From assembly GCA_937951345.1 (NCBI GenBank), contig CALFCF010000019.1:1-41380 (forward strand): a stretch of DNA of 41,380 nt. The letters are read 5' to 3'. The translations under genes and the position numbers were made by a program. This document shows, one piece after another, positions 1 to 41,380 of the stretch. The first letter of the stretch is position 1, and every line of letters begins with the position of its first letter. The stretch comes from an uncultured Granulosicoccaceae bacterium (GTDB taxonomy: Bacteria; Pseudomonadota; Gammaproteobacteria; Granulosicoccales; Granulosicoccaceae). The notes under the pieces were generated by a model, which saw only the letters and a program-made list of their open reading frames with translations, made no database searches and was not told the origin of the DNA.

Positions 1-106
1 CACCAGTGCCCGTCTGCCGTCGCAGCTCACTCGATTGAGCTCAATCCGTAGATTTCTACGAATTTCGCTGAATCGAGCGAGCTGCTTAGGTAGCCAGACT
101 CTGGTG
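1..106. other. Long imperfect hairpin before ubiJ
   Basis: Non-coding as far as I can see. Bases 22-36 pair with 71-85 (15 positions, one mismatch). Outside that, 1-6 (CACCAG) pairs with 101-106 (CTGGTG) and 12-16 (GTCTG) with 95-99 (CAGAC). Inside are the perfect palindrome ATTGAGCTCAAT (34-45) and a small hairpin CGTAG/CTACG (47-51/56-60). Such a nested fold is far more than expected by chance. It could be a repeat element, a folded recombination-type site or a structured leader for ubiJ. It starts at the window edge and may extend upstream. ubiE, the usual upstream neighbour of ubiJ, is not visible here. Confidence 0.55.
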
Positions 107-136
107 GCGAACCCTTCATGAATAGAGCAGGCTAGT

Positions 137-736
137 ATGTTCATTCCTCTGCCAGTGTTGTTGATGTTCGAGTCGGTGGTTAACCGGGTGTTGTCACTTG
201 ATCCGGAGGCCGAAGCGTTACTGTCAAAGCTTGAAGGGAAAGTTATCGCGGTTCATATAACCGGGCTCGATACAACGGTTTACCTGATCATTGTTACGAA
301 GGGAATCGAAATTTCCCGCGTGCATGACACGCCTGCTGATTTAACACTAACCGGGTCTGTCACCGATTTGCTCGTTTTACTGAAGTCACCGGATAAACTC
401 TCAGATGGTACAGTAGCGGTAGATGGTGATTTTGCAGTTGCAAAACAACTAAAAGCTGTAGCCAGTACACTAGACATAGACTGGGAAGGTCAGTTATCCA
501 ACATCATTGGAGATACACCGGCACATCATCTATTTAAAACCGCAGATACTGTTCATTCAGCGTTTAGCCGTGGTGTTGAACGTTTTGAGAATCGGGCATC
601 CGACTGGGTCCAGAAAGACGGTGCACTCGGTGTTGCACCACAGGAGCTTGAAACTTTTTGCGCAGATGTTGATTCATTAAGAAGCGCTGTCGATCGGCTT
701 GAGGCTCGCCTTAGTCAGCTTGAGCAAGTGGACTAG
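137..736 (+). CDS. ubiJ: Ubiquinone biosynthesis accessory factor UbiJ (SCP2 domain)
   Basis: 199 residues, matching the usual UbiJ length of about 200. UbiJ carries an SCP2-like lipid-binding domain and helps organise the soluble Ubi complex that modifies the benzoquinone ring; it is not itself an enzyme. The N-terminal part (about 10-110) has the SCP2-like pattern, with VNRVLSLDPEA at the front and a GKVIAVHITGL strand. The C-terminus (about 165-199) is a heptad-like helix ending in RLEARLSQLEQ, typical of UbiJ. An alternative ATG at 164 would drop nine residues and fits the E. coli N-terminus about as well. It lies 2 bp ahead of ubiB and is surely co-transcribed with it. The gene order ubiJ-ubiB supports the call strongly. 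Confidence 0.9.
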   Translation: MFIPLPVLLMFESVVNRVLSLDPEAEALLSKLEGKVIAVHITGLDTTVYLIIVTKGIEISRVHDTPADLTLTGSVTDLLVLLKSPDKLSDGTVAVDGDFAVAKQLKAVASTLDIDWEGQLSNIIGDTPAHHLFKTADTVHSAFSRGVERFENRASDWVQKDGALGVAPQELETFCADVDSLRSAVDRLEARLSQLEQVD

Positions 737-738
737 CC

Positions 739-2490
739 GTGTTTTCGTCGCTATTTTTCCCTTCAAGCTTATTGCGCCTGTTGCGCATTGAACATGTGTT
801 TGTGAAATACGGTCTCGAGGAGCTAATTCTCGATGCCTCTAATCATGCCTGGCTCAAACACTTATTCATCGTATCCCCAACGCGTTGGTTGTACCGTGAG
901 CAACGACAATTGCCGCGTGGACAACGCATTCGTCTGGCACTGCAGGAGCTTGGGCCGGTATTCGTTAAGCTGGGGCAGATATTGTCCACACGGCGTGATT
1001 TGCTGCCTCATGATATCGGTGACGAGCTTGCTTTACTGCAGGACCAGGTAAAGCCTTTCGCGTCTGACATTGCGATTAATGAAGTGGAAGATGCGTTACA
1101 AATGCCATTGACAGAGGCATTTCAGTCGTTTGAACCCGAACCACTGGCATCAGCATCGGTCGCACAAGTGCATGGCGCTGTGCTGCCTGACGGGCGTAAT
1201 GTTGTTGTCAAAGTGCTGCGACCGGATATCAAAAAAACCATTGATCGTGATGTTCGACTGATGTACTTGCTGAGTCGTCTGGTCGGCAGTCTCTATCCGG
1301 ACGGCAAACGGTTACGCGCCACTGAAGTTGTGTCTGAATATGACAAAACGATTCACGGTGAATTGGATTTATTGCGTGAAGCCGGCAATGCACAGACGCT
1401 TAAATACAACCACGAAGATATAGACATTCTGTATGTTCCGGAAGTGCATTGGGAATACTGTCGCCTGAACGTGTTGGTGTTAGAGCGGGTCTATGGCATA
1501 CCCATACGTGATGTTGATGAAATGCATCGCCAGGGGATCAACATGAAAAAGCTAGCGGAACACGGTGTAGAGATTTTCTACACACAAGTGTTCAGGCATA
1601 ACTTCTTTCATGCAGATATGCACCCCGGAAACATTTTTGTCTCCGGTGAAAACCCTGCCTATCCGAACTACATCGCCATTGATTTCGGCATCATGGGGTC
1701 ACTTACTGAGCAAGACCAACACTACATCGGTGAGAATCTGCTGGCTTTCTTTTCGCGTGACTACAGGCGTGTCGCGCAGTTGCACGTTGATTCGGGCTGG
1801 GTGCCGCCGCACACGAGTGTGTCCGAATTTGAAATAGCTATACGTGCGGTATGTGATCCGATCTTTCAAAAGCCGTTGTCCGAGATTTCTTTCGGTGCTG
1901 TGCTGGTACAGCTTTTCAATACCGCCAGACGCTTTGAAATGGAAGTACAACCCCAGCTTGTCTTGCTGCAGAAAACCCTGTTGAACATCGAGGGACTGGG
2001 TCGACAGTTGTACCCTGAACTCGATCTTTGGGCGACCGGTAAACCATTTTTGCAACGTTGGATGCTCGACCGGCGTGGACCCAAGGCACTCGTGGACCGC
2101 TTTATTGCGCAGGCGCCACTAATCATTGACCGCCTACCTGATATGCCCATGCTGCTGCATGCATTTGTAGAGGCTCAGACGACAGCAGCGCATCAATCAT
2201 CCTTTAACGCGCAGCGTGGAGACGGCGAAACCACGACTCCGGCGGTGCGCAGTAATCCGATTAACAGTCGTGCCCTGGCCCTTGCGCATCAATCCCGTCA
2301 ACACCGTGCGCGGCATACTGGATTAGGACTGAGTATTACCGGTAGCCTGCTGCTCTTGTGCTGCGTGATGATAGGCAGTGTGCGCTACCTGGTATCCGAC
2401 GGGGGTGCTTCGTTGCTTCCCTGGTATTTGTGGCCGGTCGCCTTGTTCTCGCTGTTGATTCTTCTGCGAGGTATTGCCAGGAATTGGTAA
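739..2490 (+). CDS. ubiB: UbiB, atypical protein kinase-like ubiquinone biosynthesis protein
   Basis: 583 residues with a GTG start 2 bp after ubiJ; E. coli UbiB is about 546. UbiB belongs to the ABC1/ADCK/UbiB atypical kinase family and has ATPase activity needed for coenzyme Q synthesis at the inner membrane. The signature KxGQ motif is at residues 77-80 (VKLGQ), followed by STRRDLLP. The Ala-rich loop ASASVAQVH replaces the usual kinase glycine loop. The HADMHPGNIF catalytic segment and IDFGIMG metal-binding segment are intact. The C-terminus carries two hydrophobic segments (about 525-548 and 555-575) for membrane anchoring, as in the family. A run of about 25 Thr/Asn/Ser-rich residues before these segments accounts for the extra length. 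Confidence 0.95.
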   Translation: MFSSLFFPSSLLRLLRIEHVFVKYGLEELILDASNHAWLKHLFIVSPTRWLYREQRQLPRGQRIRLALQELGPVFVKLGQILSTRRDLLPHDIGDELALLQDQVKPFASDIAINEVEDALQMPLTEAFQSFEPEPLASASVAQVHGAVLPDGRNVVVKVLRPDIKKTIDRDVRLMYLLSRLVGSLYPDGKRLRATEVVSEYDKTIHGELDLLREAGNAQTLKYNHEDIDILYVPEVHWEYCRLNVLVLERVYGIPIRDVDEMHRQGINMKKLAEHGVEIFYTQVFRHNFFHADMHPGNIFVSGENPAYPNYIAIDFGIMGSLTEQDQHYIGENLLAFFSRDYRRVAQLHVDSGWVPPHTSVSEFEIAIRAVCDPIFQKPLSEISFGAVLVQLFNTARRFEMEVQPQLVLLQKTLLNIEGLGRQLYPELDLWATGKPFLQRWMLDRRGPKALVDRFIAQAPLIIDRLPDMPMLLHAFVEAQTTAAHQSSFNAQRGDGETTTPAVRSNPINSRALALAHQSRQHRARHTGLGLSITGSLLLLCCVMIGSVRYLVSDGGASLLPWYLWPVALFSLLILLRGIARNW

Positions 2491-2499
2491 CATGCGAGC

Positions 2500-4695
2500 A
2501 TGGACGTCTCAGATATTCTCGATTCGCTAAACGACGCACAACGCCAGGCTGTCACAGCAGAGGCCGGTAATGTCCTGGTGCAGGCGGGCGCCGGTAGCGG
2601 AAAAACCCGTGTTCTGACTCATCGTATTGCCTGGCTCAACCGTGTTGAAGGCGTGTCCCCCATGCGCTTGCTCGCGGTTACCTTCACCAATAAGGCCGCG
2701 CGCGAAATGCGTCGCCGCGTTGAGGAACTCCTTGACGAATCCGTCGGACCTATGTGGATCGGCACCTTCCACGGTTTGGCGCATCGCTTTCTGAGGGCTC
2801 ATTATGCTGAAGCCGGATTGCCGCAAGCGTTTCAGATTATCGATGCAGACGATCAGCTGCGCATTATCAAGAGAATTCTTCGCTCCCTTGAGCTTGATGA
2901 ATCCCAATGGGTGCCGCGCCAGATTCAGTGGTTTATAAACTCTGAAAAAGACGAAGGCAGACGTCCGTCGGACGGAGATGGTAGTGACCCTGTTGTTGAT
3001 CAATATATGCGGGTGTATCGGGCTTATGAAGCGGCTTGTGAGCGAGCCGGCACACTCGACTTTGCTGAATTGTTGCTTCGTTCATTGGAGACGCTCAAAC
3101 AAAATGAATCGTTGCTTGTACATTATCGACAGCGATTCGGTCATCTATTGATTGACGAATTTCAAGATACTAATGCCATACAGTATGAATGGATCCGGCT
3201 GCTTGCAGGTGAATCTGGTTGTATCTTCGCTGTAGGTGATGATGATCAATCCATTTATGCGTGGCGTGGTGCCCGCGTAGAAAATATTCTTGACTTCAAT
3301 AAGGACTATCCGGATGTCAATCTGATACGTCTTGAACAGAACTACCGTTCGAGCGGTAATATTTTGAATGCTGCTAATGCGTTGATTGACTGCAACGTCG
3401 GCCGCCTGGGAAAAAATCTATGGACTGCGGATAAAGACGGAGAGCCGATAACACTCTATAACGCTTACAACGAAACTGACGAAGCCCGGTTTATCGTTGA
3501 GAGTATTCAGTCAGGCATCAGTAGTCATGGTGCTAAACGTAGCGACTTTGCCGTGCTGTATCGCTCCAATGCGCAGTCGCGTTCTATTGAAGAGTACCTG
3601 ATAGCATCCGGTATCGCTTACCGTGTATACGGTGGCCTGCGATTTTTTGAGCGTGCAGAAATAAAAGATGCGCTTGCCTATGTACGTCTATGCCAGCACC
3701 CGGATGACGATGTGTCATTTGAAAGAATTATCAACCAGCCTCCAAGAGGTATTGGTGATAAAACCGTCGCTTCAATTCGGGCATCTGCAAGGGATAACGA
3801 TTTATCGTATTGGCAGGCTGCAAGCTTTTTGGTAGAGAACCAATTACTGACTGCACGTGCCCGTTCTGCAATTGAAAATTTTCTGCTGTTAATTCAAAAA
3901 ATCGGAAATGACGCGAGCAATGAACGCGACGAAGACAATGAAATTAACCTACAACGCGTTGTTGAACTTGTCGTGAAAAAAAGCGGACTGATTGCGCATT
4001 TTTCAAAAGAAAATACAGAGCGTGCGCAGTCGCGTGTTGAGAACCTTCAAGAACTTTCAACCGCTGCCAGAACGTTTCAACATCAGGCTGATATTGACAC
4101 TGAACTCGGGACGCTCGATGCGTTTCTAGCGCACGCTATGCTCGAAGCTGGTGAAGGTCAGGCAAACAATGATAAAGACTGTGTGCAACTGATGACACTG
4201 CATTCAGCTAAAGGCCTTGAATTTCCTGTTGTGTTCATGGCGGGTATGGAACAAGGGTTGTTTCCGCATCAACGTTCAAGTGAAGAGCCCGGGCGTATGG
4301 AAGAAGAACGTCGACTTTGTTATGTCGGTATCACGCGTGCACGGCACAAACTTTACTTGACGATGGCTGAGTATCGACGACTGTACGGCAGAGAACAATA
4401 CAACCCACCCTCGCGGTTTGTAACAGAACTGCCAAAGGAATTACTCGAAGAAATTCGACCACGCATGAATGTAAAGCAACCTGTGTATCAACCGCTTAAA
4501 GACAAAAGAGTAGAAGATGTCACTCATGGTTTTGTACTTGAAGTAGGGCAGCAGGTCGCGCACGGCAAGTTTGGAGCAGGTACGGTGTTAGATCATGAAG
4601 GCACAGGTTCAAACGCACGCGTGCAGGTGAATTTTGAAAGCCACGGTGCTAAATGGTTAGTGCTGGCTTATGCGAACCTCCAACCGCTGGCATAA
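2500..4695 (+). CDS. uvrD: DNA helicase II UvrD
   Basis: 731 residues, as expected for UvrD (E. coli 720). It is a superfamily 1A 3'-5' helicase acting in nucleotide excision and mismatch repair. Motifs are seen in order: Q motif region LNDAQRQAV (10-18), Walker A AGAGSGKT (29-36), TFTNKAAREM, Walker B LLIDEFQDTN, motif III GDDDQSIYAWRGA, motif IV QNYRSS, motif V TLHSAKGLEF and motif VI YVGITRAR. The C-terminal tail has the Tudor-like segment GQQVAHGKFGAGTVL, which binds RNA polymerase in UvrD/PcrA. It starts 9 bp after ubiB, but the functional link is probably only positional. Nothing looks damaged. Confidence 0.96.
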   Translation: MDVSDILDSLNDAQRQAVTAEAGNVLVQAGAGSGKTRVLTHRIAWLNRVEGVSPMRLLAVTFTNKAAREMRRRVEELLDESVGPMWIGTFHGLAHRFLRAHYAEAGLPQAFQIIDADDQLRIIKRILRSLELDESQWVPRQIQWFINSEKDEGRRPSDGDGSDPVVDQYMRVYRAYEAACERAGTLDFAELLLRSLETLKQNESLLVHYRQRFGHLLIDEFQDTNAIQYEWIRLLAGESGCIFAVGDDDQSIYAWRGARVENILDFNKDYPDVNLIRLEQNYRSSGNILNAANALIDCNVGRLGKNLWTADKDGEPITLYNAYNETDEARFIVESIQSGISSHGAKRSDFAVLYRSNAQSRSIEEYLIASGIAYRVYGGLRFFERAEIKDALAYVRLCQHPDDDVSFERIINQPPRGIGDKTVASIRASARDNDLSYWQAASFLVENQLLTARARSAIENFLLLIQKIGNDASNERDEDNEINLQRVVELVVKKSGLIAHFSKENTERAQSRVENLQELSTAARTFQHQADIDTELGTLDAFLAHAMLEAGEGQANNDKDCVQLMTLHSAKGLEFPVVFMAGMEQGLFPHQRSSEEPGRMEEERRLCYVGITRARHKLYLTMAEYRRLYGREQYNPPSRFVTELPKELLEEIRPRMNVKQPVYQPLKDKRVEDVTHGFVLEVGQQVAHGKFGAGTVLDHEGTGSNARVQVNFESHGAKWLVLAYANLQPLA

Positions 4696-4709
4696 TTTAG
4701 TGCACGCCG

Positions 4710-4733
4710 GATCGACTCACCCCTAAGTCGATC
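4710..4733 (+). terminator. Hairpin after uvrD, possible weak terminator
   Basis: A perfect 8-bp stem, GATCGACT (4710-4717) with AGTCGATC (4726-4733), and an 8-base loop, 14 bp past the uvrD stop. It has no following T tract, so it may be a Rho-dependent end, an mRNA-protecting hairpin or an operator rather than an intrinsic terminator. Confidence 0.35.
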
Positions 4734-5316
4734 ATTGGGTATCTGACGAGCCATTGTTACAAAAGGTGTCTGTGTGGCCTGCGCTGACTATTACTGAACG
4801 ATCACACTCCGAATTGATCTATTCTATTGCTGTCGATAAGCAAGTCGTTGATAAACTTCTTGTTATCCTTCGCAGACTGAATAAGCGCTGTAACATAAAA
4901 TTTATCTGAAATTGCTTAACCGGTTGTTTTTATACAGTTTCACGTGTTACCTGTAGTTGCTGCTGATTGACTCTTGTAGCATTGCCTGCGACAAGCGATA
5001 GCGATAAACTCGCCGACCGGCGTTTTTTAAAGCAGCGTTCTGTGCACACAATCGCAGTAACCGTGTATGACGCAGATCACAAAACGTTTTGATCCCTGGC
5101 CATGACGAGTGCCAGGATCGATTGAAGATACTCGTCTTACATGTCGATATGTAACACTGGAAGGTGTCATTTTGACCTGTAGCAGGATGTGCTTGATGCA
5201 CGAAATACTTTCGCATTAGCGAAAATGAAAATGAAAACGGAATCAGCGGTATCTGGCACGAGACTCGCGCTTAAGCTGTAAAACAGCAGTATGTATTTAA
5301 TTTGCAGGTGAACAGA
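4734..5316. other. Intergenic stretch of about 580 bp
   Basis: I see no convincing protein gene between the uvrD hairpin and the start at 5317. The longest minus-strand frame (4947-5216) gives a Cys/His/Arg-rich translation with no domain or usable ribosome binding site. The only clear signal is a compact hairpin with a T tract at 5011-5028, listed separately. A small RNA ending there is possible but not shown. The promoter for the gene at 5317 should lie in the last 100-200 bp. Confidence 0.5.
5011..5028 (+). terminator. Compact CGCC-GACC-GGCG hairpin with T6
   Basis: A 4-bp GC stem (5011-5014 with 5019-5022), a 4-base loop and six Ts (5023-5028). It looks like a short intrinsic terminator on the plus strand, yet no annotated gene ends here. 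If real, it implies a transcript starting somewhere in 4800-5000, such as a small RNA. The stem is short, so chance is possible. Confidence 0.3.
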
Positions 5317-6798
5317 ATGAGCAAAAAACTCATCGTATTTGAGATAAACGAAGTCCCTTATCGGGTAATTGATAGCTATGTGGCGGATAACCCGGATTCT
5401 AAATGGGCATCTATACTAAAGCGCTCAGCGAAATTCATCGCAGCCACTCCTGATCAGATACAGCTTCATCCTAAGCTGAGCTGGCAGACTTTCCATCGTG
5501 CAGTGCCTGACACTGAGCATGGTTTCGTTGAGTACAATCAACAGGACGCACCAGGTAAAGGCAAATACCCACCTGTCTGGGATTTAGTCCGAAACGCGGG
5601 CAAGCGTGTTGGTGTGGGTGCGTCAATCGGTTCCTACCCGATTCCGGAAGATAATAACAATATAGATTTCTACCTGACTGACCCTTTCGCACCATCATTT
5701 GAAACTGTGCCTGAGTACCTGGGTTCGTTTCAGCGTATGAACAACCTTGCAGTGCAACGTTCTGGTAGAAACGTACGTAAAGGGGGTTTTGGACCAGGAC
5801 AGATATTTGATCTTCTGCTGAACATTCCCCGGCTTGGCATTACTCCAACCACTATTTACAAAACTGTTACACAACTCATCGACGAGCGCCGCAATTCAGC
5901 GCGTATTGTGCGACGTCGTAACGTCCAGGCGTTAATGACCTTCGATGTGGTGTTCAAGCAAATTAAAAAGAGCAAGCCGGATTTTTCAACCATCTTCGCT
6001 AATCATGTTGCAGCCAATATGCACCGTTACTGGGCTGCTAAATTTGTAGATGACTACGATGTCAATCGTATGCCACAGGAATGGCGTGACACTTATGGTG
6101 GCGAAATCGACAATGCCATGCGTGAAGCAGACTATATGCTGGGCCAACTCGACAAGTTTGTTAAAGCGAACCCGGAATACTCAGTTATGGTTATTGCCAG
6201 TATGGGTCAGGCTGCAATTGAACACGAAGTCATACATAACCAGCTTATCATTGGAGACTTTGATAAATTTATGCAGAGTCTTGGTTTTCAGTCCGGTGAT
6301 TACAAAAAGCTCACCGGTATGGAGCCTGAGTATGTGGTTGAATTCAGCACGCCTGAACTGTTTGAAAAATTCAAGGAAGTGGGTAGCGGCATGTCGATCA
6401 ACGGTCAACGCCCGACAATCAAGCCCAGTGGTGATCGCTCCTGCGCATTTCTTGTGTTCCAGAACAACGTTGATATAACCGGAATCACCGTAGGGAACCG
6501 CGAGATTTCATTGGCGGATTCCGGACTCGCTATTGATCAGATACAGGACATGAGTGGTTCGACTGCTCAGCATGTAAGAGGTGGCTGCTGCTTCGTATTC
6601 AACGGACATTCTGATTTGAATCACTTAAGCAGTATGGATGCTGAATACGATCTGGTGGCCGTGACATCATCGATATTGTCTGCGCTGGAAATTGAAACGC
6701 AGCCGTATATGAAAAAGCCTTTACCGTCAGTTGTTCAGGCCATCAATGATGAACCACCTAGCAAGGGTGCACGTTCAGCGACGCAAGTGGCTACCTGA
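5317..6798 (+). CDS. Alkaline phosphatase superfamily protein (phosphodiesterase-like)
   Basis: 493 residues from ATG 5317, chosen over an upstream in-frame TTG at 5302 because AGGTG sits six bases before it. The opening MSKKLIVFEINEVP, the LSWQTFHRA segment (candidate Thr nucleophile near residue 58) and FANHVAANMHRYWAA resemble proteins annotated as alkaline phosphatase family or type I phosphodiesterase/nucleotide pyrophosphatase, often found near polysaccharide loci. There is no signal peptide, so a cytoplasmic location is likely. The first Asp of the usual metal site is replaced by FEINE, which is common in this subgroup. It stands alone, with a strong terminator after it. The substrate cannot be inferred; the C-terminal 30 residues are Ser/Pro/Ala-rich and probably disordered. 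Confidence 0.6.
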   Translation: MSKKLIVFEINEVPYRVIDSYVADNPDSKWASILKRSAKFIAATPDQIQLHPKLSWQTFHRAVPDTEHGFVEYNQQDAPGKGKYPPVWDLVRNAGKRVGVGASIGSYPIPEDNNNIDFYLTDPFAPSFETVPEYLGSFQRMNNLAVQRSGRNVRKGGFGPGQIFDLLLNIPRLGITPTTIYKTVTQLIDERRNSARIVRRRNVQALMTFDVVFKQIKKSKPDFSTIFANHVAANMHRYWAAKFVDDYDVNRMPQEWRDTYGGEIDNAMREADYMLGQLDKFVKANPEYSVMVIASMGQAAIEHEVIHNQLIIGDFDKFMQSLGFQSGDYKKLTGMEPEYVVEFSTPELFEKFKEVGSGMSINGQRPTIKPSGDRSCAFLVFQNNVDITGITVGNREISLADSGLAIDQIQDMSGSTAQHVRGGCCFVFNGHSDLNHLSSMDAEYDLVAVTSSILSALEIETQPYMKKPLPSVVQAINDEPPSKGARSATQVAT

Positions 6799-6855
6799 TC
6801 GGCTGACCAACTTTGCGGTAAAAAATAAACCGTAAAAGTAAGTGGTAAACGTGAT

Positions 6856-6894
6856 AAAGCCCTGATGATTGCATCTGCAAAGTCAGGGCTTTTT
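6856..6894 (+). terminator. Intrinsic terminator
   Basis: A perfect 10-bp stem AAAGCCCTGA (6856-6865) with TCAGGGCTTT (6883-6892), a 17-base loop and a run of Ts (6890-6894). It ends the transcript of the gene at 5317. The A tract on the other side could also serve the minus-strand gene that ends at 6914. Confidence 0.85.
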
Positions 6895-6913
6895 GCGTTT
6901 AGTTGTTCGCTAT

Positions 6914-7732
6914 TTAGTTTTCGTTAGTAGCTTGCCAGTTTTTGATAATGTTGTGGAGTTCATTGACACCGTCAGTTAATGCAGCCGGACCGGGTTGCAG
7001 GATGTTGACAGATTTTATCTCGTGTAACTGATTGTTCCTAACCGCACTAATTTTGTCCCAGCCAGTGCGAGCTGCAACTTTCTCTGGCCGGAATTTTTTG
7101 CCACACCATGAGCCGACGATAATGTCGGGGTTGCGTTGTATAACTTCATTTGGGTCTGCAATTATTCTGTCTTTGCCGAGTGATTGACCGGATAGCTCCG
7201 GAAAACATTCATCACCTCCAGCGATCTTTACCAGTTCCGATACCCATTGAATGCCGGAGATTAGCGGATCATCCCACTCCTCAAAATACAATACAGGACG
7301 TCGATGAAATCTCCCGGCGCTTTGCTGGATCGCGTTGAGTTTACTCTGCAGATCTGTGGTTAACGCCTGGCCTTTTTCAGTGGCACCAACGATAGACGAA
7401 AGCGTCAGGATCATGTCCAGTATCTCCTGAACGGAACGGTGATTGAACACCAGAACATTGAGCCCGCGTTTAATCAATTCCGCGGCAATATCGGCTTGTA
7501 AGTCAGAGAAGCCGATGACCAGATCCGGCTTCAGATCGATAATGCGATCGGTCTTGGCTGATAAAAATGCTGATACCTTTGGTTTTTCACGGCGTGCCTG
7601 CGGTGGACGAACGGTGAAACCGGAAATTCCTACGATGCGATCCTGTTCACCCAGCAAATAAAGTGTTTCCGTTGACTCTTCAGTCAAGCAGACAATGCGT
7701 TCAGGGTAACGGGCAGTCAGAATGTTATTCAT
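6914..7732 (-). CDS. BtuF-like cobalamin/metal-chelate binding protein without signal peptide
   Basis: 272 residues with a periplasmic-binding-protein fold of the BtuF/FepB class. It opens PERIVCLTEESTETLYLLG, as in BtuF-type proteins, and contains KPDLVIGFSDLQADIAAELIKRG, FEEWDDPLISGIQWVSELVKIAGG and PDIIVGSWCGKK. Known family members bind vitamin B12 or ferric siderophores for an ABC importer. Unusually, the protein begins MNNILTARYPERIV with no hydrophobic leader or lipobox, so it should stay in the cytoplasm unless the true start is misread. No permease or ATPase partner lies nearby. Such leaderless forms exist in other proteobacteria, but their role is unknown to me. It is divergent from the flavodoxin-like gene at 7808. 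Confidence 0.75.
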   Translation of the reverse strand: MNNILTARYPERIVCLTEESTETLYLLGEQDRIVGISGFTVRPPQARREKPKVSAFLSAKTDRIIDLKPDLVIGFSDLQADIAAELIKRGLNVLVFNHRSVQEILDMILTLSSIVGATEKGQALTTDLQSKLNAIQQSAGRFHRRPVLYFEEWDDPLISGIQWVSELVKIAGGDECFPELSGQSLGKDRIIADPNEVIQRNPDIIVGSWCGKKFRPEKVAARTGWDKISAVRNNQLHEIKSVNILQPGPAALTDGVNELHNIIKNWQATNEN

Positions 7733-7807
7733 ACTTCAATTATACGACTCATTGAAAGTGTGGGGATTAGAGTTACACTGTCGGGAACACCTCGGGTTAC
7801 TTTTCTG

Positions 7808-8269
7808 ATGAAACAGTTGCTAATCGTTGCCAATACGCCCTCTGCCAACACCCGACTACTGGCAGAGGCGACGCTGCGTGGTGCATCTCACAGTGATATT
7901 GATAATGTGCAAGTGGTGCTGAAAGAGCCGCTTACGGCAACTGCTGACGATGTAATGAGCTGTGATGGCATTATCATCGGGACGACAGAAAACTTCGGTT
8001 ACATGAGTGGTTTGATCAAGGATTTCTTCGAGCGGATTTACTACCCCTGCCTTGAGGAAAAGCAGGGCTTGCCGTACGCCGTCTATGTGCGTGCCGGGCT
8101 GGATGGCACAGGGACGCAAATCGCAGTACAGAAAATTATCGCCGGGCTGCGCTGGAAAGAAGCTTGCCCCTTGCTGTTGTTAAAAGGCGAATTTCAAGTC
8201 GACTTTGAACAACAGTGTGAAGAGCTGGGTATGCTGTTAGCAGCTGGAATTGATGCAGGCGTGCTTTAA
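7808..8269 (+). CDS. Flavodoxin-fold family protein
   Basis: 153 residues from ATG 7808; an upstream in-frame start near 7760 would add a poor-quality leader. The first strand and phosphate loop read MKQLLIVANTPSANTRLLAEA, the FMN phosphate-binding pattern of flavodoxins and WrbA/NAD(P)H-reductase-like proteins. GIIIGTTENFGYMSGLIKDFFERIYYPC is the second flavin-contacting region. Such proteins carry electrons or reduce quinones using FMN. It is divergent from the BtuF-like gene (about 75 bp apart), which may mean shared regulation. The partner is unknown. Confidence 0.7.
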   Translation: MKQLLIVANTPSANTRLLAEATLRGASHSDIDNVQVVLKEPLTATADDVMSCDGIIIGTTENFGYMSGLIKDFFERIYYPCLEEKQGLPYAVYVRAGLDGTGTQIAVQKIIAGLRWKEACPLLLLKGEFQVDFEQQCEELGMLLAAGIDAGVL

Positions 8270-8308
8270 CTTCGACCGCCATTCTTCGCACAGGGCGGAC
8301 AATTCTTA

Positions 8309-9211
8309 CTAAGGCAGGCCGCTACGGTCACCATCGTTAAGTGGTACCAGAATCACATCAACACCTGCAACACCATCCGGATCGTCCAGAACAATGAACG
8401 TTGTTGAGCTTCCCGGGCTGGGGGTAATCGGGTCTGTGGTTGGAATACGTTGCGTGACGCCATCGGCATCCGTTGCAGTGATGACATAACTACCCGATGC
8501 CAGTTCCACGAAACCGATATCACCGGTTGAATAAGTGGCATCTTCAAATACTGGAAAGCCCGATGCTGGTTGGCCTGCGTTTGCAGGATCGATATGAATA
8601 TCAACCGCACCGGCAGCATCAAATGCAGGTGCTGCATGAATGATGCGTATTTGAATAGTGGATGTGTTGTTCGTACCCAGCACATTGCCAATGGCAAACA
8701 TTTCAACTGGCGCGTTCAGTGTTGCATCCAGTGATCCGCGTAAAATGGCTGTGGTCGATGTTCCGGCATTAAGCACCATCGGGTTGATACCGGCTATCTG
8801 CACGGCTTCAGGGTCTGCGGTCAATTGGCTTGTCGGTACAACATCAAAGTTGTATGTATCTGCCGGCAATGCCGAATAGAGTGCACCGCCTTCTGCAAAA
8901 TCATTACCGGTTGCCGGTAGACTTGGCTCAACAGCGCCATCGTTAATGCGCGCGCTGATCGGACCGATGCCGATAACACCATTAACCAGTTTATAAATCG
9001 CATCCGGTCGAAGTGTTGTGTCGGCCGTATTAGTGAATGCAATGTCGGATGCCAGTGGCATCGCATCGACCATTTCAACTGGTGCCTGCGAATCGAGTTC
9101 GGGTGCACCCATGAATTCCGAAATACCACCCGTACCACTAATACCGCCGTCACACGCAGCGGTAAGTAGTGCTAATAGATAAACAACCGGTGTAAGTGTT
9201 TTTGCTTTCAT
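8309..9211 (-). CDS. Exported (probably lipoprotein) DUF4397-like protein
   Basis: 300 residues. The N-terminus MKAKTLTPVVYLLALLTAAC is a signal peptide with Cys20 in a slightly unusual lipobox (TAAC), then a flexible CDGGISGTGGISE linker. The body has the repeated beta-rich pattern of DUF4397-type domains: a first unit at about 55-150 (ALPADTYNFDVVPTSQ, NAGTSTTAILRGSL) and a second at about 180-290 (QIRIIHAAPAFDAAGAVDIH, LASGSYVITATDADG). Low Lys and Cys content fits an envelope protein. It starts 3 bp after the DUF6502 gene and is clearly in its operon. Function is unknown; a cell-surface role is inferred from the leader only. Confidence 0.6.
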   Translation of the reverse strand: MKAKTLTPVVYLLALLTAACDGGISGTGGISEFMGAPELDSQAPVEMVDAMPLASDIAFTNTADTTLRPDAIYKLVNGVIGIGPISARINDGAVEPSLPATGNDFAEGGALYSALPADTYNFDVVPTSQLTADPEAVQIAGINPMVLNAGTSTTAILRGSLDATLNAPVEMFAIGNVLGTNNTSTIQIRIIHAAPAFDAAGAVDIHIDPANAGQPASGFPVFEDATYSTGDIGFVELASGSYVITATDADGVTQRIPTTDPITPSPGSSTTFIVLDDPDGVAGVDVILVPLNDGDRSGLP

Positions 9212-9214
9212 GAT

Positions 9215-10051
9215 TTAACCGGTAGTGCCGGAGTCATCTCCGTCATTCAATTGTTGTTCAATAAGGTAAACACCCATACCGGCTCTGAATCTGCCTGAGC
9301 CTTGTACGGTTTTGTTGGCATCACGATCGTGCTTTACAAGGTACTTATCCAGATCCTGCAATAGCTCGAGTGATTTTTTTTCAGCCATTTGTTTAAAATC
9401 AGCCAGACATTCCTCGGGCAAATTGTCGTAGACAACATGCAGTTGCATTCGTGAGTCGTCAGGCTTGTTCGATAAATTATGATCGATCGTGTTTAGCAAA
9501 TCTGTTGACGTCTCGCCAAATATTTGCAGCATCTGCTCTTCACTTTCGTGCGGCACGTACCCTTTCTGCTTCATCCGGATGATTACTGTATCACCCTCAT
9601 CCTCACGAATAACTGTACCGACTCGTAACAATTCATCCAGCACAGCACGTGCAGGCACGTCACCGCCGTACTGTTTAACCAGGTCGTTGAATGCACAACC
9701 GGCTTCGCCGTAGTCCAGTGGTTTTGGATTACCCTTGCTGTCGCAATAGTCGGCATCCTGCAACCAACCGGTAACAACGCGGGTTGCACGGTTCTGTTTG
9801 GCGTTTTGTGCGTCCGATTCTGCCGGCAGCTCCAGTACGCGTTTCACCTCTTTGCGGTTTATGCCCGTGACGATTGCAATGCGTGATACAGAAGGTTTTT
9901 TGTCACGTACGCCGAAATGTTCAACGGCTTGTTTTATAAATGCAGTTTTGGCCCAGGTTGAGAATTCGGCATGCGAAACACCATGGCGCAGCAGCAGCCG
10001 CGCCAGTGGTGCGAGTAGTCGGGTAACAGGTTTTCTTATGCCGTCTTGCAT
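9215..10051 (-). CDS. DUF6502 family protein
   Basis: 278 residues. The N-terminal half looks like a winged-helix DNA-binding segment: LARLLLRHGVSHAEFSTWAKTAFIKQA (about 17-43) then PSVSRIAIVTGINRKEVKRVL (about 53-73), which reads as helix-turn-helix. This is the pattern I associate with DUF6502 proteins, which occur next to exported lipoproteins in marine gammaproteobacteria. No enzymatic motif is seen. It is the first gene of a two-gene unit with the lipoprotein at 8309-9211, so it may regulate that gene or respond with it. The upstream region has an inverted repeat (10192-10209) that could be its operator. Confidence 0.65.
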   Translation of the reverse strand: MQDGIRKPVTRLLAPLARLLLRHGVSHAEFSTWAKTAFIKQAVEHFGVRDKKPSVSRIAIVTGINRKEVKRVLELPAESDAQNAKQNRATRVVTGWLQDADYCDSKGNPKPLDYGEAGCAFNDLVKQYGGDVPARAVLDELLRVGTVIREDEGDTVIIRMKQKGYVPHESEEQMLQIFGETSTDLLNTIDHNLSNKPDDSRMQLHVVYDNLPEECLADFKQMAEKKSLELLQDLDKYLVKHDRDANKTVQGSGRFRAGMGVYLIEQQLNDGDDSGTTG

Positions 10052-10423
10052 TAACGGGTATTGATCACTTCGTCTTTCAAGTCACAACCGAAAGGCATGT
10101 CTTATCCACAGGGCTGCGCACTTTCACCGGCACGTAGTTTACCGGTAGTGCTCTTCGCACGTGTCGCCTCACGTCACATATTTGTCTTATGTTGGGAATA
10201 ATATCCCAATGAATGCAATAATTAAGACTATAGGCTATACGACTTGGAAAGGCACAAGTCCGCGTGATTGCAGAGACTTGGAGGAGTCGGTCAAAATACT
10301 ACATTACAGCGCGCATAACCAGTTCCAGCAGCGGCATATTAGCTCAACTATGTAGTATTAAGATAATAAGAGCGACAAAAACCATTGTTGCGGCAGGCAG
10401 GCAAGACAATACTATTAGACTGC
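10052..10423. promoter_or_regulatory. Non-coding region with DnaA-box-like site and palindrome
   Basis: This gap lies upstream of the DUF6502 gene and downstream of the small secreted gene. It holds a perfect DnaA-box-type 9-mer TTATCCACA (10102-10110) and the inverted repeat TTGGGA-6-TCCCAA (10192-10209). A possible frame from GTG 10161 to 10355 codes for 64 residues with no recognisable domain, and I do not call it. A single DnaA box does not make an origin. Confidence 0.4.
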
Positions 10424-10801
10424 TCAGGAATTATGGATCAGATACATGTCCAGGATCTCCGGGCTGCCGTCGATACAGTCGCCCTGAGACAGTGGAATAG
10501 TAATCACCACCTGGTCCTGATTAACCAGCGCTGACATGGCAAGGGATTCGATTCTGTCCTGAAGCCGGCGATCCGGACCGACTTTCAGTATATTGCTGCG
10601 GCACTCGATCGGTCCCACCGGTTGGTTTATTTCAACCGTTAGAAAATCGTGAGTTGTACCCGTGCCGGAATTGACCTCACGGATATCCGTTTTGAACGTA
10701 TAACTGATGGTACCGTTGGTTGCGGCAGACAGGCTGCCAGCCATTCCGGTGATTAGCAATAATGTGATCAGCAGTTCTCGGCTGCTTCGCGTATTCTTCA
10801 T
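10424..10801 (-). CDS. Small exported protein of unknown function
   Basis: 125 residues from the ATG at 10801; the longer reading from 10849 adds a non-leader segment. The N-terminus MKNTRSSRELLITLLLITG then MAGSLSA is a Sec signal peptide with cleavage likely after SLSA. The mature part is about 100 residues, predicted mostly beta, with two cysteines (ECRSN and GDCIDG) that could form a disulfide. I do not recognise a family. It appears monocistronic, and 248 bp separate it from ribE on the other strand. Confidence 0.5.
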   Translation of the reverse strand: MKNTRSSRELLITLLLITGMAGSLSAATNGTISYTFKTDIREVNSGTGTTHDFLTVEINQPVGPIECRSNILKVGPDRRLQDRIESLAMSALVNQDQVVITIPLSQGDCIDGSPEILDMYLIHNS

Positions 10802-11049
10802 GACACAACTCGTTAAATCAGGGCGGAAATCTGCCCGTATTAAGTTCAACGGTAGCTGGCGTAGCGGTCTTTACTGCCTACATGCGCTCAGTTCACACTT
10901 CAGATATTGGTTATGTTGCCGGATGCTGAAATGAGAGCTGAGCCTGATGCGCCTTCCAGGCTATCTCTTATGGATACAAAACTCTTGCCGTCTAAGCGAT
11001 TGTACTATCCATTTACAGTATTTAAATAATCACAAGCGGGATAGTCGTT

Positions 11050-11694
11050 TTGTTTACAGGCATCATCCAACAAACCTGCACGATATCAGTGCTTGAGTCA
11101 CGCGCTGACTTTTGTCGATTTGCTGTGGAAATACCCAAGCTGCTCTGCGTTGATCTGGAAACAGGTGCGAGCATTGCTGTCGACGGTTGTTGTCAGACAG
11201 TGACACAAATTGATGAAACAGCGAACGACACGTCGCTAGTGTGGTTTGATGCAATGCAGGAGACCCTGCGTGTAACCACGCTAGGTGATATTCAGGTTGG
11301 GCAACAGGTCAATATCGAGCGTGCCGCCCGTTTCGGGCAGGAAATCGGGGGACACGAGCTATCCGGACACATCGACGATGTTGCAACGGTTGTGGACATA
11401 ACAAGTACTGAGAATAATCACGTTATCAGCCTGCGCCTTCCGTCGACACTAACTGCTTATGTGTTTAATAAAGGCTATCTGGGTGTACATGGCGCGAGCC
11501 TGACGGTCAGTGATATGAACAAAGAAACAGCGACCTTCTCAGTCTATCTGATACCTGAAACATTGCGTCTGACTAATCTGGGTAACTTTAAAACCGGTGA
11601 CAAACTCAATATAGAGATTGACCGGCGTACCCAGATAGTTGTGGATACAGTCACGCAGTATTTGCGCGAAACCGGTGTTGCCAATACTGGCTGA
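11050..11694 (+). CDS. ribE: Riboflavin synthase (alpha subunit)
   Basis: 214 residues, the usual length. It dismutates two 6,7-dimethyl-8-ribityllumazine molecules into riboflavin and a pyrimidine. It starts with TTG at 11050 reading MFTGIIQ, the family's invariant N-terminus, and consists of two related beta-barrel halves. The second barrel begins near residue 95 with FGQEIGGHELSGHIDD, the counterpart of GGHLVSGHVDG. The late segment YLGVHGASLTV matches the conserved second-barrel motif. It is not next to other rib genes. I searched the 200 bp upstream by eye for the conserved FMN riboswitch core and found none. Confidence 0.93.
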   Translation: MFTGIIQQTCTISVLESRADFCRFAVEIPKLLCVDLETGASIAVDGCCQTVTQIDETANDTSLVWFDAMQETLRVTTLGDIQVGQQVNIERAARFGQEIGGHELSGHIDDVATVVDITSTENNHVISLRLPSTLTAYVFNKGYLGVHGASLTVSDMNKETATFSVYLIPETLRLTNLGNFKTGDKLNIEIDRRTQIVVDTVTQYLRETGVANTG

Positions 11695-11706
11695 TAAACC
11701 CGGTAT

Positions 11707-12429
11707 CTAAATTTCCATCGATAGCTGCGAGCTATTAATAATGGAATCTATATCGACGCCTTCGTAAAAATCGAAGATTGCATCGACAACTTCCTGTGGA
11801 TCATCGGTGATTTTATAAAGGTCGACGTCGTCAGGGCTGATGGTTTCAACGGGGATTAATGTCTGTTCAAACCAGTCGGTGAGACCTTTCCAGAAATCAC
11901 TACCAAACAGAATAATAGGGATGCGTTTGGTTTTGCCGGTTTGTACCAATGTCAGTATTTCCGCCAACTCATCCAGCGTACCGAAGCCACCGGGCATCAC
12001 GACGTAGGCTGAAGCGTACTTAACGAACATGACCTTGCGTGCGAAAAAATATTTGAAGGTGACACTGATATTTTGATAGGGGTTACCCGACTGCTCGTGT
12101 GGCAGTTTGATATTCAGCCCGACACTATCTGATTTACCTTCGAACGCACCCTTGTTGGCAGCTTCCATGACGCCCGGTCCGCCGCCGCTGACGACCGTGA
12201 AGCCGGCATCGCTGAGTAATCGCGCGATGTGCTCGCTAATCTGGTAGTACTCGTGGTCCGGCTTGAAGCGGGCTGAACCGAAAATACTCACGGACGGACT
12301 AATGTCGGCAAGCTGTTGAAAGCCGTCGACAAATTCCGCCATGATCTGGAAGACTTTCCAGGAATCACGGTTCAGGAGGCGATCCCGTTCTTCTGCGGAT
12401 TTGTAGTTTTTTTCTGTAATTTGTCGCAT
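11707..12429 (-). CDS. LOG family protein (nucleotide 5'-monophosphate phosphoribohydrolase-like)
   Basis: 240 residues with a Rossmann fold. The LOG hallmarks are present: VVSGGGPGVMEAANKGA (about 80-96) and the catalytic PGGFGTLDELAEILTLVQTGK (about 146-166), where the PGGxGTxxE motif holds the catalytic Glu. Members cleave the N-glycosidic bond of nucleoside monophosphates; related bacterial proteins are called TIGR00730 or lysine-decarboxylase-like, a historical misnomer. It has about 50 extra N-terminal residues (ITEKNYKSAEERDRLLNRDSW) typical of the longer bacterial subgroup. It converges with ribE, only 12 bp between stops. Confidence 0.85.
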   Translation of the reverse strand: MRQITEKNYKSAEERDRLLNRDSWKVFQIMAEFVDGFQQLADISPSVSIFGSARFKPDHEYYQISEHIARLLSDAGFTVVSGGGPGVMEAANKGAFEGKSDSVGLNIKLPHEQSGNPYQNISVTFKYFFARKVMFVKYASAYVVMPGGFGTLDELAEILTLVQTGKTKRIPIILFGSDFWKGLTDWFEQTLIPVETISPDDVDLYKITDDPQEVVDAIFDFYEGVDIDSIINSSQLSMEI

Positions 12430-12587
12430 GATACTGACCAGTTGACTCTTAAGTTAGTCGGAATGTGTCAAGCGCGAGTCGCGCGCTCAGGTGCCCCTTT
12501 TTTGGCTCACATGTATGCTGTTCGCGTAGGTTTTCTGCTTTTCGCGGCGTATGCCTCTACAAGCACGTAGCACTCACCGGTAACCCT

Positions 12588-15335
12588 ATGCCTGAAAACG
12601 ATACAGTAATTCTAGTTGATGGTTCGTCTTATCTGTACCGGGCGTTCCATGCACTACCTCCGCTGACGACCAGTAAGGGTATGCCGACCAACGCCGTGCG
12701 CGGTGTTATCAGTATGATCCGGAAACTTATTCAGTCAGAAGGCGGGTCCACGGTTGCCATTGTGTTCGATGCCAAAGGCAAGACCTTTCGTAATGACATC
12801 TACAAAGATTACAAAGCTAACCGGCCACCGATGCCGGACGATCTGCGTTGTCAAATTGAACCGCTGCATGATCTGGTAAAAGCTTCTGGTTTGCCATTAA
12901 TCAGCATAGTTGGAGTTGAAGCTGATGATGTCATCGGCACGCTTGCCAGTATGGCAACAGCGGCAGGGCGCAAATCACTGATTTCAACCGGTGATAAGGA
13001 TATGGCGCAACTTGTCAATGAAAGCACCACGCTGATCAATACGATGAACAACTCACGCATGGATGTTGATGGTGTTGTCGAGAAGTTTGGCGTCCGGCCG
13101 GATCAGATTATCGACTACCTCGCGCTGGTTGGTGATACCTCGGACAATATTCCCGGTGTGCCAAGTTGTGGACCAAAAACCGCAGCCAAGTGGTTAACAG
13201 CGTATGGCTCTATGCAGGAAGTTATTAATAACGCCGATCAAGTGAAAGGAAAGATTGGTGAGAAATTGCGTGACAGTATTGAATTTCTACCGATGTCCTA
13301 TGAGCTGGCTACGATCAAAACGGATGTTGAGCTTGATTGCTCTATAAATGATCTCAATCTACAGGAGCCGGATAAAGAACGTTTACAAGCACTTTACGAA
13401 GAGCTTGAGTTCAAGTCCATGCTGAATGAGCTGAATGAGTTGAATGCCGGGGGCAGTGGTTCGAGTGTCTCAGCTACAACTGTATCAACGTCTGATGTGA
13501 CGACTACATCGAAACCAAAACCGGTCGAAACGGATTACAGTACCGTGCTGGATAAAAAGACGTTTAAGTCCTGGCTCAGCAAGATCAAAAAATCCGAGTT
13601 ACTGGCATTTGATACTGAAACAGATTCGCTCGACTATATGAGCGCCAATCTGGTGGGTGTTTCACTGTCAGTCAAGCCCGGTGAAGCGGTATATATTCCG
13701 GTTGCGCATGACTATGAAGGTGCGCCCAAGCAGCTGGATGCAGACTATGTGCTGGGTGAACTAAAACCATTACTTGAAGATTCTGATGTGCGGTTAGTTG
13801 GCCAGAACCTGAAATACGATGCCAACGTACTGCATAAGTATGATGTCAAGCTAAACGGTATTGCTCATGACACAATGCTGCAGTCGTACATAATAAATTC
13901 AACGGGCAGTCGCCATGATATGGATTCACTGGCGCAGCGTTATCTCGATACATCCACCATTCATTATGAGGACGTAGCCGGTAAAGGAAAAAATCAGCTG
14001 ACGTTTAATGAAGTTCCATTGGAAAAAGCCTCGCCCTATGCGGCGGAAGATGCGGACATCACGCTACGATTGCATGAGCGATTGTGGCCGGATTTAGAAA
14101 AAGATAAACAACTCAAAGCGCTGTATGAGGATATAGAGCTACCGTTGTTGTCAGTTCTATCGCGTGTTGAATGCAACGGTGTGCGCATCGATGCGAAAAA
14201 AATGGAAGTGCAAAGTCAAGAGATAGCCGAGAAGCTCGATCAGCTTCAGCAAAGTGCTTATAAAGATGCAGGTAAGGAATTCAACCTGTCGTCACCCAAA
14301 CAGTTGCAGGAAATCTTCTTCGAAGAGAAAGGCTATCCCGTACTTGCCAAAACACCGAAAGGCCAGCCATCAACGGCTGAGAACGTCATGGTGCAGCTGG
14401 CCGAAAAGCATGAATTGCCGCGTATCATCCTGGAATACCGCAGTTTAAGTAAACTTAAATCCACCTATCTGGATAAACTGCCTAAGCAGGTCAATGATCG
14501 TACCGGCAGAATCCACACCTCTTATCACCAGGCTGTTGCATCCACTGGACGTTTGTCTTCGTCCGATCCGAACCTGCAGAACATTCCGATCAGAACAGAA
14601 GAAGGCCGGCGTATCCGGGAAGCATTTGTGCCGACAAAAGGGTATAGATTACTGGCGGCGGATTATTCACAGATTGAATTACGGATCATGGCGCATTTAT
14701 CGGGCGATCCGAATCTGATTGACGCGTTCAATAACGGCCAGGATGTGCATCGCTCAACTGCCGCTGAAGTATTTGCCGTCGATATAGAAGCGGTTGACGG
14801 TGATCAGCGTCGCGCAGCTAAAGCCATTAACTTCGGGCTTATCTATGGCATGTCGGCTTTCGGGTTGGCCAAGCAATTGGACATTGCCCGTGGCGAGGCG
14901 CAGGAATACATTAATTTGTATTTTTCACGCTACCCTAAGGTTAAAGAATACATGGACAATACGCGCGAGAAGGCCAAGGACACCGGGTTCGTAGAGACGG
15001 TATTTGGCCGGCGTTTGTATCTTCCCGATATCAATGCACGTAATGCACAAATAAGACAGTATGCTGAACGGACTGCGATCAATGCGCCGATGCAGGGGAC
15101 AGCTGCAGACATCATAAAAAAAGCCATGATCCTGACCGATCAATGGCTACATGATTCTGCAACAGATGCCAGAATCATTATGCAAGTACATGATGAACTG
15201 GTTTTGGAAGTCAAGGCGGGCGAAGCGGAAGCTGTGTCGGCAAAAGTATCTGATTTAATGGTTAGTGCTGCGTCACTTGATATTCCTTTGGAAGTTGACG
15301 CCGGTATTGGCAATTCATGGGAAGAGGCGCATTGA
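12588..15335 (+). CDS. polA: DNA polymerase I
   Basis: 915 residues from ATG 12588 (MPENDTVILVDGSSYLYRAFHAL), the classical PolA start; E. coli has 928. An open frame from 12465 adds about 41 unlikely residues. 5'-3' exonuclease domain about 1-300, with VFDAKGKTFRNDIYKDYKANR and GVEADDVIGTLA. 3'-5' proofreading domain about 320-520 appears active: FDTETDSL carries the DxE pair and YAAEDADIT the last metal ligand. Polymerase domain follows with motif A AADYSQIELRIMAHLSGD, motif B RRAAKAINFGLIYGMS and motif C QVHDELVLEV. A Ser/Thr-rich linker of about 30 residues joins the first two domains. No defects seen. Confidence 0.96.
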   Translation: MPENDTVILVDGSSYLYRAFHALPPLTTSKGMPTNAVRGVISMIRKLIQSEGGSTVAIVFDAKGKTFRNDIYKDYKANRPPMPDDLRCQIEPLHDLVKASGLPLISIVGVEADDVIGTLASMATAAGRKSLISTGDKDMAQLVNESTTLINTMNNSRMDVDGVVEKFGVRPDQIIDYLALVGDTSDNIPGVPSCGPKTAAKWLTAYGSMQEVINNADQVKGKIGEKLRDSIEFLPMSYELATIKTDVELDCSINDLNLQEPDKERLQALYEELEFKSMLNELNELNAGGSGSSVSATTVSTSDVTTTSKPKPVETDYSTVLDKKTFKSWLSKIKKSELLAFDTETDSLDYMSANLVGVSLSVKPGEAVYIPVAHDYEGAPKQLDADYVLGELKPLLEDSDVRLVGQNLKYDANVLHKYDVKLNGIAHDTMLQSYIINSTGSRHDMDSLAQRYLDTSTIHYEDVAGKGKNQLTFNEVPLEKASPYAAEDADITLRLHERLWPDLEKDKQLKALYEDIELPLLSVLSRVECNGVRIDAKKMEVQSQEIAEKLDQLQQSAYKDAGKEFNLSSPKQLQEIFFEEKGYPVLAKTPKGQPSTAENVMVQLAEKHELPRIILEYRSLSKLKSTYLDKLPKQVNDRTGRIHTSYHQAVASTGRLSSSDPNLQNIPIRTEEGRRIREAFVPTKGYRLLAADYSQIELRIMAHLSGDPNLIDAFNNGQDVHRSTAAEVFAVDIEAVDGDQRRAAKAINFGLIYGMSAFGLAKQLDIARGEAQEYINLYFSRYPKVKEYMDNTREKAKDTGFVETVFGRRLYLPDINARNAQIRQYAERTAINAPMQGTAADIIKKAMILTDQWLHDSATDARIIMQVHDELVLEVKAGEAEAVSAKVSDLMVSAASLDIPLEVDAGIGNSWEEAH

Positions 15336-15410
15336 TGTTTCGGTAGTTCGATGTGCCAGTTTTAACTATTCTATTTATATAGGTAAGTCTGCCTTCTGCG
15401 GAAGAAAAGT

Positions 15411-16271
15411 ATGATCGACAAAACTATTCGTGAAATAACCGCCAGTGAAGTAACAAGCTTTCAGCAAGATGGCGTTGTGATGCTCAAGGGCTTGTTTGAT
15501 GAACGCTGGGTAGAACTGCTTGACAGAGGTCTGGAGGCTAACTGCAACAGTCCGACCGATCGTTCGCGAATATGGGATCGCGATGAACAGGGCCGTACCA
15601 TGTTCTGGGATTCGCAAGCCTGGCAACGTATTGAAGAATACAAACAGTTTGTATTCGATTCACCGGCAGCACAGTTTGCCGGTCAGCTAATGCAATCGGA
15701 ACAGATCAATTTCTTTTTTGACGCTGTATTTGTGCGCTCGCCCGGCAGTCAATTTGTCACACCCTGGCATCAGGATGAGCCGTACTGGTCGGTTGAAGGG
15801 TACAACACCTGTACTTTGTGGATGCCACTGGTACCGGTGAAAAAAGAGAATGCTCTGGCTTATATTCCCGGCTCGCATCGTTCGGATTCGGTGTTCTATC
15901 AATATAATTTTGGTGACCTGAACCCGGATTGTAAAACACGCGTGGATCAAGTGGATTTCTCCGCTGTATCAAAGAATGAGTTCCCTGATTTCGATGCTGA
16001 TCCTGAACGCTATGGTGTTATCAGTTGGGATATGCAGCCCGGTGACTGCGTGGCTTTTAACAGTCGTATCATCCATGGTGGTTCGGGCAAGTTGCCACAA
16101 GACAGGGATTTACGTGTATTTACGTCCAAATGGTTGGGTGACGATGTGCAGATAAAATTCAGAGAATGCGGGATGGATCCGGATCACAGTGCAGTCATGA
16201 CAGAACATGGACTCAAGCCCGGTGATCGACCGGGCACTGACCTCTATCCGGCAATTTGGTCGCGCGCATAA
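15411..16271 (+). CDS. Phytanoyl-CoA dioxygenase (PhyH) family protein
   Basis: 286 residues, an Fe(II)/2-oxoglutarate dioxygenase. The facial triad is His120 and Asp122 (TPWHQDEPYW) and His222 (RIIHGGSGK). Arg235 (DLRVFTSKW) is the likely 2-oxoglutarate carboxylate binder. This family hydroxylates varied small molecules, and the substrate cannot be read from sequence. It is first in a four-gene operon: the SBP56 gene starts 49 bp later, then ferredoxin and CoA-binding genes with no gaps. The 75 bp upstream contains an AT-rich TATTTATATAGG segment that may be its promoter. The order suggests a joint role in metabolism of a sulfur or alkyl compound; that is inference. Confidence 0.85.
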   Translation: MIDKTIREITASEVTSFQQDGVVMLKGLFDERWVELLDRGLEANCNSPTDRSRIWDRDEQGRTMFWDSQAWQRIEEYKQFVFDSPAAQFAGQLMQSEQINFFFDAVFVRSPGSQFVTPWHQDEPYWSVEGYNTCTLWMPLVPVKKENALAYIPGSHRSDSVFYQYNFGDLNPDCKTRVDQVDFSAVSKNEFPDFDADPERYGVISWDMQPGDCVAFNSRIIHGGSGKLPQDRDLRVFTSKWLGDDVQIKFRECGMDPDHSAVMTEHGLKPGDRPGTDLYPAIWSRA

Positions 16272-16320
16272 TTTTCGGCATCCTGCATCAGCACGACAAA
16301 ATGCTTAAAGGAATTCCTAC

Positions 16321-17679
16321 ATGACAGCAAAAGTTTGTTGTGGCCCCGGCTACGCGTCGCCTGCAGAAGCCATGCAGGCACCGGGTGAGAAGTTGTTGTA
16401 CACCATAGCCATATACACGGGCACCGGCATTCAAAAACCGGACTATCTGGCGACAATTGATGTTGATCCGGACAGTCCAACCTATTCTGAAGTCATTCAT
16501 CGCCTTGAAATGCCGGGTATCGGCGATGAATTACATCATATGGGTTGGAATGCATGCTCTTCCTGTCACGATGATTCGTCCATGGCCCGCCAGTATCTGC
16601 TGGTGCCGGGCGTACGCTCAAACAACATTCATATTGTTGACACAGCTACTGATCCGCGCGCACCGCGATTGCACAAGATCATCGAAGGTGCCGAGATAAA
16701 AAGCAAAGCTAATCTTTCCGGACCGCATACCGTGCATTGTCTTGGCTCTGAAATTATTGTGTCCTTTCTGGGTGATGCGATGGGTGAAGCACCCGGCGGT
16801 TATCTTCACCTGGATAAGGACTTCAATATTGTCGGTCGTTGGGAAAATTCAATGGGTGATATCCCGTTCAGTTATGACTTCTGGTATCAACCGCGTCACA
16901 ACGTGATGGTTAGTTCCGAATGGGCTGCGCCTAATACGTTTATGCCCGGGTTTGATCTCGAAGAAGTCGGGCATTTGAAGTACGGCCGTCGTTTACATCT
17001 GTGGGACTTTGCCAAGCGTGAACCGATTGAAACCATGTATCTGGGTGAAGACGGGTTGGTGCCACTGGAAGTGAAGTTTCATCATAACCCTGACAGTACC
17101 CATGGTTTTTGCGGTGCTGCATTGAGCGCAAATGTCATTCATTTCTGGAAGTCAGATGCCGGTAAATGGGAATGGGAAAAGGTTATTGATGTCGATAATG
17201 AACCACACCCCGAATGGCCGATACCCATTCCGGGTGTCATGTCAGCCATTCTGGTATCGATGGACGACAAATATCTTTATCTCAACAACTGGTTGCACGG
17301 TGACATGCGTCAGTATGATATTACTGACCCGCACAACCCAAAATTAACCGGGCAGGTGTGGATGGGAGGGTTGCTTGGAAAAGCACCTGAAGTAAACGGA
17401 GTAAAGGTTGCCGGTGGTCCGCAAATGTTCCAGTTGTCGCTCGACGGTAAACGTCTTTATGTCACGACTTCGTTGTTTTCAACATGGGATAACCAGTTCT
17501 ATCCGGAAATTCGTACGCAAGGTGGTGTCATGGTGATGATTGACTGTGACGTTGAGAATGGTGGAATGCAAATAAACGAAGAGTTCATTGTTGATTTCGG
17601 TAAAGAACCCAATGGCCCCAGTCGTTGCCATGAAGCACGTTATCCCGGTGGTGATTGCACGAGTGATATCTGGTTGTGA
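16321..17679 (+). CDS. SBP56 / selenium-binding protein family, methanethiol oxidase-like
   Basis: 452 residues, near the family length of about 460-470. It opens CCGPGYASPAEAMQAPGEK, the SBP56 signature, followed by DELHHMGWNACSSCHDD (about 69-85) with conserved cysteines at 79 and 82. Also conserved are FWYQPRHNVMVSSEWAAPN, LYLNNWLHGDMRQYDI, AGGPQMFQLSLDGKRLYVTTSLFS and the C-terminal YPGGDCTSDIW. Characterised relatives (human SELENBP1, bacterial MtoX) oxidise methanethiol to H2S, formaldehyde and H2O2. Unlike periplasmic MtoX, this protein starts directly with the mature sequence and has no leader, so it should be cytoplasmic. It overlaps the ferredoxin gene by 4 bp. Sco1 and MauG genes, which accompany mtoX elsewhere, are absent from this operon. 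Confidence 0.9.
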   Translation: MTAKVCCGPGYASPAEAMQAPGEKLLYTIAIYTGTGIQKPDYLATIDVDPDSPTYSEVIHRLEMPGIGDELHHMGWNACSSCHDDSSMARQYLLVPGVRSNNIHIVDTATDPRAPRLHKIIEGAEIKSKANLSGPHTVHCLGSEIIVSFLGDAMGEAPGGYLHLDKDFNIVGRWENSMGDIPFSYDFWYQPRHNVMVSSEWAAPNTFMPGFDLEEVGHLKYGRRLHLWDFAKREPIETMYLGEDGLVPLEVKFHHNPDSTHGFCGAALSANVIHFWKSDAGKWEWEKVIDVDNEPHPEWPIPIPGVMSAILVSMDDKYLYLNNWLHGDMRQYDITDPHNPKLTGQVWMGGLLGKAPEVNGVKVAGGPQMFQLSLDGKRLYVTTSLFSTWDNQFYPEIRTQGGVMVMIDCDVENGGMQINEEFIVDFGKEPNGPSRCHEARYPGGDCTSDIWL

Positions 17680-18080
17680 GTGAATCCTGCGTTATCACTA
17701 TCGCTAATCGTGACAACGCGACATTCACCGTCAGTACGCGCAGTCCATTACTTGATAGTTTGCGCGAGCAAGGCGTTGATCTACCCTATGGGTGCCAGTA
17801 CGGCGGATGTATAACCTGTGCAGCCAAACTGATCAGTGGTGAGGTTGATCAGCGCCGACAAGTGGCGTTAAACAACCGACAGATAAATAATGGTTATGTG
17901 ATTCTTTGTGTTGCACGACCATTGACCGACTGCACGTTTGAGATTGGTGTGGAGAGTCACGATAAACTTTATCGCAACCCGTTTCTTGATCCATTGGAAC
18001 CGCATGAGCTGAAAGCTGATATAGCGTCCGGAAAGCCGGAGCAAAGCCATGCGGAAAATTCGAGACCAAAGGAAAAGTGA
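17676..18080 (+). CDS. [2Fe-2S] plant-type ferredoxin
   Basis: 134 residues with a GTG start that overlaps the SBP56 stop by 4 bp. The cluster ligands are Cys40, Cys45, Cys48 and Cys78 (PYGCQYGGCITCAAKL and ILCVARPL), exactly the CX4CX2CX29C spacing of plant-type ferredoxins. The beta-grasp domain covers about 5-95. A C-terminal extension of about 40 residues rich in Glu, His and Pro may be a docking tail. No oxidoreductase domain is fused, so an external reductase is needed. Translational coupling to SBP56 points to electron transfer with that protein or with the dioxygenase two genes upstream; this is inferred, not shown. Confidence 0.9.
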   Translation: MSESCVITIANRDNATFTVSTRSPLLDSLREQGVDLPYGCQYGGCITCAAKLISGEVDQRRQVALNNRQINNGYVILCVARPLTDCTFEIGVESHDKLYRNPFLDPLEPHELKADIASGKPEQSHAENSRPKEK

Positions 18081-18545
18081 ATGCCAGAAGCAGCAATAGA
18101 TAGTCAGTACGACTACGCCCCTGAATATCTTGCGGAGATTCTGCGCTCCGTCAAAACTATCGCCATGGTGGGTGCAAGTGCGGACAAAACCAAATTCAGT
18201 TACGGCGTATTACGTGTACTGCATGAAACCGGCTACGACATGATACCTATCAACCCCAATCCGGCAGTGACCGAAATTCGTGGCTTAAAAGTTTTTGCTT
18301 CTTTAGCTGAAGTTGATCGTCCTATTGATATGGTGCAAGTATTCCGTAGACCGGAACAGTTTTACGGTGTCGCTGAAGAGGCTATTGCAGTGGGCGCAAA
18401 AGTGTTGTGGGGGCAGATAGGTGTATTCGATGATCGTGCGGCCAAGCTTGCAGAAGATGCCGGACTAAAAGTGGTGATGGATCGCTGTCCTAAAATTGAA
18501 TTGTTTCGACCGTTTTGGAAACCGAGGTTGGATTTAAAAATATAG
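18081..18545 (+). CDS. CoA-binding domain protein (YccU-like)
   Basis: 154 residues, single Rossmann-type CoA-binding domain. It begins immediately after the ferredoxin stop. Key segments: IAMVGASADKTKFSYGV (about 28-44) for nucleotide binding, MIPINPNPAVTEIRGLKVF, VQVFRRPEQ and VLWGQIGVFDDRAAKLAEDAGLKVVMDRCPKIE. This is the pattern of the E. coli YccU family and the N-terminal CoA-binding domain of acyl-CoA synthetases (ADP-forming), here alone with no catalytic partner. Function in the family is poorly known. It is last in the SBP56 operon, so it could bind a CoA ester tied to the pathway. Confidence 0.9.
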   Translation: MPEAAIDSQYDYAPEYLAEILRSVKTIAMVGASADKTKFSYGVLRVLHETGYDMIPINPNPAVTEIRGLKVFASLAEVDRPIDMVQVFRRPEQFYGVAEEAIAVGAKVLWGQIGVFDDRAAKLAEDAGLKVVMDRCPKIELFRPFWKPRLDLKI

Positions 18546-18610
18546 ACTTCAGTCAGTTGAATACGCTTTAATATGCAGGTGCAAATACGGATTGTTACGT
18601 TATTCTACTT

Positions 18611-18838
18611 ATGAACAACTATGTTCAGAAGATGAAATCAGCAAGTTTAATGTGTAACCCTTTTTTTTATCACCTTCTTATCCTGTCACTCATGCTTCAG
18701 GTGTCATTCATTAGTTTGTTGAATGCTGCCTCCAACGATCCGCTCTGGTCAGATTCAGAGGTATGGAACGATGTTTCAAATTATTCCACTGAAAAACAAA
18801 TAAATGGACACCACAAATATTGTGAATGTTCATCCTGA
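18611..18838 (+). pseudogene. Truncated exported protein cut by a mobile element
   Basis: Open frame of 75 residues; the natural start may be the second Met at 18632. The region FYHLLILSLMLQVSFISLLNA is a good signal peptide, followed by about 25 residues of mature-looking sequence (NDPLWSDSEVWNDVSNYSTEKQ). From about residue 66 the reading runs into the end of the RAYT-like element that starts at 18806, and the rest of the protein is not found on the far side. So this looks like the 5' stump of an exported protein, broken by insertion. It could instead be a short intact peptide gene whose last residues were replaced. Confidence 0.45.
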
Positions 18839-19032
18839 AAGCCTTCTAAGTTTCAAGTTAAAGACGAGCCGGTGTAGTTGGGTCGACTCATTGAAAAAGA
18901 CCGATGTGAACAGCAAGCAGCAGAGGTCTTTGTTGCGAAAACGGCTGAAACGTGAATTGCGGCCAGTCCATCCCCTTGCCACACCTCAGCGACAAATGTT
19001 TGAAGGATAGTTGTCAGGTGTAGCTGGGCGTA

Positions 19033-20022
19033 CTAGCAGATTTTGTGATCAGCAGCCTGCCAGATCCACCGGCGCTGCAAGGAATTGCAATAGCTCAGAA
19101 TTCGCTCAACCGATCCCAATGCCCGCTGCTGCCAGTTGATGCTGGGTTGGTGTGATTTCATCCATTGTTCCGGTGAGTAATTCAGTCGTGTGAAGATATC
19201 CGGGATATCGGCGTGTATGTAACCTCTTTTGTCGTTGCGAAGTTGTCGCCCGGTCCAGTCAAGCAGCGCCAGATAGTCATCAAAACTGATGGGTAAGTCG
19301 GATACAGACGTGAGCGTATGCACTTGTTCCTGAACAGCTTGCGTGCTGAAGGGCAGTAAGCCTATTGGTGATTCAGCATCGTCACCTTTGTGATGTATAC
19401 GCCGTTGAATAGAGGTGTGTTCAGATGCTTCAGGGGTCTTGGCAATGCCGGCTCTGACGGGGTTTAAATCAACATAAGCGAGTGTGCGTAACAAGGCATC
19501 GTCATCGAGAATCGCCTGCGAGGTGAAGCGGTGTTCCCAGAACCTGCCTTTGCAGCCGTCTTCGGTGTTGGATTTACGTGCAATGAACTGATTGACCAGG
19601 CCCATGAAGCGACTGAGATTGGCAAGTTCAGTGCGCCAGATGGGTAGCTTCTCACTGAGTAGTTGGGATTCCTCTTCATCAAGTGGTTCGTCATCACGGA
19701 GTCGCTTAATGAGCGGATTGGTGGGGTAGAGTTGTGCCCATCGATCAATCACAGCGTTGTCGTCGAGTGAGAGGGCCTGTTCACGATTGATCTTCAAAAC
19801 CACGTGGTAGTGGTTGCTCATGACGGCAAAGGCTGCCATGTCGATACAGAAGATTTGGACTAAAAACAATAACCTGTCTTCGATCCATTGTTTGCGGTGG
19901 GTGAAATCGCGCTCACTGAGCGTATCGTAGCCACAGATAAAGGCCCGGCGAACGCAGCGTGTGGTGACGTGATACCAGGGGGTTTGATCAAGACAGATTT
20001 GCTTGGAGCGTGCAGTAGTCAT
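19033..20022 (-). CDS. HUH (Y1/RAYT-like) transposase
   Basis: 329 residues. The HUH metal-binding motif is MSNHYHVVLK with His71 and His73. Other family marks are WYHVTTRCVRRAFICG near the N-terminus, GRFWEHRFTSQAILDDDALL and AYVDLNPVRAGI. This matches the large IS200-like transposase group common in marine gammaproteobacteria. In canonical RAYTs the nucleophile Tyr sits in a helix after the HUH motif; here the corresponding stretch LSRFMGLVNQFIARKSN has Phe or Ile there and no Tyr. The C-terminal 100 residues (after about 230) are an extension of unknown role. Start ATG 20022 is preceded by a GGAATAG-type site. The reading frame is intact and a deleted relative lies nearby. Confidence 0.85.
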   Translation of the reverse strand: MTTARSKQICLDQTPWYHVTTRCVRRAFICGYDTLSERDFTHRKQWIEDRLLFLVQIFCIDMAAFAVMSNHYHVVLKINREQALSLDDNAVIDRWAQLYPTNPLIKRLRDDEPLDEEESQLLSEKLPIWRTELANLSRFMGLVNQFIARKSNTEDGCKGRFWEHRFTSQAILDDDALLRTLAYVDLNPVRAGIAKTPEASEHTSIQRRIHHKGDDAESPIGLLPFSTQAVQEQVHTLTSVSDLPISFDDYLALLDWTGRQLRNDKRGYIHADIPDIFTRLNYSPEQWMKSHQPSINWQQRALGSVERILSYCNSLQRRWIWQAADHKIC

Positions 20023-20053
20023 GGCTATTCCTTTAGCGCGATGAGAATTACAG

Positions 20054-20084
20054 GTAGGACGATACCAGTCAGGTACTGGTTGTC
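20054..20084 (+). repeat. REP-like GTAG plus hairpin upstream of transposase
   Basis: GTAG (20054-20057) is followed directly by an imperfect hairpin: GAC (20058-20060) with GTC (20082-20084), A20062 with T20081, and ACCAGT (20064-20069) with ACTGGT (20075-20080), leaving single-base bulges at 20061 and 20063 and a 5-base loop. A conserved tetranucleotide 5' of a bulged hairpin is the layout of REP sequences recognised by RAYT proteins. It sits about 30 bp upstream of the transposase start. A second GTAG-type motif of related sequence (GGTGTAGTTGGG, GGTGTAGCTGGG) occurs near 18871, 19018 and 20879. Confidence 0.5.
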
Positions 20085-20227
20085 AATTTATATTTGTGGT
20101 GTCCTTGGTTGGTGACCATTTAACTTTGCCGTTTTGTAGTGTCCCCAGTATTGGTTGCCGATATAAAGAACAAGCATCAGAACAAACCAAATTTGTGGTG
20201 TCCTCGGGTGGGCTCTCGGGTGGGCTG

Positions 20228-20257
20228 TTGTGAATGTTCATCCTGAAAGCCTTCTAA
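20228..20257 (+). repeat. Fragment of the RAYT element left end
   Basis: These 30 bases (TTGTGAATGTTCATCCTGAA and onward) repeat bases 18819-18848 of the left end, lacking the terminal GGACACCACAAAT. This suggests an older copy was already here, or that the region formed by rearrangement between copies. Confidence 0.6.
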
Positions 20258-20282
20258 AATTCACATGTGGCTCCTTTTTTAC

Positions 20283-20356
20283 GCATAACGCCTGCCTTAA
20301 GCGGCAAGGCATTCGCGTAGCGAATTGAATGGTTCGTCTGCAAGCCCTTGCTAGGT
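20283..20356. repeat. attC-like site 1
   Basis: Imperfect inverted repeat with core-like ends GCATAAC (20283-20289) and GCTAGGT (20350-20356), each one mismatch from RYYYAAC and GTTRRRY. The inside begins CGCCTG, like site 2, and has a central hairpin ATTCGC/GCGAAT around GTA. It lies just past the 3' end of the zinc-ribbon gene, where a cassette's attC belongs. Confidence 0.5.
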
Positions 20357-20360
20357 GCAC

Positions 20361-20654
20361 CTACTTGTACGGTATATCCCACTCGTCCGTACCCATCATT
20401 ATCTTGAGGCCGTTTTCTCCCCATCTGGATTCAAGGTTTGAAACGAGAATTTCTGATTCGGTCTTGAATACAGGGCCCGGAAAACCATCAATCATGCCGA
20501 TTTCCAATTGCTTCTCAGTAACTACAAACAGCACAACTTTTTCACAGTAAGGACACTTAAAACTATTCCACATTCCCCGGCGCGCATTAATTGCGCCGGA
20601 GAACACTTCTTCCGGCTTTAGTGATTCGCTGCAATGTAAACACTCGATACTCAT
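20361..20654 (-). CDS. Small zinc-ribbon protein (gene cassette)
   Basis: 97 residues from ATG 20654; a GTG at 20660 would add two. Two CxxC pairs are seen, Cys5/Cys8 (ECLHCSES) and Cys34/Cys37 (FKCPYCEK), making a four-cysteine zinc ribbon. The rest (about 40-97) has no motif I know. The start codon lies only a few bases after the GTTAGGT core of attC-like site 2, and site 1 follows the stop: the compact layout of an integron gene cassette. Function is unknown. Cytoplasmic, no leader. Confidence 0.6.
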   Translation of the reverse strand: MSIECLHCSESLKPEEVFSGAINARRGMWNSFKCPYCEKVVLFVVTEKQLEIGMIDGFPGPVFKTESEILVSNLESRWGENGLKIMMGTDEWDIPYK

Positions 20655-20658
20655 GTGC

Positions 20659-20760
20659 ACCTAACGCCTGTCTCAACAGCATATTGAATAATTGGCAGGT
20701 TTTTGCGTAGCTACGTTCTGCTGAGCATTCAATATTGTCTGTTGCAGACTCTGCTTATAA
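20659..20760. repeat. attC-like site 2
   Basis: One end has a perfect core ACCTAAC (20659-20665; GTTAGGT on the minus strand). Arms GTCT-AACAG-ATATTGAAT (from 20670) and ATTCAATAT-CTGTTG-AGAC (to about 20750) pair into a long hairpin with a GCGTAGC-containing loop as in site 1. The far core is decayed (GCTTATAA at 20753-20760). Confidence 0.55.
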
Positions 20761-20813
20761 ATCATTTATTCTCCACCACCTCCTTCTCCATCACAATGAA
20801 TACACGAATACAC

Positions 20814-20953
20814 GGACACCACAAATATTGTGAATGTTCATTCTGAAAATCTTCTAAGTTTCAAGTTAAACGTGAGCCGGTGTAGTTGGATCGACTCATT
20901 GAAAAAGACAATATAAAGAACAAGCATCAGAACAAACCAAATTTGGGGTGTCC
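20814..20953. mobile_element. Internally deleted RAYT-element derivative (MITE-like)
   Basis: A 140-bp unit made of the first 96 bp and last 43 bp of the 18806-20203 element with nothing of the transposase. Its ends are GGACACCACAAAT (20814-20826) and ATTTGGGGTGTCC (20941-20953), inverted with one mismatch, and two TTGGGTGGGC repeats follow (20954-20974). It contains GTAG-TTGGATCGACTCA (20882-20897). It carries no gene and could be moved only by a transposase elsewhere. It lies where the attC of the 21028-21705 cassette is expected. Confidence 0.7.
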
Positions 20954-21027
20954 TTGGGTGGGCCTTGGGTGGGCCTCGAATCATCGCTGCCGGTCAGCTG
21001 ACATTTAGGCAAGTTGTGGTTCTAAAA

Positions 21028-21705
21028 CTAGCAGATCATATATTGTGCAGAAAACGTACTTTTGTGATTCGCGGTTATCCATTCATCTCTGGGTATCTGC
21101 CACGTCGTATAAGGCTTGATGGCGATCTCACCTATTCCCTCGCAAATCTCTTTGTCAGCACGCTGAATATCTCGGACGATCAGACTTTCTTTGTTCACAT
21201 ATTCGACCACAACCAGACGCTCATTGCTTTCTATTTTCAAAATCAAATCAGGGGCTAGATATTTGAATCTGAGTTGACCAGCGAATTGACTGCTAGGAGC
21301 TATCCATACGGGTCCAATTTTCTCCGAAAATTGTACTTTCGCTCTATCTCCAGATCTGTCGAGTAAGGTCAGGTGATAAAGATCTGTTTCTCTGGCTGCG
21401 TAGTGCGGATAGAATTTTAATCTGCTAGAAGAATCGCTATTAGGAATAAAGTACGTCATTCGGACTTTATATTCTCTACTTACGTTATACTCCATGCGAG
21501 TTTCGATCTTACCAATAGCTTCTTCATTGGAGCTATCGTAGACATCTAAGACCCACCCCTCTGATGTAGTTACTAATTCGCCATAACTGGTTAAAGCGCT
21601 ATCTGGATATAAAGCAACCCAATAGGGAATAGCATGTCTGTAGTGCGCTTGAACTGTTGTCATATTGACCAACAAGAGAATGAACCAACTGAGGTTATGA
21701 ATCAT
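21028..21705 (-). CDS. Exported protein of unknown function (gene cassette)
   Basis: 225 residues. The N-terminus MIHNLSWFILLLVNMTTVQA is a short signal peptide with likely cleavage after VQA. The rest is mainly beta, with many aromatic and charged residues (KIGPVWIAPSSQFAGQLRFKY, LILKIESNERLVVVEYV). I do not recognise a family. It is AT-rich compared with core genes here, which fits lateral origin. It is preceded by attC-like site 3, with a long untranslated stretch (about 180 bp), longer than usual for cassettes, and its own attC appears lost to the MITE-like element. Confidence 0.55.
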   Translation of the reverse strand: MIHNLSWFILLLVNMTTVQAHYRHAIPYWVALYPDSALTSYGELVTTSEGWVLDVYDSSNEEAIGKIETRMEYNVSREYKVRMTYFIPNSDSSSRLKFYPHYAARETDLYHLTLLDRSGDRAKVQFSEKIGPVWIAPSSQFAGQLRFKYLAPDLILKIESNERLVVVEYVNKESLIVRDIQRADKEICEGIGEIAIKPYTTWQIPRDEWITANHKSTFSAQYMIC

Positions 21706-21714
21706 TGGTGTATG

Positions 21715-21739
21715 TTTTGAGATCTATATTTTCTCAAAA
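21715..21739 (-). promoter_or_regulatory. Perfect inverted repeat upstream of the 225-residue gene
   Basis: TTTTGAGA (21715-21722) and TCTCAAAA (21732-21739) with a 9-base AT-rich spacer, 10 bp upstream of the start codon. It is the right size for a dimeric repressor site or an mRNA hairpin near the ribosome binding site. Confidence 0.4.
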
Positions 21740-21888
21740 ACGGCTTATCTTTCTCTAGTCGAAAAAAATATGGAGGTGATTTCTAGAAGTGTTATGTAAA
21801 ATCCCGAAGGCATTTGGTCTGCTTTTACCTGAAAGTGTCTGCCACTAACAAACCCGTCAACCGGATTCTTGTGCAAACCATTTCGGCA

Positions 21889-21984
21889 ACATAACGCTAA
21901 GCACAGCGGCTGGTTGACGGCGACTGACCGGAGCGACAGCGCAGGGAGGGAGCGGTTAACTTGTCCGCATGCTTATTGTTAGAA
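21889..21984. repeat. attC-like site 3
   Basis: Cores ACATAAC (21889-21895) and GTTAGAA (21978-21984). The arms pair well: TAAC-gc-TAAGCA-ca-GCGG at 21892-21909 against CCGC-a-TGCTTA-tt-GTTA at 21965-21981. The middle is GC-rich and structured. This is the best attC candidate in the window, lying 21 bp past the toxin stop, as in cassettes read on the minus strand. Confidence 0.65.
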
Positions 21985-22005
21985 CGCGTCGCCTGGAATC
22001 AGACT

Positions 22006-22305
22006 CTAGTTCCGTGATTGCCATACACCCGGATGCTGCCTGACATGAAATATGGAAAGTACCTCAACCGTATTTTGACCTTTAATTCGATAAAATACTT
22101 GATAAGGAAATCCTTTAACTGATTGGCAGCGAATTTCCTTGTGCACACGAGCTGACTGTTCCGGAGATTCTGCAAGGGATTGAATCGCAGAGTCTATTGA
22201 TTCAACAAATCTCTGACCTAATCCTTGCTGCCGTTCTTCGTACCAATCTACACTCTGGTTGAATTCAATCTGAGCTTCTGGCCGTATCCTGACTTGGTGA
22301 GTCAC
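22006..22305 (-). CDS. RelE/ParE-family toxin
   Basis: 99 residues from GTG 22305, which overlaps the antitoxin stop by 4 bp; the longer reading from 22347 runs through the antitoxin gene and is unlikely. The ParE/RelE fold shows in VRIRPEAQIEFNQSVDWYEERQQGLGQRFVESID (about 5-38), then SARVHKEIRCQSVKGFPYQVFYRIKGQNTVEVLSIFHVRQHPGVW. The ...FPYQVFYRI...VEVLSIFHVRQHP ending is typical of ParE-like proteins. These toxins act on gyrase or on ribosome-bound mRNA; which one cannot be said. The pair sits in an integron-type cassette, a common home for such modules. Confidence 0.85.
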   Translation of the reverse strand: MTHQVRIRPEAQIEFNQSVDWYEERQQGLGQRFVESIDSAIQSLAESPEQSARVHKEIRCQSVKGFPYQVFYRIKGQNTVEVLSIFHVRQHPGVWQSRN

Positions 22306-22532
22306 TTGGAAATTCGACCTATTACCCTCTTTTTGACATCTTCCCAAGGCACTGAGGCTTCAGGAGTGGCGTCGGCAGCAGCCAAGCGCTTATCCAACTC
22401 TTCTTTCATTTCAGAGGAGAGACTTAGATCACCAGTTTCTTCTGAAACACTATCCCAAATTTCGCCCATTAGTTGGAGGCGTTCCTCGACATCGAGTTTA
22501 TCAATACCAAGTGATTTTGCGGATATTCCCAT
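22302..22532 (-). CDS. Antitoxin of the addiction-module component type (TIGR02574-like)
   Basis: 76 residues from ATG 22532, chosen because GGAGAAAG lies just upstream; the reading from 22550 lacks such a site. The sequence LDVEERLQLMGEIWDSVSEE (about 14-33) is the family signature, LxxEERLxLxxxIWDSL. It is followed by LSSEMKEELDKRLAAADATPEASVPWEDVKKRV, the toxin-wrapping part. It overlaps the toxin gene by 4 bp. It should bind and neutralise the toxin and probably represses its own operon. Confidence 0.85.
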   Translation of the reverse strand: MGISAKSLGIDKLDVEERLQLMGEIWDSVSEETGDLSLSSEMKEELDKRLAAADATPEASVPWEDVKKRVIGRISK

Positions 22533-22588
22533 AGTACTTTCTCCGGCCAAGTGTCTATTCTACCACTCCGACGAATGCATGCTCAGCG

Positions 22589-22607
22589 TTCTAACAGCCT
22601 GTTAGTG
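22589..22607. repeat. Short attC-like remnant (site 4)
   Basis: TTCTAAC (22589-22595) faces GTTAGTG (22601-22607) with CTAACA/TGTTAG pairing (22591-22596 with 22600-22605). It carries the same GTTAGAACG boundary (minus strand) as site 3 and lies just upstream of the antitoxin gene, so it marks the other edge of the cassette. The rest of a normal attC is missing. Confidence 0.4.
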
Positions 22608-23049
22608 TGCAATCCTTATAATTTCTTAACAAGCTACGCGCATATGCTTTTCAAGTATCTGATATAACCCACATCGCCAGCGTATTCAATGCTAATAACG
22701 GAAGATTAGTGTACTTGCCCACTAATTCTGAGTAGTTCAGGTAAATGCTTTATTGTTACTTCTCTGGCGTTGGTTCGTCACGTGGCTCTATGTAAAGATC
22801 AACTACGCCTATTGCAAATTCATATTTTCGGGTTGAGTCATGAGCTGTCATCGTTGTGATTGGAGGCAGGCATGGTTGAATGACGCAAAATACGGTATGC
22901 GTCGTTAGTAAAACAAACACTTAACAACCAGCTGGTGGAATCAACAAAAAGCGGCTGCAGCGATTGAAAAGAGACTATTCAAATTGCGATTACCGGCACG
23001 ATCAAACCGCAATTAGTTTCGAGTTGTACAACGTACCGACAAAAGCAAA
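22608..23049. other. Non-coding tail of the cassette region
   Basis: No clear gene. A short minus-strand frame at 22756-22851 gives 31 residues (MTAHDSTRKYEFAIGVVDLY and EPRDEPTPEK) and can be read further upstream to a GTG at 22920. The composition looks protein-like, but there is no ribosome binding site at either start, so it may be a decayed cassette gene. The core chromosome resumes at csaA. Confidence 0.3.
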
Positions 23050-23403
23050 TTAACCAGCCCTTGCGCCATTAGGCACTTCTGTTTCCGGGCATGCCAGACA
23101 GGGTTGTAATTTGTCTTCATAGCCAATATCAAACAGCATGCCCTGCGATACTTCACCAGCCATTTTTCGATCGGGCAGATTAACAACAAACAAAGCCTGT
23201 TTGCCTTCGATCTCGGCAGGGTTTTCACGTTCCTGCTTTATTCCAGCCAGTATTGAACGCGAGTGATCACCGAAATCTACAGTCAACTTCATTAGCTTGT
23301 CTGATTTTGCGACTTCTTCAACTTTAACAATAGTGCCCACGCGAATATCTACCTTGGCAAAATCATCAAAGCTGATGAGTTCTTTTATTTTTGCTGGTTC
23401 CAC
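23050..23403 (-). CDS. csaA: CsaA-type tRNA-binding domain protein
   Basis: 117 residues, a stand-alone OB-fold like CsaA and the C-terminal domain of methionyl-tRNA synthetase. Seen in order: FDDFAKVDIRVGTIVKVEEVAKSDKLMKLTVDFGD (about 12-46), RSILAGIKQ, GKQALFVVNLPDRKMAGEVSQGMLF (about 68-92). CsaA binds tRNA and was first described as having export-related chaperone activity in Bacillus. Length equals that of CsaA (about 110). It is followed on the minus strand by the cassette region. Confidence 0.85.
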   Translation of the reverse strand: MEPAKIKELISFDDFAKVDIRVGTIVKVEEVAKSDKLMKLTVDFGDHSRSILAGIKQERENPAEIEGKQALFVVNLPDRKMAGEVSQGMLFDIGYEDKLQPCLACPETEVPNGARAG

Positions 23404-23476
23404 TTAATTTCCTTGAAATTAATCCTAAAGTTGTTTCTGAATTGATTTTTTTGAAAATATATTTAATTGGTTAGAG

Positions 23477-24202
23477 CTACTTCTGGTTCGTGTTTGTCAG
23501 CTCAGTAACGCTTTTGCCGTTTTTTATTTCGTCAAGAATATATTCAAGTCCGTGTTCCTCGATGATTGGGAGCACTGACCTTTCGACGGCAGCTTTCGCT
23601 GACTGATAGTTGGTAATAATATGTTCCCGGCTTCCATTCCAGAAGCTTTTGGGAGAATTTAGTCGAGTGATACGTTCGAATTCTTCGTTTGAAATCTCGC
23701 CAGGCTGCTGGTAACGCGGGCGATAATCGATTTGTAATGCAATACCCTCATCAAGCCATGTTGGCATTTTCCGCATTCTTTGTATGTAACCCAGACGTTC
23801 TGCTATTTCAGCATGTACGAATTCATGAGCAACAACATCGAGATTGGCACGCTCTAAATCCAGTATGAGGTAGTTGTCCCATGGGGCAATTAGAACCTTG
23901 CCGGGTGCGCCATTGAGTTTGAATTGCTCGGCTTCCCGGCTCCCGTTGACGGCAATAATTGTTGGCGTCGCGGTTACGTCTATCAAGTGTTGCGTTATTC
24001 TGGATTTGGCATCCTGCAATAATGTCAGGATTTGGTTGTCCTTATTCAGCTCAATAGATGAGGAAACGTAAAGTTTAGGCTCTATTTGTCTATAGTCGGA
24101 AAAACCAATGGTGCTTGCTCTGACGGTATCGCTGTATGCGAATGCAAGAGTTGCAAAGATAAGTACACAAGAAATCAGAATGATTTTGAATAGTCTGCGC
24201 AA
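23477..24202 (-). CDS. Exported HExxH zinc metallopeptidase-like protein
   Basis: 241 residues. The N-terminus MRRLFKIILISCVLIFATLAFA is a signal peptide or single anchor. The zinc site is HEFVH (126-130), with the third ligand likely Glu152 in PTWLDEGIA, 22 residues after the second His: the gluzincin arrangement (HExxH...E). The segment ANLDVVAHEFVHAEIAERLGY and following DEGIALQIDY match small peptidase-MA-like proteins of unknown substrate. The C-terminal 60 residues are helical and charged. It stands alone between csaA and the CocE hydrolase. Confidence 0.7.
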   Translation of the reverse strand: MRRLFKIILISCVLIFATLAFAYSDTVRASTIGFSDYRQIEPKLYVSSSIELNKDNQILTLLQDAKSRITQHLIDVTATPTIIAVNGSREAEQFKLNGAPGKVLIAPWDNYLILDLERANLDVVAHEFVHAEIAERLGYIQRMRKMPTWLDEGIALQIDYRPRYQQPGEISNEEFERITRLNSPKSFWNGSREHIITNYQSAKAAVERSVLPIIEEHGLEYILDEIKNGKSVTELTNTNQK

Positions 24203-24255
24203 TGTAATCTCCTTTGTGCTAACTCAGCTTGTTAATTATCTTGCTGTTTGCTGAA

Positions 24256-26256
24256 TCACATATGATCCCGCTCTATTTTTTCATCCCACGTTTTTTGATT
24301 GAATAGTTCGTTGTCCAACCAGGCATTGACTTCTGCAGAAACGTAGAAGTAATTTTCGTCACAGTGCATATGCGTTGTGCAAACGACGCGTGTTTCCCAT
24401 TGTGCGCGTTTGCTGATCCAGGTGTGTTTGCCGTCGACCTGCATCGAGAGCGGGTCGTTGTTTTTGATACTCCATTGTTCGTCGCGTATGTGCTGGACAA
24501 TTAATCCACTTTCGGGGATTTTTTCTTCACCAGTATCAGAATAAACATGATAGTCGGTGCGTTGTAATTGTAAGTCATGTTTTACTGTGCGGTTTGATAC
24601 AGGTTCACTTCGCTGCGGGTACTGCGGCAGCAGATGATCATCGGCGGGTTCAGGTACAGCAATCGGATAGGTGTCCGGTGCGATCGGTAAGGACAGTTTG
24701 TTGTCTGAGTTTAGATGTATGTGAGCAGTTGCAACTTCCGGTGGTGGATGGATAGTAGGCCAATAGCTGGTTGAAACACAACAATGGATTCTGTGACCGG
24801 GTAGAAAACGATACGCGCAATGATCCAGTTCTATGCGTATGGATTCAGTTTTGCCGGGTGTCATCGGTTTAGGTGTGGCGTTGCCGTTTCGGTGCGCCAG
24901 ATTCAACACACCCCAGCTTACCCGGTGCGCATTGCCATCAGGATGAACGTCGACAAGGCGTACGCAAAGATTGCCCAACGGTTTGTCAATAGAAACATTT
25001 AATTGAATGCTTGGCCTGCCGACTATTTCAATGGCTTGTGTTAATTCTTCACTGCGAAAAACGAGGGAACCACCGTCATCAATACGTTGATCACCGGGAA
25101 GGTCAGCGTCGGGTGCCAGTGAAAACATTTCACCGCAGGATATACCGCAGTCTTGAGGAGAGCAGATACTTAACGTAGCTGTACGAACATCGCTGACACT
25201 GGTAGTCAGTGACATGTCACTCGATAGATGAAAATCATGTGATTCGTCAGGCTGCGGCCATTTGTCCATGGCCAGCCAACGTCCGGGTTCAAACAGTCGT
25301 TCACCGCCAGCACGCACATTCTCAGACATGTAAACACGATAGTCCGGCATATCGTTCGGATAGGTGTCTTCGTCACGTAGCCAGTGGTTCCACCATTTAA
25401 TGGCTTCTGCGTGAAAGTCCATCCGGGGTTTTGGCCAGGCAAAGTGTGGATATTTATGTATCCACGGACCATTGATCGCTTTGACTTCGCCTGTGGCATG
25501 AGCTGCCAGTTCCGGCGGTGCGTTCTGATAAAGATCTGCCCAGCCACCGATAATAAGCGTCGGCACGGTGTAATCAGAGTAGTTTTCACAAATCGATCCG
25601 TGTTGCCAGTAAGCGTCGCGGCGTTGATGAGCAAGCCACAAGTGCAACGGGAATGGTTGCTGTTCAAGCCGGTGCTTCCATTCGGCCTGCCAGTCATTAC
25701 GTAGCAATGGATCGGGCGCACGTGCTGCATAGGTCAACATCATGTTCGACCAGTAGAAATTGGAATACAGATGGCAACCGTTTTTGTAGTGAATATCATC
25801 GTTGTAACGGTCCACTGTCGTGCCAATGGATATCACAGCTTTTAATGCGGGTGGATGCATGGCAGCGATTTGCATACCGTTAAAACCACCCCATGAAATG
25901 CCCATCATGCCGACACTGCCGTTAGACCAGGGTTGTTTACTAATCCAGTCGATTACCTGAGCACCCTGAACAAGTTCGCGTTCTGAATATTCATCATCGA
26001 ATTCACCGTCGGACTCACCGTGACCACAAATATCTACACGCACACCTGCAATACCTGCTGCAGCGAAAACCGGATAGTTGCTTTCGTCGCGTGCTGCTGT
26101 GCCATCGCGTTTGCGGTAGGGAAGGTATTCGAAAACAGTCGGGAAAGTTGATTCTTTATCCGTATCGGGTAACCAGATACGTGCTGCCAGTTGTGTTCCG
26201 TCCGGCAATGGAATCATTGTATGTTCGATAATGTTGAAGCTATATTCTCTCGTCAT
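24256..26256 (-). CDS. CocE/NonD family hydrolase
   Basis: 666 residues, as usual for the CocE/PepX-like family of alpha/beta-hydrolases acting on esters or amides (cocaine esterase, X-Pro dipeptidyl peptidase relatives, glutaryl-7-ACA acylases). The nucleophile is Ser121 in GISWGG. GVRVDICGHGESDGEF (about 71-86) is the family's strand-turn region. A lid-like helical part follows, then a C-terminal jelly-roll (about 400-560; VVGRPSIQLNVSIDKPLGNLCVRLVDVHPDG-like) typical of the family. No leader, so cytoplasmic. It lies just downstream of a peptide-binding protein gene on the same strand but is separated by a terminator. Confidence 0.85.
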   Translation of the reverse strand: MTREYSFNIIEHTMIPLPDGTQLAARIWLPDTDKESTFPTVFEYLPYRKRDGTAARDESNYPVFAAAGIAGVRVDICGHGESDGEFDDEYSERELVQGAQVIDWISKQPWSNGSVGMMGISWGGFNGMQIAAMHPPALKAVISIGTTVDRYNDDIHYKNGCHLYSNFYWSNMMLTYAARAPDPLLRNDWQAEWKHRLEQQPFPLHLWLAHQRRDAYWQHGSICENYSDYTVPTLIIGGWADLYQNAPPELAAHATGEVKAINGPWIHKYPHFAWPKPRMDFHAEAIKWWNHWLRDEDTYPNDMPDYRVYMSENVRAGGERLFEPGRWLAMDKWPQPDESHDFHLSSDMSLTTSVSDVRTATLSICSPQDCGISCGEMFSLAPDADLPGDQRIDDGGSLVFRSEELTQAIEIVGRPSIQLNVSIDKPLGNLCVRLVDVHPDGNAHRVSWGVLNLAHRNGNATPKPMTPGKTESIRIELDHCAYRFLPGHRIHCCVSTSYWPTIHPPPEVATAHIHLNSDNKLSLPIAPDTYPIAVPEPADDHLLPQYPQRSEPVSNRTVKHDLQLQRTDYHVYSDTGEEKIPESGLIVQHIRDEQWSIKNNDPLSMQVDGKHTWISKRAQWETRVVCTTHMHCDENYFYVSAEVNAWLDNELFNQKTWDEKIERDHM

Positions 26257-26323
26257 AGTAGATTCAACTGTGTTAGAAACGGTATTTGAACAGCGCGCAT
26301 TTGCTGTTAGTGTTCACCAGACG

Positions 26324-26353
26324 AAAAAAAGCCCGACATTAAGCCGGGCTTTT
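26324..26353 (-). terminator. Intrinsic terminator of the peptide-binding protein gene
   Basis: Stem AAAAGCCCG (26327-26335) with CGGGCTTTT (26345-26353), 9-base loop. On the minus strand seven Ts follow (complement of A26324-26330). It lies 48 bp past the stop at 26401 and so separates this gene from the CocE gene downstream. Confidence 0.85.
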
Positions 26354-26400
26354 CTTTTCTCAAACAGCGTTGTTGCTCTGCTCAGTGGAGCAGAGGGTGT

Positions 26401-28008
26401 TTAGGCAAACCACCAACGCTCGGCCAGCTTGTTGCCATCGTTGATCCAGTTAGCAGCAACATCATCACCATGCGCTACTTTCTTTGAATGTGCATGAATG
26501 TAGTTAGCCCACATTGGCAGAATCAAACCACCGTCATCGTGTAACAATTGCTGCGCTTCAAAGTACTGTGACTGACGCTTGCTTTCATCAGTTTCAGAGC
26601 GCGCTGCAACCACAATGTCGTTGAATTTGTTCGCTGAGTCTGTGTCTTTCCACGCAGTGTCATTCCACTCGGTATCTGATGTGTAAGCTGCTGAGTACAT
26701 CCAGTCCTGTGTTGGGCGTCCACCCCAGTAACAGGCACACCAACCTTTCTTGTTCCAGACGTTCGACCAGTAGCCATCGTTCGGTTCACGTACAACTTCG
26801 ATATCAATACCTGCGTCTTTTGCACTGGCAGAAATAAGTTGTGCGGCGTCGACTGCGCCGGCAAAGGCGGCGTCTGAAGCTGACAACTGAATGGTGCCGG
26901 AGTGACCGGATTTCTTGTAGTGCTCAGCGGCTTTTTCGGGGTTGTACTCGCGCTGATCCAGCTCTGTAGTCAGGAATGGCATGGCGGATGATACCGGAAT
27001 GTCATTACCGATAGCGCCGTGTCCAAGCAGAATCTTGTCGAGGAGTTCCTGGCGCTTCACAGAGTGTTTTAAGGCCATTCGCAGATCGTAATTGTCGAAC
27101 GGTGCAACATTCAGGCGCATCGGGAATGTGTAGTGTTGCGTTCCGGTGGTTTCCAGAATATCCAGCGTCGGTACTCTGGACAGAAGTGCAACTGTTTTCG
27201 GGTCAACGTTATCAATAATGTCGACATCACCGTTCATGATAGCGTTCTGGCGTGCTGCGACATCGATGATAGAAATCATTTCGATTTCATCGAAGTGTGC
27301 TCGACCTTCTTTCCAGTAATTCGGATTGCGCTTGAACAGGGCGCGTACACCCGGTTCAAAGCTCTCGGTTTTATAGCCACCGGTTCCAATGCCGGAAGTT
27401 GGATCAACGCTGCCATCTTTAGCTGACGGCATAATGACGATGTGGTAGTCACTGACAATATAGGGGAAGTCAGCGTTACCATTGTCAAGTTCGAAGATAA
27501 CTTTGTCATCACCGTCTTTTTTTATGCTGGTGATTGCAGTCAGCAAACCTTTGGCGGCTGATTTGGAATCTTCACCACGGTGATAGTTGTAAGTTGCAAT
27601 GACATCATCAGCGGTCAGCGATTTTCCATTGTGGAACTCGACACCTTTACGCAGGTTAAATACCCACGTCTTGGCATCCGGAGACGGCTCAAAACTTTCT
27701 GCTAGTTCCCCGATGAGTTTGCCGTTTGAATCGACTTCAGTCAGATGGTTGCCATAGCAGTAACCAACACCTGTCATCATGCTGTTTTCGTAGGTACCCG
27801 GATCAAGCGAATCGGTTGTGGAGCCGTAACCGGTTCCGTGTCGAAGACGTCCACCGCTTTTAGGCGTCGCGGCCAGCGCGGATGTCGACATACTCATAGC
27901 GGCAGGTAAGGCAATACCGGCTGCGACTGCGCTCATAATGAACTGCCGGCGTGTCAGTTTGCCGTTCAGCAATTCCTTCTCAAGTTGTTTCAGATTGTCG
28001 GGATTCAT
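26401..28008 (-). CDS. ABC transporter substrate-binding protein, peptide/opine type (SBP_bac_5)
   Basis: 535 residues. The leader has a twin-arginine signal: LTRRQFIMSAVAAG (Arg20-Arg21) then a hydrophobic stretch ending in ALA, so it is exported folded. The body is a DppA/OppA-type binding protein: SLDPGTYENSMMTGVGYCYGNHLTEVDSNGKLIGELAESFEPSPD and VEFHNGKSLTADDVIATYNYHRG are hallmarks. Late segments GWCACYWGGRPTQDWMYSAAY fit the same family. It is divergent from its permease and ATPase genes at 28466-32044 across a 457-bp control region. Ligand is likely a small peptide or amide, not fixed by sequence. Confidence 0.85.
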   Translation of the reverse strand: MNPDNLKQLEKELLNGKLTRRQFIMSAVAAGIALPAAMSMSTSALAATPKSGGRLRHGTGYGSTTDSLDPGTYENSMMTGVGYCYGNHLTEVDSNGKLIGELAESFEPSPDAKTWVFNLRKGVEFHNGKSLTADDVIATYNYHRGEDSKSAAKGLLTAITSIKKDGDDKVIFELDNGNADFPYIVSDYHIVIMPSAKDGSVDPTSGIGTGGYKTESFEPGVRALFKRNPNYWKEGRAHFDEIEMISIIDVAARQNAIMNGDVDIIDNVDPKTVALLSRVPTLDILETTGTQHYTFPMRLNVAPFDNYDLRMALKHSVKRQELLDKILLGHGAIGNDIPVSSAMPFLTTELDQREYNPEKAAEHYKKSGHSGTIQLSASDAAFAGAVDAAQLISASAKDAGIDIEVVREPNDGYWSNVWNKKGWCACYWGGRPTQDWMYSAAYTSDTEWNDTAWKDTDSANKFNDIVVAARSETDESKRQSQYFEAQQLLHDDGGLILPMWANYIHAHSKKVAHGDDVAANWINDGNKLAERWWFA

Positions 28009-28465
28009 ATTTCCTCCAAACGATTATTCGGCAGGGCTACTTTTACTGGTTATGCGCCTGTTTGAAGCAGCCCTCTACTGGCTCAAGCGGGTGAACGTTG
28101 TTTGGACGAGTCGCCCGTGGGTTCTGATCACGTACGGATCAATGTAATTCTGGGCAATGGATATAACAGCCGGTTGTTAGCGACATATTAATCCTGTCCT
28201 TACACTCGCTTGCGTGGCTCCTAGTATACGGTAACTGAGGTACGGAAGCAGGTGTGACGGGGTTGGCAAAACGCGTGGATTGCTCACAACATGACGTTCG
28301 GCAGCAACAAACCCGGACAAACACGAATTGTCTGTCAATCTGCTGACGATGCAGCCATCGTTGTTGTTTGATTGTCCCTGTAAGGCAAACCAACCCTTAC
28401 ACGCTTGCGTTACACTTACGGATCGATAACAAAAGTGCGGCGATCGACGTTCTGGAGAGAGAGGT
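28009..28465. promoter_or_regulatory. Divergent control region of the ABC importer
   Basis: 457 bp between the binding-protein gene and the permease operon. It holds a direct repeat CCTTACAC-GCTTGCGT: at 28198-28215 (with TC inserted) and 28395-28410. The second copy ends about 55 bp before the permease start. Candidate frames across here (for example 28177-28527 on the minus strand) have no domain and run into the permease gene, so I treat the region as regulatory. Promoters are expected at both ends but no clear -35/-10 pair stands out. Confidence 0.5.
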
Positions 28466-29446
28466 TTGCACCCGGTACTGACAACAGTATTAAAACGCGT
28501 AGGTCTGGGCGTGGTAACGCTGATCATGGTATCAGCAATTATCTTCTCGTCGGTCTCCCTGTTGCCGGGTGATTTCGGTGAGTCTGTTTTAGGTCAGGCT
28601 GCAACCGAGGAGACCGTTGCAGCGTTCCGCCGTGAGCTCGGTCTGGATGAACCGGCAATCAAACGGTATTTCAACTGGCTCGGCGCTGCGGTTAAAGGTG
28701 ATTTTGGTACATCGTTTTCGGGGCGTTCAGCATCGGGTGTCGATCGTTCCCGCTCTGTGGCTTCGCTGGTTGGTCCGCGTTTGTACAACACGTTGTTTCT
28801 TGCCGGTATAACCGCGCTTGTTGCTGTACCACTTGCGTTGATACTGGGTTTGACAGCCGCGCTTTATCGTAATTCGTTTTACGATCGCTCGGTTAACGCA
28901 GTGACATTAACCACTATTGCCACACCTGAATTTTTTGTTGCTTACATATTAATTTTGTTGTTGTCGTCGTTGTGGCCGATTTTCCCGTCACTGGCAAACA
29001 TTGATGCGAGCACACCGTTAGGTGAGAGACTGTATCGAATAACGTTGCCTGCATTGACGCTGACACTGGTCATCGTTGCACACATGATGCGTATGACGCG
29101 TGCAGCTATTATCAACCTGCTTGCCAGTCCCTACATAGAGATGGCGCGTTTAAAAGGAGCGTCGCGCTCTGAAATTATACTGAAGCATGCATTACCTAAT
29201 GCCTGGGCACCGATTGCTACCGTTATAGCGTTTAATCTGGCGTTTCTGGTAGTCGGTGTTGTGGTCGTAGAGGTGGTGTTTGTGTACCCGGGCATCGGCC
29301 AGCTCATGGTTGATGCTGTGACTACCCGTGATATCCCGGTTGTGCAGGCTTGTGCATTAATTTTTGCCGCGACCTACATCATTCTTAATCTGATTGCTGA
29401 CATCATCGGCATCGTCAGTAACCCGAGGTTGTTGCATCCGCGATGA
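28466..29446 (+). CDS. ABC transporter permease, DppB type
   Basis: 326 residues with TTG start at 28466; GGAGAGAGAGG lies just upstream. The N-terminus VLTTVLKRVGLGVVTLIMVSAIIF is the typical first membrane helix of DppB/OppB permeases. LLPGDFGESVLGQAATEETVAAFRRELGLDEP is the conserved periplasmic segment after it. The cytoplasmic EAA loop reads PYIEMARLKGASRSEIILKHALPNAWAP. Six membrane helices are expected. It overlaps the next permease by 4 bp. Confidence 0.9.
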   Translation: MHPVLTTVLKRVGLGVVTLIMVSAIIFSSVSLLPGDFGESVLGQAATEETVAAFRRELGLDEPAIKRYFNWLGAAVKGDFGTSFSGRSASGVDRSRSVASLVGPRLYNTLFLAGITALVAVPLALILGLTAALYRNSFYDRSVNAVTLTTIATPEFFVAYILILLLSSLWPIFPSLANIDASTPLGERLYRITLPALTLTLVIVAHMMRMTRAAIINLLASPYIEMARLKGASRSEIILKHALPNAWAPIATVIAFNLAFLVVGVVVVEVVFVYPGIGQLMVDAVTTRDIPVVQACALIFAATYIILNLIADIIGIVSNPRLLHPR

Positions 29447-30369
29447 GTGAGCAAGAGCCATCTGCCGGCGGCTATTCAGCTGCTGCTGAAGTCGCGTTTA
29501 AGCGCACGCGCCGATCGCGTTTTGAACGACTGCGTATCGAGCTCGGTAAGGCATCGTTCTCCGCATGGTTCGGTATGTTGGTGGTGTTTTGCTACATGGT
29601 CGTCGCCCTGCTGGCGCCGTTTTTGGCGCCATACGGTGAAGCAGAAATATTTCCGACACCATTTGCGCCCTGGGGTGATGAGCATCGTTTCGGTACTGAT
29701 CAGATCGGTAGGGATATTTTGTCGAGACTTATTTACGGTGCGCGCAACACCATGGGCATTGCCCTTGTGACCACTTTGTTGTCGTTTTTGATCGGTGGCA
29801 CTTTAGGCCTGATTGCGGCTATTAATCGTGGCTGGATTGATCAGATATTCAGCCGCTTCGTTGATGTATTGATGGCTATACCCAGTCTGATTTTCGCGCT
29901 GATGTTGCTGTCTATCTTCGGTTCAACTATCGCCAGCCTGATCATCATTATTGCAATACTCGACTCAACCCGTGTTTTTCGACTGACACGCTCGGTTGCG
30001 ATCAATGTGGTTGTTATGGATTACGTTGAAGCGGCACGCTTACGCGGTGAAAAAATCGGCTGGGTTATGCGGCGTGAAATTCTGCCGAATATTATGCCGC
30101 CGATGATTGCTGAATTTGGTCTGCGCTTCAGCTTTGTATTTCTGACCATCGCTGCACTGTCTTTTCTCGGGGTGGGTATTCAGCCACCGACAGCGGACTG
30201 GGGGTCGATGGTGCGTGAGAACGCGTCGTTAATCCAGTTCGCCAAATACGATTTTAAATCTGCGTTAACACCGCTGTTGCCTGCAGCAGCTATCGCGCTT
30301 TTGACTGTGGCTGTTAATTTCATTGTTGACTGGTTCCTGCATCGATCGAGTGGTTTGCATGATGAGTAG
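29443..30369 (+). CDS. ABC transporter permease, DppC type
   Basis: 308 residues, overlapping the DppB-type gene by 4 bp (ATGA). DppC marks: HRFGTDQIGRDILSRLIYGARNTM (about 82-105), the EAA loop DYVEAARLRGEKIGWVMRREILPNIMPPMIAEFG, and LSFLGVGIQPPTADWGSMV near the end. An N-terminal cytoplasmic tail of about 40 residues precedes the first helix, as usual for this subunit. It pairs with the DppB-type subunit to form the pore. Confidence 0.9.
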   Translation: MSEQEPSAGGYSAAAEVAFKRTRRSRFERLRIELGKASFSAWFGMLVVFCYMVVALLAPFLAPYGEAEIFPTPFAPWGDEHRFGTDQIGRDILSRLIYGARNTMGIALVTTLLSFLIGGTLGLIAAINRGWIDQIFSRFVDVLMAIPSLIFALMLLSIFGSTIASLIIIIAILDSTRVFRLTRSVAINVVVMDYVEAARLRGEKIGWVMRREILPNIMPPMIAEFGLRFSFVFLTIAALSFLGVGIQPPTADWGSMVRENASLIQFAKYDFKSALTPLLPAAAIALLTVAVNFIVDWFLHRSSGLHDE

Positions 30370-32044
30370 TGCAGACAATGTGGTAGCAGACACTGTGTCC
30401 AATACAATGGATAACGAATATCTCGTTGATATGCGCGGTGTTCATATCGAAGGGTTCAGCGACGAACAATGGCACCCGATTATCAATGGTGTTGACCTGC
30501 AGCTAAAGCGCGGCCAGGTCATGGGTCTTATAGGTGAATCGGGAGCCGGTAAGTCAACGCTGGGTCTGGCCGCCATGGGGTTTGCGCGAGCGGGCTGTCG
30601 GATATGTGGTGGGTCAATTCATTTTGATGGTATTGATCTGCTTTCCGCTACAGATGCTGAAAAACGCAAACTCTGGGGTGGTCGCATGACCTACGTCGCA
30701 CAATCAGCAGCAGCAGCGTTTAACCCTGCCCACCGGTTGATTGATCAAACTATTGAGTCTGCAACACGTGCCGGTGCGCGTAGTGATACATCGAGCGGTG
30801 GTATGAATTTGCATGAGGATGCAGTTGAACTCTACCGTGCACTGAAGCTTCCCGATCCGGAAAATATCGGGCAACGGTATCCTCACCAGGTATCAGGCGG
30901 TCAGTTGCAACGGGTAATGACTGCAATGGCTATGTCGCCACGCCCTGACCTTATCGTTTTTGATGAACCCACCACTGCACTTGATGTGACAACTCAGGTT
31001 GGAGTGCTCGCAGCTATGCGCGAAATTGTAGATACCTACAACACAGCGGCTATCTACATAACACATGATCTTGCTGTCGTTGCGCAGATGGCGGATGTTA
31101 TTAAAGTGCTGCGTTATGGCGAGGAGGTAGAGCAGGCTCAAACAAGAGAAATGCTGTCATCGCCTAAGGAAGCCTATACCCGTTCGTTGTGGTCTGTTCG
31201 ATCGCTTGAAAAGCAGGAAGCCAAAAACGATGACGAGATTCTTAGGCTTGAAAATATAGACGCGGCTTACGGTAAAACAAAAGTATTACACGATGTCAGT
31301 ATCAGCGTGCCGCGTGGTAAAACCGTAGCCGTTGTTGGTGAGTCAGGCTCCGGTAAGTCGACGGCAGCAAGGGTAATTACCGGTTTGCTGCCACAGCTTG
31401 GCGGCGATGTGATATTCAATGGCGAGTCCCTGCCTGTGGCATTGGCCAACAGATCGACAGCCCAGTTGCAAAAGATTCAGATGATCTATCAGATGGCTGA
31501 TACGGCCATGAATCCGCGCCACACGATAGAAGAGATCATTGGACGCCCGATTGACTTCTATCTTGGGCTCAATAAGTCTGAGCGTGAGCAGCGGGTTTAT
31601 GAACTGCTGAAAATGATCGAGCTCGATGAGACGTTCCTTGACAGGTTGCCCTCTGAACTATCGGGTGGACAGAAACAACGCGTTTGCATAGCGCGTGCAT
31701 TGGCGGCAGAGCCTGAATTAATAATATGCGACGAAGTAACATCAGCGCTCGATCAGATTGTTCAGGAAGGTATTCTCAAACTGCTATTGAAACTCCAGCA
31801 GGAATTTAATATCAGTTACCTGTTTATCACGCACGACATTGCGACCGTTAAAGCCATAGCCGATCAAATTGTCGTTATGTTTGATGGCAAAGTCGTGGAG
31901 CAGGGAATGAAAAGCGAGATACTGAATCCGCCACACCCGGAATACACACAATTACTGTTGTCGTCTGTGCCGGAGATGGATCCCGATTGGCTAACGCGAC
32001 TTTTGAATGAGCAATCTGATCGCGCGGAAATTATGAATCGTTAG
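30359..32044 (+). CDS. Fused double ATPase of a dipeptide/oligopeptide ABC importer
   Basis: About 561 residues from ATG 30359 (or 30362); a frame from 30323 overlaps the permease too far. Two complete ABC modules. First: Walker A GESGAGKS, signature SGGQLQR, Walker B LIVFDEPTTALD. Second: Walker A GESGSGKS, signature LSGGQKQR, Walker B LIICDEVTSALD. So DppD- and DppF-like units are joined, as in YejF or GsiA. Both catalytic glutamates are present. With the two permeases and the binding protein this completes a functional importer. A short overlap with the permease gene suggests translational coupling. Confidence 0.92.
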   Translation: MMSSADNVVADTVSNTMDNEYLVDMRGVHIEGFSDEQWHPIINGVDLQLKRGQVMGLIGESGAGKSTLGLAAMGFARAGCRICGGSIHFDGIDLLSATDAEKRKLWGGRMTYVAQSAAAAFNPAHRLIDQTIESATRAGARSDTSSGGMNLHEDAVELYRALKLPDPENIGQRYPHQVSGGQLQRVMTAMAMSPRPDLIVFDEPTTALDVTTQVGVLAAMREIVDTYNTAAIYITHDLAVVAQMADVIKVLRYGEEVEQAQTREMLSSPKEAYTRSLWSVRSLEKQEAKNDDEILRLENIDAAYGKTKVLHDVSISVPRGKTVAVVGESGSGKSTAARVITGLLPQLGGDVIFNGESLPVALANRSTAQLQKIQMIYQMADTAMNPRHTIEEIIGRPIDFYLGLNKSEREQRVYELLKMIELDETFLDRLPSELSGGQKQRVCIARALAAEPELIICDEVTSALDQIVQEGILKLLLKLQQEFNISYLFITHDIATVKAIADQIVVMFDGKVVEQGMKSEILNPPHPEYTQLLLSSVPEMDPDWLTRLLNEQSDRAEIMNR

Positions 32045-32107
32045 GTGGGCAGCGATTGGTTGTGATCGATAAGGTCAACGACGTGAGTACCTTCCGAGTA
32101 CTTTTCT

Positions 32108-32332
32108 ATGCGTCAATCCGGTAAACAGCAGCAACTCCGCCTGGCGATTGATATTGGTGGAACCTTTACCGACTCTGTAATTCTCGATGCCGACAATACA
32201 CTGCTTGTATCGAACAAAACACTTACTTCCCACGAAAATCCTGCCATAGCAGCGCTTCACGGAGCGCGACAGGTTGTCGTGCAAGCAGGTGCTAATCTAT
32301 TCTCGCGTGGGCAGAAAGACTTTGAAATCTGA
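32108..32332 (+). pseudogene. N-terminal remnant of hydantoinase/oxoprolinase (HyuA-like)
   Basis: 74 residues. The segment LRLAIDIGGTFTDSVILDAD (about 10-29) is the hallmark N-terminus of hydantoinase A/5-oxoprolinase subunits (normally near 690 residues), followed by the expected ALHGARQVVVQAG helix near residue 48. After about residue 62 the similarity stops, and the frame ends 12 bp before the convergent diheme peroxidase gene. I call it a stump left after deletion. In other genomes such genes follow peptide-type importers, so this importer may once have served hydantoin, oxoproline or similar uptake. Confidence 0.75.
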
Positions 32333-32344
32333 TGTGGTGTCTGA

Positions 32345-33565
32345 CTACGGGTTCGAAATAGTCGATAGGAATTTCAACAGATGATTGATTTCCTGATTAG
32401 TCAGATTCATCGGCTGTAACTCGTGGTTTACGTTTTTCGGTGGATTGTTGTAAAACGCGATGACATCTCTCAAATCCGAAAATCTGCCATCGTGAAAATA
32501 CGGTGACGTGTGCGCCAGGCTCCTGAGTGACGGGGTTTTAAAGGCTCCGCTCGAAGAAAAATCCAGCGACTTATTTAGAAATCTCAGGCTGGAACAGTCG
32601 TCTGCGTCAGCATTACTGTATATACCCAGGCAATTAAACTCGTCGCGTATAACTGCCTGTATGCCAATCATCCGCCCGAAATCCAGATTATCGCCTTGTA
32701 AAATACCTGTGCCTACATTGTGAAAGCCGCGGTTGGTAAATAATGGACCGTTGTGACATTGCAGGCATTGTGTTTTGTCGTCATCAATAAATAGCTTTAG
32801 TCCTGCTATCTCGTCTGCATCCAGTGAATACTCGTTCGCACCGGAAGCTAATTCGCTAGCGAATGTATCAAAGCGCGTCCACTCGTAGTTTAGTGTGCGC
32901 TGATAAGCGGCGAGTGCTTTACCGATATTGGCAAATTCGTTGTTGATTCTTTTTTTAAGATCAAGTGGGAGTTCGTCCCAATTGTCGCGTGTTTGCTGAT
33001 TTCCGAAAGGTCCGGCGTTTTCCGGTAACTTGTCACTTAAGATCGCATCGGGTAGGGGGCCAAAAATTTCTTCGTACTTGTCTTGATAGTCCGGATGTTT
33101 TGCAACGTAGCGGACGACGGCTAGTCGATTACTACCCAGTTCATGGAGCGCTTCTATCGGGGACAATGCCTGTGACCATAGAGAATCTTTTCTACCATCC
33201 CAATAAAACCAGCGTAGCCAAGCACTACCTATCAGCGTTGGGGTGTTTCTGCCCCGACCTTGTGAGTCCTGACTTATAGTAAGCCCGTCGGTAAAGAACT
33301 TGTCCGGCTGGTGGCATGTACTGCAGGCCGCTTCGTTATTCGCACTCAGTCCTTTATCAAAGAAAAGTTGTGCACCGAGCTGTTGTGCACGTACGTCGTT
33401 TGCAAACTTGTTGGAATGGCTGGCCGGTTTTACTGGTAACAGCTGGAGTGATAGCGATTGTATGATCGCTTTTTCGGTATCGGAAAATTCGTCCGTTGAA
33501 CGTGCGTGAACCGTTGTCAGCAAAGCAGCGAAGCCTGCGATTACTGCAATGTAAAACTTAACCAT
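32345..33565 (-). CDS. Diheme cytochrome c peroxidase / MauG family protein
   Basis: 406 residues. A signal peptide (MVKFYIAVIAGFAALLTTVHA) directs it to the periplasm. Two heme c sites: CSTCH (81-85) and CLQCH (267-271). Family context: LGAQLFFDKGLSANNEAACSTCHQPDKFFTDGL, GRGRNTPTLIGSAW and FKTPSLRSLAHTSPYFHDGRF. The last holds the usual distal-heme region. Members either reduce H2O2 or modify partner proteins (MauG). The sequence alone does not decide. The next gene upstream (33755-34231) is a His-rich exported protein; a MITE lies between, so any original operon is interrupted. Confidence 0.88.
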   Translation of the reverse strand: MVKFYIAVIAGFAALLTTVHARSTDEFSDTEKAIIQSLSLQLLPVKPASHSNKFANDVRAQQLGAQLFFDKGLSANNEAACSTCHQPDKFFTDGLTISQDSQGRGRNTPTLIGSAWLRWFYWDGRKDSLWSQALSPIEALHELGSNRLAVVRYVAKHPDYQDKYEEIFGPLPDAILSDKLPENAGPFGNQQTRDNWDELPLDLKKRINNEFANIGKALAAYQRTLNYEWTRFDTFASELASGANEYSLDADEIAGLKLFIDDDKTQCLQCHNGPLFTNRGFHNVGTGILQGDNLDFGRMIGIQAVIRDEFNCLGIYSNADADDCSSLRFLNKSLDFSSSGAFKTPSLRSLAHTSPYFHDGRFSDLRDVIAFYNNPPKNVNHELQPMNLTNQEINHLLKFLSTISNP

Positions 33566-33617
33566 TCCAGTTTGTCAGTTGCTTAATTAGTGAGAGTTTG
33601 AAGCCATCGGTAAAACC

Positions 33618-33756
33618 AGGGAACCTCTGATTTATCAGGTGAGGCAGGCAGGGCAAAATTTGGCGAAAAAGCGGAGTGTATATGCGAATACATGAGCATT
33701 TTGAGCCGAATTTCAACACAGCCCTGGCAACGCAGGCGATAAATCAGAGGTTCCCT
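33618..33756. mobile_element. MITE with perfect 19-bp terminal inverted repeats
   Basis: 139 bp. Left end AGGGAACCTCTGATTTATC (33618-33636), right end GATAAATCAGAGGTTCCCT (33738-33756), exact inverse. No gene inside. The flanks read CCAG before and CTAG after if the repeat starts at GGAACC, which could be an imperfect 4-bp target duplication of the YTAR type used by some IS5-family elements; that assignment is tentative. It separates the diheme peroxidase gene from the gene ending at 33755. Confidence 0.85.
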
Positions 33757-34231
33757 AGTGCGATAGCTCGAGTGGAAAAGTGAATCGCGCGTTCTCATGT
33801 GTCGAGAGTACATCAATGACCAGGGTCCATGCACCTGTCATATTGAACAGCATGCCTTCGATCAGATATTCGCCATCATCAAGCTCACGGCTTATGACGG
33901 GTTTCGAAGGCAATCCGTGACCATGCGCTTCCATACCTCCGTCGATGGCTATTTTTGCATCACTGACTGGTTGGCCTTTGGCGTCTGATAGTTTGATCAC
34001 CCAATTGTGGTAATCGTTGAAAACTGGTTTACCCTGCTGCGGGAATACCTCGGCTGTTATCAAACCAGATTCAGAAACTTGTGACCACTGGTGTTTCCGC
34101 TTTGCACTGTCGTTATCTTCATGTTTGTGTGCTTGATGCTGCTCGTGTTGAACTGTTTCTTCAGCATGCAGGCTGCCGCAAAACATAGTAAGCAACGTCA
34201 GCAGTGTCAATGTTCTTATTGGATTGTTCAT
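33755..34231 (-). CDS. His-rich exported protein, FixH/YtkA-like domain
   Basis: 158 residues from ATG 34231 (MNNPIRTLTLLTLLTMFCGSLHA, a clear signal peptide); the longer reading from 34303 is leaderless. After cleavage comes HEQHQAHKHEDNDSAKRKH, a His-rich, probably metal-binding tail. The domain (about 55-155) resembles FixH/YtkA-like beta-sandwiches: GLITAEVFPQQGKPVFNDYHNWVIKLSDAKGQPVSDAKIAIDGGMEAHGHGL. The stop codon TAG overlaps the edge of the MITE, so the natural C-terminus may have been altered. Probable role in copper or electron-transfer handling beside the diheme peroxidase, inferred from context. Confidence 0.65.
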   Translation of the reverse strand: MNNPIRTLTLLTLLTMFCGSLHAEETVQHEQHQAHKHEDNDSAKRKHQWSQVSESGLITAEVFPQQGKPVFNDYHNWVIKLSDAKGQPVSDAKIAIDGGMEAHGHGLPSKPVISRELDDGEYLIEGMLFNMTGAWTLVIDVLSTHENARFTFPLELSH

Positions 34232-34285
34232 GATGTCTGTAGCTCTGAAGTCAGTATTAACTGAAGCCTTTTTCTCACTGTTATC

Positions 34286-34351
34286 TGCGTAAAATTTGCG
34301 CAACGTCTTAATTTGCGCAAAGTCTTACAATCATCTGCGCAAAGTCTTACA
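34286..34351 (+). repeat. Repeated TGCGCAAAGTCTTACA motif
   Basis: Copies begin at 34314 and 34336 (identical 16-mers), at 34297 (TGCGCAACGTCTTA) and a shorter TGCGTAAAATT at 34286. TTGCGCAA is itself a palindrome. The array lies 55-120 bp upstream of the start at 34231 on the minus strand, where operator or activator sites would be. Spacing rises 11, 17, 22 bp, so it is not a regular iteron. Confidence 0.55.
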
Positions 34352-34474
34352 GTCTGTTATCAACATTATTGCAGAAACAGAGATAAAAGTGGGCTCTGTT
34401 GAACCGTACACAGGTTTATCTGTATCACTGGGTTGTAATAGTGCGAGGGGTGTTATCAGTCAGGAAGTAATAGA

Positions 34475-35656
34475 TTATTTCAGTACTGGCAATTCGCGTG
34501 CTGCCCGCGTTGTCAGTACCTGTGCGCCGTTTGATGTTACTACGATATCTTCTTCATGTACCATCATCAGGCCGTCGCCGTAATTTAGTGAGGGTTCGAT
34601 GGTTAGCACCATATTTTCCTCTAGCACTGTGTTATCGAATGGCGCATGTGACGGTTGTTCTGTTAGTTGCATGCCAAGTCCATGGCCGAGGCGTCCTATA
34701 TTGCCACCACTGTTGTCTAATTCGGAAAGTACTGTCGTCATGACCTTATGAAGCTGCGCGCAGGTGTTGCCGGGTATTGCCGCTTCTATGCCGGCCTGTG
34801 TTGCCCGCCACAATACGTCATAAGCGTATTGCGCAGTATTGTCAGGTTCTCCGATGGCCCAGTTACGATCAAAGTCGCAATAGTATCCATCCCAGGAACA
34901 ACCCGTATCCATCATTAAAATGTCGCCGTTTTGCAGTGGTTGGCGTGATGGCGGGGAAATAACATCAGCGTATCCGCCGGGTGCAGCTGCGCCGACAAGA
35001 TAAGGCGCATCATCTGCGCCGAGGCTAATAGCCGTACGACGAAACTCGCGAAAGACTTCTTCTAAAGGCATTCCAGCTGAAACAAATTCCGGTACCTGTG
35101 CGAATGCCTGTGATCCAATGTTGCAGATGTGCTGTAGTTTTTTTATTTCCACAGGTGATTTCACCATACGCAATTTTTGAATCATTCGGGTTGCGTCATA
35201 GATGCTGAGTCCTGGCAACGCGCGCTGTAAGCGCTCCCAGTCTCCGAGAGGCATGCGTAGTTGCGTCTCATGACCTTTCATAATCCCCAGACGCTCATTA
35301 CGGGCAGATAAAGGCGACAACAGTTCGGTCAACAAGCCGATACCATCATCGTCAGGTGCCGGCGCGTGCCACGTGCGAATATCATCTATCCACGTCTGGC
35401 GCATCAGCGCGGCACCAATTTCCGGTATGACTGCAACAGGTTTGCCTTGCAGTGGAATAAAAACGAACCAGGGACGGGTCGGACTTTGCCAGAAGAGTGT
35501 GTGAAAGCCGGTGAAGTAGCGCACCTCGGGTTCTGTCATCAATAACAAACCGGCAACACCAGCGATAGACATCTGCTGTTGTGCCTTTTTGGTACGCGTT
35601 GCAAATTCGGTGTCAGAAAATCCGCGTACAGGTAGATCTGTGTGTTCGTTGTTCAT
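34475..35656 (-). CDS. M24-family metallopeptidase (Xaa-Pro aminopeptidase-like)
   Basis: 393 residues, the usual two-domain size. The pita-bread domain carries all five metal ligands: Asp250 (MMDTGCSWDG), Asp261 (CDFDRNW), His325 (GHGLGMQ), Glu354 (LTIEPS) and Glu369 (HEEDIVVT). The N-terminal domain (about 1-160) includes LLMTEPEVRYFTGFHTLFWQ, typical of the creatinase/prolidase group. It may cleave Xaa-Pro peptides, or act on a related non-peptide substrate, since M24 members have diverse activities. It lies 90 bp downstream of the SHMT-like gene, same strand, and may be co-transcribed. Confidence 0.85.
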   Translation of the reverse strand: MNNEHTDLPVRGFSDTEFATRTKKAQQQMSIAGVAGLLLMTEPEVRYFTGFHTLFWQSPTRPWFVFIPLQGKPVAVIPEIGAALMRQTWIDDIRTWHAPAPDDDGIGLLTELLSPLSARNERLGIMKGHETQLRMPLGDWERLQRALPGLSIYDATRMIQKLRMVKSPVEIKKLQHICNIGSQAFAQVPEFVSAGMPLEEVFREFRRTAISLGADDAPYLVGAAAPGGYADVISPPSRQPLQNGDILMMDTGCSWDGYYCDFDRNWAIGEPDNTAQYAYDVLWRATQAGIEAAIPGNTCAQLHKVMTTVLSELDNSGGNIGRLGHGLGMQLTEQPSHAPFDNTVLEENMVLTIEPSLNYGDGLMMVHEEDIVVTSNGAQVLTTRAARELPVLK

Positions 35657-35746
35657 CGAATAAGCGGATACTGTTGTCCGGTGTCAAAGTTGAGTTGTTT
35701 GATCAGAGTTATATCAAACCAAACACACGATACAGAGTCATTAGAT

Positions 35747-37063
35747 TTAGTTGATAAAGTGAATGGTATCGAATTGTTTGCGCCACTCGCTAACTTCAGG
35801 GTTAAGTTGAGCTGGATTATCGATTTTAAGGGCTGTGGCAATCAGATCGGACATTCGTGATGCGTGTTCAGGGAGTACACCGCAGCGGGCAAGTTCCGGT
35901 GTACCGATTCGAAGACCATTGAGATCGCCTTCAACCGTGGCTATGGGCAAACCAATACCGCAGGCGAGAAACCCTGATTGTCTCAGTTTCTTAGCCGCCT
36001 GTTGGCCTCCGTTAAACGGCGCTGCAATTACCGCGAACTGGTGAGATTGCGTATGACCTTTATCGCGTGCAAACACATCGATGTCATTTGTTTGCAAACC
36101 GCCGGCAAGTGAAGCAGCCAGCTCGATCATTGTTTGCGCGTAGGCAGCGCCGTGTGTACGCCAGTCCAGCATGGTTATAGCCAGCGCTGCACAGCGCGAC
36201 ACATCAAAGTTTGCAGTCATACCCGGAAAAGCAATAGCATCCAAACGTTCAGCTATTGCTGCTTCATTAGTGACGATTAAACCACCCGGTGGACCAGCCA
36301 GACTTTTATAGGTGCTCATAGTCATCAGATGCGCGCCCTGGTGCAGTGGATTCTGCCAGGCTTTACCGGCAATGATTCCGCATTGATGCGCTGCATCAAA
36401 TAACAGATAAGCGCCAACACTATCTGCAATGCGCCTGATGTCGGCGACCGGATGTTCAAACAGATTGAGACTGCCGCCAATTGTGATGAGGCGCGGTTTT
36501 ATACGTTTAGCTAAATCTTCCAATGCATTGATATCGATGGTGTATCCGTCAGCATCAGCGGGTGCTTCAACAATGTTCAGTCCGTACAAGCCGGCGCAGC
36601 CTTCGGGATGATGAGTAACATGCCCGCCAATGGAGGCTGGTGGTACGATGATCGTATCGCCAGGTTTGCATAGCGCCATAAAGCCATACAGGTTCGCAAT
36701 AGCACCCGAAGGTACGCGCAGTTCTACATAGTTAGCATCAAAAACTTCGGCGCACAGTGACGCTGCGATTACTTCGATCTCTTCCAGTGCTTCTAGGCCG
36801 GTTTCGTATTTATCACCCGGGTAACCAAGAGACGCGCGCGAGCCCATACCGGCAGACAGCATGGCCTCGGCGCGAGGGTTCATCAGATTGGATGCGGGGT
36901 TCAGATTAAAACATCGACTTTCGTGAATGTCCCTGTTCTGCTGGACAAGTTCGTCGATGCGATTATTGGTTGTTTCAGTATTTTGGGAGCCGGTATTGGC
37001 TGCATAAGCCTGAATCAGCTTTTGGCTGTTCTCAGGTACCCAATCGCGGTGTGCAAGTGTCAT
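35747..37063 (-). CDS. Divergent SHMT-like PLP-dependent enzyme
   Basis: 438 residues, fold-type I. It aligns with serine hydroxymethyltransferase: NLNPASNLMNPRAEAMLSAGMGSRASLGYPGDKYETG (about 54-89), VPSGAIANLYGFMALCKPGDTI, GGHVTHH (147-152), FDAAHQCGIIAG (Asp223, His226) and the PLP lysine Lys253. In true GlyA the lysine lies in TTHKTLRGPRGG; here it is STYKSLAGPPGG, and the NKYAEGYPG segment is altered to SRASLGYPG. So it is probably not housekeeping GlyA but a paralogue, perhaps acting on another beta-hydroxy or alpha-methyl amino acid. Gene order with the M24 peptidase suggests amino-acid catabolism. Confidence 0.75.
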   Translation of the reverse strand: MTLAHRDWVPENSQKLIQAYAANTGSQNTETTNNRIDELVQQNRDIHESRCFNLNPASNLMNPRAEAMLSAGMGSRASLGYPGDKYETGLEALEEIEVIAASLCAEVFDANYVELRVPSGAIANLYGFMALCKPGDTIIVPPASIGGHVTHHPEGCAGLYGLNIVEAPADADGYTIDINALEDLAKRIKPRLITIGGSLNLFEHPVADIRRIADSVGAYLLFDAAHQCGIIAGKAWQNPLHQGAHLMTMSTYKSLAGPPGGLIVTNEAAIAERLDAIAFPGMTANFDVSRCAALAITMLDWRTHGAAYAQTMIELAASLAGGLQTNDIDVFARDKGHTQSHQFAVIAAPFNGGQQAAKKLRQSGFLACGIGLPIATVEGDLNGLRIGTPELARCGVLPEHASRMSDLIATALKIDNPAQLNPEVSEWRKQFDTIHFIN

Positions 37064-37122
37064 CGATTTTTCTTTGGTTTGTTAAAGTGTGAGATGAAAG
37101 ACGAATTCGAATTAAATCCAAC

Positions 37123-37167
37123 GGATCTGCGTTACTGGGATCTGTGTTACTGGGATCTGCGTTACTG
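37123..37167. repeat. Three 15-bp tandem repeats in the SHMT-like gene leader
   Basis: GGATCTGCGTTACTG, GGATCTGTGTTACTG, GGATCTGCGTTACTG at 37123, 37138 and 37153. They fall between xseB and the SHMT-like gene, 60-105 bp upstream of the latter's start. On the plus strand they also lie in a 24-codon frame (37094-37168) that would give repeated WDLRY units; there is no good ribosome binding site, so I treat it as a repeat. Confidence 0.75.
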
Positions 37168-37184
37168 ATATCGCAGCCGATTTT

Positions 37185-37424
37185 TCAATCATCACGATTG
37201 TCCAGTTCCTTCAGCATCTTTTCGACCGCTTCAATACGCTCGATGCAGGCCGCATAGGCTTTCGTGCCTTGCTCGACCATTGGTAGAATCGCATCGACGT
37301 CGGGCGTTTCCTGGTTAGCTAGAAACTCTGCTGCTTCCTGCAACTTGGTGTAATTTTTAAGATATTGCGAAGTTGATTGTGCTTTGTCTTCAACCTTGTC
37401 GCTGTCTGATTTACTTTTGCTCAT
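37185..37424 (-). CDS. xseB: Exodeoxyribonuclease VII small subunit
   Basis: 79 residues from ATG 37424; a reading from 37436 adds four. XseB is a short helical protein, and [50 protein letters not shown] matches its two-helix pattern (the family's LExGxLxLExxLxxYExGxxLxxxCxxxLxxAE). The opening 25 residues are charged and flexible. It lies 30 bp after xseA, which confirms the call. Together they form the nuclease that degrades single-stranded DNA. Confidence 0.85.
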
Positions 37425-37466
37425 GATCTGACTCACTCTCGAGTACTGAATTAATTTGATCGCTGA

Positions 37467-39122
37467 TTAGTTTGCGTCAGCGTCAGTTTTCATATCGGTT
37501 GCCGCATCGGTTGTTGCATCGGCTATCACATCGTTTTTTACATCAATTACGTCTGCTTGTGCCGTGCCGTCACGCATGCTGATAAAGATTTGCTGTTCAT
37601 TCTTTAGTGCTGTTGCCGATGTTATCGGAGTTCCTTTTTGTGAAAAGAGCAGTGAAAATCCGCGTTTCAATACATTGGTTGGATTCAGGTGCTCAATAGT
37701 CACCGCATATTTGTCAACTTGATTGCGCGCCCGGGTAAGGTTCGCTTCAATCCGGTAGATAAGCATGTTTCTGGCGGAATCGAGACTATGCCGCGAACCT
37801 GTGAGCGCATCCCGGGCATTGGTTTCAAGCTGTCGATACTGTGTGGCTGTCTGATACCGACATTGCTCCAGTTGGCTGCGCGCATTTTGTAAAACGCTCG
37901 AATTCAGATTTCCGATGCGATTAGTTGCTGCAGTGAGTGTTGCTTGTGCATCACTGCATATTGCTGTGTATCTGCGTTCTGATTGCTGTCTTGCGTGTTG
38001 CAGATACTGGATTGGCGTTGTACGGATTGTTCGATTTAATTCAAAGACACTACGCTGAGCTTGATTTAGCGATTCATTGGCTTGTCGCAGAATACGGTCA
38101 TTCAACGATTTGCAGTCGCGTTGCGCGTTCTCCAGCAGCAGTCGCGTTTGATTGTAAATTTGCAGATAATTGCGTCCAGCACCTCTGGCGTTATCAATTA
38201 TCGCGCTCAGAAGGTGGGCTATCACCAGTGATGGGGTGGCAAATGTGCGATTGGCAAGTTCATCCAGTATGGTGCTGTCGCGTTCATGACCGATACCCAC
38301 AAATACCGGTATCGGTGCGCGGCAAACACCACGTGCAATTTTTATTTTATTAAGTTCGTACAGTCCGGCTTTGTCCCCGCCTCCCCGGATGATAACTATG
38401 ACGTCAAAATTTTTCTTGTTGTTGTCTTTTATCACCTGTTGCATTGCTGCTATCAGACTGTCAGCATTTTTTTCGCTTTGAAACAATGCTTCATAGTACG
38501 AGAAACTGCATAGATTATTTTTTTGCAGTAAATCAGCTTGTGATCGAAAGTCTCCGAGTCCGGCCGCGTCGCGAGGTGCAATTACTGCAACACTGGTGAA
38601 GTCCTGCGGTTCGGATAGATTTCTGTTTAGATCAACTTCATTGAGTGTTTGTAAGCGTTGTCTTATCTGATTTAGTCGTGCTTCCATGTCACCCAGCGAG
38701 AAGACTGGATCGAATTCCCTGACATTAAGGCGTAACCCATATTCCGCGTGATAGGCAACATCTACACGTATCAGGATTTTCAGGCCCTTTTGTAGTTTGG
38801 TACCTGATGCGCTTTCGAATGCCGCAACGATATTCGCCTGGCTTTGCCAGATCATCGCTGTAGCTTTCGCCTTATTGCCACCCTCGTAGCTGGATAGTTC
38901 AATTGCCCAATAACGATTGTGGCGCACATTAAGAATTTCCGCACGCACCCAGTAGGTGGCCGGCAACGCTGTGCGAACCGCATCGTCAACCTCTGTCAGC
39001 AATTGATGCAATGACAGCGAAGAATTCAGGTTTTCTGCAGCGGGTTCGGACACGATGACTGTAAGCCGATTGACTTTAGTGTTTAAACCATGATCGCAAA
39101 TTCGCTCAAAGATTGCGACCAC
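37467..39122 (-). CDS. xseA: Exodeoxyribonuclease VII large subunit
   Basis: 551 residues from GTG 39122 (an in-frame GTG at 39053 is an alternative); E. coli has 456. The N-terminal OB-fold (about 33-135) reads LSLHQLLTEVDDAVRTALPATYWVRAEILNVRHNRYWAIEL. The catalytic domain has VAVIAPRDAAGLGDF, FDVIVIIRGGGDKAGLYELNKIKIARGV and PVFVGIGHERDSTILDELANRTFATPS, matching the GRGGG and GHETD motifs, though more divergent than most. A long coiled-coil part (about 310-470) follows, as in the family. The extra length is a low-complexity tail rich in Asp, Ala and Thr (last 35 residues). xseB follows immediately. Confidence 0.88.
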   Translation of the reverse strand: MVAIFERICDHGLNTKVNRLTVIVSEPAAENLNSSLSLHQLLTEVDDAVRTALPATYWVRAEILNVRHNRYWAIELSSYEGGNKAKATAMIWQSQANIVAAFESASGTKLQKGLKILIRVDVAYHAEYGLRLNVREFDPVFSLGDMEARLNQIRQRLQTLNEVDLNRNLSEPQDFTSVAVIAPRDAAGLGDFRSQADLLQKNNLCSFSYYEALFQSEKNADSLIAAMQQVIKDNNKKNFDVIVIIRGGGDKAGLYELNKIKIARGVCRAPIPVFVGIGHERDSTILDELANRTFATPSLVIAHLLSAIIDNARGAGRNYLQIYNQTRLLLENAQRDCKSLNDRILRQANESLNQAQRSVFELNRTIRTTPIQYLQHARQQSERRYTAICSDAQATLTAATNRIGNLNSSVLQNARSQLEQCRYQTATQYRQLETNARDALTGSRHSLDSARNMLIYRIEANLTRARNQVDKYAVTIEHLNPTNVLKRGFSLLFSQKGTPITSATALKNEQQIFISMRDGTAQADVIDVKNDVIADATTDAATDMKTDADAN

Positions 39123-39190
39123 AGATAGCCATATGACCGCGGGACTTATAGAATGAACAGATACAGTCGCAATTATTGAAGGAACACATC

Positions 39191-40216
39191 GTGTCTAAAG
39201 ACCCGCTATCGGAAACATCAGTCCCATCAGCGTCAGCGGAGTCATCGGATGCGTTTGCGCGACGCTGGAACTATCGTCCACCTGTGCCAATCCGGACGTC
39301 GCCTTTCTTCGCTCTTCCGCCCAGCCCTGTTGAATGCGTTAAATGGTTTGCAGATCGATGGTTCAAGTTTGCCGAGAACACCATATTGATTGTGCTGGCA
39401 ACGCTGGTCTGGTTTTTCTTTCAGCCGCCATTGTCCGAAACCAGGGAATGGGCAGTCGGCTGGGTTCTGGAAATCTACGTACGTAACTTTATTCTGTTGT
39501 CGTTGGTCGCTGGTGGCTTGCATTTGTTTTTCTACCGCTGGAAAAAGCAGGGAAGCAAATTGCAATACGATAGCCGTGAATTGGTTTCGTCAGGAAGGTT
39601 GTTTACGTTTGGTGGCCAGGTTCGTGACAATATGTTCTGGTCTCTGGCCAGCGGTGTAGCGTTTTGGACAGCTTATGAGTGTTGTATGTTCTGGGCGATG
39701 GCCAATGGCTATATTCCGCAAATGCACCCATCGGAGCATCCTGTGCGTTTCGTGTTGCTGCTTGTATTCACACCTGTAATTATTTCTTTTCATTTCTATT
39801 GGATACACCGTTTAATTCATATTCCGTTTTTGTATAAACACGTTCATTCACTTCATCACCGAAATACTAACGTAGGTCCCTGGTCGGGTTTGTCGATGCA
39901 TCCGGTTGAGCATTTATTGTTTTTCTCTTCGGTGCTTGTTCATTGTCTGATTGCTGCACACCCGATACACATATTGTTTCATATGCAACACCAGGCTTTG
40001 ACAGCAGCAACATCACATGCCGGATTTGAGGGATTGTATGTTCGCAAAAAAAATCGCCTCGCACTGGGTACGTTTCATCATCAGATGCATCATCGATTTT
40101 GCGATTGCAATTACGGTAATCTGGAGGTGCCGTGGGACAAGTGGTTTGGTTCGTTTCACAACGGCACAGAGTCGTCACATCAGGATTTTCTAGCAAATCG
40201 TCGACGATCATCCTGA
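39191..40216 (+). CDS. Sterol desaturase/fatty acid hydroxylase family membrane protein
   Basis: 341 residues from GTG 39191, preceded by AAGGAA at a good distance; an in-frame TTG at 39176 is less likely. Several hydrophobic segments (about 60-85, 95-115, 150-175, 190-215). The diiron histidine motifs of the family are present: HRLIH (HxxxH), HSLHH (HxxHH) and HHQMHHRF near the C-terminus. Members hydroxylate or desaturate membrane lipids such as sterols, carotenoids or ornithine lipids; the substrate is unknown. It is divergent from xseA by about 68 bp. Confidence 0.85.
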   Translation: MSKDPLSETSVPSASAESSDAFARRWNYRPPVPIRTSPFFALPPSPVECVKWFADRWFKFAENTILIVLATLVWFFFQPPLSETREWAVGWVLEIYVRNFILLSLVAGGLHLFFYRWKKQGSKLQYDSRELVSSGRLFTFGGQVRDNMFWSLASGVAFWTAYECCMFWAMANGYIPQMHPSEHPVRFVLLLVFTPVIISFHFYWIHRLIHIPFLYKHVHSLHHRNTNVGPWSGLSMHPVEHLLFFSSVLVHCLIAAHPIHILFHMQHQALTAATSHAGFEGLYVRKKNRLALGTFHHQMHHRFCDCNYGNLEVPWDKWFGSFHNGTESSHQDFLANRRRSS

Positions 40217-40427
40217 TACTGCAATATCGTAATAAGGCGGAGATTTGCATTATTTTGACGCGCTACAGGCCTATTTTGGGGCAGATGTAACACTTGGTGG
40301 CCGCAATTGCGATGCATGTTTTCTGCTGATGTGACATCATGGTCTTCAACGTGAAGTCGATCTTAAACACGGCTCGCGTCACAACAAGTATTAGTAAAAT
40401 TTTAATCTCGAATATGGGGAGGTGTTA

Positions 40428-41380
40428 ATGAGCATCAAGAAGTTATCTACAGCAGCTGGTATCGGCGCACTCATGACAGTTGGTGGAGTTGCACAGGCAG
40501 CAGATGTTGTTATTGGTGTACCAAACTGGCCATCTGTGTTGGCTACAGCGCATGTATTGAAAGGTGCATTAGAAGAAAATCTCGGCCTTGAAGTTGAGCT
40601 TCAAAATGGTACGAACCCGGTTGTGTTTGAGGCAATGGATTCCGGCGCTATGCACGTACACCCGGAAGTATGGCTGCCGAACCAGGTAAACCTTGAAGCC
40701 AAGTACGTCAAAGACAAAGGTACAGTCAAGCAGAACCCGAATGGTGTTGCTGGTGACCAGGGCATGTGTGTCACTAAAGGTACTGCCGAGCGCACGGGTA
40801 TTGTTAACCTGTCTGATTTGTCTGACCCTGATATGGCCAAAAACTTCGATACTGACGGCGACGGTAAAGGCGAAGTCTGGATAGGTGCTGCAGGTTGGGC
40901 ATCAACCAATGTTGAAAAAATCCGTGCCAAGTCTTACGGTTATTCTGAAACCATGCAGTTGAAAGAAATGGATGAGACATTGGCATTGGCAGAAGTAGAT
41001 AACGCTGTTTCTGCTGACGGCAACATTGTCTTTTTCTGCTACACACCGCATCACATGTTCGCGCTGCACGAGCTGGTTCAACTAACCGAACCTGCATACG
41101 ACGACAGCAAGTGGACTGTTATCCAGCCGACTGATGATCCAGAGTGGCTTGAGAAATCCGAAGCTGCTGTTGCTTGGAACACTGCGTTTCTGCACATTCA
41201 CTACGCAGCGTCACTTGAAGACTCTCAACCGGAAGCGGCAAAAATGCTGTCTCAGGTCAAGTTGGACACCGATGTTGTGTCAGCAATGACCTATGCACTG
41301 GTTGTTGAAAAGCAGGATCCAGCAGAGTTCGCCAAGAAATGGCTTGCTGATAATGCTGAACTGGTTGACAGCTGGCTCAA
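40428..41380 (+). CDS. Glycine betaine/proline-type ABC substrate-binding protein (partial)
   Basis: 317 residues to the window edge with no stop. Start ATG 40428 has a near-perfect ribosome binding site GGGGAGGTG eight bases upstream. Signal peptide MSIKKLSTAAGIGALMTVGG then VAQA, cleaved before ADVVIGVPNWPSV. The body fits the OpuAC/ProX domain that binds betaine-type quaternary amines: FEAMDSGAMHVHPEVWLPNQ, GMCVTKGTAERTGIVNLSDLSD and EVWIGAAGWASTNVEKIRAKSYGYSE. NIVFFCYTPHHMFALHELVQL is also typical. The upstream 211 bp carries no gene. Permease and ATPase are expected to follow beyond the window. Confidence 0.88.
   Translation, partial: MSIKKLSTAAGIGALMTVGGVAQAADVVIGVPNWPSVLATAHVLKGALEENLGLEVELQNGTNPVVFEAMDSGAMHVHPEVWLPNQVNLEAKYVKDKGTVKQNPNGVAGDQGMCVTKGTAERTGIVNLSDLSDPDMAKNFDTDGDGKGEVWIGAAGWASTNVEKIRAKSYGYSETMQLKEMDETLALAEVDNAVSADGNIVFFCYTPHHMFALHELVQLTEPAYDDSKWTVIQPTDDPEWLEKSEAAVAWNTAFLHIHYAASLEDSQPEAAKMLSQVKLDTDVVSAMTYALVVEKQDPAEFAKKWLADNAELVDSWL

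Follow-up and report, generated by a model that had tools for sequence, protein, structure and literature searches.

Transposons of the IS200/IS605 family, IS608 and ISDra2 among them, lack terminal inverted repeats (TIRs) and are marked by subterminal hairpins and by guide tetranucleotides. REPs are hairpins tagged by GTAG or GTGG that occur in high copy number. Among the TnpAY1 transposases, subclass 2.3 was described by Quentin et al. (2018, PMC6006769) as having a median length of 325 aa, the motifs NHYH, WE and YVDLNP and a long C-terminal extension; it is prevalent in Chromatiales and Alteromonadales and was reported to be without identifiable REP-like structures. Di Nocera et al. (2013, PMC3733652) gave RAYT-like genes with TIRs the name TIRYT/TIRtrons and described their TIRs also as dimers or clusters; these elements were discussed again by Quentin et al. 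(2018, PMC6006769). Described members belong to subclasses 2.1 (20/26), 2.2 and 2.5, and none to 2.3. We analysed a locus within a 41,380-nt stretch of DNA from an uncultured Granulosicoccaceae bacterium (contig CALFCF010000019.1; the whole stretch is called the window here), which is probably a TIR-bounded HUH-tyrosine transposon (TnpAY1, subclass 2.3-like) together with a non-autonomous, internally deleted derivative. The original prediction for this locus had regarded TIRs as unusual for IS200/RAYT-type elements, a view that the two papers above contradict for RAYT-like genes.

The 329-aa product of the transposase gene contains the motifs NHYH, FWE and YVDLNP and a long C-terminal extension. 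Residues H71, H73, Y183, N187 and P188 were invariant across 63 family members, and the catalytic residues are intact. Pfam gave no match for the window protein, Y1_Tnp was matched by 24 of the 63 family members, and NCBIfam returned a REP-transposase match below threshold. Searching the sequences of the PDB with a profile of the family gave nothing, so a fold search was needed. An AlphaFold model of the protein (pLDDT 85) had 4er8 (TnpA-REP) as its top PDB fold match (Foldseek E=2.6e-4; VIA-align Z=11.4 over 156 residues). Matches to Thg1-like structures (Z about 6) were well below 4er8 and were dropped as a shared arrangement. By its motifs and predicted fold, the window protein is a member of the TnpAY1 (IS200/RAYT HUH-Y1) superfamily. 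Judged by the published table and not by its HMMs, the length of 329 aa and the motifs NHYH, WE and YVDLNP assign it to subclass 2.3, and the occurrence in marine gammaproteobacteria with several copies per genome is a further likeness to that subclass. Among 93 relatives, with a median length of 332 aa, NHYH was present in 68 and YVDLNP in 82. Of the named relatives, the one nearest to the locus was in a Granulosicoccaceae MAG, the family of the host assembly itself, and phage records held no relatives. The HUH/Y1 catalytic core is shared with IS200/IS605 elements; unlike these, the locus has no TnpB gene beside the transposase, and the window protein is about twice as long. In a separate observation, a CRP-like palindrome, TGTGA-N6-TCACA, was found 76–89 bp before the transposase start in L036, L039, L040, L100, L101, L102 and L103. 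At a match of at least 9/10 it occurred in 8/102 loci compared with 5/1,020 random stretches, which suggests cAMP-CRP control in this one group of relatives.

The features of the locus are collected in Table 1. The repeat GGACACCACAAAT was exact at 18806–18818, at 20814–20826 and, inverted, at 20191–20203, and the outer ends read (A)GGACACC. The full element (18806–20203) and its shorter sibling had been expected to share inverted ends; three of their termini bear this out exactly, and the fourth, the right end of the sibling (20941–20953), has one mismatch to the terminal repeat. The inner copy, in which 20092–20104 is a further exact inverted copy of GGACACCACAAAT, pairs with the left end at 15/15 positions. 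It is placed 68–82 bp before the ATG, inside the range in which many relatives have their upstream terminus. Just outside the right end of the element is a remnant of the interior of its left end. The window repeat corresponds to the family consensus minus one C (GGACACC-ACAAAT). Single-strand folding compared with shuffled sequences revealed no significant end hairpin in the window, the left end folding no better than its shuffles (z=-1.07), and an Rfam search of the window gave no matches. The enzyme fold (4er8) and the embedding of the transposase gene among its own repeats are shared with RAYT/REP systems, and the short inverted end-pairs resemble REPINs in concept. However, the window ends are sequence motifs of about 10–15 bp without an obvious GTAG hairpin, and they were confined to this locus in the genome, whereas REPs and REPINs show a GTAG/GTGG hairpin and high copy number. 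A RAYT-like gene between TIRs, as in the TIRYT/TIRtrons, is present at the locus. The motif carried by the majority of TIRYT members, GGGGWSAS, overlaps GGGGACAC in the middle copy; the family motif defined below, RGACANNCAY, overlaps it but differs.

Table 1. Positions of the repeats, gene, sibling and junction duplications of the locus in the window
Feature	Position	Strand	Basis or remark
Left TIR, GGACACCACAAATAT	18806–18820	+	Side downstream of the transposase gene
Transposase gene, 329 aa, HUH/Y1, TnpAY1 subclass 2.3-like	19033–20022	-	NHYH 70–73, YVDLNP with Y183
Inner terminal-repeat copy	20090–20104	-	Perfect inverse of 18806–18820
Degenerate middle copy, GGGGACACTACAAAA	20132–20146	-	Read in the sequence; overlaps the published TIRYT motif GGGGWSAS
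Outer right TIR, ATTTGTGGTGTCC	20191–20203	-	Sequence comparison
Junction tandem duplication, TCGGGTGGGCTC / TCGGGTGGGCT, period 12	20204–20226	+	Adjoins the right end of the full element
Left-end interior remnant, 36 bp, without the first 14 bp	20228–20263	+	34/36 identical
Junction tandem duplication, GAATACAC x2	20798–20813	+	Left of the sibling
Transposase-less, internally deleted sibling, 140 bp	20814–20953	+	Alignment and folding
Junction tandem duplication, TTGGGTGGGCC x2, period 11	20954–20975	+	Right of the sibling

The 140-bp unit had been said to equal the two ends of the full element joined by one base. Its relation to them is far beyond chance and the single joining base (A, at 20910) is real, but the match falls short of identity: 89/96 positions agree between 20814–20909 and 18806–18901 (93%), and 42/43 between 20911–20953 and 20161–20203 (98%). 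Relative to the full element 1,259 bp are missing, and a direct repeat, CCGAT, is present at the edges of the deletion (18901–18905 and 20158–20162). The two units point the same way and are 600 bp apart. They have about 23 bp of flank in common beyond the right end, whereas the left flanks are unrelated and homology begins at GGACACC. When the sibling was folded as single-stranded DNA its inverted ends paired (z=-2.9 for the minus strand and -2.0 for the plus strand), which is consistent with, though not proof of, recognition as a single-stranded hairpin.

The surroundings of the sibling have features of their own. Putative attC-like repeats, TAACGCCTG..., at 20286–20360 and 20655–20762 bracket a 99-aa ORF (20361–20660), the second of them with a hairpin, and inverted GTTAGAACGC repeats at 21977–22000 and 22573–22596 bracket a ParE/antitoxin pair (22006–22550). 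The mini-element may sit in a small stretch resembling a cassette array. Another contig of the same genome (G000:C108:155-878; L301, L302) encodes a frame-broken integron-type integrase, seen as two TIGR02249 pieces of 139 and 134 bits.

The original prediction was to be abandoned if the ends did not recur outside this locus. At the DNA level they did not: the window ends were absent elsewhere in their own genome, and the 182-bp region of the sibling found no DNA match in 94 related genomes, only in its own. Taken literally this goes against the prediction, but in the form of a motif the ends are found again around homologous transposases. We surveyed 98 loci with homologous transposase genes (about 33–54% identity), and an unbiased search for inverted segments around the genes repeatedly returned GGACACCCAT, AGACACCCA, GGACAGGCAT and GGACAGCCA. 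The motif RGACANNCAY was found upstream in 74/98 loci, downstream in 66/98 and on both sides in 54/98, while 44 of the 98 had no recognizable motif on at least one side. Its density was 4.7 per kb upstream and 2.7 per kb downstream (background, 0.22 per kb per strand), and its orientation was predominantly inward (110 inward versus 12 outward upstream; 105 versus 6 downstream). Furthermore, the left and right end variants were identical in 27 of 54 pairs, compared with about 9 on shuffling and a maximum of 20 in 2,000 shuffles. Between copies in the same genome, similarity ended 0–12 bp outside the motif at most readable ends. Several motif copies on one side were seen at many loci, with three at the window locus. 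These data support the assignment of the inverted RGACANNCAY ends to the transposase family, in contrast to the report of no REP-like flanks for subclass 2.3 (PMC6006769), since such an end is present at most related loci. Among L067–L072, which come from Planctomycetes and others, the planctomycete relatives have GGACAGGCAT ends instead of GGACACCCAT; the end type thus seems to track the transposase lineage across phyla. A literature search for the end motifs recovered only unrelated primers.

We found that the element ends are often accompanied by tandem duplications at the junction with the flank. The TCGGGTGGGCTC/TCGGGTGGGCTG copies after 20203 and the two TTGGGTGGGCC copies after 20953 start directly at the end of TGTCC, and three of the four ends at the window locus carry a junction duplication. 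The trailing TGGGTGGGC repeats noticed originally are real after both 20203 and 20953, and are better read as flank duplications that straddle the junction, which are common at ends of this family. To quantify them, ends were scanned for flank adjoining the end that recurs within 45 bp, with random positions as control. Junction duplications were present at 43/143 family ends (30%) compared with 2.0% in the control, and the duplicated unit usually reaches 1–4 bases into the end of the element, or covers most of the TIR. The rate was about 31% at offsets -2 to 0, about 7% by +9 and 3–4% further in, a peak that local composition therefore does not explain. In a 2.9-Mb genome, G366, they occurred at 11 of 43 ends of its 22 copies, five of these copies being also in the 98-locus set. 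We found no description in the open-licence literature of junction duplications at an element/host boundary, or of tandem duplication at tyrosine transposases.

Many marine bacteria carry relatives with the same inverted ends, mini-copies and junction repeats. Copy number is low in most genomes. G366 holds 22 dispersed copies with 79–92% identity, common ends and a short T-rich outward consensus, and one further copy has been reduced to its ends with the loss of roughly 0.9 kb. This set of about 22 copies (G366:C1, loci L240–L263) would be well suited to experiments or to the resequencing of populations. Another genome, G391, has a unit of about 45 bp that consists of little beyond two ends, and TIR-only mini-copies were detected at 24 sites in 8/23 genomes and at none in the reversed control. 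On Pseudoalteromonas chromids an element lies just past the icd terminator in two strains and no element is there in CF6-2, HL-AS2 and THAF3; because of divergence, the boundary can be placed to within a few tens of bases and no closer. Elsewhere in Pseudoalteromonas sp. HL-AS2 (L276, 2690–4400) another family element lies between direct host repeats of about 120 bp, single in HL-AS1 (L282). A conventional target-site duplication was not detectable in 54 pairs tested, which is also a likeness to IS200/IS605. For the window locus no empty site was found, the syntenic contigs of two congeners aligning only up to the gene at 18081–18545. The sibling itself is short, ORF-less and shares both ends with the autonomous element, as MITEs do, and it is a single copy beside its parent when its own genome and the 94 relatives are considered. 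We therefore call it MITE-like and not a MITE, its own movement being suggested by analogy with the mini-copies in G366, G391 and other genomes, which provide it with parallels. Of the earlier description as a MITE-like derivative of a HUH element, the HUH gene, the inverted ends and the internal deletion stand; the sibling's own mobility is only putative, given its single copy, the lack of an empty site and the right flank shared with the full element, which a local duplication would explain.

From what is known of this enzyme family, the transposase would recognize both inverted ends, probably in single-stranded form, and would nick the DNA at the outer end of TGTC(C/T) or a few bases from it, so as to move whatever sits between two ends. 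Repair or re-joining at the nicked junction might then duplicate a few end bases together with 7–20 flank bases and leave the trailing repeats. The 140-bp unit would have lost about 1.26 kb, the deletion possibly having occurred at the CCGAT repeat, while keeping both ends, and could have been mobilized in trans by the adjoining intact transposase.

For the sibling, a serious though less probable alternative is that it never transposed: the element would have been duplicated locally, together with part of its right flank, and an internal deletion would then have left a dead remnant. This possibility has to be taken seriously because the right flank is shared over about 23 bp, which would be odd for precise transposition, and the left flanks are not. 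The proximity and common orientation of the two units, the lack of further copies in the genome and the 36-bp remnant between them fit it as well. It accounts poorly for the start of homology at GGACACC between unrelated left flanks, for the sibling's own GAATACAC duplication at the left junction, which is absent at the full element, and for the independent mini-copies in other genomes.

Two further explanations concern the motifs and the duplications. It is improbable, in our judgement, that the RGACA motifs are mainly iteron- or operator-like binding sites for a domesticated Y1 protein, the mini-copies being decoys or regulatory sites. That many loci have more than one motif copy on a side, that most genomes hold few copies and that the conserved C-terminal region has no assigned function would all suit such a role, but the motif is symmetrical on both sides of the gene, and the dispersed G366 copies and the empty sites show that the family is mobile. 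Slightly less improbable, but still unlikely, is that ordinary slippage during replication of the AT-rich intergenic DNA near the ends, unrelated to the transposase, produced the junction duplications. The units have the size of slippage products (7–20 bp) and the flanks are T-rich; against this, the rate peaks at the boundary and then falls, and the repeats overlap the end by 1–4 nt far more often than duplication of flank only would predict.

Returning to a mobile TIR-bounded element, TIRs on RAYT-like genes were already known, so the novelty lies in the ends for subclass 2.3 and in the junction signature. The accessible text of PMC3733652 makes no mention of a 140-bp end-only derivative, of co-variation between ends or of junction duplications. 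We propose, tentatively, that the TIR-bounded Y1 transposons of subclass 2.3 are a large group that has been overlooked, and that their cut-and-join reaction leaves behind a tandem duplication of 0–4 nt of the end plus 7–20 nt of flank (or of the entire TIR with flank), a signature undescribed for IS200/IS605 or REP systems. If this is true, the signature would imply that repair at the nicked junction is staggered or slipped, and junction duplication could be the way in which ends are multiplied to give arrays and end-only mini-elements. The duplications offer a sequence fossil of the reaction, and the mini-copies hint at how non-autonomous elements of the REPIN kind might begin as TIR elements. 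Subclass 2.3 had been described as spreading, yet without REP-like flanks; with recognizable, co-varying ends, this orphan group of transposases becomes a set of delimited mobile elements open to counting, annotation and biochemical tests.
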